A program made the position numbers and the translations under genes. The notes under the pieces were generated by a model. That model was not told where the DNA came from. It saw only the letters and a program-made list of their open reading frames with translations, and made no database searches. A stretch of 64,000 nt of DNA from Pedobacter heparinus DSM 2366 (GTDB lineage: Bacteria > Bacteroidota > Bacteroidia > Sphingobacteriales > Sphingobacteriaceae), in NCBI RefSeq assembly GCF_000023825.1, contig NC_013061.1, positions 930,001-994,000 of the forward strand, read 5' to 3'. This document shows positions 1 to 64,000 of this stretch, piece by piece; position 1 is the stretch's first letter; every line of letters starts with the position of its first letter.

Positions 1-200
1 TAGAAATTGAAACAGATAAGCCATGTGCAGTGCTGATCAAGCACATCAATGGCAAGCAGGTAATTTGGGCTGCCGATCCATTGCAAAAAGAAAAGACTGC
101 AGTGTTGAGCATCAGGGATTTAAAAACAGGAAAAACAAATCGGGTAAAAATTGATTTTCCGCAACAGGAATTTGCAGGTGCAACGGTTGAACTGAAATAG
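1..200 (+). CDS. cslA: Chondroitinase AC (PL8), C-terminal end only
   Basis: This is the last 65 codons of a gene that begins before the window; the open frame runs from base 3 to a TAG at 198-200. The visible peptide is a small beta-rich tail (it contains CAVLIKHINGKQVIWAADP and ends ATVELK). It matches my memory of the C-terminal domain of Pedobacter heparinus chondroitinase AC, a polysaccharide lyase family 8 enzyme that cleaves chondroitin 4- and 6-sulfate by beta-elimination. The catalytic alpha/alpha-barrel is outside the window, so function rests on this tail and on the downstream chondroitinase B locus. No clear terminator follows before the SusC gene, so read-through is possible. Confidence 0.8.
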   Translation, partial: EIETDKPCAVLIKHINGKQVIWAADPLQKEKTAVLSIRDLKTGKTNRVKIDFPQQEFAGATVELK

Positions 201-333
201 AGCCCAATATTAACTGATTATTACCCTTATATAAATTAATCTGTACCCCCTTTTTCCATGGGTTCATGCGCAATTTTGATGGTAGTAATCTAGGGGGATT
301 ATTACGAGAAACCAAATTTTAAACTTTTTAAGT

Positions 334-3300
334 ATGAGAAAGATTTACCTTTTTTTAATGTGTATGATCTGTGCCTTTAGTGTTCTTGCCCAGCAAACAC
401 GAAAGGTTGAAGGGAAGGTGACAGACCAGACCTCGGGCGATCCTTTAATTGGTGTCAGTGTGCTGGTTAAGGGAACTAAAACAGGCGCAACTACGGATAG
501 GGATGGACGTTATGCCATCCAGGTTCCGTCGCAGGGAAACAGCACACTTGTTTTTAGTTATATCGGCTATCTTCAAAGGGAGATGAGCGTAGGCGATAAA
601 GGTGTGGTTAATCTAAGCCTTGCCGAAGATAGTAAAGTGCTGAACGATGTAGTGGTAATTGGTTATGGTACGGTCGCAAAAAGAGATCTTACTGGTGCTG
701 TAGGCAGCGTAAATATGAAAGACCTGCAAAAGGCACCTGTTAAATCTTTTGATGAAGCTTTGGCGGGCCGGGTTGCAGGGGTGCAGGTGGCATCAAACGA
801 CGGGCAGCCTGGTAATTCATTTAACATTGTAGTACGTGGACAAAACTCCATCACTCAGGACAATTCGCCATTATACGTGGTAGATGGTTTTCCTTTGGAG
901 GTATCTAACAACAATGCCATTAATCCTGCAGATATTGAATCTATTGAAGTATTGAAGGATGCATCAGCAACAGCAATTTATGGAGCAAGAGGTGCGAATG
1001 GTGTGATCCTGATCACAACAAAGGGCGGAAAAATAGGTGCGCCTGTTATTTCGTATACCGGTACTGTGGGCTTTCAGCAAAACACAAAAAGAATGGATGT
1101 GATGAGCCCATACGAATTTGTACGGCTGCAGGAAGAGATTGACCCGATCAATACCCCGCTTCTTTATTATAAAGACGGAAAAACACTCGACTCTTATAAA
1201 GACATTAAAGGAATCGACTGGCAGGACCAGGTATTCAGGACGGCCCCTTCAACAGAGCATAACCTGTCTTTAACTGGTGGAACCGAAAAAACACAATATG
1301 TTATATCAGGGTCTATCAATTCCCAGGACGGAGTGATCATCAATTCAGGCTTTAACCGTTACCAGGGCAGAATGGCCATTACTCAAAGAGTTAATGATAA
1401 ACTGAAGGTTTTCGCGAGTATCGATTACAGCAATATCAAGGCCAGCGGTACTATTCCTACTTCCGGAACCAATTCGGCTACCAACAACCTGTTGTATAGT
1501 GTATGGGGCTACAGACCTGTTATGGGATCGGACGGTAACCTGCTGGACCAGCTGTTTGATCCTGATATTGATGGGTTGAATGATTACAGGATAAATCCGG
1601 TATTGTCGTCAAACAACGAATTGCGGAATGCAACAACCAATAATTTACGCATAAACTCTTATGCACAATATGCTTTCAATAAAAACCTGACCCTGAAGGT
1701 TTCGGGTGGTATTTCCAATAACCTGCGCAGAAATGATGTTTTTTATAACAGCCAAACTTATTATGGTGGACCAAGCAGTACCAATAAAGTAAACGGATCT
1801 ATCATTTATACACAAAATACCAGCTGGCTAAATGAAAACATCTTAACTTTTGCCAAAAGATTTAATAAGGTTCACAACCTGAACATAGTAGCAGGTATTA
1901 CCATGCAGGAGGATAAATATTCGCGATATGGTTTGGCTGCTATACAGTTACCGAATGAGTCGGCCGGTTTGGATGGTTTATCTCAGGGTACACCGCTGCC
2001 GGTTACAGCAGAAAGCTCGAACAGCAAGCTGCTCTCTTTTTTAGGCCGGGTTACCTACGATTATAAGTCTAAATATTTATTAAGTGCTTCTTTCAGGGCC
2101 GATGGTTCTTCTAAGTTTTTACCAGGTAAGCGCACCAGTTATTTTCCTTCGGGATCAATTGCCTGGAGAATGAGCAACGAAGACTTTATGAAAGCCCTTC
2201 CATTTGTAAATGATGCCAAACTGAGGGTGGGCTATGGCGTAACCGGTAATAACAGGGTGGGCGATTTCTCTTACCTTTCTGTATTGGGATTCCCTATTGG
2301 TGGGTCTTATGGTTTTAACAACACGGTGAGCATAGGTGCTATTCCTTTAACTTATGGCAACCCTGACCTGAGATGGGAAAGTACAGCCCAGGCCAATATT
2401 GGGTATGACCTGAGCCTGTTTAAGGACAGGATAGGTTTTACTGCCGACGTTTACCGTAAAAGCACTTACGATTTATTGCTGAATGCTGATTTGCCTTATA
2501 CTACCGGTTATGAAACAGCATTTAAAAATATTGGTAAAGTAAGAAACGAAGGCCTTGAATTTACCTTAAACACAAGGAACATCGACAATAAAGATTTTAA
2601 ATGGTCATCCAGTTTTAACATCAGCTTTAACCGTTCAAAGGTAATGGCCCTGAATGCGGGACAATCGTTTAAAACCACACCGATCAGCTGGGAGAATTCC
2701 TATAATGCCACACCATTGTATATTGCAAATGTTGGCCAGCCAATTGCCCAGTTTTATGGCTATGAGTTTGATGGTGTATACCAGTACAGTGATTTTAATG
2801 AAAACAGTCCCGGTGTATTTACACTGAAAGATGATGTGCCAAACAACGGGAATGCGAGAAACAGCATTAAACCTGGCGACATTAAATACAAGGATCTGGA
2901 TGGGAACCTGGTTGTAGATGCTAAAGACCGCAAAGTAATTGGTCGCGGCCAGCCCATTCATGTAGGTGGTTTTACCAATAACTTTACCTATAAAAACTTT
3001 GACCTGAGCGTATTTTTGCAATGGTCTTATGGCAACGATATCTACAACGCCAACAGGATGTTGTTTGAAGGAAATATGCTGGACAAAAAGAACCTGAACC
3101 AGTTTGCGAGCTATGCAGACCGCTGGACACCAGATAACCCAAGCAATACACTTTACAGGGTTAAAGGACAAGGCCCGGCAGTATATTCTTCAAGGGTAAT
3201 AGAAGACGGATCTTTCCTGCGGATCAAAACAGTTTCCCTGGGATACAATTTTAGCGCTGATGTGCTGAAAAGGATTAAACTGAAAAGTCTGAGGGTTTCG

Positions 3301-3450
3301 GCTTCGGGGCAAAATTTATACACTTTTACAAAATATACCGGAATGGATCCTGAAGTATCTGTAAGGAATTCGGCATTGACCCCTGGATTTGATTACTCGG
3401 CTTATCCAAGGGCAAGGGCAGTTGTTTTTAGCCTGAATACTTCATTTTAA
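334..3450 (+). CDS. SusC/RagA-family TonB-dependent transporter
   Basis: A 1038-residue outer-membrane transporter that should import glycosaminoglycan oligosaccharides with energy from TonB. Residues 1-19 are a signal peptide ending VLAQ. Next comes a carboxypeptidase-regulatory-like beta-sandwich (about 25-105, GKVTDQTSGDPLIGVSVLVK), then the plug, introduced by the SusC hallmark VVVIGYGTVAKRDLTGAV (about 107-124) and holding SPLYVVDGFPL and GARGANGVILITTK. The remainder is the 22-strand barrel, ending in an aromatic residue (LNTSF). It lies 18 bases before susD and between the two chondroitinase genes, so the substrate is inferred to be chondroitin or dermatan sulfate fragments. Length and start are normal for the family. 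Confidence 0.95.
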   Translation: MRKIYLFLMCMICAFSVLAQQTRKVEGKVTDQTSGDPLIGVSVLVKGTKTGATTDRDGRYAIQVPSQGNSTLVFSYIGYLQREMSVGDKGVVNLSLAEDSKVLNDVVVIGYGTVAKRDLTGAVGSVNMKDLQKAPVKSFDEALAGRVAGVQVASNDGQPGNSFNIVVRGQNSITQDNSPLYVVDGFPLEVSNNNAINPADIESIEVLKDASATAIYGARGANGVILITTKGGKIGAPVISYTGTVGFQQNTKRMDVMSPYEFVRLQEEIDPINTPLLYYKDGKTLDSYKDIKGIDWQDQVFRTAPSTEHNLSLTGGTEKTQYVISGSINSQDGVIINSGFNRYQGRMAITQRVNDKLKVFASIDYSNIKASGTIPTSGTNSATNNLLYSVWGYRPVMGSDGNLLDQLFDPDIDGLNDYRINPVLSSNNELRNATTNNLRINSYAQYAFNKNLTLKVSGGISNNLRRNDVFYNSQTYYGGPSSTNKVNGSIIYTQNTSWLNENILTFAKRFNKVHNLNIVAGITMQEDKYSRYGLAAIQLPNESAGLDGLSQGTPLPVTAESSNSKLLSFLGRVTYDYKSKYLLSASFRADGSSKFLPGKRTSYFPSGSIAWRMSNEDFMKALPFVNDAKLRVGYGVTGNNRVGDFSYLSVLGFPIGGSYGFNNTVSIGAIPLTYGNPDLRWESTAQANIGYDLSLFKDRIGFTADVYRKSTYDLLLNADLPYTTGYETAFKNIGKVRNEGLEFTLNTRNIDNKDFKWSSSFNISFNRSKVMALNAGQSFKTTPISWENSYNATPLYIANVGQPIAQFYGYEFDGVYQYSDFNENSPGVFTLKDDVPNNGNARNSIKPGDIKYKDLDGNLVVDAKDRKVIGRGQPIHVGGFTNNFTYKNFDLSVFLQWSYGNDIYNANRMLFEGNMLDKKNLNQFASYADRWTPDNPSNTLYRVKGQGPAVYSSRVIEDGSFLRIKTVSLGYNFSADVLKRIKLKSLRVSASGQNLYTFTKYTGMDPEVSVRNSALTPGFDYSAYPRARAVVFSLNTSF

Positions 3451-3468
3451 TTTTAAAAAACTCAAGAT

Positions 3469-5280
3469 ATGAAAGCTTTAAAATATTTATCGATCCTGCT
3501 GATTATAGGATTCAGTTCCTGTAAAAAGTTTTTGGATACCAAGCCTACAACCGCTGCTCCTGAATATTATTATTCTACTGAGTCGGAAATGAATGCCGCC
3601 CTAACTGGTGTTTACGATGTGATGGGTAGTGAAAACGTATATGGAAACTCAATTTTTACCCGGATCACTGCAGCAACAGATGAAAGTTATTACCAGCGTA
3701 ATACCCAGTCGACCGGTATCCAGGTACTAAACTTTGATGCATCAGATACCGATGTAAGGCTATTATGGAAGTCCCTTTATGAAGGGATTGAACGGGCCAA
3801 TCTGGTGCTGGCAAATATCAATAAACCTGCAATGGATGAAACAAAAAGAGGGGCAATAGAAGGCGAAGCCTTATTTTTAAGGGCGTATTATCATTTTTTA
3901 CTGGTAAGCAACTGGGGCGATGTGCCTTTGATCATCAAACCTACCAGCTCTATCACCACTACAGATGTGGCCCGTACACCTGCTAAAGAGGTGTATAATC
4001 AGATTATTGCAGATATGACAAAGGCCGAAGGACTGGTCAAATCTATTTCTGATATTGGTTTTGGTGGCAGGGTAAGCAAAAGTGCAGTTCAGGGCATCCT
4101 GGCCAGAGTAAATCTGTATATGGCTGGTGCCCCTGTAAATGATGTTTCCAGGTATGCAGAAGCATTGAAATGGGCAAGGAAAGTGGTTTCCACAGTTGGT
4201 TTACATAGTTTAAACAACGACTATAAGCAAATTTTTATCAATTATGCCCAGGATAAGTACGATGTTAAGGAAAGCATCTGGGAAGTTGAGTTCTGGGGTA
4301 ACCGCATCGGCAACGCCTATACAGAAGCAGGTAGGGTAGGTAATACCAACGGTATTTTATGTTCTAATGAAAAAGAAGGTTATAGCTATGGTTTTATTGC
4401 TGCTACACCTACTTTGTTTAAATTGTATGAAGCTGGCGACCTGCGCAGGGATTGGGCAATTGCGCCATTTAAATATGTGGGAGCCACTACTGCCAGAACA
4501 AACTGGACACCTGCAGAAATCTATCAGCGCAATACCGGCAAATTCAGAAGGGAATATGAGTTGCTTGAAAAGCAAAAAAACTATACACCTGAAAATTTTC
4601 CTTTATTACGCTATGCGGATGTATTGCTGATGCTTGCCGAGGCTGCAAACTATGTAGACGGGCCAACAACAGAGGTCATTGATGCCATCAACCAGGTAAG
4701 AAAAAGGGCTTTTGGTAAAGTACTGGCTGGCGAACAGGTCCGCAGCATTAACGTTACTAACGGCGGTACAGGTTATTTAGCTACTAATTTACCTACTGTT
4801 ACCATTAGTGGTGGTGGTGCTACACGTAATGCAACAGCTACTGTAACCATAACAAGTGGTAAAATTACAGCCATAACCCTTACAGACAATGGTGCTTTTT
4901 ATACTTCTGCACCTACGGTAACGATATCTGGTGGCGCCGGTAGCGGTGCTGTGGCAACAGCTACCATTTCTGTTGCCAATGATGAAGTGCTTAAACCAGC
5001 TCAAACAGCATCTAAAGCAGCTTTACTGACAGTAATTAAAAATGAAAGGGCCAAAGAACTTTGCTTTGAAGCTTTACGCCGGAATGACCTGATCCGCTGG
5101 GGTGATTTCATGACCAATATCCAAAGTACAGCCGCAGAAATTACTGCAGGTGCACCAACGGCATTTAAATATGCAGCTCTTGCAGGCAACAATGCCAACG
5201 TCAGACACCTGTTGTTGCCGGTACCATTATATGAAACTTCTGTAAATCCGGCTTTGCTGCCTAACAATACAGGCTGGTAA
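3469..5280 (+). CDS. SusD/RagB-family nutrient-binding lipoprotein with inserted repeat domain
   Basis: A 603-residue surface lipoprotein, partner of the preceding SusC. The signal peptide ends in a lipobox (GFSSC, Cys19) followed by KKFLDTKPTT, the usual SusD start. The TPR-like core is seen in GEALFLRAYYHFLLV (about 135-149) and the C-terminal SusD motif in NERAKELCFEALRRNDLIRWG (about 524-544, split here only by naming). Between INQVRKRAFG and that motif lies about 80 extra residues (about 424-506) made of two similar Thr/Gly-rich beta repeats, reported separately. Apart from this insert it is an ordinary SusD; expected ligand is chondroitin/dermatan sulfate oligosaccharide. It ends 19 bases before cslB. 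Confidence 0.93.
   Translation: MKALKYLSILLIIGFSSCKKFLDTKPTTAAPEYYYSTESEMNAALTGVYDVMGSENVYGNSIFTRITAATDESYYQRNTQSTGIQVLNFDASDTDVRLLWKSLYEGIERANLVLANINKPAMDETKRGAIEGEALFLRAYYHFLLVSNWGDVPLIIKPTSSITTTDVARTPAKEVYNQIIADMTKAEGLVKSISDIGFGGRVSKSAVQGILARVNLYMAGAPVNDVSRYAEALKWARKVVSTVGLHSLNNDYKQIFINYAQDKYDVKESIWEVEFWGNRIGNAYTEAGRVGNTNGILCSNEKEGYSYGFIAATPTLFKLYEAGDLRRDWAIAPFKYVGATTARTNWTPAEIYQRNTGKFRREYELLEKQKNYTPENFPLLRYADVLLMLAEAANYVDGPTTEVIDAINQVRKRAFGKVLAGEQVRSINVTNGGTGYLATNLPTVTISGGGATRNATATVTITSGKITAITLTDNGAFYTSAPTVTISGGAGSGAVATATISVANDEVLKPAQTASKAALLTVIKNERAKELCFEALRRNDLIRWGDFMTNIQSTAAEITAGAPTAFKYAALAGNNANVRHLLLPVPLYETSVNPALLPNNTGW
4738..4986 (+). repeat. Tandem beta-repeat domain inserted in SusD
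   Basis: About 83 codons inside the SusD gene encode two imperfect repeats of roughly 38-40 residues. The first reads INVTNGGTGY, then LPTVTISGGG, then ATATVTI. The second reads ITLTDNGAFY, then APTVTISGGAGSG, then VATATIS. PTVTISGG is exact in both. The composition (Thr, Gly, Ala, Val) differs sharply from the surrounding alpha-helical SusD core. Such repeats look like those of bacterial and phage surface proteins; that comparison is from memory. Confidence 0.8.
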
Positions 5281-5299
5281 TACTGGTTAAGAAAATTGG

Positions 5300-6820
5300 A
5301 TGAAGATGCTGAATAAACTAGCCGGATACTTATTGCCGATCATGGTGCTGCTGAATGTGGCACCATGCTTAGGTCAGGTTGTTGCTTCAAATGAAACTTT
5401 ATACCAGGTTGTAAAGGAGGTAAAACCCGGTGGTCTGGTACAGATTGCCGATGGGACTTATAAAGATGTTCAGCTGATTGTCAGCAATTCAGGAAAATCT
5501 GGTTTGCCCATCACTATTAAAGCCCTGAACCCGGGTAAGGTTTTTTTTACCGGAGATGCTAAAGTAGAGCTGAGGGGCGAGCACCTGATACTGGAAGGCA
5601 TCTGGTTTAAAGACGGGAACAGAGCTATTCAGGCATGGAAATCACATGGACCCGGATTGGTGGCTATATATGGTAGCTATAACCGCATTACCGCATGTGT
5701 ATTTGATTGTTTTGATGAAGCCAATTCTGCTTACATTACTACTTCGCTTACCGAAGACGGAAAGGTACCTCAACATTGCCGCATAGACCATTGCAGTTTT
5801 ACCGATAAGATCACTTTTGACCAGGTAATTAACCTGAACAATACAGCCAGAGCTATTAAAGACGGTTCGGTGGGAGGACCGGCGATGTACCATCGTGTTG
5901 ATCACTGTTTTTTTTCCAATCCGCAAAAACCGGGTAATGCCGGAGGGGGAATCAGGATTGGCTATTACCGTAATGATATAGGCCGTTGTCTGGTAGACTC
6001 TAACCTGTTTATGCGTCAGGATTCGGAAGCAGAGATCATCACCAGCAAATCGCAGGAAAATGTTTATTATGGTAATACTTACCTGAATTGCCAGGGCACC
6101 ATGAACTTTCGTCACGGTGATCATCAGGTGGCCATTAACAATTTTTATATAGGCAATGACCAGCGATTTGGATACGGGGGAATGTTTGTTTGGGGAAGCA
6201 GGCATGTCATAGCCTGTAATTATTTTGAGCTGTCCGAAACCATAAAGTCGAGGGGGAACGCCGCATTGTATTTAAACCCCGGTGCTATGGCTTCGGAGCA
6301 TGCTCTTGCTTTCGATATGTTGATAGCCAACAACGCTTTCATCAATGTAAATGGGTATGCCATCCATTTTAATCCATTGGATGAGCGCAGAAAAGAATAT
6401 TGTGCAGCCAATAGGCTTAAGTTCGAAACCCCGCACCAGCTAATGTTAAAAGGCAATCTTTTCTTTAAGGATAAACCTTATGTTTACCCATTTTTTAAAG
6501 ATGATTATTTTATAGCAGGGAAAAATAGCTGGACTGGTAATGTAGCCTTAGGTGTGGAAAAGGGAATCCCTGTTAACATTTCGGCCAATAGGTCTGCCTA
6601 TAAGCCGGTAAAAATTAAAGATATCCAGCCCATAGAAGGAATCGCTCTTGATCTCAATGCGCTGATCAGCAAAGGCATTACAGGAAAGCCCCTTAGCTGG
6701 GATGAAGTAAGGCCCTACTGGTTAAAAGAAATGCCCGGGACGTATGCTTTAACGGCCAGGCTTTCTGCAGATAGGGCTGCAAAGTTTAAAGCCGTAATTA
6801 AAAGAAATAAAGAGCACTGA
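5300..6820 (+). CDS. cslB: Chondroitinase B (dermatan sulfate lyase, PL6)
   Basis: Secreted polysaccharide lyase family 6 enzyme that cleaves dermatan sulfate (chondroitin sulfate B) at iduronate by calcium-dependent beta-elimination. The 506-residue length, signal peptide and mature start at Gln26 agree with the Pedobacter heparinus enzyme of known structure. The published catalytic groups are all in place: Asn213, Glu243 and Glu245 (calcium), Lys250 (base), Arg271 (acid), plus His272, Arg184 and Arg318. The fold is a right-handed parallel beta-helix. The start at 5300 gives the known signal peptide ([13 protein letters not shown]). It lies 19 bases after susD and 44 before the GH88 gene, so the four genes look like one transcription unit. 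The identification is very secure, from recalled sequence rather than a search. Confidence 0.98.
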
Positions 6821-6864
6821 GATAGATCATCCCGGTGAATTGATAACCTATAAAACAAATACAA

Positions 6865-8136
6865 ATGAAACCAATCAATTTCAATGGTAAAAGGCGTAGC
6901 CTTCTACTGGCTTCTGCGCTTGCTGTCTCGGTATCGGCTTCTGCATTTTTATGGCTTTCGCCGAAGACGGAACTGATCAAAAAAGATTTTACCGTTGCAG
7001 AAAAACAATATACCCAGCTGCTCAAAACATCAACAGATCTTACAGCTTTTCCCCGCACGACAAACAAGGATGGCTCAGTAAAGACGACCGATGTTTGGGA
7101 TTGGACACAAGGTTTTTTTGCAGGTAGCTTGTGGTATATTTATGAATATACGAATAAACCGGAATGGAAAGCTGCAGCGACCAAATGGACAGAAGCATTG
7201 GAGCAGGCACAATTTTTAACGCAGCACCATGATGTGGGTTTTGTGATGTACTGTTCTTATGGCAATGCCATGAAGTTTGAAAAAGACCCTGTGAAGTTAG
7301 CACAATACAATAAAATATTGATCCAGTCGGCCGAATCGGCTTTAACCCGCTTTGATCCTAAAGTAGGCTTAATTAAATCCTGGAATGCTAAAAAATCATG
7401 GGACAATAAAACGACCTGGCAATACCCAGTGATCATAGACAATATGATGAACCTGGAGATGCTTTGTTATGTGTCTAAGTTAACAGGTAATCCGAAATAT
7501 AAGGATGTGGCCATCAGTCATGCCTTAAACACCATGAAAAATCATTTCAGACCCGATTTCAGTACTTATCATGTAGTAGATTATGCGCCTGATGGAAAAG
7601 TGCTGCACCAGCAAACCAATCAGGGCTACGCAGATAACTCTACCTGGTCGAGGGGACAGGGATGGGCCATATATGGTTTCACTATGATGTACAGGGAAAC
7701 GAAAGATAAACGTTTTCTGGAGGCAGCTCAAAAAGCGGCCGATTTTTACATCAGCCACCCTAATTTGCCAAAAGATAAAATTCCTTACTGGGATTTTAAT
7801 GCAGGACAAAAAGGTTATACTCCGGATTTTGATTACAATGCCAATAAGCTGTCTTATATTCCGCGTGATGCTTCGGCCGGGGCATTGACCGCATCTGGCT
7901 TGCTGGAATTAAGTACTTTTGCTAAAAACGGAAATAAGTATTTCAAATCTGCGGAGCAGATGCTGAAATCTTTATCCGGAAGTGAATACCTGGCTAAACC
8001 AGGTACCAATTCAGGTTTTATCCTGAAGCATTCAGTAGGCAGTCTGCCACATAATTCTGAAATTGACGTACCCTTAATTTATGCCGATTATTACTTTTTA
8101 GAAGCCTTGCTGAGGTATCAGAAATTGCAGGGTTAA
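6865..8136 (+). CDS. Unsaturated glucuronyl hydrolase (GH88)
   Basis: A 423-residue glycoside hydrolase family 88 protein. These enzymes remove the 4,5-unsaturated uronic acid from lyase-made disaccharides by hydrating the double bond. The two conserved aspartates are visible: Asp123 in HHDVGF and Asp192 in VIIDNMMNLEML; STWSRGQGWAIYGF is also characteristic. The fold is an alpha6/alpha6 barrel. The N-terminus (KRRSLLLASALAVSVSASAF) looks like a signal or anchor, placing it in the periplasm. It completes the breakdown begun by cslA and cslB: lyases make unsaturated disaccharides, SusC/D imports them, this enzyme splits them. No sulfatase is encoded in the visible part of the locus. A strong terminator follows at 8154. 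Confidence 0.93.
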   Translation: MKPINFNGKRRSLLLASALAVSVSASAFLWLSPKTELIKKDFTVAEKQYTQLLKTSTDLTAFPRTTNKDGSVKTTDVWDWTQGFFAGSLWYIYEYTNKPEWKAAATKWTEALEQAQFLTQHHDVGFVMYCSYGNAMKFEKDPVKLAQYNKILIQSAESALTRFDPKVGLIKSWNAKKSWDNKTTWQYPVIIDNMMNLEMLCYVSKLTGNPKYKDVAISHALNTMKNHFRPDFSTYHVVDYAPDGKVLHQQTNQGYADNSTWSRGQGWAIYGFTMMYRETKDKRFLEAAQKAADFYISHPNLPKDKIPYWDFNAGQKGYTPDFDYNANKLSYIPRDASAGALTASGLLELSTFAKNGNKYFKSAEQMLKSLSGSEYLAKPGTNSGFILKHSVGSLPHNSEIDVPLIYADYYFLEALLRYQKLQG

Positions 8137-8153
8137 ACTTTGCTGAAGCAATG

Positions 8154-8186
8154 AAGGCGAGGTATAAAAATACCTCGCCTTTTTTG
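8154..8186 (+). terminator. Rho-independent terminator after the GH88 gene
   Basis: A perfect 10-bp stem (GGCGAGGTAT, 8156-8165, paired with ATACCTCGCC, 8170-8179) with a four-base loop and a following T run. It closes the chondroitin locus and separates it from the histidine kinase gene. Confidence 0.9.
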
Positions 8187-8367
8187 TTTGGGGCAAATAA
8201 ACTTGTTTTTGTAACCTGATTCCACCTTTGTTCGGGGATGATTCGGCCTTTGTTCTCAAAATTACCTTTTTGCGAAGAAAAGGCCGAACCATAGGATAAT
8301 CAAGAACGAAGGAGGGAGCTAAAATGTGATAAATTATTACGTTCTTTATGCGTTACAAAAATTGATC

Positions 8368-9558
8368 ATGGAAACTGTTAACATCCTGGACGATCTTAAT
8401 GCTACCGCCCGCATTGCTGCAATAGATTCAATATTGGAAATTATTTGCCGCGCTACTGGTATGGGCTTTGCCGCAGTGGCAAGGGTTACCGAAACGCAAT
8501 GGGTAGCCTGTGCGGTAAAAGATGAAATCAGTTTTGGATTGAAACCGGGAGGGGAATTGGTATTGGAAACTACCATCTGTAATGAGATCCGCAGGCACCA
8601 CGAGGTAGTTGTGATTGATCATGTAGCCATAGACGCTGCTTTTGCAGATCATCATACACCAAAAATGTATGGTTTTCAAAGCTATATCTCTATGCCGATT
8701 ATGTTAAGTAACGGCACTTTCTTTGGCACACTGTGTGCCATCGACCCCTTGCCCCGAAAACTCAGGAATGAACAGATCATGGGTATGTTTAAGAACTTTG
8801 CAGAACTGATTGCGGTACAGCTGGAAGCTCAGGAAAGGGTTGATGATACAAGGTCCAGTTTACTTGAGGAAAGAAAAACCTCTGAACTCAGGGAGCAGTT
8901 TATTGCTATTCTTGGTCATGACCTGCGTAATCCTGTAGGGGCGGTATCGAATGCTGCACAGCTCTTACTCAGGATGCCGCTGGACGACCGGATGAGAAGA
9001 CTTGCAGGTATCATACAAGATTCTTCCTTGCGCATTAAGGGGTTGATTGAAAATATTCTTGATTTCGCCAGAGGCCGGCTTGGCGAAGGGATCCAGGTTA
9101 ATTTCAAACCAGAACGTTCATTGGGAACAATGCTTTTTAACGTCATTACAGAACTCCAGCTCAGCTATCCCGACAGGAGTATTGAAACTGATTTCAGGTT
9201 AAGTTCAGTGGTAAGCTGCGATGGGTTAAGGATAGCCCAGCTGTTTTCAAACTTGTTGGGAAATGCATTAAGTCATGGCGATCCGGAGCAACCTGTTAAA
9301 ATCAGTGCGGTTACAGGGCAGGAAATATTTACACTTTGTGTGTCCAATTTTGGAGAAGAGATTTCCCCGGCAGCTATGGGACGTCTTTTTCAGCCTTTTT
9401 CCCGCGGTGAAGTAAGACCAGGGCATGACGGCCTTGGGCTAGGGCTTTTCATTTCTTCAGAAATTGCGAAAGCACATGGAGGGACACTTGAGGTCGTGTC
9501 GGAAAACTATCAAACATCTTTTACTTTGAAAATCCCATTGGTTAAGGAACTGGACTAA
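8368..9558 (+). CDS. GAF-domain sensor histidine kinase
   Basis: A soluble 396-residue histidine kinase. With the ATG at 8368, residues about 15-155 form a GAF sensor domain (ending FFGTLCAIDP, a typical GAF motif); residues about 175-240 are the HisKA dimerisation domain with His184 in GHDLRNPVGAV. The ATP-binding domain follows, with the N box (NLLGNALSHGD) and G box (GLGLGLFIS). There is no membrane segment, so it senses a cytoplasmic signal. An in-frame GTG at 8326, 8 bases after GGAGGGAG, would add 14 residues that do not look like part of the domain; I prefer 8368. Next come a DisA_N-like protein and a lone receiver, suggesting a short signalling circuit. Confidence 0.88.
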   Translation: METVNILDDLNATARIAAIDSILEIICRATGMGFAAVARVTETQWVACAVKDEISFGLKPGGELVLETTICNEIRRHHEVVVIDHVAIDAAFADHHTPKMYGFQSYISMPIMLSNGTFFGTLCAIDPLPRKLRNEQIMGMFKNFAELIAVQLEAQERVDDTRSSLLEERKTSELREQFIAILGHDLRNPVGAVSNAAQLLLRMPLDDRMRRLAGIIQDSSLRIKGLIENILDFARGRLGEGIQVNFKPERSLGTMLFNVITELQLSYPDRSIETDFRLSSVVSCDGLRIAQLFSNLLGNALSHGDPEQPVKISAVTGQEIFTLCVSNFGEEISPAAMGRLFQPFSRGEVRPGHDGLGLGLFISSEIAKAHGGTLEVVSENYQTSFTLKIPLVKELD

Positions 9559-9571
9559 CTTACAATAAAAT

Positions 9572-10915
9572 ATGGTTAAACATTTTACTCCGAGCGACCT
9601 CGCTGCTTTTGTTTTTAAAGAACTGAAGCGCGCTAAGATCAGGGAAGAAAAACCTGCTGAGGCCATCCTGAATGAGTTGTTTAATACGTTGTATTATACC
9701 AGTCTGCAGACTGAAGAAGGGCAGTTCATCAGAGTTACTGTCACCTTGCTTGACCATAAAACTATTGATCTTTCTGAAGAGGGAATGGAAAGGTTTGACA
9801 ACTGGAAATTTTTCCCTTTTGAACCTGCTATAGAATTTTCAATCAAAAATCTGGTAAAATTGTCAAAAGCCGCTGATCCATGGAGCTCGAGCCTGTCCGT
9901 TTATTATGATGAGCACAATAAGCTTTTTATTTACGGTATGGTTGATCAGACAGTGCATTATCAGAGCTTTCTGAATTACGAGCGGGAAGAAAAACCTTTA
10001 TATCCGGGGATTATTCAAACGATGATCAATGGCATTGGTATTCTGAACGTGATGTTGGATTACCATCCTCTTGCTACGCTGAACCAGCATTCGCTGGTCA
10101 AACTCTATCCTAATGTTTTTGAATATGGTCCGGTCTCGACATTTATCCAGCAAAAAGCTGAATATTCAAATGCTTTTCTGGAAAAAAAGTTTGAACATCG
10201 GCTAAATGCAAATGAAACCGAAATATTTAACGACATTATTTTTGAATATGTGATCCAGTCGATCAGCAGGATCCTGCTCAAAATAAAAAATTATGATCAT
10301 GGCGGCGCAATATTAATCACGGAAGATTTTGAAACGGACCTGAGTACCAAGTACCGGCTGACATACGACAGGATTGAATCCGCGATCATGAACATCCTCA
10401 CCAGTGTTACGCACAGCGATCTGCTCGCAGAAGAGATTAAAGCACTGAACCGGCAAAAGGGATTGATGCCTGTAATATTACACGAAGAATGTGAAGATAA
10501 TGAGCTGGACATAGAGGATAGCTATAATGAGCTGATCGGGGCCATCAGATTTGTATCATCCTTAAGCTGTGTAGATGGTTTGGTACTGATGTCACCCCAC
10601 CTGGAAGTTAAAGGCTTTGGCACTGTCATTACTGAAAAAGAGCAACCACCCCAGGTTTGGGTAAACAGATCTTCTAAACCCACACAGGCCAGTATTAAAA
10701 TTGACCCGTCCCATTTTGGCACCAGGCACCAGTCTATGTTTGCCTATTGTTATAAACATGCCGATAGTCTGGGGTTCGTCGTTTCACAGGATGGGGAAAT
10801 CAGGGCAATAAAATGTGTAGACGGTAAAGTTATGATGTGGGAAAATATTAAGGTTTACCAGTTCCTGAGGAGCAATAAAATGCCTAGGCTGACATCAAGA
10901 AAGTTCTCCCGCTAA
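9572..10915 (+). CDS. Putative DisA_N-like (diadenylate cyclase-related) protein with N-terminal sensor region
   Basis: A 447-residue cytoplasmic protein I do not recognise by name. Its last ~120 residues resemble the DAC (DisA_N) domain: a hydrophobic strand led by DGL (Asp335-Gly336-Leu337, DGLVLMSPHLEVKGFG) corresponds to the DGA motif, and FGTRHQSMFAYCYKHAD (Arg385-His386-Gln387) followed by GFVVSQDGEIRAI corresponds to the RHR motif and its VVSEEDG strand. Both motifs are altered in one position, so activity is uncertain. The N-terminal ~320 residues would be a partner or sensor region. It starts 13 bases after the kinase, so they are surely co-transcribed. The assignment is motif-based inference; the existence of the gene is firm. 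Confidence 0.6.
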   Translation: MVKHFTPSDLAAFVFKELKRAKIREEKPAEAILNELFNTLYYTSLQTEEGQFIRVTVTLLDHKTIDLSEEGMERFDNWKFFPFEPAIEFSIKNLVKLSKAADPWSSSLSVYYDEHNKLFIYGMVDQTVHYQSFLNYEREEKPLYPGIIQTMINGIGILNVMLDYHPLATLNQHSLVKLYPNVFEYGPVSTFIQQKAEYSNAFLEKKFEHRLNANETEIFNDIIFEYVIQSISRILLKIKNYDHGGAILITEDFETDLSTKYRLTYDRIESAIMNILTSVTHSDLLAEEIKALNRQKGLMPVILHEECEDNELDIEDSYNELIGAIRFVSSLSCVDGLVLMSPHLEVKGFGTVITEKEQPPQVWVNRSSKPTQASIKIDPSHFGTRHQSMFAYCYKHADSLGFVVSQDGEIRAIKCVDGKVMMWENIKVYQFLRSNKMPRLTSRKFSR

Positions 10916-11050
10916 AGTTGATAACTTACCAAAGGTTGAAAAGTATTGTAAACATCTAAAATTTAGCAATGTTAAGCTTATACATCAAATTCATGATGTG
11001 TTGAAACCATTATAAAGACTTCAACACCATTGGACATAAATTGTATAGAG

Positions 11051-11413
11051 ATGAAAAAATGTATTTATGTTGTAGAAGACAACGCGGCAATCAGAGATAT
11101 CATTGAATACATGCTGACTGAAGATGAGTATGAAGTAGTGGCATCGCCTACTGTTAATGATTTCTGGAAACAGATGCAAAAGCGTAATCCCGACATGGTA
11201 GTTCTTGATATCATGCTGCCGGATGGGAGCGGACTGGAAATTTGTGAAACACTGAAAAGAAATGTAAAGACCCATGACATTCCGGTAATGATGATGTCGG
11301 CCAACAATTACCTGAATAAGGTAAAGGCGAAATGTATAGCGGATGAGTTTATCAATAAGCCATTTGACCTGAATGATTTTGCCAACAGAATTGAGCATTA
11401 TGTGCACAATTAA
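11051..11413 (+). CDS. Stand-alone response regulator receiver domain
   Basis: A 120-residue CheY-like receiver with no output domain. The acidic pocket is Glu9-Asp10, the phosphoacceptor is Asp53 (MVVLDIMLPDGSG), and the switch residues are Ser83 (MMMSAN) and Lys103 (INKPFD). I chose the ATG at 11051, which begins the fold directly; the ATG at 11030 would add a 7-residue tail. It follows the GAF kinase and the DisA_N-like protein after a 135-base gap and probably receives phosphate from that kinase, acting on a partner by protein contact. Confidence 0.9.
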   Translation: MKKCIYVVEDNAAIRDIIEYMLTEDEYEVVASPTVNDFWKQMQKRNPDMVVLDIMLPDGSGLEICETLKRNVKTHDIPVMMMSANNYLNKVKAKCIADEFINKPFDLNDFANRIEHYVHN

Positions 11414-11509
11414 TTTCATTAATGCCAAAATCACTGAAGCTATAGCCAATTTGAAAAGCGGTTAATATATTAATTTAGAGATTTCTATTAACCGCAATTT
11501 AATGGCTGT

Positions 11510-13915
11510 ATGAAGTATAAATCATTTTCTACGCTGGCTTTTTTGTTTTTGGTAACAACTGCCGGTGCGCAGCTCAAAAATATCTATCATAAGGGCTGGG
11601 TAGATTTTAATAAAAATGGGAGGATGGATGTTTTTGAAGATCCGTCAAGGCCTGTTGATGCAAGGGTGAAAGATTTGCTGGGGCAAATGAACCTGGACGA
11701 GAAAACCTGTCAGACAGCAACACTTTACGGTTACGGAAGGGTTCTAAAAGACGAAATGCCGACAGCGGAATGGAAAACGAGTATCTGGAAAGATGGTATC
11801 GCAAATATAGATGAGGAACTGAATAGCCTGCCTTATAATAAAAAGGCCGTTACACAATATTCTTTCCCTTTTAGCAAACATGCCCATGCCATTAATACCG
11901 TGCAGAAGTGGTTTGTAGAGGAAACCCGCCTGGGTATTCCGGTAGATTTCAGTAATGAAGGTATTCATGGTTTATGCCACGATCGGGCTACCCCTTTTCC
12001 GGCCCCTGTGAATATCGGCAGTACCTGGAACAAAAGTATTGTGTACCAGGCAGGAAGTATTGTTGGCCGTGAAGCAAAGGCATTGGGCTATACCAATGTA
12101 TATGCACCGATCCTTGATGTTGCCCGCGACCAGCGCTGGGGAAGGGTAGTGGAATGTTATGCAGAAGACCCTTTTTTGATTGCAGAATTAGGTAAACAAA
12201 TGACCATGGGTATCCAGGACCAGGGAACTGCTGCTACCTTAAAGCATTATGCTGTATATAGTGTGCCTAAAGGCGGACGCGACGGACAGGCACGTACTGA
12301 TCCGCATGTAGCGCCAAGGGAAATGCATGAAATGTTCCTATATCCGTTCAGAAGAGTAATCCAGGAAGCTAAACCTATGGGCATCATGAGCAGTTATAAT
12401 GATTGGAACGGAGAACCTGTAACCGGAAGTTATTATTTTCTTACAGAGCTGCTGCGTAAACAATACGGTTTTGATGGCTATGTGGTTTCGGACAGTGAAG
12501 CGGTAGAATTTATTTCGGGTAAACATCATGTGGCAGAAGATTACAAGCAGGCTGTTAAACAGGCTATAGAGGCTGGCTTAAATGTGCGTACCCACTTTAC
12601 CAAGCCCGAAAACTTTATCCTTCCGCTAAGAGAATTGGTTAAGGAAGGTTCGGTATCTATGAAAACGCTTGATGAACGTGTGGCTGATGTATTGCGTGTA
12701 AAGTTCAGACTGGGCCTTTTTGATGACCCTTATGTAAAAGACCCGGCCGCTGCAGACAAAAAGGTGCATACCAGGGCGGATGAAGAGCTGGCGGTACAAC
12801 TGAACAGGGAATCTATGGTATTGTTAAAAAACGATAAAAACCTGTTGCCACTTGATATTGCTAAATATAAGCGCATCCTGGTTAGCGGACCATTGGCTAC
12901 CGAGATAAATTACACCACCAGCAGGTATGGCCCCTCAAATAACCCTATTGTTTCTATCCTTGATGGAATAAAAGCTTATGCAGGTAAAAATTCAACAATA
13001 GCCTATAGTAAAGGCTGTGAGGTGATTGACGCCAAGTGGCCGGAAAGTGAGATTATTCCTGTCGAACTTACCACTGAAGAACAGCTGCAAATTGACCAGG
13101 CTGTGGCAGCTGCAAAAGCATCAGATGTTATTATTGCTGTAGTAGGAGAGACCGATGAACAGGTTGGGGAAAGTAAATCCAGAACCGGCTTAAATTTGCC
13201 GGGGCGCCAGTTAATGCTGTTACAGGCCTTGCATGCTACAGGCAAGCCTGTAGTAATGGTTATGGTGAACGGACGTCCTTTGACCATCAACTGGGAAAAC
13301 CGCTACTTGCCGGCCATCCTGCAGGCAGGATTTCCCGGGCCATCAGCAGGTAAAGTAGTAGCCGAAACATTATTCGGTGATAACAATCCCGGAGGTAAAC
13401 TGACAATGACCTATCCAAAATCTATCGGGCAAATTGAGCTGAATTTCCCTTTCAAACCAGGATCGCAGGCTGGTCAGGGTAAAAATGACGATCCAAACGG
13501 GAACGGAAAAACCAGGGTGCTTGGTGCGCTGTACCCATTTGGATACGGCTTAAGTTATACCACTTTTGAGTTCAGTAATTTAAATCTGGACAAGAAAGAA
13601 ATCCATAACCAGGCCGATGTACAGGTCAGTGTTGATGTGAAAAACACCGGTCAGCGCAAGGGTGATGAAGTGGTACAACTGTACCTGAAAGATGTAGTCA
13701 GCAGCGTGACTACCTATGAATCTGTATTGAGGGGATTTGAACGTGTGAGTCTGGCACCCGGTGAAACCAAAACCCTTAAGTTTACCCTTCATCCGGACGA
13801 TCTGGCCATCCTTGATAAAAACATGAACCGGACTGTTGAACCCGGAAAATTCATTGTCATGATTGGTAACTCTTCAGAAGATATTAAACTGAAAAAGGAA
13901 TTTACAGTAAAATAG
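11510..13915 (+). CDS. Glycoside hydrolase family 3 (beta-glucosidase/xylosidase-like), secreted
   Basis: An 801-residue exported GH3 enzyme that should release terminal beta-linked sugars in the periplasm. A signal peptide ends TAGAQ (about 21). Residues 32-43 (DFNKNGRMDVFE) form an EF-hand-like calcium loop. The GH3 N-terminal barrel contains the ATLKHYAVYS segment and the predicted nucleophile Asp328 in GYVVSDSEAVEF. The second alpha/beta domain follows (SRTGLNLPGRQ), then a fibronectin III-like domain with YPFGYGLSYTTFEFSNL. The usual SDW at the nucleophile is SDS here. The exact substrate cannot be read. The gene is alone, with a hairpin between it and the convergent mla genes. Confidence 0.92.
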   Translation: MKYKSFSTLAFLFLVTTAGAQLKNIYHKGWVDFNKNGRMDVFEDPSRPVDARVKDLLGQMNLDEKTCQTATLYGYGRVLKDEMPTAEWKTSIWKDGIANIDEELNSLPYNKKAVTQYSFPFSKHAHAINTVQKWFVEETRLGIPVDFSNEGIHGLCHDRATPFPAPVNIGSTWNKSIVYQAGSIVGREAKALGYTNVYAPILDVARDQRWGRVVECYAEDPFLIAELGKQMTMGIQDQGTAATLKHYAVYSVPKGGRDGQARTDPHVAPREMHEMFLYPFRRVIQEAKPMGIMSSYNDWNGEPVTGSYYFLTELLRKQYGFDGYVVSDSEAVEFISGKHHVAEDYKQAVKQAIEAGLNVRTHFTKPENFILPLRELVKEGSVSMKTLDERVADVLRVKFRLGLFDDPYVKDPAAADKKVHTRADEELAVQLNRESMVLLKNDKNLLPLDIAKYKRILVSGPLATEINYTTSRYGPSNNPIVSILDGIKAYAGKNSTIAYSKGCEVIDAKWPESEIIPVELTTEEQLQIDQAVAAAKASDVIIAVVGETDEQVGESKSRTGLNLPGRQLMLLQALHATGKPVVMVMVNGRPLTINWENRYLPAILQAGFPGPSAGKVVAETLFGDNNPGGKLTMTYPKSIGQIELNFPFKPGSQAGQGKNDDPNGNGKTRVLGALYPFGYGLSYTTFEFSNLNLDKKEIHNQADVQVSVDVKNTGQRKGDEVVQLYLKDVVSSVTTYESVLRGFERVSLAPGETKTLKFTLHPDDLAILDKNMNRTVEPGKFIVMIGNSSEDIKLKKEFTVK

Positions 13916-13980
13916 AACCCGAGCAGATCATGCAACCTGCAGGACCTCTCTGCTTTGAAACAAAAATTACCTTCTCAGAA

Positions 13981-14025
13981 AGAGCCTAAGCGTTCTTCGC
14001 TTCTTCAGCGAAGTAATGCGGCTCT
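13981..14025. terminator. Two-part hairpin between convergent genes
   Basis: An outer stem AGAGCC (13981-13986) with GGCTCT (14020-14025) encloses an inner stem CTTCGCT (13995-14001) with AGCGAAG (14007-14013). It sits between the ends of the GH3 gene and the minus-strand mla operon and may terminate both, although the T run is poor. Confidence 0.5.
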
Positions 14026-14037
14026 TGAAAAGCATGG

Positions 14038-15024
14038 TTATTTTTGACTTGCCGCTGCTGCCTCTGCTTTAGCTTTTTTCTTAAAGAATCCCCTCAACAG
14101 GAAGTTATGCTGCAGTGCCTCCATATTTTCGTCTAATTTCTGGCTGCTGGTTTCCAGGTTTTTCATAATGCCTTTTATGTGGTCGGCGGTTTGCTGGTCA
14201 TTGATGAGTAAACCTACTGCATTATCTGTCTGGTTAAATTTTGAGGTTGCCTTATTCAGGTTCTCTGTCATTGCAGAAGCAGATTCCGCAGTTTTTTGCA
14301 ATTCATTTACCGCAGTTTGCAATTTTGCAAAAACAGCCGTATCTGTCATAAGTTTATCTGTTAAGCCACCCTTGGTGTTCAGGGTTTTGGTAAACGTATT
14401 CATCTCAGCAGCCATTCTGTTTGCCGATTCAGTTGTAGTTTTCAGATTTTCTACAATAGCTTTAAAATTCTTTGCAATCTGCTCGTCAGTAAGCAATGCA
14501 CCCGCGGCGCCTTTGCCCTCTACAAGATTTTGTGCCAGTACTTTAAAATCAGAAGTTACATCAACCAGGTTTTTATTGTTCACCTGGAAAGTTTTCATTA
14601 TATCGTCTGTAGACAGTGTGCTGGCCACCTGAAGCTGATCTCCATCTTCAACAAAAGGAAATTTCGGATTTCCTCCACTGATGACTACAATTTTGTTTCC
14701 GATCAATCCGTCAGAGCTGATGCTTGCTGCCGCATTTTTATGAATATATTTGTGGGCATCCTCTTCGATGTTCATAAACACCTGGACCTGGGAAATGCCA
14801 TAAAACTGGATCTTTTTGATCGTTCCGATCTTAACACCTGAAAACCATACATTATTTCCGGCTTTAAGACCTTGTATATCGCTAAAAACAGCATTCACAG
14901 TAAAGCTTTTTACAAACGCTTTTCGTTGGCTTCCTAAAGTGAAAACCCCTAAAACGAATATGACCAGGCCCAGGAGTATAAAAACTCCTACTGTTATCTG
15001 TTTACGGTTGTCTGTTACTTGCAT
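14038..15024 (-). CDS. mlaD: MlaD/MCE-family lipid-binding protein
   Basis: A 328-residue periplasmic protein anchored by one N-terminal helix (about 9-30, ITVGVFILLGLVIFVLGVF). The MCE domain follows (about 38-120, FSDIQGLKAGNNVWFSGVKIG), which forms the hexameric ring that passes phospholipid between membranes. The rest is a long helical region with several coiled stretches (NLKTTTESANRMAAEMN), ending in a basic/alanine tail. It is the last gene of an operon: three bases separate it from the ATPase gene, itself nine bases after the permease. No MlaB or MlaC homologue is adjacent, which I believe is usual in this phylum. Confidence 0.92.
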   Translation of the reverse strand: MQVTDNRKQITVGVFILLGLVIFVLGVFTLGSQRKAFVKSFTVNAVFSDIQGLKAGNNVWFSGVKIGTIKKIQFYGISQVQVFMNIEEDAHKYIHKNAAASISSDGLIGNKIVVISGGNPKFPFVEDGDQLQVASTLSTDDIMKTFQVNNKNLVDVTSDFKVLAQNLVEGKGAAGALLTDEQIAKNFKAIVENLKTTTESANRMAAEMNTFTKTLNTKGGLTDKLMTDTAVFAKLQTAVNELQKTAESASAMTENLNKATSKFNQTDNAVGLLINDQQTADHIKGIMKNLETSSQKLDENMEALQHNFLLRGFFKKKAKAEAAAASQK

Positions 15025-15027
15025 ATA

Positions 15028-15795
15028 TTATTGAATAAAATTATAATCGTAAAAGGGTTTCACCCTTTCATCGTTTGTGTTAAATACTTCTTCAAATGTA
15101 CCCAGGCGCTGAAATTGCCCGTCCAAAAGCATGGCCACCCGGTTTCCTACCGCTTTTGCGCAGGTAAGGTCGTGTGTGATTACAATTGAACTGGTATGGA
15201 AACGCTCCTGTACCTGGTTAATCAGGCTATTGATCTCCAGGCAGGTAATGGGGTCAAGACCTGCTGTAGGTTCGTCGTACAGCATAATTTCAGGCCGTAA
15301 AATAAGTGTGCGCGCTATACCAATCCTTTTTCTTTGTCCACCCGATAATTCAGATGGCATTTGATTGATGGTTTGCAATAGGCCAACGGCATCCAGCATT
15401 TCTTCCACAGCAAGGTTTACTTCAGCTTTGCTGAGGTTTCTCTGGTTTCTTACCAGTGGGAATTCAAGGTTCTGCCTCACAGTCATACTGTCATAGAGGG
15501 CACTGTTCTGGAAAGAGAAACCCACTTTTAGCCTTAAGGCCAGTAGTTCTTTATAAGTGATCTGATCTACATACTGGTTCAGTACTTTAATCATACCGGC
15601 GTCTGGAGTAAGCAATCCTACTATGATTTTAATCAGTACTGATTTCCCGGTTCCGGATTTTCCAAGAACAACCAGGTTTTCTCCTTTATACAAATCCAGG
15701 TCTACACCTTTAAGTACATGGTAGTTGCCGAAAGATTTGTTCAGTCCTTTGATCTCTATTACCTTTTCGTTCTGATGAAATGATTTCTTTTCCAT
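15028..15795 (-). CDS. mlaF: Mla ABC transporter ATP-binding protein
   Basis: A 255-residue ABC ATPase that powers the MCE lipid transporter. Walker A is GKSGTGKSVLIKI (about 47-59), the Q loop is in VGFSFQNSALYDSMTVRQN, the ABC signature is LSGGQRKRIGIARTL, and Walker B is EIMLYDEPTAGLDP, with the H loop in SIVITHDL. It lies between mlaE and mlaD with near-contiguous spacing. The signature with RKR and the SALYDSMTV segment are typical of the Mla subgroup rather than of export ATPases. Confidence 0.95.
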   Translation of the reverse strand: MEKKSFHQNEKVIEIKGLNKSFGNYHVLKGVDLDLYKGENLVVLGKSGTGKSVLIKIIVGLLTPDAGMIKVLNQYVDQITYKELLALRLKVGFSFQNSALYDSMTVRQNLEFPLVRNQRNLSKAEVNLAVEEMLDAVGLLQTINQMPSELSGGQRKRIGIARTLILRPEIMLYDEPTAGLDPITCLEINSLINQVQERFHTSSIVITHDLTCAKAVGNRVAMLLDGQFQRLGTFEEVFNTNDERVKPFYDYNFIQ

Positions 15796-15804
15796 AATTT
15801 ATGA

Positions 15805-16614
15805 TCAGCTTCTGAATAAACCAAAAAATTGTACGGAAACCACTTCTTCTATAAAAATGAGGAACATGGCAATCACCACGGCAGAATTAGCCGCTTTACC
15901 AACACCTTCAGTTCCTTTAGACGAATTATAGCCCTGATAGCAGCCAACCATACCAATGGTAAAGCCAAAAAGAATAGCTTTAACTGTGGATGCAGTGATA
16001 TCCAGGAAAGTGATCTGTTCCAGGGAGGACTGAAAAAAGGCTCTTGCACTGGTACCCTCACTTAAAGAAACATTAAGTAAAGCACCCAGCATCCCCACCA
16101 TCGCAGTATAAAAAGTAAGAATGGGTATGGTAATGGTTGCTGCCAGTACGCGTGTAGAAACGAGGAATTTAAAAGGATTGGTTGCCGAAACTTCCATGGC
16201 ATCAATTTGTTCTGTAACGCGCATAGATCCAAGTTCGGCCCCTATACTTGAACCCACTTTACCAGCTGCAATCAAACCGGTTAATAGGGGGGCCAGGGTT
16301 CGCAATAAAGCTATTCCAACAAGAGAGGGCAGCCATGAAGTGGCACCAAACTCAGATAATGAAGGGCGGGATTGTTTGGTAAATACAATACCGGTAATGA
16401 AGCCTGTGGTAGAGATGAGCAAGGCCGAGCGATAACCAATTTCATAGCATTGGCGGAACAGTTCTCTTGCTTCATAAGGTGGAAGAAAACCCTCTTTAAA
16501 AAAGCGGGCAATAAACTTATAAACATCATATAAGGTTAAAAACATTCGGGCTAATTTGCCCGGTCCCTTAACTTCTTCTTGCATTAATGCTGGGCTTTCG
16601 GCTTTTTTCTCCAT
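15805..16614 (-). CDS. mlaE: MlaE-family ABC transporter permease
   Basis: A 269-residue inner-membrane permease of the MCE/Mla lipid transport complex. The conserved MlaE core is clear: GAELGSMRVTEQIDAMEV (about 145-162) followed by NPFKFLVSTRVLAA and a hydrophobic C-terminal half with GCYQGYNSSKGTEGVGKAAN. About five membrane helices are expected. It is the first gene of the minus-strand operon with mlaF and mlaD. The complex keeps outer-membrane lipid asymmetry in Gram-negative bacteria; the direction of lipid flow cannot be judged here. Confidence 0.95.
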   Translation of the reverse strand: MEKKAESPALMQEEVKGPGKLARMFLTLYDVYKFIARFFKEGFLPPYEARELFRQCYEIGYRSALLISTTGFITGIVFTKQSRPSLSEFGATSWLPSLVGIALLRTLAPLLTGLIAAGKVGSSIGAELGSMRVTEQIDAMEVSATNPFKFLVSTRVLAATITIPILTFYTAMVGMLGALLNVSLSEGTSARAFFQSSLEQITFLDITASTVKAILFGFTIGMVGCYQGYNSSKGTEGVGKAANSAVVIAMFLIFIEEVVSVQFFGLFRS

Positions 16615-16756
16615 GAATCAGGCTCTTGCTTTAGGGCGTTACTATCAAACCATAAGCCAGAATTTTGTAAAGTTAGTGCTTGCATTATAAATTGAATGTA
16701 AATTTATAGTTTGGTTTACCGTTTTTTATTTATTTAGAATGATTATAAAAAGTTGG

Positions 16757-16764
16757 TAAGTTTG
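16757..16764 (+). promoter_or_regulatory. -7 box (TAAGTTTG) of the methyltransferase gene
   Basis: A TAnnTTTG element, the Bacteroidota housekeeping -7 box, sits 19 bases before the ATG at 16783. It overlaps the upstream in-frame TTG at 16753, which argues that translation begins at 16783. The -33 element is not clear. Confidence 0.5.
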
Positions 16765-16782
16765 TATCAGAATCAGCTCATT

Positions 16783-17472
16783 ATGAAAGAACCACTTAGT
16801 GAAGAAGTATTGATGTATATTGCCAGCCAGCTGAGCAAGCCGGAAGGGGCAGATGGTATTTTAACCGCCGAACGTATGGCGCATACCAATAATAACATGA
16901 CAAATGCAGCCATTAAAGCATTGAATATTGTTGATAAAAATGTAGTGCTTGAAATAGGGCCGGGTAATGGCAGACATGTCATGCATTTAATGAGCACTGC
17001 GGCCGGTTTGCGCTATTATGGGGTGGATATTTCCGATACCATGATTACCGAAGCGCATAAAATAAATGAAAGGATAGTGAGCAGCGGACAAGTTTCTTTT
17101 GGACTGACCAGTGCTGCCCAACTGAATTTTACTGCCGGGTTTTTTGACAGGATTTTAACAGTAAATACGCTTTACTTCTGGGAGAACCCGCTTTTGTATG
17201 CCCGGGAAGTGCTGCGGGTGTTAAAGCCTGGTGGTGTGTTTTGTCTGGCCATTGCAACAGCCGCTTTTATGAAAGGACTGCCCTTTACAAAATATAAGTT
17301 TAAGCTGTATGAGAAGATGGAAGTTGAGCAGCTTTTGAAGACAGCAGGTTTTGCTATCTTAAATATAGTGGAAGAAAAAGACCTGACCACCAGCCATACC
17401 GGAGATGAGGTAGACCGCGACATTATTCTTGTAACGGCGACAAAAGACAAAAGATTAAAAAATAAGTCCTGA
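16783..17472 (+). CDS. Class I SAM-dependent methyltransferase
   Basis: A 229-residue Rossmann-fold methyltransferase. Motif I is VVLEIGPGNGRHVMHL (about 51-66), motif II YYGVDIS, motif post-II GFFDRILTVNTLYFWEN and motif III EVLRVLKPGGVFCLAIAT. Proteins of the UbiE/Methyltransf_11 type share this pattern; the substrate is unknown. The ATG at 16783 is preferred because a -7 promoter box lies just upstream and across the earlier TTG. The gene stands alone, divergent from the mla operon. Confidence 0.85.
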   Translation: MKEPLSEEVLMYIASQLSKPEGADGILTAERMAHTNNNMTNAAIKALNIVDKNVVLEIGPGNGRHVMHLMSTAAGLRYYGVDISDTMITEAHKINERIVSSGQVSFGLTSAAQLNFTAGFFDRILTVNTLYFWENPLLYAREVLRVLKPGGVFCLAIATAAFMKGLPFTKYKFKLYEKMEVEQLLKTAGFAILNIVEEKDLTTSHTGDEVDRDIILVTATKDKRLKNKS

Positions 17473-17563
17473 ACTGATTTTTTTAAAAAAAATACAAAAT
17501 TCTTTCAGTTGATTTGGAATAAATCTAAATAATAATCACCTTTGTGTCAATCCATAATGATCA

Positions 17564-17929
17564 ATGCAAAACTTAACCATTCAGTCTTCAGTCGATTTTG
17601 TTGAGGTGTTTAGTACTAGTGCCGGTGCTATTTTTCAATCGGATAGCGAGAACTGCTGGTATGTAGACTTTGCAGGCAAGCTGGCCCGTTTTGATTATCG
17701 TAACATATTGAAGCTAAAAAAGGCAGTATACCATATCGATATTGAGGCCATGCTGCTTGATAACACCAAATCGCCCGATGTAGAGATCATTTTTATATGT
17801 GCCTGCGATCACTGCTATGTGTTGTCCTTAATACAGATCATTGAACTGAAGGAATTGTTGCAGGGCATGTTCGTTATGCTTGAACTTAACCACATCATTC
17901 ATGACCGGCTTTGCCGCCTAATCAGCTGA
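17564..17929 (+). CDS. Small conserved-looking protein of unknown function
   Basis: A 121-residue protein that I do not recognise with confidence. It has a beta-rich N-terminal half (FSTSAGAIFQSD, NCWYVDFAGKLARFDYRN) and an alpha-helical C-terminal half with ELKELLQGMFVMLEL. Cysteines at about 27, 78, 80 and 83 (CACDHC around 80) could bind metal. The layout recalls short Bacteroidota proteins of DUF6686 type, but this is only a resemblance from memory. It lies alone between the methyltransferase and ferritin genes. The frame, length and codon use look like a real gene. Confidence 0.7.
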   Translation: MQNLTIQSSVDFVEVFSTSAGAIFQSDSENCWYVDFAGKLARFDYRNILKLKKAVYHIDIEAMLLDNTKSPDVEIIFICACDHCYVLSLIQIIELKELLQGMFVMLELNHIIHDRLCRLIS

Positions 17930-17991
17930 TCAGGCTGGAATTAGATTCTTTCCATATTAACCTTATTTTCACCATTGTAAATTCTTAGCCG

Positions 17992-17999
17992 TATTTTTG
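17992..17999 (+). promoter_or_regulatory. -7 box (TATTTTTG) of the ferritin gene
   Basis: A TAnnTTTG -7 element 33 bases before the ferritin ATG at 18033. It covers the in-frame TTG at 17997, so that TTG would be at or before the transcript start and cannot be the translation start. Confidence 0.5.
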
Positions 18000-18032
18000 T
18001 ATAAGGAAATAAGAAAATTAATATATAGTATT

Positions 18033-18563
18033 ATGAAAGACATCATGCGTGTTAAGTGTTTACTCTCTTCAGATGTAGAGACACTTATAAACCAACAAAT
18101 AAAAAAAGAAGCACACTCATCGGCTATTTATCTTTCAATGGCATCATGGTGCAACAGAAATGGCTATGATTTTTCTGCTGATTATTTCTTTAAACAGGCA
18201 GAAGAAGAAAGAATGCACCAGCTTAAATTCTTTAAGTATGTACTCGATATGGGTGGCAATGCTGTTTCTCCTGAAATAACAAATGTTAAAGCTGAATACA
18301 ATTCTTTCCGTGAAGTTTTTGAAGAGGCCCTGGAACAGGAGATTAGCGTTACACAATCCATTAAGAACATTGCGGCCCGTTGTCACAAAGAACAGGATTA
18401 TGTAACCCTGGAATTCCTGAACTGGTTCTTCAGAGAACAAAGAGAAGAAGAATACAAAGCACGTCGTGCCCTTGAATTGTTTGATGTGATTGGCGAAGAA
18501 GGAACGGGAAGATGGCAGATTGACAAGCATGTGGGACAAATTACCTACAGCAGCGAAGCCTAA
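18033..18563 (+). CDS. ftnA: Ferritin (non-haem iron storage protein)
   Basis: A 176-residue bacterial ferritin that oxidises and stores iron in a 24-subunit shell. The four-helix bundle carries ferroxidase ligands in KKEAHSSAIYLSMASWC (helix A), AEEERMHQLKFFKYV (helix B) and EFLNWFFREQREEEY (helix D side); HKEQDYVTLEFLNWF is also typical. The ATG at 18033 gives the usual family length. The monocistronic gene has a promoter box upstream and a terminator hairpin downstream at 18593. Confidence 0.95.
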   Translation: MKDIMRVKCLLSSDVETLINQQIKKEAHSSAIYLSMASWCNRNGYDFSADYFFKQAEEERMHQLKFFKYVLDMGGNAVSPEITNVKAEYNSFREVFEEALEQEISVTQSIKNIAARCHKEQDYVTLEFLNWFFREQREEEYKARRALELFDVIGEEGTGRWQIDKHVGQITYSSEA

Positions 18564-18592
18564 TAAATATTGTTCCCGGGTTTTCCGGTGAT

Positions 18593-18639
18593 AAAGGTAC
18601 ATACTCATGCAACAGGCAAAACAGTATGTACCTTTTTTT
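18593..18639 (+). terminator. Terminator after ferritin
   Basis: Stem AAAGGTACATACT (18593-18605) pairs with AGTATGTACC plus TTT (18623-18635), with a 17-base loop and a T run to 18639. Confidence 0.8.
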
Positions 18640-18662
18640 GTTTATAATTTATCCATGGGGCC

Positions 18663-18767
18663 ATGTCAAAGAAAAAAGATAAAAAGAAGAAAAAGGATAA
18701 AAAGAAAAAGGAATGCTGTGAAAAGTATCTGACAGGAAAAAGGTGTAAAAACTGTCCAAATGCCTAG
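18663..18767 (+). CDS. 34-residue lysine/cysteine-rich small protein
   Basis: A tiny open frame: MSKKKDKKKKKDKKKKECC, then EKYLTGKRCKNCPNA and TAG. The first half is almost all Lys/Asp; the second half has a CC...C..C cysteine pattern that could bind zinc. From memory, many Bacteroidota genomes encode similar very short KKKK...CCEK...KxCKxCP proteins that are often left unannotated. It begins after the ferritin terminator and stops one base before the convergent FemAB-like gene. Function unknown; the motif suggests binding to nucleic acid or the ribosome, which is only a guess. Confidence 0.6.
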   Translation: MSKKKDKKKKKDKKKKECCEKYLTGKRCKNCPNA

Positions 18768-18768
18768 A

Positions 18769-19890
18769 TTAAATGTGATAACCCTGGCTGTGCATTTCTG
18801 TTGCAATAAAACGCTGATATTGCTTGTTGTTTAAAGGATAATCCCAGCAACCCATTCTGTGGTACAGCTGTCCGCCAAAACCACTTTTAAACTTATACAA
18901 TCCATACAAGGGATGAGCAGGGTCTGGCCTGGGCGCCACACCAAACAAATCATATTCTATGCAGCCTTTTTCTTTAGCAATTTTCATGGCTTCCCACTGC
19001 AGGGCGTAGGTGGCCATGTAGTTGCGGTTTGAAGAAGAAGAGGCCCCATACAGATAGGTACCTCTGTTGCCAGAGATCACCAGGAACATTGCGGCCAAAG
19101 GCTGTCCATCCAGTTCAGCCAGCAAGAGTTCCACATCGGCAGGTGAAGCGGTATTTTCGGCGCGTGCAGTTAATACCGTTTTGAAATAGGTAATGTCGTT
19201 GATATGGATGCGGTTGCGCAAGGCTGTTTCCTGGTACAGTGCATACCATACCTGCAGGTTCTCCATCCCTACTTTTTTAACATTAATCCCTTTTCTGTAC
19301 GATAGGTTAATGTTGTATCTTGTTTTTGGCTTCATGGCGTCGAGCAGCAGGGTGCTGTCGCCCTGCAGATCCAGGAATATAGTGTTTGACGGAAGGATAT
19401 CCGAATTTGCTTTTCTCAGGTTCCAGTTAACCGTGTTAAAATTAAAGCGGAATTCCTGGTATTTCTTTTCAGGAGGTCCATTCCAGTTACCCAACTGATC
19501 AAAATCATTATTGTCTTTAGCCCAATGGGACTGCCAGGCCAGATCGTACCTGATCAATATGCATTTTGAGGGCAGATGGGGACGAAGAGATTCTGAAAGT
19601 TCTTCCAGAAATTTGCCCTGGTATTCTTCATTAGGTTCTATTTCCGGGCCATATGGTACATAGGCCACAGTATGTTCACGGTCTAAAGGTTGTAACAGTA
19701 CCAGGAAATCGGCATGGGTATAGGTATTGTTTAAGGCACTGGTATAAATGCTTCCATCTTCTACCTTAAAATTAAATGCTTTTGATTGCAGGCCTTGCTT
19801 GGCTTTTACTTCAGACCAGAATGCTGTTTGCTGGATAATGGCAGTTTCATAAACTTCTTTAATGTCTTTTTTCTCAATAACAATATTCAT
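18769..19890 (-). CDS. FemAB/FemX-like peptidyl or aminoacyl transferase
   Basis: A 373-residue protein with the doubled GNAT fold of the FemAB family. Residues about 190-215 (DAMKPKTRYNINLSYRKGI) and YLYGASSSSNRNYMATYALQW (the second part, about 292-312) are the usual signatures, followed by GCIEYDLFGVAPRPDP and HPLYGLYKFKSGFGG. In Gram-positive species such enzymes add amino acids from aminoacyl-tRNA to lipid II; in Bacteroidota the acceptor is not known. No coiled-coil tRNA-synthetase arm is evident. It lies upstream of, and in the same direction as, nothing obvious; thymidine kinase is 56 bases upstream on the same strand. Confidence 0.85.
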   Translation of the reverse strand: MNIVIEKKDIKEVYETAIIQQTAFWSEVKAKQGLQSKAFNFKVEDGSIYTSALNNTYTHADFLVLLQPLDREHTVAYVPYGPEIEPNEEYQGKFLEELSESLRPHLPSKCILIRYDLAWQSHWAKDNNDFDQLGNWNGPPEKKYQEFRFNFNTVNWNLRKANSDILPSNTIFLDLQGDSTLLLDAMKPKTRYNINLSYRKGINVKKVGMENLQVWYALYQETALRNRIHINDITYFKTVLTARAENTASPADVELLLAELDGQPLAAMFLVISGNRGTYLYGASSSSNRNYMATYALQWEAMKIAKEKGCIEYDLFGVAPRPDPAHPLYGLYKFKSGFGGQLYHRMGCWDYPLNNKQYQRFIATEMHSQGYHI

Positions 19891-19946
19891 CTCATTTGCT
19901 TAACCTGCAAAGTTCGGGAATATAATTGTGATAAGCCAATAATCAC

Positions 19947-20528
19947 CTAAGCCATGTCGCCCAAATGATAGCAATGCCTGCACCTGGGTTCATAACTGTC
20001 CTTTTCGCCTAGCAGGATCGTACTTTCACTGGCAGCTGTACGGTAAGAGTATACAGCCGGACTTCCACAACGTACACATACTGCATTTACCTTGGTTACC
20101 AGCTCGGCAATAGCCATTAATGCGGGTACTGGGCCAAAAGGTTTGCCCTGAAAGTCCATATCGAGACCAGCAACGATTACCCTGATCCCTTTCTGGGCAA
20201 GTTTATTACAAACTTCAGGCAGGTTATCATCAAAAAACTGTGCTTCATCAATACCAACAACCTGTGTATTGGCACCCAGCAGCAGAATTGCAGCAGAGTT
20301 TTCGACCGGTGTAGACTGGATGGAATTCAGATCGTGCGAAACTACAGCGGTTTCATCATAGCGGGTATCTGTTTTGGGTTTAAAGATCTCTACATTCAGT
20401 TTAGCAATCTGCGCACGTTTTAGCCTTCTTAACAATTCTTCGGTCTTACCCGAAAACATAGAGCCACAAATCACTTCAATGCTGCCGCAATACTCACCCC
20501 GCCTGTAATTTTGTTCGCTGAATAACAT
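19947..20528 (-). CDS. tdk: Thymidine kinase
   Basis: A 193-residue type II thymidine kinase of the pyrimidine salvage pathway (thymidine plus ATP to dTMP). The P-loop is [15 protein letters not shown] (about 22-36), the DEAQFF segment carries the catalytic acid (about 94-99), and the structural zinc site is made by CVRCG and CRHC near the C-terminus, with YEPRCRHCY. The length is normal and the start is supported by the long conserved N-terminus [16 protein letters not shown]. Confidence 0.97.
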
Positions 20529-20571
20529 TTATAATAGGATCTTAAAGCCTGCTAATATCGAAATTTTGTAG

Positions 20572-20579
20572 TACTTTTG
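20572..20579 (+). promoter_or_regulatory. -7 box (TACTTTTG) of the gene at 20627
   Basis: A TAnnTTTG element about 48 bases before the start codon at 20627, in the intergenic region divergent from tdk. The -33 element is not obvious. Confidence 0.45.
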
Positions 20580-20626
20580 AGTGTCAAGTTACTAACATAA
20601 AACATCAATTCTACCGTTATTAAGTT

Positions 20627-21610
20627 ATGATGAACCAAGAGGATATTTTCAAAAAAGTAGGGCAGATATTAAACGAACTTCAGGATCAGTACGAGTTTTT
20701 AGCTCAAAATCCGAAGCAACTCAATGAATTAGAACTGGAGCTCTTTCTGGCGAATGCAAACTTTTTATCAGATCATGTTCAGATAGTAAGAAAAATTAAT
20801 AGCAATAAAGTAATAAAAGCAATTCCTGAGCATACGGCTGCTGAGGTTAAAGAAGAACCTCAGCAGAAGGTTGAAAATGAGATTTCTTTACCTGAACCTG
20901 TAACAGCAACAGAAGAAGTACCTGTGCAGGAGGCTGAAGAAATTGTTGAAGAGGTTTATGAAGAAACACGGGAACCTTTAAAGTTTGAATTTATATTAAG
21001 TGAAACACCGGAGACCGATAAGTTTGAGTTTGAAGAGAAACCAGTTGATGCTATTTTTGACAGGCCCTTAAGTAAAGAAGAAGAACAGATCATTGCGCAA
21101 AAACAACAGCAGATGTACAGCCGGGTTGAGCCGCATACAGAAAAAGAACCTGAACTTTTCCCGGCATCAGGAAAACCTGAACCCATAACAGAACTGATAC
21201 CCGATAAGGTTGAGGAAAAAATTGTGCTCCCGGTTACACCAGAACCCTTAATGGATCAGGCAGCAGAAAAAATAATTGAACCCAATCCGGTAAAACCGAC
21301 TTTAAACGATCTGCTGGCGGGTAAAAATCACCAGCCTGCCAGTTTTAATGAGGGCAGCAGCAAGCCGCCGATAACTGATCTGAAACAGGCCATCAACCTT
21401 AATGAGAAGTTATTATATATTAAAGATCTTTTTAATGGCTATAACCTTGCTTATGCAGAGGCCATTGAACTGATCAATAAAATGCCTGATTTTAAAACGG
21501 CCGATGCTTTTTTAAAGAATAACTATGCCGTTAAAAACAACTGGGCGGCAAAACAAGGCACTGTTGATCAGTTTTATGAACTGCTGAACCAGCGTTTTCC
21601 TTCTAAATAA
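20627..21610 (+). CDS. Conserved Sphingobacteria-type protein with acidic linker
   Basis: A 327-residue protein of unknown function. The N-terminal ~65 residues are helical (DIFKKVGQILNELQDQYEF), the middle (about 65-250) is rich in Glu, Pro and Val and is probably disordered, and the C-terminal ~75 residues form a helical domain (LNEKLLYIKDLFNGYNLAYA, then FKTADAFLKNNYAVKNNW). There is no signal peptide. ATG occurs at 20627 and 20630 in tandem. It converges with rodA, and the two genes overlap by eight bases at their ends. Position beside the cell-shape genes is suggestive only. Confidence 0.8.
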   Translation: MMNQEDIFKKVGQILNELQDQYEFLAQNPKQLNELELELFLANANFLSDHVQIVRKINSNKVIKAIPEHTAAEVKEEPQQKVENEISLPEPVTATEEVPVQEAEEIVEEVYEETREPLKFEFILSETPETDKFEFEEKPVDAIFDRPLSKEEEQIIAQKQQQMYSRVEPHTEKEPELFPASGKPEPITELIPDKVEEKIVLPVTPEPLMDQAAEKIIEPNPVKPTLNDLLAGKNHQPASFNEGSSKPPITDLKQAINLNEKLLYIKDLFNGYNLAYAEAIELINKMPDFKTADAFLKNNYAVKNNWAAKQGTVDQFYELLNQRFPSK

Positions 21611-22868
21611 AACCCATCCTGTTTGAATCAAGTTTCAGGAAGATAAAGAGCAATACGGTAAAACTCCATAATGAAGAACCCCCATAACTGATAAAGGGCA
21701 GGGGAATCCCTATTACAGGTACAATTCCAATGGTCATACCGATGTTGATGAATACATGGAAAAAGATAATGCAGGCTACGCAGTATCCGTAAACACGTGA
21801 GAAGGTAGAACGTTGCCTTTCTGCCAGGTTGATGATCCTCAACAGCATAAACAGGTATAAGGCAATCACAACGAAGCAACCTGCAAACCCCCATTCTTCC
21901 CCGATAGTAGAAAAAATAAAGTCTGTACTTTGCTCAGGTACATAACCATATTTGGTTTGCGTACCTTCTAAAAATCCACGGCCGGTAAGCTGTCCTGAAC
22001 CAATGGCTATTTTTGACTGGTTTACGTTATATCCTGCCCCACGTGGATCAGTTTTAAGGCCAAGTATCAATTCGATCCTTGTACGCTGGTGCGGTTGCAA
22101 TACATTCTCGAACATTAATTTGGCAATAAACAGATAGCCTATTGCCGCAAGGGTAATTACACCGATGGTAATCATCCTTTGCTGTTTTCTTTTGTTAAAA
22201 TAAATGAACAGGCCGCCAATAGCCAGAATGGCAGAGATCAGTATCCAGGGGGTAAGGAAAAGGTTAAGAATAAACAACAATACCATTCCCCAGAAAATCA
22301 CCAGCAGATAGCCTGGTAAGCCTTCACGATAAAGCGGAAACATAAACGATAAGAATACCAGCATAGAGCCTGCATCCGGTTGCAGCATAATAAGGCACAT
22401 GGGCAAAATAATAATTATTGCAGCCATCAGCACTGGTTTCAGGGTGGTGAGTTTTGGGCTAAAGGAGCTGATATACCTGGCCAGCAGCAGGGCTGTGCCA
22501 AATTTGGCCAGCTCAGAGGGCTGTAACCTAAAAGAGCCCAGTGGGATCCAGGCCTGGTTGCCACCCACATTGCGGCCTACAACCAGTACTATAAGCAGCA
22601 ATAGCATGGTAACCCCATAAATGATGGGCGAGAAAACACTGAAAAATTTGGCATCAAGCAGTAATATAGATAAACCCAGTATCAGGCCGGTGATGATAAA
22701 AATAAGCTGTTTGCCATAGTTGGACGCGAAGTTGAATGTGGCCGACTCATCAGGGTTAAATACTGAAGCATAAATGTTTACAAAACCAATTGCACACAAT
22801 GCGATATAGATCAGAACGGTTACCCAGTCTACATTAAAAAAGAACCTGTTGCTTTGCTGATTGCTCAT
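21603..22868 (-). CDS. rodA: Rod-shape determining glycosyltransferase RodA
   Basis: A 421-residue SEDS-family membrane protein that polymerises lipid II into glycan strands during lateral growth, together with PBP2. About ten membrane helices are visible. Family hallmarks are RLQPSELAKFGTALLLARY, AIGSGQLTGRGFLEGTQTK and EQSTDFIFSTIGEEWGF, then GIPLPFISYGGSS near the C-terminus. It ends the mre/mrd operon and overlaps the upstream PBP2 gene by four bases (ATGA type). Its 3' end overlaps the opposing gene by eight bases. Confidence 0.97.
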   Translation of the reverse strand: MSNQQSNRFFFNVDWVTVLIYIALCAIGFVNIYASVFNPDESATFNFASNYGKQLIFIITGLILGLSILLLDAKFFSVFSPIIYGVTMLLLLIVLVVGRNVGGNQAWIPLGSFRLQPSELAKFGTALLLARYISSFSPKLTTLKPVLMAAIIIILPMCLIMLQPDAGSMLVFLSFMFPLYREGLPGYLLVIFWGMVLLFILNLFLTPWILISAILAIGGLFIYFNKRKQQRMITIGVITLAAIGYLFIAKLMFENVLQPHQRTRIELILGLKTDPRGAGYNVNQSKIAIGSGQLTGRGFLEGTQTKYGYVPEQSTDFIFSTIGEEWGFAGCFVVIALYLFMLLRIINLAERQRSTFSRVYGYCVACIIFFHVFINIGMTIGIVPVIGIPLPFISYGGSSLWSFTVLLFIFLKLDSNRMGFI

Positions 22869-24811
22869 TTTGTAGTGGGTTTGTTTACCGTTTTTTCTGT
22901 TGATTTATTGTCTGGCTTTATTACCTGCGGAATTATTTTTAATGTCGAGTCGGTTGTATCTACTTTGGGTTTTACCTTTGGCTTAGGCGGTACCGGAAGG
23001 ATCACCTGTTTTTTCATCCATTCTACCTGGGCCAGTTTATTTTTAGGCAGGCTTCCTTTCAGGTATTGTTCTGCAATATAGCTGGCTATGGGGGCAGCGT
23101 AAGTGCTGCCATAACCAGCATTTTCCACAATTACGGCAATCGCAATTTTTGGATTGTCCCGCGGGGCAAAACCAATAAATACAGAGTGGTTTTTACCACG
23201 TGGATTTTGTACCGTTCCGGTTTTACCACACATCAGAATGCCTTCGATCCTCGATTGGATAGCGGTTCCCCATGGTGCATTTACAGCATCCTGCATACCA
23301 TCAATTACAGGGTCAAAATGTACCGCATCCACATCTACGTAATTCTTTTTGACGTATTCTTTTTTGATCACCTTGTCTTTACCGATGGCTTTTACCAGGT
23401 GGGGTTTAATGTAATAGCCCCTGTTGGCGATAATGGCCATAATATTGGCCATTTGTAGTGGGGTAGCATCCATTTCTCCCTGTCCTATGGCCAGGGAAAT
23501 CACTGTGCCAAAGTTCCAGTATTTACTGTATTTTTTAGAATAATAGGCGGCGTCGTATAAACGTCCAGCACGTTCAGATGGCAGGTCTATCCCTGATTTT
23601 TCGCCCAGACCAAATTTTCTGACCTTCTTTTGCCAGTCGTCATAGGCAAGCTTCTGGTTTGCGTATTTCCGCTGTGTAATCAGCTTTTGAAACACATAGC
23701 AGGCATAAGTGTTACAGGATCTGGCAAGCCCCCTTCGCAAAGCGATATTGCCATCTACGTGCTCACATTTTACTGTGTGGTTCCCTACGCGGAAATATCC
23801 GGGACAGTTGAATGTGGTGTTTGGGTCTATAACACCTTCCTGCAGACCGATCAAAGCGTCCAAAGGTTTGAAAGAAGATCCAGGTGAATAGTAACCTTGT
23901 ATCGGACGTATGGTGAAAGGTCTGTTCGGTGCAACCAATATTTTCATATAATTATTGCCTGATTGTCTACCTACCATCAGGTTGGGGTCGTAACTCGGAC
24001 TGCTTACAAAAGCCAGGATTTCCCCGGATGCTGGTTCTATGGCTACAATGCTGCCCACTTTATTGTGCATCAGCTCTTCACCAAGCTTCTGGAGCTTAAG
24101 GTCGAGAGAAGAGATGAGCCTGTCGCCAGACACCGCTGCAGTATCAAACCGGCCCTCTGCGTAGCTTCCCTTAGGAACATTCCGGGCATCGTACAGCATG
24201 TTAACCACGCCCCTTTCTCCCCTTAACAAAGTCTCGTACGATTTTTCTACTCCTGATTTACCAATGTAATCACCAGAGCGGTAATAGCCTTCAGAGTTTT
24301 GAATGTCGGTAGAAGATACTTCTTTAATATACCCAAGGAAATGGGCGGCTACACTATCAGGATAATGCCTGATCGTTCTGCTTTGTACAAAAAAACCGGG
24401 AAACCTGGAAAGCTGTTCCGATAAAGTGGCATAAGTTTCGACGGATAATTGCCGCTCAAAAATGCCTGGCTGATACCTCGATTGGTTGGAAACTTTTTTC
24501 AGGTTTTTTCTGAAAGCGACCGTATCTATACCTATAATATTGCACAGCGCTAATGTATCCATTTCCTTTACCTGGTTGGGAATCACCATTAAATCGTATA
24601 CAGCTTCATTCTGGGCCAGTGGTTTTTCATTACGATCAAATATTACCCCCCGTGCCGGAAAAGTATAGATCTTGCGCAGTACGTTAAATTCTGCAGAAAG
24701 AAAATATTTATCACTCGCTATCTGAATATAAAACAGGGTACCCAGCAAGATTAAACCAATGGCAATGAATAAACCCTGTATTACATATTTACGGCCAAAC
24801 AGATTATCCAT
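22865..24811 (-). CDS. mrdA: Penicillin-binding protein 2 (transpeptidase)
   Basis: A 648-residue class B PBP that cross-links peptidoglycan in the elongasome. It has an N-terminal membrane helix (about 9-30), the pedestal region with ARGVIFDRNEKPLAQN, and the transpeptidase domain with Ser312-x-x-Lys315 (SPGSSFKP), an SCN motif (ARSCNTYAC) and KTGT (MCGKTGTVQNP). The C-terminal ~45 residues are a low-complexity Pro/Lys/Thr tail. The gene overlaps mreD by one base upstream and rodA by four bases downstream, showing tight translational coupling. Confidence 0.97.
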   Translation of the reverse strand: MDNLFGRKYVIQGLFIAIGLILLGTLFYIQIASDKYFLSAEFNVLRKIYTFPARGVIFDRNEKPLAQNEAVYDLMVIPNQVKEMDTLALCNIIGIDTVAFRKNLKKVSNQSRYQPGIFERQLSVETYATLSEQLSRFPGFFVQSRTIRHYPDSVAAHFLGYIKEVSSTDIQNSEGYYRSGDYIGKSGVEKSYETLLRGERGVVNMLYDARNVPKGSYAEGRFDTAAVSGDRLISSLDLKLQKLGEELMHNKVGSIVAIEPASGEILAFVSSPSYDPNLMVGRQSGNNYMKILVAPNRPFTIRPIQGYYSPGSSFKPLDALIGLQEGVIDPNTTFNCPGYFRVGNHTVKCEHVDGNIALRRGLARSCNTYACYVFQKLITQRKYANQKLAYDDWQKKVRKFGLGEKSGIDLPSERAGRLYDAAYYSKKYSKYWNFGTVISLAIGQGEMDATPLQMANIMAIIANRGYYIKPHLVKAIGKDKVIKKEYVKKNYVDVDAVHFDPVIDGMQDAVNAPWGTAIQSRIEGILMCGKTGTVQNPRGKNHSVFIGFAPRDNPKIAIAVIVENAGYGSTYAAPIASYIAEQYLKGSLPKNKLAQVEWMKKQVILPVPPKPKVKPKVDTTDSTLKIIPQVIKPDNKSTEKTVNKPTTK

Positions 24812-25326
24812 CAGCGCATCTTTCTGTTATAGAATATGAATTCTATCAATACAACACTAAACAAGGTAAATATACTGCTAAACAAGCACCTGATCAAGGT
24901 GTAAGAGAACTCTGCCAGTCTGAATGTTTCTAAAAAGAACAGCACCAGGTGGTGGGAAAAAGTGCAGAGCAGGGCATAGATGATAAACCATTTAAAGCCC
25001 ATGTTACCTAAAGTTGGTTCAGGCTCATCAAAGCCATCTCGGTTTACGGTTACTGATATGAACAGGATGCGTACAAAGGCCAGAGCTATGCAGGCAGCAG
25101 TATGAACACCAAGGGTATCGTAAAAAGCATCCAGTGCAAGGCCGGTTATAAAGGCAATCAGGTACAGCAGGAGGTTAGGGATACCAAAGGGCAGCAATAA
25201 TAAAAACAGGATGTATACAAAGGGTGTAGCGATGTTGTAAAAGCTCAGGTTCCTCAGCAACAGGATCTGAATTAAAAGGAGTACAAACCACCTGACTATG
25301 TTTACCAATACTAATTTACTATTCAT
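24811..25326 (-). CDS. mreD: Rod-shape determining protein MreD
   Basis: A 171-residue integral membrane protein with about five hydrophobic helices (for example FVYILFLLLLPFGIPNLLLY). The family is poorly conserved, so the call rests on topology, size and position between mreC and PBP2. It overlaps mreC by eight bases and PBP2 by one. It acts with MreC in linking MreB to the synthases. Confidence 0.9.
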   Translation of the reverse strand: MNSKLVLVNIVRWFVLLLIQILLLRNLSFYNIATPFVYILFLLLLPFGIPNLLLYLIAFITGLALDAFYDTLGVHTAACIALAFVRILFISVTVNRDGFDEPEPTLGNMGFKWFIIYALLCTFSHHLVLFFLETFRLAEFSYTLIRCLFSSIFTLFSVVLIEFIFYNRKMR

Positions 25327-26155
25327 TTGGCAATTTTGCTTCTAATTCTTTCTGTTCTGCGGCATATTTATCAAGAATTACGTACACATATTGTAAGGTA
25401 CTAAAATCGTTGAAAAGTTTAATTTCTACGGACATAAAATTATCACCCGTTGGTACTGCTGTATTGGTCACTATTCCTACCGGGATCCCCGGAGGAAAAG
25501 ATGAAAAACCGGAAGTTACAATGGTATCTTTCAGGTTTACCTTAAAATGATTGGGTACCTCTTTTACATAAGCCTTTGTAAAATCGGAATTGCCAATGCC
25601 CCAAACCAATGAGCCAAGGGCATTATTACTTTTTATATTTACACTTATTTTGGTATCCTTGTGCAGTAGGGAACGTACTGTTGCCAGGTGTTCCGAAACA
25701 TCCATTATAAAGCCCACTACCCCTTTGCCCGGCGATATTACCGGCATATTGCGTGCAATCCCATCTGCGGTACCTTTATTGATAGTGATGACGTTGTTTC
25801 TGAGTGTAATGGAATTCTTAATTACCCTGGCCGACAAATAGGTGTATTGCGGATTATTTAGCGTATCCTTAACGGTAATTTTTTTAGCGCTGTCTATACT
25901 TTTGAGTGTAAGCAGTTCTGTTTTCAGCTTTGCATTTTCCTGAGCAAGACTGTCGTTCACATTTCCCAGGTTAATGTATTTCTTCAGAACATTCAGGTTT
26001 TGGTATACCTCGCCAACTACCTCGTTGGTAGAGTTAACAGTTACACTGCGCTGGTAGGCGTTGTTTTTTACGGTAAGGATAATTCCAATTGCAAAAAAGA
26101 TAATGAATAGAAAAAATGCGTTATATCTGTTTATGAAAATCCAAAGGTTACGCAT
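25319..26155 (-). CDS. mreC: Rod-shape determining protein MreC
   Basis: A 278-residue periplasmic scaffold protein. One N-terminal membrane helix (about 9-28), a coiled coil (about 55-90, NVNDSLAQENAKLKTELLTL) and two beta-barrel-like subdomains; family signatures include INKGTADGIARNMPVISPGKGVVG and SFPPGIPVGIV. It overlaps mreD by eight bases and follows mreB by 45 bases. MreC binds and activates PBP2. Confidence 0.95.
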   Translation of the reverse strand: MRNLWIFINRYNAFFLFIIFFAIGIILTVKNNAYQRSVTVNSTNEVVGEVYQNLNVLKKYINLGNVNDSLAQENAKLKTELLTLKSIDSAKKITVKDTLNNPQYTYLSARVIKNSITLRNNVITINKGTADGIARNMPVISPGKGVVGFIMDVSEHLATVRSLLHKDTKISVNIKSNNALGSLVWGIGNSDFTKAYVKEVPNHFKVNLKDTIVTSGFSSFPPGIPVGIVTNTAVPTGDNFMSVEIKLFNDFSTLQYVYVILDKYAAEQKELEAKLPNE

Positions 26156-26200
26156 TTTGATTTACAGTTTAGGCAGTAAAGTTTGGGTTAAACCCAAACT

Positions 26201-27223
26201 TTACTGCATTAAAAATTTAAAACCGCCAATGTTTTTTAAAGCTATACCTGTTCCGCGTACCACGGCACGAAGCGGATCTTCGGCAACGTGTACGGGCAGT
26301 TTGGTTTTAGCCGCTACACGTTTATCTAAACCACGCAGCAATGCTCCACCACCTGTCAGGTAAATACCTGTCTGATAAATATCAGCAGAAAGCTCGGGTG
26401 GCGTGATCTCTAAGGCTTTAAGGATAGCTTCTTCAATTTTAGAGATTGATTTATCCAGGCAATGTGCTATTTCGGTATAGGAAACGGTAATCTGCTTAGG
26501 CACACCAGTCATCAGGTCACGACCTTGAACGGCAAAATCTGCCGGTGGATCTGCCAGTTCAGGCAATGCAGCACCAACCTCTATTTTAATTTTTTCGGCA
26601 GTCCGGTCGCCAATCATGATGTTGTGCTGGCGACGGATGTAATTTACAATATCGGAGTCGAAATTGTCACCCGCAACGCGGATACTCTGGTCGCACACAA
26701 TACCCGATAAGGCGATAACTGCTATTTCAGTAGTACCACCACCTATATCGATGATCATGTTTCCCATTGGTTCTTCTACATCAATCCCTATGCCTACTGC
26801 AGCAGCCATAGGCTCATGGATCAGGTAAACCTCTTTGGCACCGGCAATCTCTGCCGAGTCCCTTACCGCGCGCTTTTCAACTTCTGTAATTCCTGAAGGG
26901 ATACAGATTACCATTCTCAGCGAAGGGAACATCCAGCCTTTACCACCGTTTAGCATCCTGATCATTCCTTTGATCATGGCTTCAGCAGCATTGAAATCTG
27001 CTATCACGCCATCTTTAAGCGGACGGACGGTACGGATATTATCATGGGTCTTACCTTCCATCTGCATGGCCTGCCGGCCAATTGCAATAATTTTATTTGT
27101 CTGTCTGTCAAAAGCAACTATTGAAGGTTCATCAACTACTACTTTGTCATTATGTATAATCAAGGTGTTTGCCGTGCCTAAATCGATAGCAACCTCTTGT
27201 GTAAACCAATTAAATAAACCCAT
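26201..27223 (-). CDS. mreB: Actin-like rod-shape protein MreB
   Basis: A 340-residue actin-fold ATPase forming membrane-bound filaments that direct lateral wall growth. Clear markers are the N-terminal phosphate-1 loop (VAIDLGTANTLI), the adenosine motif (GGGALLRGLDKRVA) and the phosphate-2 motif (NMIIDIGGGTTEIAVIAL). The N-terminal FNWFTQEV may insert into the membrane. It is the first gene of the five-gene mreBCD-mrdA-rodA operon. Length and motifs are typical. Confidence 0.98.
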   Translation of the reverse strand: MGLFNWFTQEVAIDLGTANTLIIHNDKVVVDEPSIVAFDRQTNKIIAIGRQAMQMEGKTHDNIRTVRPLKDGVIADFNAAEAMIKGMIRMLNGGKGWMFPSLRMVICIPSGITEVEKRAVRDSAEIAGAKEVYLIHEPMAAAVGIGIDVEEPMGNMIIDIGGGTTEIAVIALSGIVCDQSIRVAGDNFDSDIVNYIRRQHNIMIGDRTAEKIKIEVGAALPELADPPADFAVQGRDLMTGVPKQITVSYTEIAHCLDKSISKIEEAILKALEITPPELSADIYQTGIYLTGGGALLRGLDKRVAAKTKLPVHVAEDPLRAVVRGTGIALKNIGGFKFLMQ

Positions 27224-27310
27224 TTATAGGTGATAATTTAAGTATTAATAATTCTGTGTACTATAGTAATGTAAAACTACGGCTTTTTATTGTATTCGTG
27301 GATAAATAAA

Positions 27311-28837
27311 TTAGTGTTTAAAATGTCTTACACCTGTAGTAACCATGGCAATTCCTTTTTCATTGGCCATATTTACAGAATCGGCATCTTTAATAGAACC
27401 ACCCGGCTGTAAAATGGCAGTAATCCCTGCTTCGGAAGCAATTTCTACACAATCAGGGAAAGGAAAAAAGGCATCCGAGGCCATAACTGAACCTTTCAGG
27501 TCAAAGCCAAAGGCATCGGCCTTAACAATAGCCTGCTTTAAAGCATCAACTCTTGAAGTCTGGCCTACACCGCTGGCCAGTAACTGATTGTTTTTAACAA
27601 ATACAATGGTATTTGATTTGGTATGTTTTACAATTTTATTAGCAAAATAAAGGTCTTTTAATTCCTGTGTGGTCGGCGCCTTATCAGTTACCGGGCTCAT
27701 TTGTTCAGGGCCTTCAATAATCAGGTCTTTATCCTGCTCAATCACGCCGTTCAATAAAGTCTTGAACTGTTTTTTGCTCAGTTCAACATCATTACGCTGC
27801 AAGATCACCCTGTTCTTTTTAGCGCGGAACAGCTCAATTGCTTCAGGTTGGTAAGATGGGGCGATCAATACTTCGAAAAATAATTTATTGATCTCGGTAG
27901 CCGTAGCCAGGTCAATTTCCCTGTTGGCGATCAGCACACCGCCAAATGCCGATACCGGATCGCAGGCCAAAGCCACATTCCATGCATCCAGCAGGTTTGG
28001 TTTTGAAGCCACACCGCAGGCATTGGTATGTTTTAAGATGGCAAAGGTAGGCTCCTCAAACTCATCAATTAAGGCAACGGCTGCATCTACATCAACCAGG
28101 TTGTTGTACGAAAGCTCTTTACCATTCAGTTTGGTAAACATGGCTTCCAGATCACCATAAAACACGCCTTGCTGGTGCGGATTTTCGCCGTATCTTAACG
28201 TCTGTGCCTGTGCAATGCTGTGTTTAAATACTGTAAGTGGTTCTTCTGTATTAAAATAATTAAAGATGGCCGTGTCGTAGTTAGAAGAGGTATGGAATGC
28301 TTTTTTAGCAAAAGCCTTACGCTGGGCTAAAGTCGTTTCACCATTTTGTGCTTCCAGCTGTTGTTGTAAAGTGGAATAATCATCTTTAGAAGCCAGGATC
28401 ACCACATCATTAAAGTTCTTGGCTGCAGCCCTGATCAATGAAATGCCGCCTATATCTATTTTTTCGATGATCTCTGATTCAGAACCACCAGCTTTAACAG
28501 TTTCTTCAAATGGATAAAGATCTACAATAACCAGATCAATTTCAGGTATTTCATATTGGGCAATCTGCTCCTGGTCCGATCCGAGTGCCCTGCGGTTTAA
28601 AATGCCACCAAAAACTTTAGGGTGCAAAGTTTTCACACGTCCTCCTAAAATAGAAGGGTAGCCGGTAAGGTCTTCAACAGCAGTAACAGGTATATCGAGG
28701 TCTTTAATAAACTGTTCTGTACCTCCGGTAGAGAATAGCTGTACACCCTGGCTGGCAAGTAAACGAACCAGAGGTTCTAAACCATCTTTATAATAAACTG
28801 AAATTAAAGCGTTTTTGATCTTTTTAGATTGACTCAT
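27311..28837 (-). CDS. purH: Bifunctional AICAR transformylase/IMP cyclohydrolase
   Basis: A 508-residue enzyme for the last two steps of IMP synthesis. The N-terminal MGS-like IMP cyclohydrolase domain (about 1-190) contains LFSTGGTEQFIKD and GRVKTLHPKVFGGIL; the transformylase domain follows with LRYGENPHQQG, LKHTNACGVASKPN and, near the end, ASDAFFPFPDCVE and ITAILQPGGSIKD, all typical. It lies 39 bases after purN, and the two are probably co-transcribed from a promoter before purN. Confidence 0.98.
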   Translation of the reverse strand: MSQSKKIKNALISVYYKDGLEPLVRLLASQGVQLFSTGGTEQFIKDLDIPVTAVEDLTGYPSILGGRVKTLHPKVFGGILNRRALGSDQEQIAQYEIPEIDLVIVDLYPFEETVKAGGSESEIIEKIDIGGISLIRAAAKNFNDVVILASKDDYSTLQQQLEAQNGETTLAQRKAFAKKAFHTSSNYDTAIFNYFNTEEPLTVFKHSIAQAQTLRYGENPHQQGVFYGDLEAMFTKLNGKELSYNNLVDVDAAVALIDEFEEPTFAILKHTNACGVASKPNLLDAWNVALACDPVSAFGGVLIANREIDLATATEINKLFFEVLIAPSYQPEAIELFRAKKNRVILQRNDVELSKKQFKTLLNGVIEQDKDLIIEGPEQMSPVTDKAPTTQELKDLYFANKIVKHTKSNTIVFVKNNQLLASGVGQTSRVDALKQAIVKADAFGFDLKGSVMASDAFFPFPDCVEIASEAGITAILQPGGSIKDADSVNMANEKGIAMVTTGVRHFKH

Positions 28838-28876
28838 TGGTGAAAAATTTTGAGCCGCAAAATTAAGATTTATTTT

Positions 28877-29455
28877 TTACTTTTTTATCTTCCTGACAAT
28901 TGAGTCAATTATACGCGGATAATGCTGATGTTCAAGTTGCTGTCCTTTAAATTTGACCATCTCCAGATTGTCGTCTTTTTCAATTTTATAACGTGCCTGG
29001 TAAATGTATTCACCTTCATCATAATTTTCATCCACATAGTGTATGGTAATGCCCCCTTCGGATTCTCCGGCTGCCATCACGGCATGGTGTACATGGTCGC
29101 CATACATGCCCTTACCACCATATTTGGGCAACAATGCGGGATGAATGTTGATGATGCGGCCCGGATATTCTGCAATCAGGTTTTTAGGAATCAGCCATAG
29201 AAAACCGGCCAGTACAATCAGGTCTATTTCTAAGTTTTTAAGCATATCAATCACGCTGTCTGTTTGATAAAATTCCTTTTTATCAAAAATATGTGAAGGG
29301 ATCTCAAAGTTATCTGCGCGCTGTAATACATAGGCATCGGGGTTGTTGGTCAGCACAAGTGCAATTTCCACATCAGGACTTTTTTTATAAAGTTCCATAA
29401 GTTTTTGAGCATTTGATCCTGATCCTGAGGCAAATATGGCGATGCGCTTTTTCAT
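28877..29455 (-). CDS. purN: Phosphoribosylglycinamide formyltransferase
   Basis: A 192-residue folate-dependent GAR transformylase, step three of purine synthesis. Signatures are IAIFASGSGSNAQKLM (phosphate binding), LAGFLWLIP, and IINIHPALLPKYGGKGMYG with the catalytic Asn/His pair, followed by GGITIHYVDENYDEG carrying the catalytic Asp. It precedes purH in the same direction, which fits a purine operon. Confidence 0.97.
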   Translation of the reverse strand: MKKRIAIFASGSGSNAQKLMELYKKSPDVEIALVLTNNPDAYVLQRADNFEIPSHIFDKKEFYQTDSVIDMLKNLEIDLIVLAGFLWLIPKNLIAEYPGRIINIHPALLPKYGGKGMYGDHVHHAVMAAGESEGGITIHYVDENYDEGEYIYQARYKIEKDDNLEMVKFKGQQLEHQHYPRIIDSIVRKIKK

Positions 29456-29507
29456 ATAGAGATGGTTTTTAGGCTATATAGCAATAATAGGCCCATTTAT
29501 TGGTGTC

Positions 29508-29515
29508 CAAAGATA
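29508..29515 (-). promoter_or_regulatory. -7 box (TATCTTTG) before purN-purH
   Basis: On the minus strand, TATCTTTG matches the Bacteroidota -7 consensus and lies about 52 bases before the purN start codon. The -33 element is only approximate (ATTTCAAA). Confidence 0.5.
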
Positions 29516-29709
29516 AAAATTTATCACAATTTGAAATAGTTTTCGGGCTGATTAGGAATTTCCGAAGGTTTGTTGGGCTTTTAAGGGTTAAAAGTACCTT
29601 TTATCCCCACAGTATCCCGGCCTTCCATTACCTTAACTGAAAATGGAAAAAACAATCAAATACAAATAAAAGATGGTGGAACACCAGCATTATTGTTAAA
29701 TTCACAATT

Positions 29710-30447
29710 ATGAAAAAACTAGGTATAACCATTATATTGTGCATCATTTGTGGGACTTGTTTTGCGCAGAAAAAGATACACATCCTGATCATTACCGGGG
29801 GACATGGATTTAAGCAGGTACCGTTTTACCAGATGTTTGATTCATTAGGTAGTCATATTAGTTACGATAAACTGGAACAACCGGCAGCCAATGCACTGAT
29901 CGCCTCAGCAGCTGTCGACAAATATGATGCACTTGTTTTTTATGATATGTACAATTCTATTACTGCATCACAAAAACAGGCTTATCAGCAATTGTTAAAG
30001 AAAGGAAAGGCAATGCTATTTCTGCACCATTCTTTGGTATCTTACCAGGATTGGGATGAATTTCAAAAGATCATTGGGGGTAAATATTATGAGCAGGCAA
30101 CACTTGTAAATGGTGATACCATAAAATCGAGCTACCAGCACGATGTCATTATCCCGGTGAAAATAGAAAGCCCTAAGCACCCTGTTACCAGAGGGCTTAA
30201 AGATTTCGAAATCTACGATGAAGTATATGGGCATTTTGGTACGCAGCCAAATATCAGGCCATTGCTTAGTACCACTCATCCGGGGAGTTCCCGTTACATC
30301 GCATGGATCAATACTTATGGTCGCACTGATGTCCTGTTTATCCAATTGGGACATGGACCGGAAGCCTTCAAGAATCCCAATTACAGGAAATTGTTAAAGC
30401 AGGGTATTGAATGGTCGGTATTGCGGCATAAAAAAAATATGGATTAA
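29710..30447 (+). CDS. Secreted ThuA-like domain protein
   Basis: A 245-residue exported protein with a signal peptide ending CFAQ (about 20). The rest is a ThuA-like (class I glutamine amidotransferase-like) fold: IHILIITGGHGFK at the first strand, DALVFYDMYNSIT, GKAMLFLHHSL and the C-terminal VLFIQLGHGPEAFKNPNYR are the usual landmarks. Members often sit with carbohydrate enzymes and some bind or modify sugars; the catalytic role is unsettled. It is upstream of the decayed stretch and of the convergent GH95 gene. Confidence 0.88.
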   Translation: MKKLGITIILCIICGTCFAQKKIHILIITGGHGFKQVPFYQMFDSLGSHISYDKLEQPAANALIASAAVDKYDALVFYDMYNSITASQKQAYQQLLKKGKAMLFLHHSLVSYQDWDEFQKIIGGKYYEQATLVNGDTIKSSYQHDVIIPVKIESPKHPVTRGLKDFEIYDEVYGHFGTQPNIRPLLSTTHPGSSRYIAWINTYGRTDVLFIQLGHGPEAFKNPNYRKLLKQGIEWSVLRHKKNMD

Positions 30448-30931
30448 ACAGTAGGCTGGTTGAAATGCCCACTGCAAATACAAAAAAGGAAATTTTTTGT
30501 ATAGGGTTTGTTACAGTTGCTGTTTTTCGGCCCAATTTGTTATTTTTATAGGTAATCAATTCTTTAAGCGTATGGAAGATCTAAAAGAAAAAAAGAAAAT
30601 TCCGGCTTTTCTTAGCAGGATCAGGGCAGAATGGCCGGGAAAGATGAACGTTTTGAGTTTAAGACCGCTACAGTGATCTATGTGTATCTGAAAGAAGGGA
30701 TCTCGAGCCTGGATTTTTCAGAATCCCTTTCTATGAAAATGGACCGATTGGTTGATTTTAGTATCCCGTTGATTCTTTATCATGTAGAAAGTGATGGATT
30801 TAGGTTAAGGTCTCAGCCGGTAAACTGGTATTCTAGTCTGGAGGTTAGAAGGTAGGTATTCCTTTAAACGATACTATTCATTGCTGGCAGCATTTTGTAA
30901 ATGCCGGGGGGAACGTTGTAAGTGCAACTGT
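30448..30931. other. Gene-poor stretch with two short overlapping frames
   Basis: About 480 bases between the ThuA gene and the true end of the GH95 gene. It has no recognisable gene, no good hairpin, and two short plus-strand frames (30572-30676 and 30631-30855) overlapping in different registers, described separately. Base composition is like the surroundings. Confidence 0.6.
30572..30855 (+). pseudogene. Possible broken small gene (two frames)
   Basis: A 34-codon frame (MEDLKEKKKIPAFLSRIRAE...) ends at a TGA, while a 74-codon frame starting inside it at 30631 continues with TATVIYVYLKEGISSLDFSE and ends in EVRR. Read with one frame change they would form a protein of about 95 residues. 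I recognise no domain. It may be a frameshifted gene, a small genuine gene starting at 30631, or chance. Weak support. Confidence 0.3.
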
Positions 30932-31033
30932 TTATTTAGGAGCAATGGTGCTTGTTTGAATTGTTAAACTGCCTCCAGGTTTAAGCTGAATTTCTTTTTT
31001 TACTCCGTTATAGACCAATTGTGTCTTTCCTCC
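30932..31033 (-). other. Displaced C-terminal end of the GH95 gene (frame -1)
   Basis: In the frame one base back from the annotated GH95 frame, the sequence directly after the A7 tract encodes 33 residues (GGKTQLVYNGVKKEIQLKPG then GSLTIQTSTIAPK) and a TAA. KKEIQLKPGGSLTI is the kind of beta-strand ending seen in GH95 proteins. In the existing frame the gene instead gains 12 unrelated residues and stops at 31000. The original gene therefore very probably spanned 30932-33360. Confidence 0.8.
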
Positions 31034-33360
31034 TTTTTTTGAGTGATGGTATATTTTTTTACTGACTTGTTTTGCCACTCCATCTCGATCTCAAAACCTC
31101 CGCGGGCACAGATGCCCTTAATTTTTCCGGTATCCCAGGCATCAGGAAGTGCAGGAAGCAGTCTGATCTGGTTTTCGTTTGATTGCACCAGCATCTCGGC
31201 TACAGCAGCTGCCCCACCAAAATTTCCATCTATCTGGAAGGGGGGATGTGCATCCAGCAGGTTAGGATAAGTGCCTCCTCCTGTCTTTTTATCAGGGCCC
31301 TTATATTGATCAGGATCTACATAGCTCAATAAAGTACGGTACATCTGGTAGGCATGATTTCCATCAAGTAACCGCGCCCAAAGATTGATCCGCCATCCTT
31401 TAGACCAACCTGTTGTTTCGTCTCCTTTAATTTGCAGTGTTTTTTTACAGGCATTTGCCAGCTCAGGGGTTAACCCGGGCGTGATATGGTGTCCGGGAAA
31501 CAGACCAAATAAATGAGACTGATGCCTATGTTTTGGATCGGCATCGTCCCAGTCGTAATACCACTCCTGTAAATTGCCGTTTTTCCCGACCTGATAGGGC
31601 TGAAGTTGCCTGAGTGCAGATTCAACTTCCTTTCTGAAAGTGATATCTGTACCTAAAATTTGCGATGCCCTGATGGTTTGCAGGAAACATTCTCTGATCA
31701 TCGCAAGGTCGGCAGTTCCACCATACAATGTTGAACCTTTAGAACCATCTGCTGTAATAAAGCTCGCTTCCGGTGAGGTTGAGGGTGAGGTGATCAGGTT
31801 TCCTTTTTTGTCTTTTACCAACCAGTTCAGGCAAAACCGGGCAGCACCTTTCATCAGGGGGTATGCCTTTTGTTTTAAAAAATTCTTGTCAAGCGTAAAT
31901 ATATAATGCTCCCATAAATGTGTGCTAAGCCAGGTACCGCCCATATTCCAGTTTGCCCAGACCGGATCGCCCTGGCCAAAGCCCCCAACCGGATTGCTCA
32001 TTGCCCATATATCACTATTGTGGCAAAGTGCCCAGCCCTCAACACCGTAGAATGTTTTTGCCGTTACCTTACCGGTATGGGCCACATGCCCTATAAATTT
32101 CATCAATGGTTCATGAAGTTCAGAAAGGTTGGTGTTTTCTGCCAGCCAGTAGTTTTCCTGCAGGTTGATGTTGGTGGTGTAGTTGCTGCTCCAGGGTGGC
32201 CTGATGTAAGGGTTCCAGATGCCCTGCAAGTTAGCGGGTACACCGGCTGTTCTGGAGCTGGATATAAGCAGGTAGCGGCCAAACTGAAAATAAAGGATCT
32301 CAAGGTTTTTGTCTTCTTTTCCTTCTGCATATCGTTTCAGCCGTTCATCAGTGGGTAGTTCAGGAGCATTTGTTTTTCCCAGATTGAAGCTAACCCGGTT
32401 AAAATAATTTTGATAATCGTTGATGTGGGCATGCTTTACGGACTCATAGTTGACTGGGACAACCTTTTTTAAACAGCTGTCGGCCAGTAAGGCATCACTT
32501 TTGCCTTCAGTGGCAGGATTTTTATCAAATCCATTAAAACTAGTTTCAATAGCGATGTATAGGATTGCTTCAGTACCATTTTTTAACCCTATAGATCCAT
32601 GCTGTATAATGACTTGTCCATCTGTATTTTTAATACGGAAAAGACTGCTGAAACGGGTGCCGCGGTTTTCGTCAAACTTTACTGAATTTGCGATGTTGCC
32701 CCTATATACAGGTTCTGCATGATAGGGGGCATAACCTTTAACCCTCAGCGTGTTTCCCTGGTTTGTTATTTCAAATTTTAAAAGGCTTTCAAAATCGACA
32801 TTGAAGCTCAAGGCCCCCTTCTTACTACTGGTAAGTTTTATCATCATTACCCTGGCTGGTTTTGAAATAAAGTATTCTCTTGTAAAAGTGACTCCCGATA
32901 CATTATATGTTATTTTTGAAAGGGATTTACTGATATCCAGTTCTCGGCGGTACATGGATGCAGAGTCGGTATGGTTAAATTTAATGTGCATAGTACCTAA
33001 AGGTGCATAGGACTGGGAGAAAGCGCCCTGTACTTTCCTGTTCAGTTCGTTTGCAAGTTTGTAATTTTCGTTTTTAAGTGCCTCTCTTATTGACGGAATT
33101 TGCTTATAAGCCTCAGGGTTCATATATGGATTTACGGGTTCTCCAGACCAAAGGGTTGCATCGTTCAAAAAGATCTTATCAGATTTTATACCTCCAAATA
33201 CTGCCGCACCAAGCTTGCCATTGCCAAGCACCATAGTTTCTTCAAAAAATTGAGCAGGTTTGTTGTACCAGAGGAGGTGATCAGATTGTGCGGAAGCTGG
33301 ATTTTCTATTCCAACAAATAAGGTAATTGCTGTAATTATCAGGTGAATCCGATTAATCAT
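31000..33360 (-). CDS. Glycoside hydrolase family 95 (alpha-L-fucosidase/galactosidase type), 3' frameshift
   Basis: A 786-residue exported enzyme, signal peptide ending ASAQ (about 25). The N-terminal beta domain has LWYNKPAQFFEETMVLGNGKLGA, of which the first part is the GH95 start; the catalytic alpha6/alpha6 barrel has TTNINLQENYW (about 390-400, the conserved Asn pair) and GWSKGWRINLWARLLDGNHA, then LLDAHPPFQIDGNFGG with the conserved Asp. Family members cleave terminal alpha-1,2-L-fucose or L-galactose; substrate here is not readable. Only the last 12 residues are abnormal: a shift at the A7 tract (31034-31040) removes the native C-terminal strand. The catalytic region is intact, so the enzyme may still work. 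Confidence 0.9.
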   Translation of the reverse strand: MINRIHLIITAITLFVGIENPASAQSDHLLWYNKPAQFFEETMVLGNGKLGAAVFGGIKSDKIFLNDATLWSGEPVNPYMNPEAYKQIPSIREALKNENYKLANELNRKVQGAFSQSYAPLGTMHIKFNHTDSASMYRRELDISKSLSKITYNVSGVTFTREYFISKPARVMMIKLTSSKKGALSFNVDFESLLKFEITNQGNTLRVKGYAPYHAEPVYRGNIANSVKFDENRGTRFSSLFRIKNTDGQVIIQHGSIGLKNGTEAILYIAIETSFNGFDKNPATEGKSDALLADSCLKKVVPVNYESVKHAHINDYQNYFNRVSFNLGKTNAPELPTDERLKRYAEGKEDKNLEILYFQFGRYLLISSSRTAGVPANLQGIWNPYIRPPWSSNYTTNINLQENYWLAENTNLSELHEPLMKFIGHVAHTGKVTAKTFYGVEGWALCHNSDIWAMSNPVGGFGQGDPVWANWNMGGTWLSTHLWEHYIFTLDKNFLKQKAYPLMKGAARFCLNWLVKDKKGNLITSPSTSPEASFITADGSKGSTLYGGTADLAMIRECFLQTIRASQILGTDITFRKEVESALRQLQPYQVGKNGNLQEWYYDWDDADPKHRHQSHLFGLFPGHHITPGLTPELANACKKTLQIKGDETTGWSKGWRINLWARLLDGNHAYQMYRTLLSYVDPDQYKGPDKKTGGGTYPNLLDAHPPFQIDGNFGGAAAVAEMLVQSNENQIRLLPALPDAWDTGKIKGICARGGFEIEMEWQNKSVKKYTITQKKEERHNWSITE

Positions 33361-33616
33361 CTTCTATAATTTAAGGTATTTTATTGGTCCTATGATCGAA
33401 ATGGTATAAACCGCTGTTAAAATACCCATTATTACTATAGAACCCAATGCAAAACTGGTACTCATTTCATTTTTAGGTTTGCCGGGGTAAAATCAGGGTG
33501 TTTAAATTAGAATGCTTTTGGAAAATATTGCTGATGTTTTGTAAAAATTATAAGATCAAAGAACATTTTACTGTAAAATAAAGTTACTTTGTTTTATACC
33601 CATAAATATATTGATC

Positions 33617-34357
33617 ATGGAAACAAACACGCGTAGAAATTTTATTAAAAATACATTAACTGCTTCTTTGGCTGTTGCCATAGGGACACCTGTTCTGTTA
33701 GAAGGGGGCACTGCTGCGGCTGCGGGCCTTGCTGCTGAAGAAAAATATACAGGTGCTGCATTGAAGTTTACGCAGCTTCCTTTAAAATATGCATACAATG
33801 CTTTAGAGCCTAATATTGATGCGTTAACTATGGAAATTCATTATACCAAGCACCATACGGCTTATATTAAGAATGTAAACGATGCCATTGCAGCTGAAAA
33901 TATACCTTATGCAACAGAAAAAGAATTTTTTGACAATGCTTCCAAACTTTCGGCCAAGGCACGTAACAATGGTGGTGGTGCCTGGAACCATAATTTCTTT
34001 TTTGAAACATTAAAATCAGGCCCTTCGGCCGGCCCGCAGGGAAAACTGAAAGCTGCTATAGATAAAACCTTTGGTTCTTATGATAAATTTAAAGAACAGT
34101 TTTCGGCAGCTGCAGCTTCGCGTTTTGGCTCTGGGTGGGCCTGGCTGGTAAATGATAAAGGAACTTTAAAAATTACTTCCACAGCCAATCAGGACAATCC
34201 TTTATTTGACAATGCAGAGGTAAAAGGTACACCTTTGCTGGGACTTGATGTTTGGGAACATGCTTACTATTTAAAATATCAGAATAAACGTCCGGATTAT
34301 ATTTCTAACTGGTGGAATGTAGTAGATTGGGATGTAGTAGCAAAAAGGTTAAAATAA
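33617..34357 (+). CDS. sod: Fe/Mn superoxide dismutase with Tat signal
   Basis: A 246-residue enzyme that converts superoxide to peroxide and oxygen. The catalytic part begins near residue 50 (FTQLPLKYAYNALEPNIDALTMEIHYTKHH, first part only) and has metal ligands in EIHYTKHH, GGAWNHNFFF, and DVWEHAYYLKYQ. Before it lies a ~45-residue leader with TRRNFIKNTL, a twin-arginine (Tat) motif, then an Ala-rich hydrophobic stretch, so the folded enzyme should be exported to the periplasm. The ATG at 33617 is preferred to the TTG at 33611. A terminator follows at 34381. Confidence 0.93.
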   Translation: METNTRRNFIKNTLTASLAVAIGTPVLLEGGTAAAAGLAAEEKYTGAALKFTQLPLKYAYNALEPNIDALTMEIHYTKHHTAYIKNVNDAIAAENIPYATEKEFFDNASKLSAKARNNGGGAWNHNFFFETLKSGPSAGPQGKLKAAIDKTFGSYDKFKEQFSAAAASRFGSGWAWLVNDKGTLKITSTANQDNPLFDNAEVKGTPLLGLDVWEHAYYLKYQNKRPDYISNWWNVVDWDVVAKRLK

Positions 34358-34380
34358 CATAAGCTAATTTAGCTTCAAAC

Positions 34381-34420
34381 AAAAGGGCTGGGCATTTTTA
34401 TGTCTGGCCCTTTTGTTTTT
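34381..34420 (+). terminator. Terminator after superoxide dismutase
   Basis: AAAAGGGC (34381-34388) pairs with GCCCTTTT (34407-34414), an 18-base loop between them, then further T residues. Confidence 0.7.
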
Positions 34421-34592
34421 ACCCTAAGAAAGCCTTGGTTTTTGTCGGTTATGTTTCGGGTTTGTCGAGAAGTTTCGGGAGTTTGTCGTGAGGTTTAGAT
34501 AGCTGGTATAATGCGACAGAAGAGGCTGAAACGTTTTGCTGTTGATGTGGTCTTAATTACAAACAATTAGGAAAAACCTTAAAACATAAATT

Positions 34593-35180
34593 ATGAAAAC
34601 CCTTACAAAAACATTATTCGCAACAGTATTCGCAGCAATACTTTTAACCTCTTCATCTATAGCAACCTTAGCTGCAGGTAAAATAGAGCTTGTAAAACCT
34701 GCCAAAGGATTTAAAAAAATATGGGTGAGCGGAAACGTTAAAATCATATTGACACAAAGTGAAAAAGAAGGCGTATTTGTAGGTGAGGACTTTAACGCTG
34801 AAAAAACATCAGTGTTGAGTAAGGGAGAAACATTATATGTCAATTCTTTCGAGCGTCAGCAGGTGATCATCAGGGTTGCTATGAAAGATCTGCTTAGGAT
34901 ACAGGCGGCGGGAATGGCAGTAGTGGTTACAGATAACAATTTTAATTTAAAATGTTTGCAGGTGATATTAAGCCAGAGTGCTGTTGCAAAAGTAAATGCT
35001 GTAACAGGGAGTTTGTACACCAATATAAGTGACGATGCCAAATTAAGAATGAGTGGCACGACAGATCAGCATACTTTAATTGCCAGTAACCCGAAAAATG
35101 TGAGGTTTGATAATTTTGTATGTCTGGGTGTAAATCAGCAAGATACACTGCTGGCACTGGCAGTTAAAAGTAGATTGTAA
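34593..35180 (+). CDS. Secreted GIN-domain (DUF2807) protein
   Basis: A 195-residue exported protein with a signal peptide (to about 28, ATLAAG). The rest resembles the head GIN domain (DUF2807, a putative adhesin-type beta-helix): FKKIWVSGNVKIILTQSE, VIIRVAMKDLLRIQAAGMA, and repeated strands ending in AKLRMSGTT. It is shorter than many members and lacks the usual lipoprotein cysteine. Function is unknown; members are common in Bacteroidota envelopes. It stands alone with a strong terminator. Confidence 0.75.
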   Translation: MKTLTKTLFATVFAAILLTSSSIATLAAGKIELVKPAKGFKKIWVSGNVKIILTQSEKEGVFVGEDFNAEKTSVLSKGETLYVNSFERQQVIIRVAMKDLLRIQAAGMAVVVTDNNFNLKCLQVILSQSAVAKVNAVTGSLYTNISDDAKLRMSGTTDQHTLIASNPKNVRFDNFVCLGVNQQDTLLALAVKSRL

Positions 35181-35214
35181 TTAGATAAGATGAGTGGATA
35201 GAGCGGGTAAGTAT

Positions 35215-35246
35215 AAAGCGGCAGGTGAAAATCTGCCGCTTTTTTA
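35215..35246 (+). terminator. Terminator after the GIN-domain gene
   Basis: AAAGCGGCAG (35215-35224) pairs with CTGCCGCTTT (35233-35242) around an eight-base loop, followed by a T run. Confidence 0.9.
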
Positions 35247-35345
35247 TTTTATTGCCATGAATTAATTTTATCTGGATTAATTTTAAATAGTGTTGTTTAG
35301 AATTGTTTTAAATAGTAGGTTTGTGCCAATCAAACAATATTCACC

Positions 35346-37796
35346 ATGATAAAAATCATTACCAATTGTATAGCCTTGGTCTTACTTTCTGCAAGTCTGT
35401 CCTTTGCACAAACAGGAAATATCAAAGGTTCCGTAAAAACTTCAGATGGAAAGCCAGCTGAACTGGTGACGGTAAACATTAAAGGCACAGGAAAAACAGC
35501 GTTGACCGATAAAAGGGGAGCGTATCAGCTAAAGGGCATTAAGCCGGGTACATATAGCTTAATTGCAACATTTATCGGTTTGTTAAAACAGGAACAGACG
35601 GTTGAAGTGAGAACCGGTGAAGCAACAGCAGCCGACTTTATCCTGAACGAAAATTCGGATCAGTTGCAAGAAGTGATCATATCTTCAAGAAATGTAAATA
35701 AAGTAACAGCTTCGATAGCAAAAATGCCTCTAAAAAACCTGGAAAACCCACAGGTGTATAGTTCTGTTTCTTCAGAAATATTGAAACAACAAGCCATTAG
35801 TAACTATGATGATGCGATGCGGAACATCCCTGGGATATCGAGAACGTGGGAATCTACAGGAAGGGGTGGTGATGGCGCCTCTTATTTTGCCTTACGTGGT
35901 TTTGAAGCACAGCCAAGCCTGATCAATGGGTTGCCGGGCTTAACCAGCGGTAACCTGGATCCTGCCAGTGTAGAAGATATACAGGTAATGAAAGGCCCTT
36001 CAGGTACCTTATTTGGCGCAAGCTTTTATGGCTATGGCGGGATCATCAATACCATTACCAAAAAACCTTATGATCACTTTGGTGGGGAAGTGGCCTACAA
36101 TTTTGGAAGTTTTGGATTAAACCGGATTACGGCAGACATTAATGCGCCTTTGAGTAAAACGGAAAAAATAGCACTGCGTGTAAACACGGCCTACCATACA
36201 GAAAATAGTTTCCAGGATGCAGGGTTTAAAAAATCTTTTTACATTGCGCCGAGTTTAGCTTATGAGGTGAATGACCGGCTTTCTTTTCATGTTTTTACTG
36301 AGATTTTGCAAGAAGAAAGGGCAGTTGCACCGGTATTTTTCAACTCCAATAGAGACACTACACTCATTTTTAAAAACCTGAAGGAGTTGAACCTGAACAG
36401 GAACCTCTCTTTTACCAGTAATGATGTTGGGATAAAGAATCCGAGGTATAACCTTCAGGGCCAGATGCTGTACAAATTGTCGGATCACTGGACCTCACAA
36501 ACTGTGATTTCCAGAGGAAATGTAAAATCAGATGGCTATTATACCTATATCTGGGATGACGCATATCTGGAGACAGGAGGTGCCAACAGGGATAATTATT
36601 TTGACCAGTATTTCCACAAAGAACAGCAAACTACCAATACCACAGACATACAGCAAAATTTTAATGCTGATTTTAAGATCGGAAACCTGAGAAACCGGCT
36701 GTTGATAGGCCTGGATTATTACAGCCGCAATGTGATTGACAATGGCTCTGGATGGGCAGCTGTAAGACAGATTACTCCTCAAAGCAGCGAAGTTGAACTT
36801 GATAAAGATGGCCATGAAATTGACCCGGTATTTTTAACCCAGGCGGTGGTAGACAAAGCATTGGCAGAGGCCGGGGGTGGAAGCCACACCAATATTAAAA
36901 ACAGTATATCTAGTGCTTATGTATCGAACGTGCTTAATTTTACCCCTTCGTTAAGTGTAATGGCTAGCCTTAGGATGGATTATTTTGATTCTAAAGGCGA
37001 TATCAACAAGCCTAAAGATCCTACAGATGCTTATCACCAGTTGACGCTGTCGCCTAAATTTGGCGTGGTTTTTCAGCCTGTTCTGGATAAGGTATCTGTT
37101 TTTGCGAATTATATGAACGCATTTTTTAATGTAAATCCACGTGAAGTATTTGATGATAATAAAGTAAGCCAGGGCGTAAGGTCATTTAAGCCGGAACAGG
37201 CCAACCAATGGGAATTTGGTGTGAAAGCCAATCTGTTTGCTGATAAGTTGTTTGCCACTTTCTCTGTATATGACATTAAGGTATCAAACAGGGTTTATGA
37301 TACGCCCATTACTGCTGTGCAAGGTGGAAAAACAGGAAGTAAAGGTTTTGATTTTGATTTAAGTGCAAATCCTTTTCCTGGTTTTAATGTGATTGCAGGA
37401 GTTAGCCATTCGAGCATTAAGGTGCTTAAAGGTAATACAGGTACGCCTACAGATTTTTACAACGAGGTGGGCAGAAGTCCGGGCGGACAAGGCCCTCAGG
37501 ACCTGGCCAATTTATGGGCCACCTATAAATTTGGCTATGGCAAATTGAAAGACTTTGGTATTGGGTTAGGCGGAAACTATGCCGGGGTATATAAAGTAAT
37601 AGACAATAGTGTAACGGGAGTTTTTGAATTGCCAGGTTATACCCTGATCAATGCCAGTTTATTTTATAATTCAGATAAATACAGGTTTACTTTTAATATG
37701 AACAACCTGACCAACGAAGATTACTATATTGGTTACTGGTCTGTTAACCCGCAGAAACCAAGAAACTTTGCTGCTAGTTTTGCTTACAAGTTTTAA
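35346..37796 (+). CDS. TonB-dependent siderophore receptor
   Basis: An 816-residue outer-membrane receptor for an iron chelate. Signal peptide to about 22 (LSFAQ), then a carboxypeptidase-regulatory-like domain (about 24-105), then a plug with MRNIPGISRTWESTGRGG, FALRGFEAQPSLINGLPG and IQVMKGPSGTLFGASFYGYG, typical of siderophore rather than sugar receptors. The barrel ends NPQKPRNFAASFAYKF, the family C-terminus. It is followed after 38 bases by a PepSY membrane protein, a common partner for reducing or handling imported iron. The siderophore type is not readable. Confidence 0.93.
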   Translation: MIKIITNCIALVLLSASLSFAQTGNIKGSVKTSDGKPAELVTVNIKGTGKTALTDKRGAYQLKGIKPGTYSLIATFIGLLKQEQTVEVRTGEATAADFILNENSDQLQEVIISSRNVNKVTASIAKMPLKNLENPQVYSSVSSEILKQQAISNYDDAMRNIPGISRTWESTGRGGDGASYFALRGFEAQPSLINGLPGLTSGNLDPASVEDIQVMKGPSGTLFGASFYGYGGIINTITKKPYDHFGGEVAYNFGSFGLNRITADINAPLSKTEKIALRVNTAYHTENSFQDAGFKKSFYIAPSLAYEVNDRLSFHVFTEILQEERAVAPVFFNSNRDTTLIFKNLKELNLNRNLSFTSNDVGIKNPRYNLQGQMLYKLSDHWTSQTVISRGNVKSDGYYTYIWDDAYLETGGANRDNYFDQYFHKEQQTTNTTDIQQNFNADFKIGNLRNRLLIGLDYYSRNVIDNGSGWAAVRQITPQSSEVELDKDGHEIDPVFLTQAVVDKALAEAGGGSHTNIKNSISSAYVSNVLNFTPSLSVMASLRMDYFDSKGDINKPKDPTDAYHQLTLSPKFGVVFQPVLDKVSVFANYMNAFFNVNPREVFDDNKVSQGVRSFKPEQANQWEFGVKANLFADKLFATFSVYDIKVSNRVYDTPITAVQGGKTGSKGFDFDLSANPFPGFNVIAGVSHSSIKVLKGNTGTPTDFYNEVGRSPGGQGPQDLANLWATYKFGYGKLKDFGIGLGGNYAGVYKVIDNSVTGVFELPGYTLINASLFYNSDKYRFTFNMNNLTNEDYYIGYWSVNPQKPRNFAASFAYKF

Positions 37797-37834
37797 TTAG
37801 AATATTACATAATCCATGTTCCTATCGTGTACAT

Positions 37835-39016
37835 ATGAAAGCTAAAACAATAAAGAAGTGGTTTGATGTTCATAAATGGACCAGTCTGATATGTACGGTC
37901 TTTTTGCTCATGCTGTGCCTGACGGGTTTGCCGCTTATATTTTATGAGGAAATTGACCATTTGCTGGGCAGGGAACTGGAATTGCCTGCCGTTGCGCCCG
38001 GAACACCGGCAATTTCGAAAGATGTTGTGCTGGAAGAGGCTGTAAAACAGGTGCCCGTAAAGGCGGTGAAGTATGTGTCATGGGACCTGAAGGAGCACCC
38101 TGGTCAGATGTTTGTTGTGGTGGCAGACTCAAGTGAGGCACCTGTTCAGGCCGACCATTATTTGACAATGAATGAGTATACGGCAAAGGTAATGGCCACG
38201 CCGCCTAATGAAATGGACTTCATGCTGGTGATGTATTACCTCCATGTTGAAATGCTGGCAGGTATACCCGGTAAACTTTTTCTGGGTTTAATGGGCTTAC
38301 TTTTTATTGTGGCCATCGTTTCGGGTGTGGTGTTATACGGTCCGATCATGAGGCGTTTTGATTTTGGTATGATCCGTACGGAGAAATCATTAAGGTTGAG
38401 ATGGCTGGACCTGCATAACCTGCTTGGAATTGTAACACTGGCCTGGGCATCGGTTGTAGGGCTTACGGGAGTGATCAATACACTGGTAGATCCGGCACTG
38501 GACAGATGGAAGGCAAGTCAGCTTGCTGAAATGGTTGCCGGATACAAGGATAAACCAAAGGTAACAGGCACATTAAGTTCCCTGGATGCAGCTGTTAAAA
38601 CAGCTAAGGCTGCAGCGCCCGGCATGGATGTGTCTTTTGTAGCTTATCCGGGTACGCTATATTCCAGTAAATATCATTATGCGGTGTACATGACAGGGAC
38701 TACTCCCTTAACTTCAAGGATCATTAAGCCCGCTTTAATAGATGCCAAAACAGGGGAGCTGACAGCTATTCGTGATCTTCCCTGGTACCTGAAAACAATC
38801 TTTATCTCTCAGCCTTTTCATTTTGGCGATTATGGGGGAATGCCTATGAAGGTGCTTTGGGCTATTTTTGATATCGCTACCATTATCGTATTGATTTCAG
38901 GGATTTATCTCTGGCTTGCCAGGCGCAAATCGAGGTCCGCACAGCTGAAAAGACTGACGGGGGAATCCGGATCGTTAACTTTATCAACCGTTCATGAAAA
39001 TGCAGAAAAAAAATAG
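37835..39016 (+). CDS. PepSY-associated TM helix (iron reductase-like) protein
   Basis: A 393-residue inner-membrane protein with four helices: WTSLICTVFLLMLCLTGLPL near the start, KLFLGLMGLLFIVAIVSGV, LLGIVTLAWASVVGLTGV and ALIVLISGIYLWLARRK-like segment near the end. PepSY-type beta strands lie between them. It opens with HKWTSL, a family mark with a likely haem-binding His. Such proteins often accompany siderophore receptors and may reduce periplasmic ferric siderophores. The stop at 39016 overlaps the next small gene by 23 bases. Confidence 0.88.
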   Translation: MKAKTIKKWFDVHKWTSLICTVFLLMLCLTGLPLIFYEEIDHLLGRELELPAVAPGTPAISKDVVLEEAVKQVPVKAVKYVSWDLKEHPGQMFVVVADSSEAPVQADHYLTMNEYTAKVMATPPNEMDFMLVMYYLHVEMLAGIPGKLFLGLMGLLFIVAIVSGVVLYGPIMRRFDFGMIRTEKSLRLRWLDLHNLLGIVTLAWASVVGLTGVINTLVDPALDRWKASQLAEMVAGYKDKPKVTGTLSSLDAAVKTAKAAAPGMDVSFVAYPGTLYSSKYHYAVYMTGTTPLTSRIIKPALIDAKTGELTAIRDLPWYLKTIFISQPFHFGDYGGMPMKVLWAIFDIATIIVLISGIYLWLARRKSRSAQLKRLTGESGSLTLSTVHENAEKK

Positions 39017-39182
39017 ATCGTTTTTTAAAGTATGGGGTGTCCCTGTTTTGTTGTCGGTGATCACCTTTATAGGTCTGTTGCTGGCTATAATGGGTATAGG
39101 CATATGGCATGTTTTTTCATGGACGGCACTAAGTATTCCGGTTTACATCATGGTCAGGTATGGGCTAAGGTTTTTTAAATAG
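38994..39182 (+). CDS. Small two-helix membrane protein coupled to PepSY gene
   Basis: A 62-residue protein: a basic N-terminus (KMQKKNRSFFK), a hydrophobic stretch PVLLSVITFIGLLLAIMGIG and a second WHVFSWTALSIPVYIMV, ending in basic residues. It overlaps the 3' end of the PepSY gene by 23 bases, so translation is probably coupled. ATGs at 38994 and 39000 are both possible. Similar small proteins follow PepSY genes in related genomes in my recollection. Role unknown. Confidence 0.7.
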   Translation: MKMQKKNRSFFKVWGVPVLLSVITFIGLLLAIMGIGIWHVFSWTALSIPVYIMVRYGLRFFK

Positions 39183-39230
39183 CGGACATGGTATGTTTTT
39201 CTACAGACAAAAAAATATTTGCATAATGCT

Positions 39231-39262
39231 TTTGCATTTTAAAAACATTAATTCTATATTTG
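39231..39262 (+). promoter_or_regulatory. Promoter of rpsT
   Basis: A -33 TTTG (39231-39234) and a -7 TATATTTG (39255-39262) with a 20-base spacer match the Bacteroidota housekeeping consensus. The start codon of rpsT is about 60 bases further on. Confidence 0.8.
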
Positions 39263-39323
39263 CAGTCCGAAAATTAGAACAATAAAAGGGCGTAAGCCTG
39301 AATTAAAATATTAAGAACAAAAA

Positions 39324-39578
39324 ATGGCAAATCATAAATCTTCACTAAAAAGAATTAGAGCTAACGCAGCTAAACGTTTACGTAACAGGTATCAGGCAAA
39401 AACAACGCGTACGTTTATCAAAAGATTGCGTGCTGCAGAAGATAAAAAAACAGGATTAGAATTACTTCCTAAAGTAGTTTCTATGCTGGATCGTTTGGCC
39501 AAAAAGAATGTGATCCATAAAAACAAAGCAGCTAACAATAAATCTAAGCTGACTAAATTTGTTAATGGCTTAAAATAA
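39324..39578 (+). CDS. rpsT: Ribosomal protein bS20
   Basis: An 84-residue, strongly basic small-subunit protein. MANHKSSLKRIRANAAKRLR is the standard bS20 start and the three-helix bundle follows (TFIKRLRAAEDKKTGLELLP). It is monocistronic, with a consensus promoter and a near-perfect terminator. Confidence 0.98.
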   Translation: MANHKSSLKRIRANAAKRLRNRYQAKTTRTFIKRLRAAEDKKTGLELLPKVVSMLDRLAKKNVIHKNKAANNKSKLTKFVNGLK

Positions 39579-39598
39579 ACATAGTTTTACAATATGAT

Positions 39599-39632
39599 AA
39601 ACGGGATATGCATTGCATATCCCGTTTTTTTT
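39599..39632 (+). terminator. Terminator after rpsT
   Basis: AAACGGGATATGC (39599-39611) pairs with GCATATCCCGTTT (39615-39627) around a three-base loop, followed by more T residues. Confidence 0.95.
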
Positions 39633-39649
39633 GTTCTAAGAAATTAAAA

Positions 39650-40348
39650 ATGAAGCCATATACGGAGAAATTAGGTATTAAACTATGGGCAGAAGCCGAC
39701 AGGCCCCGAGAAAAATTATTGCTGAATGGAAGGCGGCACCTTACCGATGCAGAGTTGATAGCCATTTTAATCGGTTCGGGTAATAAGAACGAAACGGCGG
39801 TTGACCTGAGTAAGCGGGTGCTTTTGTTTTATAATAACGACCTGGACGCCTTGGGTAAGGCCTCGGTAAAAGACCTTTCTAAGTTTAAAGGGATTGGCGG
39901 GGCAAAAGCAATTTCCATAGTGGCGGCTTTGGAGCTGGGCCGGAGAAGAAAAGAAACCGAAGGGCGGGATGTGGTTAAAGTGTTTTCTTCAAAAGATGCC
40001 TTTGAAGCTTTGATTCCGGTATTTGCCGACCTGAACCATGAGGAGTTTTGGATATTGATCTTAAACCAGGCCAATTATATCATCGGCAAACAGCTGATCA
40101 GCAAGGGTGGAATGGCCGGTACAGTAGCAGATCCGAAGGTTATCTTTAAAACTGCGCTGGAACATAATGCCACTTCTATTATTCTGGCACACAACCATCC
40201 TTCGGGCAACCTGAAGCCGAGTGCGCAGGACCTGAGCATCACTAAAAAAATGGTTGAAGCCGGTAAAATGCTGGATTTACCAGTGCTTGACCATCTGATT
40301 GTAACGAATAAATTATTTTTTAGTTTTGGGGATGAGGGCTTAATTTAA
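39650..40348 (+). CDS. radC: RadC-family JAB-domain protein
   Basis: A 232-residue protein of the RadC (UPF0758) family. It has an N-terminal UPF0758 part with a helix-hairpin-helix (DLSKFKGIGGAKAISIVAALELG) and a C-terminal MPN/JAB metal site (ILAHNHPSGNLKPSAQD). The role in DNA repair once proposed is disputed. The ATG at 39650 lies after the rpsT terminator and opens the known N-terminus, so the upstream in-frame ATG at 39608, which is inside the hairpin, is not used. Confidence 0.93.
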   Translation: MKPYTEKLGIKLWAEADRPREKLLLNGRRHLTDAELIAILIGSGNKNETAVDLSKRVLLFYNNDLDALGKASVKDLSKFKGIGGAKAISIVAALELGRRRKETEGRDVVKVFSSKDAFEALIPVFADLNHEEFWILILNQANYIIGKQLISKGGMAGTVADPKVIFKTALEHNATSIILAHNHPSGNLKPSAQDLSITKKMVEAGKMLDLPVLDHLIVTNKLFFSFGDEGLI

Positions 40349-40371
40349 CATTGAAGCTGTAAATTGGCATT

Positions 40372-41217
40372 ATGAAGATCAAGATTCAATTGTGTATGGC
40401 TATGCTGTTGCTGGTGGTAACGGTAAAGGCCCAACGGAAACCCGCTGATTATATCAATGTAATGAGTTATAACATTCGTTATAACAATGATAAAGATGGG
40501 GAGAATGCCTGGCCAAACAGAAAAGATGAGGTAAAGGCACTCGTAAGGTTTCATGATGCCGATATTTTATGTGTGCAGGAGGCCCTGGCTTTGCAGGCAG
40601 ACCAGTTGCTGGAAAATACAAATTACGAAATGGCCGGTGTAGGGCGCACTGACGGAAAACGTGAAGGGGAATTTTCTGCTGTTTATTTTGACAAAACCAG
40701 ATTTGTTAAAAAGGATGGAGGTACCTTCTGGCTGTCGGATACGCCCGAAAAACCATCTAAAGGCTGGGATGCAGCCATAGTAAGGATCTGTACCTGGGTC
40801 AGGCTATATGACAAATGGAATAAGAAGGAATTTATGGTTTTTAATACCCATTACGACCATGTTGGTGTACAGGCCAGAATTGAATCGGCCAAACTTATTA
40901 AAAAGAAGATCCAGGAAATTGCACCAGCTTTGCCGGTCGTTTTAACAGGTGATCTAAACGTTACACCTGAAACAGAAGCCATAACTACCATAAAAACTTT
41001 TTTAACGGATAGCAAAGAAGTGTCGGAAGAGCCAGCTTATGGGCCGGAGGGAACCTTTAACGGCTTTAAGTTTAATGCCCCGCTTAAAGAGAAAATTGAT
41101 TATATCTTTATAAATAGAGGTTTTAAGGTGCAAAAGTTTGCCGTGCTTACCGATAGTAAAAACCAACGCTATCCATCCGATCACCTGCCTATCATGGCGC
41201 GTCTGTTTTTTAAGTAA
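40372..41217 (+). CDS. Secreted endonuclease/exonuclease/phosphatase-family hydrolase
   Basis: A 281-residue exported protein (signal peptide to about 20, KAQ) of the DNase I/sphingomyelinase-like metal hydrolase fold. Motifs are VMSYNIRYNN, DILCVQEAL with the metal-binding Glu, FNTHYDHVGVQARIESA with catalytic His, VVLTGDLNVTPET, and SDHLPIMARL at the end. Family members cleave phosphodiesters in nucleic acids, inositol phosphates or sphingolipids; the substrate is not readable. Twelve bases separate it from the Lgt-like gene, so it may share their operon. Confidence 0.88.
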   Translation: MKIKIQLCMAMLLLVVTVKAQRKPADYINVMSYNIRYNNDKDGENAWPNRKDEVKALVRFHDADILCVQEALALQADQLLENTNYEMAGVGRTDGKREGEFSAVYFDKTRFVKKDGGTFWLSDTPEKPSKGWDAAIVRICTWVRLYDKWNKKEFMVFNTHYDHVGVQARIESAKLIKKKIQEIAPALPVVLTGDLNVTPETEAITTIKTFLTDSKEVSEEPAYGPEGTFNGFKFNAPLKEKIDYIFINRGFKVQKFAVLTDSKNQRYPSDHLPIMARLFFK

Positions 41218-41229
41218 CAGGCTGGTATT

Positions 41230-41964
41230 TTGACTTTCCCTGTTCAGTTTACTATTTTCGGTGAAACCTATCACTGGCACTACATTTTTGAAGTGATTGC
41301 CTTTTTTGTGGGAGTACGGCTTTACTATTTTTTAAAGAAAGGGATTAAAGATCCTATTTCTGATGAGGATCGGTTGTGGATTATGTTAGGTGCAATGCTT
41401 GGAGCCCTGATTGGTTCGCGAATAGTTGCTGTACTGGAAGACCCCGCGCATATAAGGCAGATCAGCTTTTTTACCTTATACCAGAGTAAAACCATAGTGG
41501 GGGGCTTGCTGGGCGGTTTGTTTGGGGTTGAACTGATCAAAAAGATCATCGGGGTAAAAATAGCCTCAGGTGATATTTATGTTGTTCCCATAATTGTAGC
41601 ACTGTTTATAGGTCGGATAGGTTGTTTCCTGATGGGGGTTGATGAGCCGGTATTTGGCAAGGAAACCTCTTTTTTTATGGGAATGGACCTGGGGGACGGC
41701 TTAAAAAGACATCCTGTAGCGCTATATGAAATGATTTATATGGTGCTGTTGCTCCTCTTTTTTATTGGGATAAGAAAGAAAGAGCTGCTGAATGGCGACC
41801 GCTTCAAGCTATTTATGGTACTGTATTTTTCGTATCGTTTTGGTATTGAATTTATTAAGTCTTACCAGTCGCTGGTGTTAAATTTAAGCAGCATCCATTG
41901 GTCTGCTTTGTTTATATTGCTGTATTATTATAAATTCATCATCCGCATTGTGAAACAATTATGA
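41230..41964 (+). CDS. Divergent prolipoprotein diacylglyceryl transferase (Lgt) paralogue
   Basis: A 244-residue inner-membrane protein with about seven helices, of Lgt fold. Retained Lgt marks are GRIG (start of the signature, with its Arg), HPVALYEMI (the essential Glu of the QLYE motif) and YRFGIEFIKSY (the Arg/Glu pair near the C-terminus). Changed are the signature Asn (GRIGNF becomes GRIGCF) and the His of the GGMSFHGG loop (here IVGGLLGGLFG). It may therefore transfer a lipid or glyceryl group to something other than prolipoprotein. The only available start is TTG. Its TGA overlaps the ATG of the radical SAM gene (ATGA), so the two products are made together. Confidence 0.8.
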   Translation: MTFPVQFTIFGETYHWHYIFEVIAFFVGVRLYYFLKKGIKDPISDEDRLWIMLGAMLGALIGSRIVAVLEDPAHIRQISFFTLYQSKTIVGGLLGGLFGVELIKKIIGVKIASGDIYVVPIIVALFIGRIGCFLMGVDEPVFGKETSFFMGMDLGDGLKRHPVALYEMIYMVLLLLFFIGIRKKELLNGDRFKLFMVLYFSYRFGIEFIKSYQSLVLNLSSIHWSALFILLYYYKFIIRIVKQL

Positions 41965-43352
41965 AAGTAAGAGATTATATTTATTACGATTATACCAAAA
42001 GTTTGTGCCCGGAATGTTTACAGCTCTGTGATGCCAAAATTGTGTTTCAGGACGCAAAGGTATTTATGCTGAAGAACTGCAGAACGCATGGTGACAGTAA
42101 GGTAATGATTGCTGATGATGTGGAATATTATAAACAGATCAGGAATTATAACAAACAGTCGGAAATGCCTTTAAAATTTAATACAAAGGTGCATTATGGC
42201 TGTCCCTATGATTGTGGCCTTTGTACAGATCATGAACAGCATTCCTGTTTAACCATTATAGAGGTAACCGACCGATGTAATTTAAGCTGCCCGACCTGTT
42301 ATGCCATGTCTTCGCCAAATTATGGCCGGCACCGTAGCCTGGAAGAGATCAATAAAATGATGGATGTAGTGGTGGCCAATGAAGGAGAACCGGATGTGGT
42401 ACAACTTTCCGGTGGAGAGCCTACTGTACATCCCGATTTTTTCAGGATATTGGACCTGGCTAAAACCAAGCCCATCAAGCACCTGATGGTGAATACCAAT
42501 GGGATCAGGATTGCGAAGGATATTGGTTTTGTAGAGAAGCTTGCAACTTATATGCCCGATTTTGAGATTTACCTGCAGTTTGACAGTTTTAGTGCTGAGG
42601 TGCTGGAAAAATTGCGTGGGGAGGACTTAACGGAAGTAAGGAAAAAGGCAATCGACCATTTAAACCAGTTTAATGTATCGACCACCCTGGTAGTCACTCT
42701 TCAGAAAGGGGTAAATGATCATGAAATTGGCGATATTCTGAATTATGCCCTAAAGCAGAAATGCGTGCGGGGGGTAACTTTTCAGCCAACCCAAGTTGCG
42801 GGAAGGAATGACAATTATAACGACCAGCAGGGCAGGATCACCTTGACAGAAGTACGGCGGAAAATTTATGAGCAATATCCTTTATTTACCCCTCAGGATC
42901 TGATTCCGGTGCCCTGCAACCCGGATGCCCTTTGTATGGCCTATGCATTAAAGCTGGATGATGAAGTGATCCCGATGACACATCTGGTTAATCCGGAAGA
43001 CCTGCTGAACAATTCAAAGAACACGATTGTATTTGAACACGATGAAAGGTTAAAAGAACATCTGCTCAATTTGTTCAGCACGGGCGTCTCAGTTGATTGT
43101 GCAGAAGGTACCTTTGGTGAACTGATGTGCTGTTTGCCGAGGGTACAGTCGGACCATTTAAATTACAATAACCTGTTTAGGATTATCATCATGAACTTTA
43201 TGGATCCACTTGATTTTGACGTGCGGGCCGTTAAAAAATCATGTGTGCACATTGTGAGCGATAAGATGAAGATCATTCCTTTTGAGACCATGAACATTTT
43301 CTACCGTGATCATAAAATAGATACCATCCGTGAAAAATTAAATCTCAATTAA
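41961..43352 (+). CDS. Radical SAM enzyme related to tetraether lipid synthase (Tes/MJ0619 type)
   Basis: A 463-residue radical SAM protein. The SAM cluster is Cys106-x3-Cys110-x2-Cys113 (DRCNLSCPTCYA), followed by VVQLSGGEPTVHPDF. It also has an N-terminal Cys16-x2-Cys19 and Cys40-x2-His43 pair that could hold a rubredoxin-type iron, a second CX3CX2C (Cys81, 85, 88, GCPYDCGLCTDHEQHSC), and C-terminal cysteines at 319, 325, 380, 390, 391 and 428. This arrangement (CPxC, then CxYDCGLCxxHxxHxC, then the SAM cluster) is what I remember from archaeal Tes, which joins lipid chains. It overlaps the Lgt-like gene. The lipid role is inference from family and neighbour. Confidence 0.75.
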   Translation: MKVRDYIYYDYTKSLCPECLQLCDAKIVFQDAKVFMLKNCRTHGDSKVMIADDVEYYKQIRNYNKQSEMPLKFNTKVHYGCPYDCGLCTDHEQHSCLTIIEVTDRCNLSCPTCYAMSSPNYGRHRSLEEINKMMDVVVANEGEPDVVQLSGGEPTVHPDFFRILDLAKTKPIKHLMVNTNGIRIAKDIGFVEKLATYMPDFEIYLQFDSFSAEVLEKLRGEDLTEVRKKAIDHLNQFNVSTTLVVTLQKGVNDHEIGDILNYALKQKCVRGVTFQPTQVAGRNDNYNDQQGRITLTEVRRKIYEQYPLFTPQDLIPVPCNPDALCMAYALKLDDEVIPMTHLVNPEDLLNNSKNTIVFEHDERLKEHLLNLFSTGVSVDCAEGTFGELMCCLPRVQSDHLNYNNLFRIIIMNFMDPLDFDVRAVKKSCVHIVSDKMKIIPFETMNIFYRDHKIDTIREKLNLN

Positions 43353-43365
43353 TTATATTTACCAT

Positions 43366-43569
43366 ATGGAAGGCATTGTTTTATTATCTGTGATTTACTG
43401 GATTGTTGTTGCTGTGATTTTTTTAATAGGGATTATTAAGATTATTGTAGCTTCTGCAAACAATAAGCCTGTTAAGCCTGCCTTAAAATTGGTGATCGCT
43501 TCAGTCATCATGCTGGTTATTGGTGTGGGTGCATGTGCTGCCATTCTTGGTGGTATTAGTGTCAGATAG
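43366..43569 (+). CDS. Two-helix small membrane protein following the radical SAM gene
   Basis: A 67-residue protein with two hydrophobic helices (LSVIYWIVVAVIFLIGII, then KLVIASVIMLVIGVGACAAI) separated by a short basic loop (ASANNKPVKPALK). It begins 13 bases after the radical SAM gene, in the same direction. No motif reveals a function; it may anchor or assist the two upstream membrane-lipid type proteins. Confidence 0.75.
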   Translation: MEGIVLLSVIYWIVVAVIFLIGIIKIIVASANNKPVKPALKLVIASVIMLVIGVGACAAILGGISVR

Positions 43570-43594
43570 GCTTTCTGCTTTCAGCATTAAATAA

Positions 43595-43602
43595 TATCTT
43601 TG
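43595..43602 (+). promoter_or_regulatory. -7 box (TATCTTTG) of pheT
   Basis: TATCTTTG matches the TAnnTTTG consensus and lies 18 bases before the pheT ATG, so the leader would be very short. The -33 box is weak. Confidence 0.5.
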
Positions 43603-43620
43603 CGTTTTACAGCATAAAAA

Positions 43621-46020
43621 ATGAAGATATCATACAGTTGGCTTAAACAGTTCATTCAAACAGATCAAACACCACAGGAACTTTCATTAATATTGACCAA
43701 TATAGGTTTGGAGGTGGAGAGCCTTGAGACAGTACAAGCTGTTGCAGGTGGATTGGAAGGGCTGGTTATAGGTCATGTACTGAGCTGTGTGCAGCATCCG
43801 AATGCCGACCGCCTGCGGGTAACTACAGTTGATGTTGGCGGACCGGAAATTTTACAGATTGTTTGTGGAGCTCCTAATGTGGCCCAGGGCCAAAAGGTAG
43901 TAGTTGCAACAGTGGGCACTACAGTTTATCCGAATGAAGGGGAACCTTTTAAGATCAATAAATCAAAAATAAGGGGAGAGGTCTCTGAAGGTATGATCTG
44001 TGCCGAGGACGAGATCGGTTTGGGCATTTCTCATGATGGCATTATGGTATTGCCGGAGGATGCACAGGTAGGTACCCCCGCTAAAGTATATTTTAAGCTT
44101 GAAGATGATTTTCTTTATGAAATTGGCCTTACCCCAAACAGGGCTGATGCCGCATCGCATTTAGGTGTAGCCAGAGACCTGGCTGCTTATTTCCGTACGG
44201 ACATCCGGATGCCTGATATTTCCGGCTTTAAGGCAGATGAGGAAAGTTTGCTGATAGACGTTAAAGTTGAAGATACTGCTGCCGCCCCAAGGTACAGTAG
44301 CGTAACCATTAGTGGAGTTACTGTTAAGGCATCACCAGACTGGTTGCAGAATAAATTAAAAGTAATCGGTATCCGGCCAATCAATAACATCGTAGACATT
44401 ACCAATTATGTGTTGCACGACCTTGGTGTGCCACTTCACGCTTTTGATGCAGACCAGATCAAAGGAGCTAAAGTTATTGTGAAAAAATGTGCAGCAGGAA
44501 CACCTTTTGTAACACTTGACGGTGTAGAACGCAAATTATCTGCAGAAGACCTGATGATCTGTAATGCGGAAGAGCCGATGTGTATTGCAGGTGTTTTTGG
44601 CGGAAAAAGCTCTGGTATAAGCGACACCACAACCAACATATTTTTAGAGAGCGCCTATTTTAATGCGGTATCGGTTCGTAAAACCTCGAAAAGACATAGT
44701 TTAAAAACCGATGCTTCTTTCAGGTTTGAGCGTGGTACCGATCCGGATATGACGGTTGTTGCTTTAAAGCGTGCTGCTTTGCTCATCGCTGAACTTGGGA
44801 ATGGGAAAATCTCCTCCCCGGTTTCTGATATTTATCCTGAACCGGTAAAACCTTATGAGGTAGATGTAAATTACAGCAATATCAACAGGTTAATCGGTGC
44901 CGAAATTCCTGCTGAAGAAATTAAAGCCATTATCATTGCACTAGGAATTCATGTTGCAGCTGAAACTGCAGATGGCCTTAGCCTGAAGGTTCCTGCCTTT
45001 AAGGTAGATGTGACAAGGGAATGTGACATTACCGAGGAGGTGCTCAGGATTTACGGTTACAACAATATCGAAATCCCAAGCAAAATAAATGCTTCCTTAT
45101 CCTACAGCTCGAAACCTGATAAAGAGCAGACACAGCATGTGATTGCAGATATGCTTACTGCAAATGGCTTTTTAGAGATCTGGTGCAATTCATTAACTAA
45201 AGGGGCCTATTCAAAAGCTCCTGATGAAGCCGTACAGATCTTAAACCCTTTAAGTTCAGACCTGAACGTAATGCGTCAGGAACTGTTGATGCCTGCATTG
45301 GAAAGTGTTGCCTATAACCAAAACAGGAAAACAGCCGACATTAAGTTTTATGAATTTGGTAAAACTTATCATTTAATAGCTGGTAAATACGTAGAGCGTC
45401 CGCGTTTATTGATATTGCTTTCTGGTAATAACCAGGCCGAACAATGGAACCAAAAACCGGCCCCGGTTAGTTTTTATCATTTAAAGGCTGCTGTTGATGC
45501 TGTTATTGGTCGCTTGGGTATTGCTACTTATCAGCTGGAGGAAGTAAAAGATGAGCGTTTTGCTTTCGGGCTTAGGTATTTCAGAGGGGATAAAACGCTT
45601 GTAAGCTTTGGTGCGGCAACAGCGGCAGATAAAAAGAAAGCCGATGTAGATAAGGATGTTTATTATGCAGATTTTGACTGGGCTTTGCTTTTAGACCTGG
45701 TAAGGAAAAATAAAATTGTAAATAAAGAAGTGCCGAAATACCCGGCAGTACGCAGAGATCTGTCTATGCTGGTGGATACAGATGTAACGTTTGACACGTT
45801 AAAGTCTATCGCATTTAAGACCGAGAAGAAGCTGATCCGGAATGTACAGGTATTTGATGTATACATCGGAGATAAACTGCCGGCGGGTAAAAAGTCGTAC
45901 GCCCTTAACTTTACACTTCAGGATGAAGAGCAGACCTTAACCGATAAACAGATTGATGCAGTTATGCAAAAAATTATGCATAACTTAGCACAAACAGTTA
46001 ATGCAGAAATTAGAAAATAA
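43621..46020 (+). CDS. pheT: Phenylalanyl-tRNA synthetase beta subunit
   Basis: A 799-residue subunit of the alpha2-beta2 enzyme that charges tRNA-Phe. Domain order: N-terminal OB/tRNA-binding domain with SLIL and HPNADRLRVTTVDVG (about 40-160), editing B3/B4 region with NIVDITNYVLHDLGVPLHAFDAD, B5 with TRECDITEEVLRIYGYNNIE, and the C-terminal anticodon-binding FDX domain (KYPAVRRDLSMLVD). The length is normal. It precedes two cell-division type genes with short gaps (11 and 32 bases). Confidence 0.98.
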   Translation: MKISYSWLKQFIQTDQTPQELSLILTNIGLEVESLETVQAVAGGLEGLVIGHVLSCVQHPNADRLRVTTVDVGGPEILQIVCGAPNVAQGQKVVVATVGTTVYPNEGEPFKINKSKIRGEVSEGMICAEDEIGLGISHDGIMVLPEDAQVGTPAKVYFKLEDDFLYEIGLTPNRADAASHLGVARDLAAYFRTDIRMPDISGFKADEESLLIDVKVEDTAAAPRYSSVTISGVTVKASPDWLQNKLKVIGIRPINNIVDITNYVLHDLGVPLHAFDADQIKGAKVIVKKCAAGTPFVTLDGVERKLSAEDLMICNAEEPMCIAGVFGGKSSGISDTTTNIFLESAYFNAVSVRKTSKRHSLKTDASFRFERGTDPDMTVVALKRAALLIAELGNGKISSPVSDIYPEPVKPYEVDVNYSNINRLIGAEIPAEEIKAIIIALGIHVAAETADGLSLKVPAFKVDVTRECDITEEVLRIYGYNNIEIPSKINASLSYSSKPDKEQTQHVIADMLTANGFLEIWCNSLTKGAYSKAPDEAVQILNPLSSDLNVMRQELLMPALESVAYNQNRKTADIKFYEFGKTYHLIAGKYVERPRLLILLSGNNQAEQWNQKPAPVSFYHLKAAVDAVIGRLGIATYQLEEVKDERFAFGLRYFRGDKTLVSFGAATAADKKKADVDKDVYYADFDWALLLDLVRKNKIVNKEVPKYPAVRRDLSMLVDTDVTFDTLKSIAFKTEKKLIRNVQVFDVYIGDKLPAGKKSYALNFTLQDEEQTLTDKQIDAVMQKIMHNLAQTVNAEIRK

Positions 46021-46031
46021 AAAATACTTTC

Positions 46032-46322
46032 ATGTCATCAGTTGCAGATCAATTAACCTCCGTATTGCAGAAAACAGCTCGCTTAATAGAGCTTTGTAGT
46101 GCATTACAAGAAGAAAATGACCTGTTGAAACTGGAAAATGAATCGGTAAAAGTAGCGCTAAATGCTTCCAGAAATAAGCATACAGATCTGGAAGAAAAGC
46201 TCAGGGTTTTAAAGTTGGCGAAAAGTATTGAAGGTACAAGTGAAAAGACACTTGATATAAAGCAAAAAATTAACGATTTTGTGCGTGAAATAGATAAGTG
46301 TGTTGTATTGCTTAAAAAATAA
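46032..46322 (+). CDS. Small coiled-coil protein upstream of zapA
   Basis: A 96-residue, nearly wholly helical coiled-coil protein (LIELCSALQEENDLLKLENE, then KHTDLEEKLRVLKLAKSIE). Two heptad-rich helices are separated by a short break around residue 72. It begins 11 bases after pheT and ends 32 bases before zapA, which points to a partner of ZapA in the division ring, like ZapB in other groups. No sequence homology to ZapB was judged. Confidence 0.75.
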   Translation: MSSVADQLTSVLQKTARLIELCSALQEENDLLKLENESVKVALNASRNKHTDLEEKLRVLKLAKSIEGTSEKTLDIKQKINDFVREIDKCVVLLKK

Positions 46323-46354
46323 GTAATATCAGAAAAGTGAAACAAAGCTAAGAA

Positions 46355-46645
46355 ATGGGAGAAATCTCGATAAAAATAACTATTTCTGATCGTATTTATC
46401 CTTTAAAGGTGAATACGGAAGAAGAAGAAATTGTAAGGCGGGCAGCCAAAATTATTAATGAGCGCATAAAAGACTATCAGGAAAATTATGCGGTCAGAGA
46501 TAAGCAGGATTTACTTTCTATGGCAGTATTGCATTACGCAACGGCAGTACTGAGGGTAGAGAATAAAGTTCAGCACCAGGATACAGCTGTTGCCGAGAAG
46601 GTGGAAGAACTGGATAGTTTATTAAACGATTTTTTTTCTAAATAG
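46355..46645 (+). CDS. zapA: Cell division protein ZapA
   Basis: A 96-residue FtsZ-ring associated protein. The N-terminal beta domain (EISIKITISDRIYPLKVN, with EEEEIVRRAAKIINERIKDY, about 22-40) and the C-terminal helix with NKVQHQDTAV are typical of ZapA. It crosslinks FtsZ filaments. The preceding coiled-coil protein probably acts with it; a likely 6S RNA follows. Confidence 0.92.
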   Translation: MGEISIKITISDRIYPLKVNTEEEEIVRRAAKIINERIKDYQENYAVRDKQDLLSMAVLHYATAVLRVENKVQHQDTAVAEKVEELDSLLNDFFSK

Positions 46646-46685
46646 AGGTACGTTCTTTATATAAGTTAAGATTAGCACAAAGATA

Positions 46686-46863
46686 TAGCCGCAGCTAGGT
46701 TTTTGGGTTTCACTATTTTTAAAACTTAACACTTCAATATTTATAGGATTGAGAGGGTGTATTTCATCTGCATTCGTGCACCTGAAAATGACTTAAATCC
46801 TAATTTTAATTAGTTGAGGTTTTTAAAACGAGGGGCCCAAGGAATTAGTTGCGGTTTTTTTTT
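46686..46863 (+). ncRNA. ssrS: Candidate 6S RNA (ssrS) between zapA and rny
   Basis: A ~178-nt rod-shaped fold. A 22-bp closing stem pairs 46689-46710 with 46833-46854, with one A.G mismatch and some G.U pairs (CCGCAGCTA with TAGTTGCGG at the base). A central bubble follows (46711-46743 opposite 46803-46832), then an apical stem TAGGATT (46744-46750) with AATCCTA (46796-46802) and an AGGGTGT/GCACCT tip. The 3' side ends in a T run to 46863. The layout, size and place after zapA all fit 6S RNA, which binds RNA polymerase by mimicking an open promoter. No alignment was run. Confidence 0.65.
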
Positions 46864-46958
46864 AAATAAAATATAAATGATCAGATAGGATTAACGTCCC
46901 GGAGGGATGATACTGCTCAAAGGATTGTATCTGATTAAACAATAAATAAAAATAGAGA

Positions 46959-48512
46959 ATGGAAATATTAGGATATGTACTGGCCGGCCTTGTGGTTGGT
47001 GTTCTGGTGGGGAGGTACCTGTTAAGGAACCTGCTCAAAGCGCAAGAAATTGCAGCCCAGACCAAAGTAAAAAAGATGCTGAAAGATGCTGAAAGCAAGG
47101 CTGAGATTTTAAAAAAGGACAGGCTGCTGGAAGCAAAAGAGAAATTTTTACAATTGAAGTCGGAACACGAACAGGAAGTAAATGCAAAAAATAACCTGAT
47201 CAATCAACGCGAAAACTCACTTAAGCAAAAAGAACAATCTTTAAATTCTAAACTGGAAAATGCCAGCCGCAAAGAACAGGAACTGGATAACCATAAGAAG
47301 AATCTGGAAAAGCAAACTGAAATTGCCATAAAGAAACAGGAAGAGGTTGACTTACTAAAAAACCAGCATGTTACCCAACTGGAAACAATTGCCGGTTTAA
47401 GTGCTGAGGAAGCCAAAAGCCAATTGGTAGAGACCATGAAACAGGAAGCCCGTACGCAGGCCATGATCCAGGTAAAGGACATTGTGGATGAGGCTAAACT
47501 GACTGCGACTAAAGAAGCTAAAAAGGTGGTTATCCAGACCATACAGCGTACTGCGGTAGAGGCTGCGATCGAAAACACGGTGTCTATCTTTCATATTGAA
47601 AGTGATGAGATCAAGGGCCGTGTAATTGGCCGCGAAGGTCGTAACATTCGTGCACTTGAGGCTGCTACAGGAATCGAGATCATTGTAGATGACACTCCTG
47701 AGGCCATCATTTTATCGGGATTTGACCCGGTAAGGAGAGAGATTGCCCGTTTGGCCCTGCACCGTTTGGTAACAGATGGCAGGATTCACCCTGCGCGTAT
47801 TGAAGAAGTGGTTGCCAAAACGAAGAAACAGATTGAAGATGAGATTGTAGAGATTGGCGAAAGGACGGTTATTGACCTAGGTATCCATGGTTTGCACCCT
47901 GAACTGATCAGGATGGTTGGACGTATGCGCTACCGTTCTTCTTATGGACAAAATTTATTGCATCACTCGCGTGAGGTAGCAAATTTTTGTGCTACTATGG
48001 CGGCCGAGTTGGGTTTAAATGCTAAAATGGCCAAGCGTGCCGGATTGTTGCATGATATAGGTAAGGTGCCTGATGATAATCCTGAATTGCCACACGCAAT
48101 TTTGGGTATGCAGCTGGCAGAAAAATATAAAGAGCATCCGGAAATATGCAATGCCATTGGCGCTCACCACGACGAGATCGAAATGACTTCAATGATCTCG
48201 CCGATTATCCAGGCTTGTGATGCCATATCCGGTGCCCGTCCGGGTGCCCGACGTGAAGTTGTTGAAAGTTATATCAAACGTTTAAAGGAACTGGAAGAAC
48301 TGGCACTTTCTTATCCAGGAGTAGAAAAGACCTTTGCCATACAGGCAGGTCGTGAGCTTCGTGTAGTGGTAGAAAGTGAAAGGGTAACAGACCAGCAGGC
48401 GGAACTGCTTGCTGCAGATATCTCTAACCGTATACAAACGGAAATGACTTATCCCGGACAGATTAAGGTAACAGTAATCAGGGAAACAAGATCGGTAGCT
48501 TTTGCAAAATAG
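46959..48512 (+). CDS. rny: Ribonuclease Y
   Basis: A 517-residue membrane-anchored endoribonuclease that starts mRNA decay. One N-terminal membrane helix (about 5-22, [15 protein letters not shown]), a long coiled coil (about 30-170), a KH RNA-binding domain with [19 protein letters not shown] (about 219-237) and the HD domain with [12 protein letters not shown] (about 361-372) and [11 protein letters not shown]. The length and motif order are standard. A strong terminator follows at 48543. Confidence 0.97.
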
Positions 48513-48542
48513 CGATCTCCTGAACTGCAGATAAGATTTAGT

Positions 48543-48574
48543 AAAGCGATGGATTATTCCATCGCTTTTTTTAT
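48543..48574 (+). terminator. Terminator after rny
   Basis: AAAGCGATGGA (48543-48553) pairs with TCCATCGCTTT (48558-48568) around a four-base loop, followed by T residues. Confidence 0.93.
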
Positions 48575-48599
48575 TTTTACATACCTAAATTAAAATAAG

Positions 48600-49127
48600 A
48601 TGAAGAAGGCGAAAAATAAAGGAACGGTTGCTGCAGCACCTAAAAAGGCTGTGGATGTGCTTTTTGACAAGTATGCAGAAAGTCACCAAAACCCTACCAA
48701 TGAATTGATTCACTGGATTTGTGTTCCGCTAATTGTTTTTAGTCTGCTTGGTTTGGTATGGGCAATTCCGTTTCCATATCTTGAGTTTCTGGGTAAGTTT
48801 AATGGCTTTCTGAACTGGGCATCATTTCTGATTGCATTTTCCCTGTACTATTATTTTACTTTGTCGCCCGTATTGTCTTTTTTGATGCTGTGGGTAATCA
48901 GCCTGATGAGTTATCTCATCGTTCAGCTGGAATATTGGCAGGCCGGTGGAGGCCCTGCGGTCTGGTTAGTTTGTCTGGTGATTTTTGTACTTGCTTGGAT
49001 CGGACAATTTATCGGGCATAAAATAGAAGGAAAGAAGCCTTCGTTTCTGGAAGATGTTAAGTTCCTGTTAATTGGCCCTATTTGGTTATTGCATTTCATC
49101 TGCAAAAAAGCAGGCTTGAGGTATTGA
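48600..49127 (+). CDS. Mpo1-like (DUF962) membrane protein
   Basis: A 175-residue protein with about four membrane helices. The opening FDKYAESHQNPTNELIHWICVP and the closing GWIGQFIGHKIEGKKPS-type segment (IGQFIGHKIEGKKPSFLEDV) are the DUF962 hallmarks with conserved histidines. The yeast member Mpo1 is an iron-dependent dioxygenase that breaks down 2-hydroxy fatty acids in phytosphingosine degradation; by analogy this protein may act on 2-hydroxy fatty acids of sphingolipids, which this group of bacteria makes. Confidence 0.88.
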   Translation: MKKAKNKGTVAAAPKKAVDVLFDKYAESHQNPTNELIHWICVPLIVFSLLGLVWAIPFPYLEFLGKFNGFLNWASFLIAFSLYYYFTLSPVLSFLMLWVISLMSYLIVQLEYWQAGGGPAVWLVCLVIFVLAWIGQFIGHKIEGKKPSFLEDVKFLLIGPIWLLHFICKKAGLRY

Positions 49128-49239
49128 TCTGAAATGGTATTAATATTAAATTAACATTTGGGTAAACGAATGGTAATTTGTTGCTAACACATAGCTAACA
49201 TTGTGGTAATAGCTTTGCTGGAAATTAATATACGGCAAA

Positions 49240-52041
49240 TTGAAATCACAACTACACCTCAAAAAAGCATTAATTACGGCTCTATTTGTAATTATCGGCG
49301 CAACGGTATTTGCGCAAACTGGAAAAATTTCGGGTAAAGTATCGGATAAGAAAACCGGTGAAACACTGATTGGTGTTACGGTTAAAATTAAGGGTACAAC
49401 AAAAGGGATGGCTACCGATGTAGATGGAAAATATTCTATAACCGGATTGGCAACAGGAAAATACATCCTGGTTTTTCAATATGTAGGTTATACGGGCAAA
49501 GAGATTAGCGGGGTTGAAGTGGTGACAGGAAAGAATACCATATTTGATGTGATCCTAGATGAAGCTGGAGGGCAGAAGCTGAATGAAGTTGTGATCCAGG
49601 GGAGCTTTAAAAAGGAGAGCATCAATGCATTGTATGCACAACAAAAAAACAGTGCGGTAATTTCTGATGGTGTTTCATCTGAGATTATTAAACGCTCACC
49701 AGATAAGAATACATCGGATGTTTTGAAACGTGTAAGCGGAGCAACAATACAAGACAATAAGTTTGTAGTGATCCGCGGTTTAAGTGACAGATATAATACT
49801 GCCACACTTGACGGTGCTTCATTGCCAAGTACAGAACCTAATCGTAAAGCATTTTCTTTTGATATTGTCCCTTCAAACCTGGTAGAAAATTTAATAGTGA
49901 GTAAAACGGCTACACCCGATCTTCCTGCCGATTTTACGGGTGGTGCAATCCAGATCTCGACTAAAGATATTCCAGATAATAACTTCATCAGCATTGGTGT
50001 GGGTGCAGGTTATAATTCTGCTTCTACTTTTAAAAATTTTAAAAGCGGAGTAAGAACAGCAACCGATTATTTCGGCTTTGACAATGGCGATAAATCATTA
50101 CCTTCAAATTTTCCGTCACGTAATAGGATTATAGGTGGAGCATTAACAACAGAACAGGGTATTGCCGCGATGAACCGTCTTCCGTCTGATTGGAAAACGT
50201 ACAATAATACTGCTTTACCCACTCAAAACTACCAATTTACATTGGGTAGGGTTAAGGATTTTAAAGATAGCAACAATAAGTTTGGTGCGCTAATCTCGTT
50301 GACCTACAGAAATTCGCAGACAATCAGTAATGATGTAATACGCGATTATGTAAATGTTGATTATCATGATAATATTTATAAATTCTCAACCAATATAGGT
50401 GCACTGGCAAATTTCGCTTATACCTATGGTAAAAGTAAGATCACATTTAAAAATATCTATAACAGAACTTTTGATGATCAATATTTGAGTAGAGCTGGGT
50501 ATAATAGTGATAGAAACCGGGATATCAAGTTCTATGCATTCGATTTAATGCAAAAATCGTTATTTAAATCTACATTAGAAGGTACACATGCATTGGGTGA
50601 AAATAATTCAAAAATCAATTGGTCCTTGAGTTATGCCAACATTTTAAACGATCAGCCAGATCAGAAGAAGATTTCTTACCAAAGAAATCCGTCAGATATC
50701 GGTACTGATAACTATGCTTATATAGCAAGTACAGGTACAGTAAGTAAAGAAAATTCGAGGTTGTTCTCAAAATTAAATGAAAACAACTTTAGTGGTGGAT
50801 TAAATTATACGCTACCTGTAAAGATGTTTGGTCAGGGGGCAACATTTAAGACCGGCTTAAATTCTATCTATCGCGATCGTAAGTTTGATGCAAGATTCAT
50901 AGGGTTTAGGGCAAACTCAAGTTCGCCAGATGCAGATGCGATAAGCAGAAGACCGTTAAGGAGTTTGTATGCTAAAGATGCAATCAATAGCGGCGCCTAT
51001 TTTTTGGATGATATTTCGGCGGATGCAGATAGTTATACTGCTCATTCATTAACCAATGCAGGTTATTTAATGTTGGATAACAAATTCGGAGAAAAATCCA
51101 GATTGGTATGGGGTGTAAGGGTTGAACAATTTAATGTAGTATTGGACGCTAAAGTTCCTACTCCACAAACATCAGTTGATGACAATTATATAGATGTTTT
51201 ACCATCGGCAAATTATACTTATAGCTTAACAGATAAAATCAACTTAAGGGCCTCTTATTACCGTACCCTGGCAAGACCAGAGTTTAGAGAGTTGGCTTCT
51301 ACTTCTATTTACGATTATGAATTATTGGCCCTGCAACAAGGTAATCCAAATCTGAAGGAGGCAAAAATTGATAATGCTGATATTCGTTTCGAATTCTATC
51401 CACAGGCAGGGCAAATCATTTCGGTATCTGCTTTTTATAAAAAATTCAACAATGCTATCGAATCATTTAACAGCGACGGCGGCTCATCAAGAATCATCAC
51501 TTATATTAATTCAGATAAGGTGAATGTATATGGAGTTGAACTGGAATTCCGTAAATCCCTGGATTTTATTGCCAAAACCGATTTCTTGGAGAAAACTATT
51601 TTTTATACCAACCTTTCCTTAATTAAATCGAAAGTTGAAACAAATAATACGGGTATCAACCTAAAAGATACAAGCAGACCAATGGTTGGGCAAGCACCAT
51701 ATATTATCAATGCTGGTTTACAACATAGTTTTTTAAGCGATAAACTGAATTTTAACGCACTTTATAATAGAGTAGGCCGTAAGTTAAATGTTGCTGGGGG
51801 TGTTTTGTTTCCTGCAATTTGGGAAGCACCTAGAAACGTGGTCGACTTACAGGTGGCGTTGAAAGTAATCAAAAACAAAGGGGAAATTAAATTTAACGCA
51901 GGCGATATTCTGAATAACCGTATTACGCAATATTACGATAACGATTCGGATAAAAAATACAACCGAGCTAAAGGTGATGAAACGATCAGCAGCTACAAGC
52001 CAGGCAGCAATTATTCTGTATCCTTTAATTACACATTCTAA
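49240..52041 (+). CDS. TonB-dependent receptor with carboxypeptidase-like domain
   Basis: A 933-residue outer-membrane receptor. Signal peptide to about 26 (TVFAQ), a carboxypeptidase-regulatory-like domain (KVSDKKTGETLIGVTVKIKG), then a plug with SSEIIKRSPDKNTSDVLKRVSG and FVVIRGLSDRYNTATLDGA, typical of the colicin-receptor type with a C-terminal OMP_b-brl domain. It ends in NYSVSFNYTF. No ATG is available at a sensible position; the start is TTG at 49240. It forms a pair with the lipoprotein at 52157. The substrate is not known. Confidence 0.9.
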   Translation: MKSQLHLKKALITALFVIIGATVFAQTGKISGKVSDKKTGETLIGVTVKIKGTTKGMATDVDGKYSITGLATGKYILVFQYVGYTGKEISGVEVVTGKNTIFDVILDEAGGQKLNEVVIQGSFKKESINALYAQQKNSAVISDGVSSEIIKRSPDKNTSDVLKRVSGATIQDNKFVVIRGLSDRYNTATLDGASLPSTEPNRKAFSFDIVPSNLVENLIVSKTATPDLPADFTGGAIQISTKDIPDNNFISIGVGAGYNSASTFKNFKSGVRTATDYFGFDNGDKSLPSNFPSRNRIIGGALTTEQGIAAMNRLPSDWKTYNNTALPTQNYQFTLGRVKDFKDSNNKFGALISLTYRNSQTISNDVIRDYVNVDYHDNIYKFSTNIGALANFAYTYGKSKITFKNIYNRTFDDQYLSRAGYNSDRNRDIKFYAFDLMQKSLFKSTLEGTHALGENNSKINWSLSYANILNDQPDQKKISYQRNPSDIGTDNYAYIASTGTVSKENSRLFSKLNENNFSGGLNYTLPVKMFGQGATFKTGLNSIYRDRKFDARFIGFRANSSSPDADAISRRPLRSLYAKDAINSGAYFLDDISADADSYTAHSLTNAGYLMLDNKFGEKSRLVWGVRVEQFNVVLDAKVPTPQTSVDDNYIDVLPSANYTYSLTDKINLRASYYRTLARPEFRELASTSIYDYELLALQQGNPNLKEAKIDNADIRFEFYPQAGQIISVSAFYKKFNNAIESFNSDGGSSRIITYINSDKVNVYGVELEFRKSLDFIAKTDFLEKTIFYTNLSLIKSKVETNNTGINLKDTSRPMVGQAPYIINAGLQHSFLSDKLNFNALYNRVGRKLNVAGGVLFPAIWEAPRNVVDLQVALKVIKNKGEIKFNAGDILNNRITQYYDNDSDKKYNRAKGDETISSYKPGSNYSVSFNYTF

Positions 52042-52156
52042 TGTTAAGTAAAGATTAATAGTGACCGGTAATATTTAATGATTATTTAAACAGCTATTAA
52101 TGTCTGATTTACATCTAATTAACAGTTTTGTATATAATAAATTAAAACATATAAAA

Positions 52157-53599
52157 ATGAAAAAACAGTTACTAGCTTCTATTTTTGGCCTGCTTGTATT
52201 CTTAACAAGCTGCTCAAAAAGCACTGATGATGATGGAGATATAAATCCACCTGCCACGGGTACGGTTGAGGTTTCAGGAGATATTACGACAAGCACAACA
52301 TGGAGTGCAGATAAAATCTACCTTTTAAAAGGAAATGTTTTTGTAACCAATAATGCTACATTAACCATTGAGCCAGGGACAATTATCAAAGGTGATAAAG
52401 GTACTAAAGGTGCTTTAATCATTACCAGAGGCGCTAAAATTATGGCTGTTGGTACAGTTGAGAAACCAATTGTATTTACTTCAAGCATTACTGCTGGTGC
52501 CCGTAAAGAAGGAGATTGGGGCGGTGTAATTTTATTGGGTAAAGCGCAAAATAATTTGGGTACCTCAGTGCCGATTGAAGGTATTTCTGATGCAACTGAT
52601 AAAGGTAAACACGGTGGTACCGATAATACTGATAATTCGGGTATAATGAAATATGTACGTATAGAATTTGCAGGTATTGCGCTAAGTCCGGATAACGAAA
52701 TCAACGGTTTAACTTTTGGGTCTGTTGGGTCTGGTACTACAATCGATTATATCGAGGTGTATCGTTCGGGTGATGATGCTTACGAATGGTTCGGTGGTGC
52801 CGTTAACTGTTCTCACTTATTGGCTATCGACAGCTGGGATGATGATTTTGATACAGATAACGGTTTCTCTGGTAAAGTTCAATTCGGGTTAGCACAGCGT
52901 TTAGCTGTAACTGCCGACGTTTCTGGTTCAAACGGTTTTGAATCAGATAACAATGCCGCTGGTGATAACGCTACACCACAAACATCAGCTGTGTTTTCAA
53001 ATATGACCATTTTAGGTCCGGTAGCCTCTGGTGGCAGCAGTATTAATGCTAACTTTCAGCATGGCGCTCAAATCCGTCGCAACTCTGCAATGAGCTTATT
53101 CAACTCAGTAATTGTTGGTTACACAGAAGGTGTGTTTTATGATGATGGATTGCCAACTACACCTGTAGGTGGTGTTCTTTTGAATTCCTCCCTTAACCTT
53201 ACGGCGGGTAGATCTGTATTTGCTAACAACTTAGTTTATAACAGCAATAGTAAAAACAATCAGATTAAAGCATCTAATGCAACAGCGCTAGGTGTAATTA
53301 CTCCATTGTTAACAGTTGCGAATACATTTGATGCAAGTGCTACAGCAGAGAGTATCTTTATCAGTCCTTATAAATATTCTGCAGATTTAGTTGCAGCCGC
53401 CAGAGTTGGTACACCAGATTTTACTGTAAAAACTGGCTCTGCCGCAGCTTCAGGTGCTGCATTTACCAACGCAAAATTAGCGTCAGGATTTACATCTGTA
53501 GCTTACAGAGGTGCTTTTGGTACTGATAACTGGGCTGCAGGCTGGGCTCATTTCGATCCGCAATCTTTACCTTACACTACGCCTGGTGCTGTAAAATAA
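52157..53599 (+). CDS. Beta-helix type surface lipoprotein paired with the TonB receptor
   Basis: A 480-residue lipoprotein: signal peptide with FLTSC (Cys at about 19), then STDDDGDINPP. The rest is rich in short beta strands with repeated turns (LLKGNVFVTNNATLTIEPGT, AKIMAVGTVEKPIVFTSS, DWGGVILLGKAQNN), which suggests a right-handed parallel beta-helix. It lies 115 bases after the TonB receptor and probably serves as its surface partner. I chose the ATG at 52157 because it starts the signal peptide; an earlier in-frame ATG at 52100 adds a non-signal tail. Proteins of this type are frequent in the phylum and of unknown ligand. Confidence 0.82.
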   Translation: MKKQLLASIFGLLVFLTSCSKSTDDDGDINPPATGTVEVSGDITTSTTWSADKIYLLKGNVFVTNNATLTIEPGTIIKGDKGTKGALIITRGAKIMAVGTVEKPIVFTSSITAGARKEGDWGGVILLGKAQNNLGTSVPIEGISDATDKGKHGGTDNTDNSGIMKYVRIEFAGIALSPDNEINGLTFGSVGSGTTIDYIEVYRSGDDAYEWFGGAVNCSHLLAIDSWDDDFDTDNGFSGKVQFGLAQRLAVTADVSGSNGFESDNNAAGDNATPQTSAVFSNMTILGPVASGGSSINANFQHGAQIRRNSAMSLFNSVIVGYTEGVFYDDGLPTTPVGGVLLNSSLNLTAGRSVFANNLVYNSNSKNNQIKASNATALGVITPLLTVANTFDASATAESIFISPYKYSADLVAAARVGTPDFTVKTGSAAASGAAFTNAKLASGFTSVAYRGAFGTDNWAAGWAHFDPQSLPYTTPGAVK

Positions 53600-53615
53600 T
53601 ATTTTAAACTATATA

Positions 53616-53653
53616 AAAAGGGCCTTCATGCATTTACATGGAGGCCTTTTTGT
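53616..53653 (+). terminator. Terminator after the beta-helix lipoprotein
   Basis: AAAAGGGCCTTCATG (53616-53630) pairs with CATGGAGGCCTTTTT (53637-53651), with one mismatch and a six-base loop. Confidence 0.85.
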
Positions 53654-53794
53654 TTATCCTGCAGGATATATATAAAAGTAGTGGATGAATACCTATACGG
53701 CTGTAGTTAGTAAAACTTAATATAAGCTTAACACAGCAACTGTAGCATTAACAGGCATACTTGCGTATAAGCTATAAATAAATCAAAACAAATT

Positions 53795-54328
53795 ATGAAA
53801 AGAACACTTATTCAGCTGGCAATGCTATTCACCATTGTTTTAATCAGCTTTTCCTGCAAGAAGAAAACGGAGCAGGAACCTAAAATTGAAATTGATGAAA
53901 CCAATTTAACTGTATGTCCGGAAAAGGGCACCTGTCAATACCTGTTTACAGAGTATGCCGATGTCAGCGAGCAGCCTGCAATATTTAAAAGTGGCGACTA
54001 CAGGATATTCTGGTCCGAAGTTCAAAGTCCGGGAATGACTGCAAGAATTTATGTTAAGGCACCTATGCATAGCAACACATTTTTGCTGGGAAAAGCTGAT
54101 ATACTGGATGGTAGGGTGGAATTGTTCACTTCATGCCCTGCTTGTTTAACGGCCCCTTTTAAACCTGTAGACGGATATGTTAAAGGAATTAACTTAACGC
54201 CAGACAGACCTGCCGATCAGACAAAATGGCTTTTGGAGATAAAGATAGTCAGCAGGATTGAGGGATCTCCAAATCTGGAAACGTTACTGATTAAACAATA
54301 TTTTTATCCGAATTTTGTTTACAATTAA
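53795..54328 (+). CDS. Small lipoprotein of unknown function
   Basis: A 177-residue lipoprotein: signal peptide with ISFSC (Cys21), then a charged KKKTEQEPK linker. The body has a short beta-rich part with GDYRIFWSEVQSPGMTARIY, a CPAC motif (FTSCPACLTAPF) and an earlier CPEKGTC; the four cysteines may form disulfides. I recognise no family. It follows the TonB receptor/beta-helix pair after a terminator and its own weak promoter region, and ends at a shared hairpin. Confidence 0.75.
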   Translation: MKRTLIQLAMLFTIVLISFSCKKKTEQEPKIEIDETNLTVCPEKGTCQYLFTEYADVSEQPAIFKSGDYRIFWSEVQSPGMTARIYVKAPMHSNTFLLGKADILDGRVELFTSCPACLTAPFKPVDGYVKGINLTPDRPADQTKWLLEIKIVSRIEGSPNLETLLIKQYFYPNFVYN

Positions 54329-54360
54329 AACAATAAAGGGGCGCCGCCCCTTTATTGTTT
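54328..54360. terminator. Bidirectional terminator between convergent genes
   Basis: AAACAATAAAGGGGC (54328-54342) pairs perfectly with GCCCCTTTATTGTTT (54346-54360). The opposing gene ends inside it at 54352, so one hairpin serves both directions. Confidence 0.93.
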
Positions 54361-55557
54361 TAAACCCGGGTCATAAGCATAAACAACCTTATAAGGTGTA
54401 TTTTTTAATTTAGTTGAGATTTGTCCTATGCTCAGGTCCTCTTTTTGCGGGGTAGGTTCACATACAGAATAAGTTTTGCCATTGTAAAATATAGGTAAAC
54501 CAACAGGTTTGTCAAATTGAACGGCCATGGTAATGTGGGTAGGATATAACAAGGCAATCATAGGTAGGTTATAAATTTCTTTTACCAGGTAAAAGAACAA
54601 GGCTGCCCTGTCATCGCAATCACTGTATTTTGCAAACAGCGTTTCTTCGGGTGATAAGCGTTTCTCTTTACCAAAGTTTTTATCATCATCTTCATATAAA
54701 AAAGAGTACCGCGTAAAATGCATCAGATAGTCAATACCCTTTTTCTGGTTCATATCTTTTACATTCTTTTTTAAGATTGGGATCAGGGAACCGTAGGTCT
54801 CCTTGCTTAATGGGATATTAAAATATGATTCAAAATCTACAACCGGATAATTGGCAAAAATGGTTTCAACTTCAGGGTTTAGTTTAACGTTGAAGTGGTA
54901 AACTTTGTGTTTGTAGCTAAACTGCAGTTGTTTTTCATAATAGGCTTCAGGTTTAAAGTCGGGCATGCGGGTTACTTTGTAAGAAAAGGCACCCTTTGCT
55001 TCGGGCATACTGATCATGCCGTAAGGTGGGACCTTATTTAAATCGGCATAGGCATAATCATGATGGTTTAAACACATATATTTTTTGTTTTCAAACATCA
55101 CAAAAGGAATATCCGAAATGTCCTCATCGTTGTATACATAAAATATGATCCGATTTTCGGCAATGGTTAGCCTTGCATCATAGCCAGATTTGCACAGTAA
55201 AAACCATTTATAAAAAGTATAACGTTCATAATTCTCCTTCTTTGGGCTAATGGCCTGGGCGGTTTTCCGGATCAGTTGATAATACATCCAGTCGTTTAAC
55301 TGTTGCCGGTTTTTGTAAGTTAGCAGGGTGTTGACTATATCCCTATACCTGCCCTTACTAGCCTTTTCGTAGCAGGTATTAATGTATTGTTCGGATAGCG
55401 TTGTGCTGTGATCAACAATTATTGAAGAATCAACCTCAAGGTTAAACGTATCATTATAAAAGTCAAAGCTTGTGTAATAGCCCGATTGCTGACCAAACAC
55501 CTGTTGCAGGGCCAGTATCAAGCAGAGCGAACCGAATATTTTGAGCAAATGGTTCAT
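54352..55557 (-). CDS. Secreted transglutaminase-like protein
   Basis: A 401-residue exported protein (signal peptide to about 23, QQVFGQ). The C-terminal third has a transglutaminase/papain-like triad pattern: Cys314 in YSDCDDRAALFFYLV, His341 in PTHITMAV and the acid in SVCEPT (366-368). The N-terminal 300 residues are mixed alpha/beta with no motif that I recognise. Such folds in bacteria are usually peptidases or amide ligases acting in the envelope. It is alone, with the terminator shared with the convergent gene. Confidence 0.7.
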   Translation of the reverse strand: MNHLLKIFGSLCLILALQQVFGQQSGYYTSFDFYNDTFNLEVDSSIIVDHSTTLSEQYINTCYEKASKGRYRDIVNTLLTYKNRQQLNDWMYYQLIRKTAQAISPKKENYERYTFYKWFLLCKSGYDARLTIAENRIIFYVYNDEDISDIPFVMFENKKYMCLNHHDYAYADLNKVPPYGMISMPEAKGAFSYKVTRMPDFKPEAYYEKQLQFSYKHKVYHFNVKLNPEVETIFANYPVVDFESYFNIPLSKETYGSLIPILKKNVKDMNQKKGIDYLMHFTRYSFLYEDDDKNFGKEKRLSPEETLFAKYSDCDDRAALFFYLVKEIYNLPMIALLYPTHITMAVQFDKPVGLPIFYNGKTYSVCEPTPQKEDLSIGQISTKLKNTPYKVVYAYDPGLKQ

Positions 55558-55790
55558 GATACATTGTTTTAATTATAAGATAACATTAAATATACATAAA
55601 AGTAACACGATATGTGTATTAAGCTTTCAGTTGCTTATTGGCAATAGTTAACAAAAATTTAATGAGCTTTTTATTAACACACAGGAAATCTTTATCATAA
55701 TTAATTTTTAACAAAGCCTTAACATCATGACCTTACTTTTGTGATATAAATATTTGGTTAGTATTTATAAAGTTTAGGTTTAGTTGATAC

Positions 55791-55822
55791 AAAAAAGCCA
55801 CGATGGATGTCGTGGCTTTTTT
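55791..55822. terminator. Terminator hairpin between two minus-strand genes
   Basis: AAAAAAGCCACG (55791-55802) pairs with CGTGGCTTTTTT (55811-55822). It ends the minus-strand acyltransferase gene (stop at 55825) but has T runs in both directions. Confidence 0.9.
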
Positions 55823-55824
55823 GT

Positions 55825-57576
55825 TTAAAAATTCTTTCCGATCTTCTCCAGCATTTCGGCTGGGATATTCTGCATATCAACTACCAGAAAGCCATCCAGG
55901 CAATCGGAAAACTTAGGGTCTATATTGAAGCAAATAATCTTGGCATTCAGGTTCATGTACTGCCTTAACAGTACGGGAATTTTGATGTGAGAGTTTTCAA
56001 TATCAGAGATCAGGCTGTCAAGATCTTTTAAAGATTCACTGCTTTCAATCAGCAGGTCCTTATCAATGGCGGACAGGTCGGCCTTAAATTTGTTCTTTGG
56101 TTTTACGTAATGGGCCAGTTCGTAATCAAAGTGGTTTTTAGTGATATAATCAACGATCAGCGATTTAGAGAACTTGGAAAAGTTGTTGCTGATGCTAACC
56201 GGCCCGAACATGTACCGGTATTGGGGGTTATCCAGCAGGTACTTTAAAATGCCTTTCCACAATAAGAACAAGGGAAGTGGCTTTTGCTGGTATTCTTTAC
56301 GGATCCAGGAGCGTCCGAGTTCAATGCCTTTTCTTAGCAAGGGATAAAAAGGCTCTTTAATTTTAAAAAGCTCAGAAAGATAAAAACCTCTTCTGCCCAT
56401 GGTGTTTAGGATCTCATCTCCTTTACCAATGCGGTAAGCCCCAACAATATTCTGCAGCTCTTTGTCCCATATAAATAAATGGTGGTAATAGATATCGTAA
56501 TTGTCGAGATCTATTTTTTTATTGGTACCCTCACCAACCTCCCTGAAGGTGATTTCCCTGAGGCGGCCAATTTCCCTTAAAACGTTAGGTATGGCTACTG
56601 TAGGTGCAATATATACCTCATAATTTTTTTCCTGCCATACCCTGAAACCTTCCAGCTCTTCAATTTCGTTAACAATTAAGTTACGGTCTGTTTCCTCAAT
56701 AATAGGCTCTGGTTTTTTCTTGATTTTAAACAGGTTGATGGGGTTGAACAGTTTTTTTTCTTCTTCCAGTCCGGTACCCAATGCATAAGTACGCGCACGT
56801 AAAAAATCGAGCAGCTTATTCGTATTTTTATGGTAAGAGATGTCTTCTATATTTATAGGTTTGCCAATTCTGACCTTTATTTTAAGTCCCTGTTTGTTTA
56901 AAAATTCAGAAGGTAGTTTTGCTGTTCTTAAGGTGGGGTGTATAAAACTTAATATATTAAACAATACCCCATTGTTGCCATGAAAATAGATGGGTATTAC
57001 AGGCACTTTTGCCCGGGCAATCAGTTTACCCACTACAGGATGCCATAACCTGTCGGTAATTTCCTGTTTATCCAGGCTAAAAGTAGAAACTTCGCCTGCG
57101 GGGAAGATGCCAATGGGTGTGCCACTCTGTAACAGGTCGAACGTTGCTTTTAACCCGCTGATGCTGGAAGTGTGCTGCACGTTTTCGAAGGGATTGACCG
57201 CAACAAAGAACTCACTTAGATTGGGGATCTTTTTTAGAATGAAGTTGACCATAACCTTGGCTTCTGGTCTGACTGTACAAAGTAGTTTTACTAAAGCAAG
57301 TCCCTCAACACCACCATAAGGGTGGTTGGCAATGGCTATAAAGCCCCCGGTTTTTGGTATATTTTTAAGGTCATCTTCATCAAAATCGATACTTACACCA
57401 ATAGTTTCTAATATTTTGTCGACAAATTCAAGTCCGTTAAAATGTTCATTCTGAGAAAAAACTTTGTTGATGTCGTTTAATTTCATCATCTCCATGAGCA
57501 GAGCTGCCAAGCCTGGTACACCTAATTTATCTATCTTTGTGGCTTTTGCAAACTCTTTGGTAGTTATGATCTTCAT
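55825..57576 (-). CDS. olsF: Fused PlsC-GNAT acyltransferase (OlsF-type aminolipid synthase)
   Basis: A 583-residue two-domain enzyme. Residues about 60-270 form a PlsC-type acyltransferase with NHPYGGVEG (His85), then PIGIFPAGEVSTF; residues about 300-500 form a GNAT-like domain of the acyl-homoserine-lactone synthase/OlsB type with FRVWQEKNYEVYIAP and NIVGAYRIGKGDEI. OlsF of Serratia and Flavobacterium has this order and makes ornithine lipids in two steps (N- then O-acylation); in Bacteroidota related pairs make glycine lipids. In the HX5D motif of this subgroup the acid is Glu91 here. The amino acid head group cannot be read. Confidence 0.8.
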   Translation of the reverse strand: MKIITTKEFAKATKIDKLGVPGLAALLMEMMKLNDINKVFSQNEHFNGLEFVDKILETIGVSIDFDEDDLKNIPKTGGFIAIANHPYGGVEGLALVKLLCTVRPEAKVMVNFILKKIPNLSEFFVAVNPFENVQHTSSISGLKATFDLLQSGTPIGIFPAGEVSTFSLDKQEITDRLWHPVVGKLIARAKVPVIPIYFHGNNGVLFNILSFIHPTLRTAKLPSEFLNKQGLKIKVRIGKPINIEDISYHKNTNKLLDFLRARTYALGTGLEEEKKLFNPINLFKIKKKPEPIIEETDRNLIVNEIEELEGFRVWQEKNYEVYIAPTVAIPNVLREIGRLREITFREVGEGTNKKIDLDNYDIYYHHLFIWDKELQNIVGAYRIGKGDEILNTMGRRGFYLSELFKIKEPFYPLLRKGIELGRSWIRKEYQQKPLPLFLLWKGILKYLLDNPQYRYMFGPVSISNNFSKFSKSLIVDYITKNHFDYELAHYVKPKNKFKADLSAIDKDLLIESSESLKDLDSLISDIENSHIKIPVLLRQYMNLNAKIICFNIDPKFSDCLDGFLVVDMQNIPAEMLEKIGKNF

Positions 57577-57743
57577 TTAAATTTTGATTAATGAATCGTA
57601 AAGCAATTTCAAAAATAAGATTTATATTTTTAAAGATCATGACAAGCTAAAAATAACCTGGAAATAACAGTATAAAATGCCGGAAGCTGTGGAGGGTGTT
57701 AAATTATCTGGTTAGATTAGCTATAGTTAATCAGGTTGCAAAG

Positions 57744-58643
57744 ATGATGAAATGGCTAAACCTTTACTTTGATTTTACAAGACGGGAATTTAATGGGCTG
57801 ATGGTGTTGGTATCGCTTATTTTTCTGGTGATGCTGTGGCCATACACTTATGGATGGATAAGGGGGGAGGAAACCTTTACTGAGGAGGAACAGCTGGCTG
57901 TACTGAAACTTTTGGCAGCCGAGAAAGAAAAGCCGGCGTACAAGGGCTATGACAAGAAATATTTTAGATACCCGGCAAAAAAGAAACACAGTCTGTTTGT
58001 TTTTGATCCGAATACCATTGGGCAGGCCGGTTGGGAAAAGTTTGGCCTGTCGCCTGGACAGGCCAGGGCAATTTTAAAATACAGGGATAAGGGTGGGAAG
58101 TTCAGGAAAGTAGAAGATCTGCAAAAAATGTATACCATAAATGATGCTTTATATGCAAAACTGATTCCTTATGTAAAGATTGTAGCCGCGGAAGTACCTG
58201 ATCATCCGGGAAAATTTAATTTAAAAACTAAGTTTGTAAAACCTGATATTGTTGTGGAGATAAACGGGGCCGATACTATTGAACTGGATAAAATAAAAGG
58301 GATTGGGATGAGCTTTGCCAACCGGATTGTGAAATACCGGGAGCGCCTGGGTGGATTTTATAAAAAGGAACAGCTGATGGAGGTATTTGGTCTGGATTCT
58401 GTAAAGTATGAGGAGATTAAAGGGCAGATAAAGGTTGATGCCGGCAGGGTTAAAAAAATAAATGTCAATGCAGCCCTGTTTGACGATTTCAAAAACCATC
58501 CTTATATAAGGTATAAACAGGTGAATGCACTGATACAATATAGAAAACAACATGGAAATTATAGTAATATTGCAGATTTATATAAAGTTCTCATTATGAA
58601 CCAGGAAACAATAAACCGTTTGGCACCTTATCTTGAATTCTAA
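57744..58643 (+). CDS. Membrane-anchored helix-hairpin-helix (ComEA-like) protein
   Basis: A 299-residue protein with one N-terminal membrane helix (about 17-36, LMVLVSLIFLVMLWPYTYG) and at least three HhH units: FGLSPGQARAILKYRDKGGKF, then IKGIGMSFANRIVKYRERLG, then HPYIRYKQVNALIQYRKQHG (first ~20 residues of each are shown). These non-specific DNA-binding motifs are known from ComEA, which brings DNA into the periplasm; with no other competence gene nearby that role is only possible. I prefer the ATG at 57744 to the GTG at 57696. It ends two bases before apt. Confidence 0.82.
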   Translation: MMKWLNLYFDFTRREFNGLMVLVSLIFLVMLWPYTYGWIRGEETFTEEEQLAVLKLLAAEKEKPAYKGYDKKYFRYPAKKKHSLFVFDPNTIGQAGWEKFGLSPGQARAILKYRDKGGKFRKVEDLQKMYTINDALYAKLIPYVKIVAAEVPDHPGKFNLKTKFVKPDIVVEINGADTIELDKIKGIGMSFANRIVKYRERLGGFYKKEQLMEVFGLDSVKYEEIKGQIKVDAGRVKKINVNAALFDDFKNHPYIRYKQVNALIQYRKQHGNYSNIADLYKVLIMNQETINRLAPYLEF

Positions 58644-58645
58644 CC

Positions 58646-59173
58646 ATGATCGAAACAAAAATAAAATCCACTGTACGGGATGTGATCGATTTTCCGAAAC
58701 CTGGAATCGTTTTTAAGGACATTACCCCGATATTAAAGGATCCGGCTTTGTGTATAAACATTACAAGGGAACTGGCGGAACAGCTTAAGGGGATTGAAAT
58801 AGATGTGGTTGCCGGTATTGAAAGCCGGGGTTTCTTGTTTGGGCCTGCGCTGGCGCAGCTGTTAAATGTGCCTTTTGTGCCGATACGTAAAGTGGGAAAG
58901 CTGCCTTATAAAACCGTGCAGCAATCTTACGACCTGGAATACGGCAAGGCAACGATTGAGGTTCATGAAGATGCCCTGTTGAAAGGGCAAAAAGTGTTGA
59001 TCCATGATGATCTGCTGGCTACCGGGGGCACTGTTGTGGCGGCATCTAAACTGATCATGCAGCTGGGAGCAGAAGTGACCGGTTATTCTTTTATCATCGC
59101 GCTTGACTTTTTAAAGGGAAGGCTGCGGCTGGAGCCTTATACCAAGCAGATCTTTTCGCTGGCTTCCTATTAA
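58646..59173 (+). CDS. apt: Adenine phosphoribosyltransferase
   Basis: A 175-residue purine salvage enzyme (adenine plus PRPP to AMP). Signatures are VIDFPKPGIVFKDITPIL (about 13-30), VAGIESRGFLFGPALA and the PRPP motif VLIHDDLLATGGTVVAASKL (about 118-137). The start lies two bases after the helix-hairpin-helix gene, so they are co-transcribed. Confidence 0.97.
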   Translation: MIETKIKSTVRDVIDFPKPGIVFKDITPILKDPALCINITRELAEQLKGIEIDVVAGIESRGFLFGPALAQLLNVPFVPIRKVGKLPYKTVQQSYDLEYGKATIEVHEDALLKGQKVLIHDDLLATGGTVVAASKLIMQLGAEVTGYSFIIALDFLKGRLRLEPYTKQIFSLASY

Positions 59174-59385
59174 AAACTTCCCTTTCCACTTTTGTGCAGT
59201 GTCAGCTGTTACTAACCGCCGGGAAAAAAATAATAAAAATCTTTTTTGGCTGTAATTATTTTGTCTAAAATAACAGGGTAAGGTTAATGGACTAAATACC
59301 ATTTCGTTCTATCTTTTAGCGAATTTTTGACTGGTGATGCTCTGGTTTTATTTGTTTATAATTGCCTGGATTCAAACAATAAGAT

Positions 59386-60558
59386 ATGTTAGAAATGATG
59401 GATGGTTCTGTAGGATACAACTTTAGTATCTCAGAAAATCAGGAGATGATCAGGGGCATGGTAAAAGATTTTGCCGAAAAAAATATCAGACCAAAACTGA
59501 TGGAATGGGACGAAGCACAATATTTTCCTGTTGAAGTTTTTAAAAAGCTTGGTGAACTTGGACTGATGGGTGTATTGGTTCCGGAAAGCTACGGCGGTTC
59601 GGGGTTCGGCTACCAGGAATATGTAGATGTTATTGTAGAGGTAGCAAAAGTTTGTGGTTCCATAGGTTTATCTGTAGCCGCACATAATTCTTTGTGCACA
59701 GGTCATATCCTGGCTTTTGCCAATGAGCAGCAAAAACAAAAATGGTTGCCTAAGCTGGCAACTGCAGAATGGATAGGGGCCTGGGGATTAACAGAAGCAA
59801 ATACCGGATCGGATGCTTTAAGGATGATGACTACTGCCGTATCTGATGGTGATGAATATGTAATTAATGGCGCTAAAAACTGGATTACGCATGGTAAAAC
59901 AGGTGATGTGGCTGTGGTAATGGTCCGTACCGGTGAAAAAGGTGATTCAAAAGGAATTTCTGCTATTGTTGTAGAACGTGGTACACCTGGTTTTTCGGCA
60001 GGTAAAAAAGAGAATAAACTTGGCATGAGAGCCTCAGAAACGACGGAAATGATATTTGACAATTGCAGGGTTCCGGCAGCAAATCTTTTGGGGAAAGTTG
60101 GTGAAGGCTTTAAACAGGCGATGAAAGTATTGGATGGTGGCAGGATTTCGATAGCTGCATTGTCTTTAGGTATTGCCAAAGGTGCCTATGAGGCTGCAGT
60201 TGCATACGCAAAAGAACGTCATCAGTTTGGACAGCCTATAGCCAGTTTTCAGGGGATTAGCTTTAAGCTGGCAGATATGGCCACTGAGATTGAGGCTGCG
60301 GAGCTGTTGATCAGACAGGCGGCCGATTTAAAGAACAGAGGACTGCAGATGACGAAGGAATCGGCAATGGCTAAATATTTCGCCTCGGAAGTTGCCGTAA
60401 GATGCGCTACTGAAGCAGTTCAGATTTTTGGGGGCTATGGGTATACCAAAGATTTTCCTGTTGAGAAGTTTTATCGCGACAGCAAATTGTGCACAATAGG
60501 AGAGGGAACCTCAGAGATTCAGAAAATTGTAATTGCACGGGAAGTACTGAAAGACTAG
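59386..60558 (+). CDS. Acyl-CoA dehydrogenase
   Basis: A 390-residue FAD enzyme that makes 2-enoyl-CoA, with electron transfer to ETF. Landmarks are GLTEANTGSDALRM (FAD/substrate contact), NGAKNWITHG, and the C-terminal CATEAVQIFGGYGYTKDFPV with catalytic Glu in IGEGTSEIQKI. It resembles short/branched-chain enzymes of the phylum. It is monocistronic with a terminator shared with the convergent gene. Confidence 0.95.
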   Translation: MLEMMDGSVGYNFSISENQEMIRGMVKDFAEKNIRPKLMEWDEAQYFPVEVFKKLGELGLMGVLVPESYGGSGFGYQEYVDVIVEVAKVCGSIGLSVAAHNSLCTGHILAFANEQQKQKWLPKLATAEWIGAWGLTEANTGSDALRMMTTAVSDGDEYVINGAKNWITHGKTGDVAVVMVRTGEKGDSKGISAIVVERGTPGFSAGKKENKLGMRASETTEMIFDNCRVPAANLLGKVGEGFKQAMKVLDGGRISIAALSLGIAKGAYEAAVAYAKERHQFGQPIASFQGISFKLADMATEIEAAELLIRQAADLKNRGLQMTKESAMAKYFASEVAVRCATEAVQIFGGYGYTKDFPVEKFYRDSKLCTIGEGTSEIQKIVIAREVLKD

Positions 60559-60586
60559 TATTCCATTTGCATTATGCTGATTCGTA

Positions 60587-60634
60587 TAAAAAGGGTACAT
60601 CCGGCTATTTTACACGCCGGATTTATCCTTTTTT
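60587..60634. terminator. Bidirectional terminator after acyl-CoA dehydrogenase
   Basis: An AAAAAGG-plus-ATCCGGC arm (60587-60604) pairs with GCCGGAT-plus-CCTTTTTT (60616-60633), with small internal mismatches. The opposing gene ends at 60633. Confidence 0.75.
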
Positions 60635-61004
60635 ATTTTACTGAAATGATGCTGTCGACCACAAAGGGGCTATATCCTCTCCAGGGTAAGCTGCTTACAT
60701 ATTCTTTATAATGCAGTTCGAATACTTTTCCGCTGTTTAACATCATTTTTTCGGCAACGGCCTTATCTGCAACAGAAAATTCAAACTCATTGGACTGGAT
60801 GGCTCCAGGTTGTCCGGTGCGGAATCCACTTTGGATAAGCTTGCCTTCATAAGTTTTAAACATATAGCCTTTTTTTACTACATAATTGAGTTGACCGGCT
60901 TTTACGCCTTCTCCAAATACAAAATAGTACCGGTAATACAGAAAGCCTGCTAAGATCAGGAAAACTATGCCGAGTACAATGAACAGTGTTTTTTTAGATT
61001 TCAT
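60633..61004 (-). CDS. Small single-helix membrane protein
   Basis: A 123-residue protein with one N-terminal helix (TLFIVLGIVFLILAGFLYY, about 5-23) and a soluble beta-rich domain outside the cytoplasm (GQLNYVVKKGYMFKTYEGKL, then NEFEFSVADKAVAEKM). In my memory homologues in the phylum are often mislabelled 6-phosphogluconate dehydrogenase; nothing here supports that. Function unknown. Confidence 0.8.
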   Translation of the reverse strand: MKSKKTLFIVLGIVFLILAGFLYYRYYFVFGEGVKAGQLNYVVKKGYMFKTYEGKLIQSGFRTGQPGAIQSNEFEFSVADKAVAEKMMLNSGKVFELHYKEYVSSLPWRGYSPFVVDSIISVK

Positions 61005-61091
61005 AGCTAAACAAATTGACGTTTTATAAAGATATATAAATAATATAGTTATAAGATGATGGATGGTTATTAATTAAAATGAATTTATTGT

Positions 61092-61121
61092 TTTGATTAT
61101 CGTATAAAAGCTTTATCTTTG
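61092..61121 (+). promoter_or_regulatory. Promoter of rpsU
   Basis: A -33 TTTG (61092-61095) and a -7 TATCTTTG (61114-61121) with an 18-base spacer match the Bacteroidota consensus; the start codon is at 61158. Confidence 0.75.
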
Positions 61122-61140
61122 CAGTCCTAAAAACAACGAG

Positions 61141-61147
61141 AGGAGGT
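61141..61147 (+). promoter_or_regulatory. Strong Shine-Dalgarno sequence of rpsU
   Basis: AGGAGGT with a 10-base gap to the ATG at 61158. Strong Shine-Dalgarno sequences are rare in this phylum, where the ribosome normally hides its anti-SD; rpsU is a known exception, linked to autoregulation by bS21. Confidence 0.8.
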
Positions 61148-61157
61148 ATTTTACGTT

Positions 61158-61352
61158 ATGATCATTATTAATATTAAAGACGGCGAATCATTAGATAAGG
61201 CGTTAAAACGTTTCAAAAAGAAATTTGAAAAAACAGGGGTGTTAAGAGAATTACGTAGCCGCCAAGCTTATGAGAAAAAATCTGTAGCACGTCGTACACA
61301 GGTGAAACACGCCATTTACAAGCAAAACATGCAACTTGAAGGAACGATCTAG
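61158..61352 (+). CDS. rpsU: Ribosomal protein bS21
   Basis: A 64-residue basic ribosomal protein of the small subunit. ESLDKALKRFKKKFEKTGVL and the C-terminal RSRQAYEKKSVARRTQVKHA are typical of bS21. In Bacteroidota bS21 helps to cover the 3' end of 16S rRNA; lack of bS21 would free the anti-SD and favour its own mRNA, which carries a full Shine-Dalgarno sequence here. It has its own promoter and terminator. Confidence 0.97.
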   Translation: MIIINIKDGESLDKALKRFKKKFEKTGVLRELRSRQAYEKKSVARRTQVKHAIYKQNMQLEGTI

Positions 61353-61375
61353 TTCTGAATGGTTTATATAATATT

Positions 61376-61409
61376 AAAAGGCCGCCGGATTTAGGTGGCT
61401 TTTTTTTTA
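61376..61409 (+). terminator. Terminator after rpsU
   Basis: AAAAGGCCGCC (61376-61386) pairs loosely with GGTGGCTTTTT (61394-61404, using G.U), followed by more T residues. Confidence 0.8.
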
Positions 61410-61476
61410 CTTTAAAAAAACGCTTATTAAATTATTGTTTTGTATATTCACTTAACGAGCATTACTAAGCGTTTCT

Positions 61477-62361
61477 ATGACTGTTGAGCATTTTCTGACC
61501 TACCTTCAGCACGAGAAGAGATATTCTTCACATACCATCCAGTCTTATCAAACAGATCTGCTACAGTTTACTGATTTTATGCAGCAAACTTTTGAACTGC
61601 CCTTAACTGAGGTGAAGTATGTGCATATAAGAAATTTTATTGTTGCACTGATGGAAGATGAAATTTCTGAGAATTCTGTGGGCCGGAAGCTATCTGCCCT
61701 ACGCAGTTTTTATAAGTATCTGTTGCGCGAAAATGTATTGTCCTCAAATCCAATGGCGCTTGTTAAGGCACCAAAGGTACCTAAGAGATTACCTGTATTT
61801 GTGGATGAAGGTAAACTTGACCTGCTGCTGGATTCAGAAGAATTTTTTGATGGTAGCTTTCCTTCACTGCGCGATAAAACGGTTATAGAAACTTTATTTG
61901 GTACCGGGATCCGTTTGGCCGAACTGCTCTCGTTAAAGGAAACAGATATTAATTTTTATGAATCTACGATCAGAGTGATGGGGAAAAGAAGTAAAGAGAG
62001 GATCGTTCCAATAGGTAAAACGCTTAGGGAACAGTTCAGGGTTTACATGGAACTTAAAACATTACAAAATTTTGATAACAAAACGACCATGTTATTCGTT
62101 ACTGATAAAGGAGCTGCTGCTTACCCTAAACTGATATACAGAACTGTGCAGCGTTATTTGACTTATGTTTCGACACAAGATAAAAAAAGTCCCCACGTGT
62201 TGCGCCATTCTTATGCCACTAGTTTATTGAACAGAGGGGCCGATTTGAATGCCATTAAAGAATTATTGGGACATGCAAGCTTAGCGGCAACGCAGGTTTA
62301 TACGCACAATTCAGTAGAAAGATTAAAAACAATATATAAACAGGCCCATCCAAAGGCGTAA
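61477..62361 (+). CDS. xerC: Tyrosine recombinase XerC/XerD
   Basis: A 294-residue site-specific recombinase that resolves chromosome dimers. Residues about 1-90 form the SAM-like DNA-binding domain (RYSSHTIQSYQTDLLQF); the catalytic domain follows with the first Arg in LFGTGIRLAELLSL, HVLRHSYATSLL with His and Arg, LGHASLAATQVYTH with the second His and nucleophile Tyr. The length is that of chromosomal XerC/D rather than an integron or phage enzyme. It lies 14 bases before hpf. Confidence 0.92.
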   Translation: MTVEHFLTYLQHEKRYSSHTIQSYQTDLLQFTDFMQQTFELPLTEVKYVHIRNFIVALMEDEISENSVGRKLSALRSFYKYLLRENVLSSNPMALVKAPKVPKRLPVFVDEGKLDLLLDSEEFFDGSFPSLRDKTVIETLFGTGIRLAELLSLKETDINFYESTIRVMGKRSKERIVPIGKTLREQFRVYMELKTLQNFDNKTTMLFVTDKGAAAYPKLIYRTVQRYLTYVSTQDKKSPHVLRHSYATSLLNRGADLNAIKELLGHASLAATQVYTHNSVERLKTIYKQAHPKA

Positions 62362-62364
62362 AAA

Positions 62365-62370
62365 AGGAGG
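62365..62370 (+). promoter_or_regulatory. Strong Shine-Dalgarno sequence of hpf
   Basis: AGGAGG, five bases before the hpf ATG at 62376. As with rpsU, such a sequence is unusual in this phylum. Confidence 0.7.
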
Positions 62371-62375
62371 AAAAT

Positions 62376-62723
62376 ATGAAAATTACAGTTCAATCGATCC
62401 ATTTCAATGCAGACCAGAAGTTATTAGATTTTATTCAGAAAAAAGTGGATAAGTTAGATCAGTTCTTTGATCAGATTATCAGTGGTGAAGTGTATTTAAA
62501 ATTAGAGAACGTAGAAGATGAGGCCAATAAGATCAGTGAGATCAAACTGATTGTTCCTGGGGGTACGATGTTTGCGAAAGAGCAGTGTAAGTCGTTCGAA
62601 GAAGCGACGGATTTGGCGATAGAATCCTTGAGAAAACAAATAACCAAACATAAAGATAAGACAAGAATTAAGCTGAGTGAGCACAAGGTGCTTTTGAATG
62701 AGAATGAAGTGTCTGATTATTAG
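62376..62723 (+). CDS. hpf: Ribosome hibernation promoting factor (short form)
   Basis: A 115-residue HPF/RaiA (S30EA) domain protein that binds the 30S A/P-site region and stores idle ribosomes. Motifs include IHFNADQKLLDFIQKKVDKL and the conserved VYLKLENVEDEANKISEIKL part, ending in a helix (AIESLRKQITKHKDK). It has no long C-terminal dimerisation domain. It follows xerC by 14 bases; a strong Shine-Dalgarno precedes it. Confidence 0.93.
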   Translation: MKITVQSIHFNADQKLLDFIQKKVDKLDQFFDQIISGEVYLKLENVEDEANKISEIKLIVPGGTMFAKEQCKSFEEATDLAIESLRKQITKHKDKTRIKLSEHKVLLNENEVSDY

Positions 62724-62750
62724 ATACATATTTTCAAGCTTTTTAATATG

Positions 62751-62784
62751 AAACTGGCAGATTTACTTCTGCCAGTTTTTTTTT
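62751..62784 (+). terminator. Terminator after hpf
   Basis: AAACTGGCAG (62751-62760) pairs with CTGCCAGTTT (62769-62778), an eight-base loop and a T run. Confidence 0.93.
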
Positions 62785-62793
62785 GAAAATAAT

Positions 62794-62824
62794 TTTGTGT
62801 AGTATATAAATTCTTGTAGATTTG
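62794..62824 (+). promoter_or_regulatory. Promoter of the tRNA-tuf operon
   Basis: A -33 TTTG (62794-62797) and -7 TAGATTTG (62817-62824), 19-base spacer. The predicted start near 62830 gives a ~100-nt leader with a GC-rich hairpin (AGGGC/GCCCT at 62840-62852) before the first tRNA. Confidence 0.8.
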
Positions 62825-62930
62825 CATTCCATTTCAGAGAGGGCGTTGCCCTGGTAAGAAAAAGGGAATGTTCTGTGAAAGATTAATATTGTAGAATACA
62901 TTGCTTAAATTGACGCAGTGGATAATATAA

Positions 62931-63003
<73 letters not shown>

Positions 63004-63040
63004 CTTTTAATATAGTATAGGAATATGCGATAATTAAAAG

Positions 63041-63123
63041 GGGGAGATACCAGAGTGGCCAAATGGGACAGACTGTAACTCTGTTGTCGCAAGACTTCGA
63101 AGGTTCGAATCCTTCTCTCCCCA
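63041..63123 (+). tRNA. tRNA-Tyr (anticodon GTA)
   Basis: An 83-nt class II tRNA with a long variable arm. Acceptor GGGGAGA pairs with TCTCCCC, discriminator A; anticodon GTA in GACTGTAACTC. Confidence 0.97.
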
Positions 63124-63133
63124 CAATAAAGAA

Positions 63134-63206
63134 GCGGAAGTAGCTCAGTTGGTAGAGCGATAGCCTTCCAAGCTATAGGTCGCGAGTTCGAACCTCGTCT
63201 TCCGCT
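63134..63206 (+). tRNA. tRNA-Gly (anticodon TCC)
   Basis: A 73-nt cloverleaf. Acceptor GCGGAAG pairs with CTTCCGC, discriminator T; anticodon loop CTTCCAA gives TCC. Confidence 0.97.
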
Positions 63207-63248
63207 CAAAATGGAAAAAGCTGGGCAGATTGCAGCGAAGAATAAAAA

Positions 63249-63320
<72 letters not shown>

Positions 63321-63441
63321 CAAAAAAAAGAGATGCTTTGTGAATCTGTTTATAGACAGCAGCTGAACAAGGTTTTTCGTGTTGAAATAGTATCAAAACA
63401 AATAATAAATAAAAAGTTAACCTACTAATAAGTATAAAAAC

Positions 63442-64000
63442 ATGGCAAAAGAAAAGTTTGACCGCAGCAAGCCGCACTTAAACATCGGCACAATCGGTCA
63501 CGTTGACCACGGTAAAACAACCTTAACAGCAGCTATCACTAAAGTGTTATCTGATGCTGGTTTATCTGAGGCGCGTTCATTTGATTCTATTGACTCTGCT
63601 CCAGAGGAAAAAGAAAGAGGTATCACCATTAATACAGCACACGTTGAATATTCAACGGCTAACCGTCACTATGCACACGTTGACTGTCCAGGTCACGCGG
63701 ATTATGTGAAAAACATGGTTACTGGTGCTGCGCAAATGGATGGAGCTATCATCGTTGTAGCGGCTACAGATGGTCCGATGCCACAAACTCGCGAGCACAT
63801 CCTTTTGGCTCGTCAGGTAGGTGTACCTTCATTGGTTGTATTCATGAACAAAGTGGATATGGTTGATGATCCTGAGTTACTAGAATTAGTAGAGATGGAA
63901 ATTCGTGAATTGTTATCTTTCTATGAATTCCCTGGTGATGATATTCCTGTTATTCAAGGTTCGGCTCTAGGTGGCTTGAACGGAGATCCAAAATGGGTTG
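63442..64000 (+). CDS. tuf: Elongation factor Tu (5' part)
   Basis: The first 186 codons of EF-Tu; the gene runs past the window. [20 protein letters not shown] starts the protein, with the P-loop [10 protein letters not shown], the switch [14 protein letters not shown] and the guanine motif NKVD ([11 protein letters not shown]). The GTPase brings aminoacyl-tRNA to the ribosome. It follows four tRNA genes, an order (Thr-Tyr-Gly-Thr-tuf) also known from Escherichia coli. No strong Shine-Dalgarno precedes it, in contrast to rpsU and hpf. Confidence 0.98.

Follow-up and report, generated by a model that had tools for sequence, protein, structure and literature searches.

What does a bacterium make with a relative of the lipid enzyme Tes whose gene overlaps that of an Lgt paralogue and precedes that of a small membrane protein? 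The question is raised by a locus of Pedobacter heparinus DSM 2366 (GCF_000023825.1, NC_013061.1 930,001–994,000, forward strand), a stretch of 64,000 nucleotides that we call the window and to which all coordinates below refer (Table 1). A preliminary description had placed a possible lipid-modifying operon of four genes at 40372–43569. All four lie there: a phosphodiesterase-fold gene (EEP), the Lgt paralogue (LGTL), the radical SAM gene (rSAM) and the small-protein gene. The 12-base gap between the EEP end and the TTG start codon of LGTL, and the ATGA overlap of LGTL and rSAM, are likewise present. The grouping is more than chance, given the Tes match, the Pfam LGT match and the recurrence of LGTL across loci. 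The trio of LGTL, rSAM and small protein suggests an undescribed way to build an unusual lipid on a protein. We found no description of it in the literature searched, and excerpts of PMC7641849 were unrelated.

Table 1 Features of the locus, in window coordinates
Feature	Position	Strand	Evidence
EEP (secreted phosphodiesterase-fold) gene	40372–41217		
LGTL, Lgt paralogue, 244 aa, predicted multi-helix membrane protein	41230..41964	+	Pfam LGT, Lgt fold, both arginines
Tes-like rSAM, 463 aa	41961..43352	+	7tol match, Foldseek 7tom, Radical_SAM + Zn_ribbon_HMPTM
Small two-helix membrane protein, 67 aa, predicted acceptor	43366..43569	+	Small motif ORF after 75/79 rSAM genes
LGTL Arg129 codon (E. 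coli Lgt R143)	41614..41616	+	74/74 conserved; profile alignment to 5azb
LGTL Arg203 codon (E. coli Lgt R239)	41836..41838	+	74/74 conserved; profile alignment to 5azb
rSAM C81-x3-C85-x2-C88, possible auxiliary-cluster ligands	42201..42224	+	18/21 module enzymes; present in 7tol
rSAM C106-x3-C110-x2-C113, radical SAM cluster motif	42276..42299	+	21/21 module enzymes
Small-protein Cys57 codon, in IGVGAC, predicted lipidation site	43534..43536	+	[GSA]x[GSA]xC in 76/77 loci

The LGTL–rSAM pair recurs across Bacteroidota

The lipid reading presupposed a conserved gene pair, and the pair is indeed conserved in other Bacteroidota. LGTL lies near rSAM at 73 of 80 named loci, as the next gene upstream at 68, and in a survey of 392 Bacteroidota genomes rSAM was found at threshold in 35, LGTL in 32 and both in 31. 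Three of the 35 rSAM genomes carry a solitary Tes-like gene, with neither an LGTL nor, within 3 kb on the strand of that gene, a small motif protein. LGTL is present in all other 32, among them G194, which is rSAM-only at threshold but holds a divergent LGTL and a small Cys protein. In G133 and G361, rSAM and LGTL co-occur although they lie on different contigs.

G116 has LGTL but lacks rSAM at threshold, and its surroundings show no convincing small protein; no convincing small protein lies near either gene in G133, where a flagged Cys-rich ORF (L171:4740-5036) was judged spurious. L078 and L110 each have more than 5 kb upstream of rSAM and no LGTL there.

The trio also occurs in distant relatives, in the same order at L160 and in changed order at L151, L155 and L174. 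It is reordered at three Actinomycetota loci (L179, L180 and L181; about 30% rSAM identity), which come from plasmid-collection records, the Nonomuraea record being 11.85 Mb. Among the hosts of this compact trio are Pedobacter, Flavobacterium and Mucilaginibacter, genera that are commonly cultured. We rejected a viral origin: 35 pattern matches in viral contigs yielded no confirmed relative.

The EEP gene, by contrast with its proposed place in the operon, is a Pedobacter-type neighbour and not part of the module. Its cluster occurs near rSAM at only 13 of 80 named loci: two genes upstream of rSAM, just before LGTL, at 10 Pedobacter-type loci; four ORFs upstream at L048; and on the other strand at two Chitinophaga loci. 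At Pedobacter loci L043, L045 and L073, no EEP gene stands beside the pair.

The radical SAM enzyme is a Tes relative outside the Tes family model

A phmmer search of the PDB with the window rSAM returned Tes (7tol/7tom) at E 4.6e-66, and Foldseek aligned its model to 7tom over 498 columns (E 4.1e-34; TM-score 0.77 by query) with a model pLDDT of only 69. The proposed kinship with Tes thus holds in both sequence and fold, the latter from end to end of the protein. The model is poor over residues 62–94 and 348–395, and because it is modest we make no claim about a lipid pocket. Radical_SAM (E 5.6e-27) and Zn_ribbon_HMPTM (E 4.8e-18) were the sole Pfam domains over cut-offs.

The 18 cysteines include C16-P-E-C19, C40-x-x-H43 and the two Cys motifs in Table 1, a layout that the preliminary description had read correctly. 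They do not all align among relatives: nine are kept in 21 of 21 module enzymes, and the C81/C85/C88 triad is missing in L155, L179 and L180 and present in one of three solitary Tes-like proteins. Tes and the window rSAM share the overall fold, an HMPTM-type N-terminal zinc-ribbon domain, the radical SAM motif and C16/C19/C40, C81/C85/C88 and C428. They differ in chain length (526 residues in Tes), and C96, C268, C319, C390 and C391 of the window rSAM align opposite non-Cys residues of 7tol. C96 and C319 are also absent from the three solitary Tes-like proteins.

Against the Tes equivalog NF045702 (cut-off 450 bits) the window rSAM scored 279.3 bits and five other module members 137–306, whereas one solitary Bacteroidota gene passed at 493.8 and the other two fell just under, at 432 and 442. 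Window-type rSAM is accompanied by LGTL in the surveyed genomes, while these three Tes-scoring genes are solitary. The best NCBIfam score of the window rSAM was 323 bits to the radical SAM (seleno)protein TrsS (NF045646), below the cut-off of 490; this score does not discriminate, because the Tes-like L154 reaches 346 bits. With both cut-offs missed, we rejected filing the enzyme simply as Tes or TrsS. C96 and C319 are shared with L176 and L178, relatives that score best for TrsS (below cut-off) and that, unlike the window rSAM, adjoin a methyltransferase gene and have no Lgt annotated nearby. In a tree with several long branches, a weakly supported branch (83/73) has the module rSAMs to one side.

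By description only, the enzyme also resembles Mss, a bacterial membrane-spanning lipid synthase that is reported to join fatty acids with a catalytic architecture like that of Tes and that is discussed there with Ger, not with Lgt (PMC13274423). Anti-phage defence was rejected: in PADLOC, two rSAMs matched only part of viperin models (21–51 bits), and two LGTLs and two small proteins matched none of its models.

LGTL retains the essential arginines of Lgt

LGTL belongs to the LGT superfamily (Pfam LGT, E 4.7e-23; 82.2 bits against a gathering score of 24.9). Its AF2 model (pLDDT 86) has E. coli Lgt 5azb as its only PDB match below 1e-3 (E 3.7e-6). With a separate ordinary Lgt encoded elsewhere in the P. 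heparinus genome, its identification as an Lgt paralogue stands. LGTL and E. coli Lgt (5azb/5azc) share the fold, the GRxG signature, the HPxxLYE stretch and the two arginines R143 and R239. Both arginines are reported as essential in the E. coli enzyme, which presumably has its active site on the periplasmic side (PMC4728403).

Other canonical residues are altered. Y26, H103 and N146 are also reported as essential in E. coli Lgt (PMC13251419), and their places hold H17, V90 and C132 in LGTL; the ordinary Lgt of P. heparinus itself carries Y in place of H103 and C in place of N146. LGTL further differs in its shortened periplasmic part and falls below the NCBIfam lgt cut-offs. A tree containing one very long row gave no clean split between LGTL and ordinary Lgt: two changes are needed, and a single origin appears in 44% of bootstrap trees. 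The second Lgt homologue of M. smegmatis, MSMEG_5408, is named here among the closest systems.

Small proteins with a C-terminal cysteine complete the module

The rSAM gene is directly followed by genes for one to three two-helix proteins, which diverge fast but have in common a Cys near the C-terminus. A small hydrophobic ORF with C-terminal [GSA]x[GSA]xC follows 75 of 79 rSAM genes, as against 2 of 573 other genes; the one first downstream small ORF of 77 that lacks the motif (L087) also has a C-terminal Cys. The fourth gene had been rightly described as encoding a two-helix membrane protein, but its importance was underrated, as it is a near-constant third component. The 67-aa ORF behaves as a real gene, because third codon positions carry the most differences in all 7 comparisons with relatives (one example has 19 at the first, 7 at the second and 42 at the third position).

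Among 110 small proteins picked by the Cys motif, only 2 match the canonical lipobox, which argues against ordinary lipoprotein processing. As their Cys is also C-terminal, we rejected a canonical lipoprotein ([LVI][ASTVI][GAS]C after an N-terminal signal peptide). The distance from the last K/R/D/E/H to the Cys is 15–19 residues in 103 of the 110 (median 16), compared with a median of 13 in 24 N-terminal canonical-lipobox ORFs from the same flanking regions, for which only distances of 7 to 25 entered the count. A net basic stretch precedes helix 2 in 104 of 110.

A proposed route to a protein-bound lipid

The presence of a small protein with a C-terminal Cys shifts the likely target from a free membrane lipid to a protein-carried one. 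We tentatively propose, short of calling it probable, that the three-part module builds a modified lipid on the small membrane protein. This protein would form a membrane hairpin, its basic loop cytoplasmic and its two termini on the outer side, which would bring the Cys that ends helix 2 close to the periplasmic face, placed roughly like the Cys of a lipoprotein signal peptide. LGTL would bind phosphatidylglycerol via R129 and R203 and transfer its diacylglyceryl group to this Cys. Because 74 of 110 small proteins have T, I or V at residue −1 (29 have A or S), the product would probably often escape lipoprotein signal peptidase and, uncut, remain in the membrane as a hairpin. The Tes-like rSAM is presumably cytoplasmic and could then abstract hydrogen at acyl-chain ends and join chains by C–C bonds, inside the protein-bound lipid or to a second lipid or second small protein. 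Ester-linked phosphatidic acid is reported as also bound by Tes (PMC13274423). With rSAM in the cytoplasm and the Cys at the outer face, the two would be on opposite sides, and coupling would need chains reaching across. The gene set, the Lgt and Tes folds, the catalytic residues and the Cys are observed features, from which the topology, the acceptor role, the escape from cleavage, the sequence of steps and the C–C bond are inferred.

We counted for this mechanism the co-occurrence, the distant trios, the small-ORF frequency relative to control genes, the Cys spacing, the basic stretch, the arginines and the Tes fold. Against it we counted the loss from LGTL of the E. coli Lgt Y26, H103 and N146, the scarcity of lipoboxes, the opposite-face problem, the C81/C85/C88 gaps, and the exceptions G116, G133, L078 and L110. 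A more speculative possibility is post-translational lipidation of a new kind, in which the Lgt paralogue puts diacylglyceryl on a C-terminal, membrane-edge Cys and rSAM welds the acyl chains. The tether of the protein would then be a macrocyclic or membrane-spanning lipid, and two small proteins might even share one lipid.

It is doubtful that rSAM instead acts on free phospholipids, like Tes and Mss, to give membrane-spanning or macrocyclic lipids, with LGTL moving or retailoring glycerol ends and the small protein serving as scaffold or sensor. The Tes fold would fit such a role, and bacterial Tes homologues have been proposed for branched tetraether synthesis (PMC8941075). Yet the same-phylum solitary Tes-like genes do without LGTL and nearby small motif proteins, and a scaffold poorly explains a conserved outer-face Cys in fast-diverging, tandemly copied proteins.

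Modification of the small protein itself by rSAM in the manner of a RiPP (such as a thioether or an altered backbone near G-x-G-x-C), with LGTL lipidating or handling the product, seems unlikely. The small proteins do resemble substrates, being diverging tandem copies (two or three at 30 of 81 loci) with a fixed C-terminal motif, and Gly/Ser dominates at −4 and −2, where the search pattern also allowed Ala. However, the SPASM domain of RiPP maturases is absent from rSAM at Pfam cut-offs, and the nearest solved structure is, by a wide margin, the lipid enzyme Tes and not a peptide-modifying family; moreover, a thioether-bound Cys cannot be lipidated too. It is quite improbable that LGTL has lost diacylglyceryl transfer and serves just to present phosphatidylglycerol to its two partners, the Cys being a disulfide or metal ligand. 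The altered Y26, H103 and N146 places would suit this, as would the stretch from the signature to HPxxLYE, which spans 32 residues in 71 of 74 LGTLs (those in which both elements were located) versus 61–62 in 15 of 16 ordinary Lgt sequences. But all 74 LGTLs have R, R, Y and K at the R143, R239, Y235 and R246 places, and a disulfide within the small protein is precluded where the Cys is single, as in 40 of 76 first small proteins.

Implications

If a modified lipid is indeed built on the small protein, radical lipid coupling, known on free membrane lipids, would extend to protein-bound lipid, and lipoprotein modification would reach a C-terminal cysteine. It would also assign a function to one of the groups of bacterial Tes-like genes. 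Such genes are counted in surveys as possible tetraether producers, so the assignment would matter for reading tetraether genes in environmental data. The module may further account for the retention of a second, atypical Lgt in some bacteria.

The locus in Pedobacter heparinus

The four genes, encoding an EEP hydrolase, an Lgt-like protein (LGTL), a Tes-like radical SAM enzyme (rSAM) and a two-helix membrane protein, are laid out as the preliminary description had them; the last three form the module considered here. P. heparinus carries a single copy of this type of rSAM and of the small protein, and its one ordinary Lgt gene lies outside the window, near contig position 3,500,176. The closest matches to its rSAM, among the best 80 of 583 relatives, are Pedobacter records with up to 93% identity. 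Neither Pfam nor NCBIfam gives a match above cut-off for the small protein encoded in the window (best 19 bits versus 125).

Positions of the module genes and of related genes at other loci
Feature	Position	Strand	Remark
EEP gene	window 40372-41217		upstream neighbour
LGTL gene	window 41230..41964	+	244 aa; overlaps rSAM gene
rSAM gene	window 41961..43352	+	463 aa
Small protein gene	window 43366..43569	+	67 aa; Cys57
L059 Lgt-like gene	L059:6289-6958		interrupted by frame changes, possibly a sequencing error; rSAM and small protein still open
G116 Lgt-like gene	L173:3156-3998		module type; no rSAM (at threshold) and no convincing small Cys protein close by; possibly a remnant
Mycolicibacterium plasmid rSAM relative	L176:4977-7345		followed by overlapping methyltransferase gene; CcdA and disulfide oxidoreductase also nearby
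Haloarchaeal plasmid rSAM relative	L178:3893-6171		followed by overlapping methyltransferase gene
M. avium plasmid trio	L179:2222-5542		small Cys proteins annotated as hypothetical proteins
M. branderi plasmid trio	L180:2352-5545		small Cys proteins annotated as hypothetical proteins
Nonomuraea small protein	L181:3129-4235		two helices and Cys motif preceded by a long N-terminal extension rich in proline and glycine

LGTL retains some key residues of Lgt

LGTL scores 82 bits against Pfam LGT, and below 1e-3 its model (pLDDT 86) matches a single PDB entry, that of E. coli Lgt (5azb). In the alignment, for which 5azb chain numbering was taken as that of the literature plus one, E. coli R143, Y235, R239 and R246 correspond to LGTL R129, Y199, R203 and K210, each present in 74 of 74 sequences. 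E. coli Y26 and N146 become H17 and C132, also in all 74, and the place of H103 is taken by V90, at a position that is not conserved. The second Lgt of M. smegmatis, presumed to have low activity, carries the same two changes, Y26H and N146C (2026 Lgt study, PMC13251419). The distance between the signature motif and the HPxxLYE region is 32 residues in 71 of 74 LGTLs (the 71 in which both patterns were found), compared with 61-62 for 15 of the 16 ordinary Lgt proteins.

Module radical SAM enzymes score apart from Tes

Searching PDB sequences with phmmer, we found Tes (7tol/7tom) as the top match of rSAM (E 4.6e-66), followed by SkfB (E 7.5e-6). An AF2 model built from 27 sequences (pLDDT 69) matched 7tom over 498 columns (E 4.1e-34, TM-score 0.77); MoaA came second (E 1.5e-9). 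The enzyme misses the NCBIfam cut-offs for both TrsS (323 bits, cut-off 490) and Tes (279 bits, cut-off 450). Ten relatives were scored with these families. For Tes, the three solitary Bacteroidota genes reached 432 (L153), 494 (L154) and 442 bits (L156), only L154 passing the cut-off; five module enzymes scored 137-306 bits for Tes and 189-369 for TrsS, and L176 and L178, each adjoining a methyltransferase gene, scored 283-324 and 336-339. Judged by NCBIfam score, module rSAMs are thus a group of their own, although the TrsS score is insufficient alone to place them, because the Tes-like L154 itself reaches 346 bits for TrsS.

Cysteines C16, C19, C40, C96, C106, C110, C113, C319 and C428 are present in 21 of 21 module enzymes. 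C81/C85/C88 are kept in 18 of these (missing from L155, L179 and L180) and in one of three solitary Tes-like proteins; none of the three solitary proteins has C96 or C319, both of which occur in L176 and L178. On this distribution, the cluster set differs in part from that of Tes.

LGTL and rSAM co-occur

At E 1e-20, and counting the P. heparinus genome, rSAM has a patchy distribution: within the family 13 of 101 genomes carry it, and across the phylum 35 of 392. LGTL lies within the 1.5-kb flanks at 35 of 38 loci (L004-L041); in the other three it is on another contig (G133, G361) or 2.3 kb upstream (G467). Since linked genes co-occur trivially, the separate contigs of G133 and G361 are more telling. 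An LGTL search of the 392 phylum genomes (E 1e-15) found 32 carriers, 31 of them also with rSAM; G116 alone had LGTL only. The rSAM-only genomes at these thresholds were G165, G395 and G476, with solitary Tes-like genes, and G194, which does hold an LGTL (23% identical) and a small Cys protein.

Among named loci, taken as the best 80 of 583 relatives, 73 have LGTL, in 68 as the next upstream gene by our own ORF calls. In the remaining seven, LGTL is broken (L059), the sequence starts within 310 bases of rSAM (L063, L069, L087) or 879 bases upstream (L064), or no LGTL lies within the 5-7 kb examined (L078, L110).

A small cysteine protein accompanies rSAM

At least one short hydrophobic ORF lies 3' of the rSAM gene in 77 of 81 loci (the 80 named loci plus the window). 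In 76 of the 77, the first such ORF (at least 50 residues) has [GSA]x[GSA]xC among its final 40 residues, and 3-13 residues follow the Cys; the exception, L087, reads GFPSC. After residue shuffling of the 76, a mean of 3.3 had the motif. In a control at the same loci, 75 of 79 rSAM genes were followed by a motif-bearing small ORF; the count was 2 of 573 for other genes and 0 of 73 for LGTL genes. None was found within 3 kb on the same strand at the three solitary Tes-like or the two methyltransferase-adjacent genes. The motif is common to small proteins of different BLAST clusters.

Loci hold none (4), one (47), two (27) or three (3) small proteins. Because all 110 were chosen by motif, counts of residues at -4 and -2 are conditional on it. 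The last K/R/D/E/H precedes the Cys by 15-20 residues in 106, and 104 have a net basic segment ahead of helix 2; together these features predict a cytoplasmic loop and a Cys on the outer side. For 24 flank ORFs that carry a canonical lipobox at the N-terminus, this spacing has a median of 13, which places the small-protein Cys about three residues further along.

The trio in distant relatives

The window's gene order is kept in L160 (small protein ending ...LQGLC plus a tail) and on a Persicobacter plasmid (L177). Other arrangements are rSAM-x-LGTL-small in L151 (rSAM 38%, LGTL 31%; ...LIFGSC) and L174 (about 1 kb between; ...LFGAC), LGTL-small-rSAM in L155 (...SGGMC), LGTL-small-small-rSAM on plasmids of Mycobacterium avium (L179; ...TAGIC, ...SAGYC) and M. 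branderi (L180), and small-LGTL-rSAM in Nonomuraea (L181; ...SAGIC). L176 and L178 have no annotated Lgt nearby. In the rSAM tree the window clade groups with a Flavobacterium sequence (100/100), not with Mucilaginibacter, which belongs to the Pedobacter family; the LGTL tree gives the same picture. These placements of the 41230-43352 clades suggest that the module has moved horizontally.

A proposed lipid pathway

LGTL and rSAM each singly belong to a known superfamily. In the open-licence literature searched, apparently no paper describes an Lgt and radical SAM pair, and we found no known system joining all three parts.

The data show the trio's genes, folds, conserved residues and motif; from these we infer a pathway. 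In E. coli Lgt, phosphatidylglycerol is bound close to R143 and R239 and attacked by the lipobox Cys, and the active site presumably faces the periplasm (PMC4728403). Tes, which has two hydrophobic pockets, joins alkyl chains by C-C bonds, and there is evidence for coupling between a substrate radical and an auxiliary cluster (PMC11186832); bacterial homologues have been proposed for brGDGT synthesis, an unconfirmed role (PMC8941075, PMC11868695). LGTL, keeping both Lgt arginines, would transfer lipid to the small protein's predicted outer-face Cys, its likely natural acceptor, and the rSAM, presumably cytoplasmic, would couple alkyl chains of the lipid. The proposed pathway would thus join Lgt transfer chemistry with the C-C chemistry of Tes.
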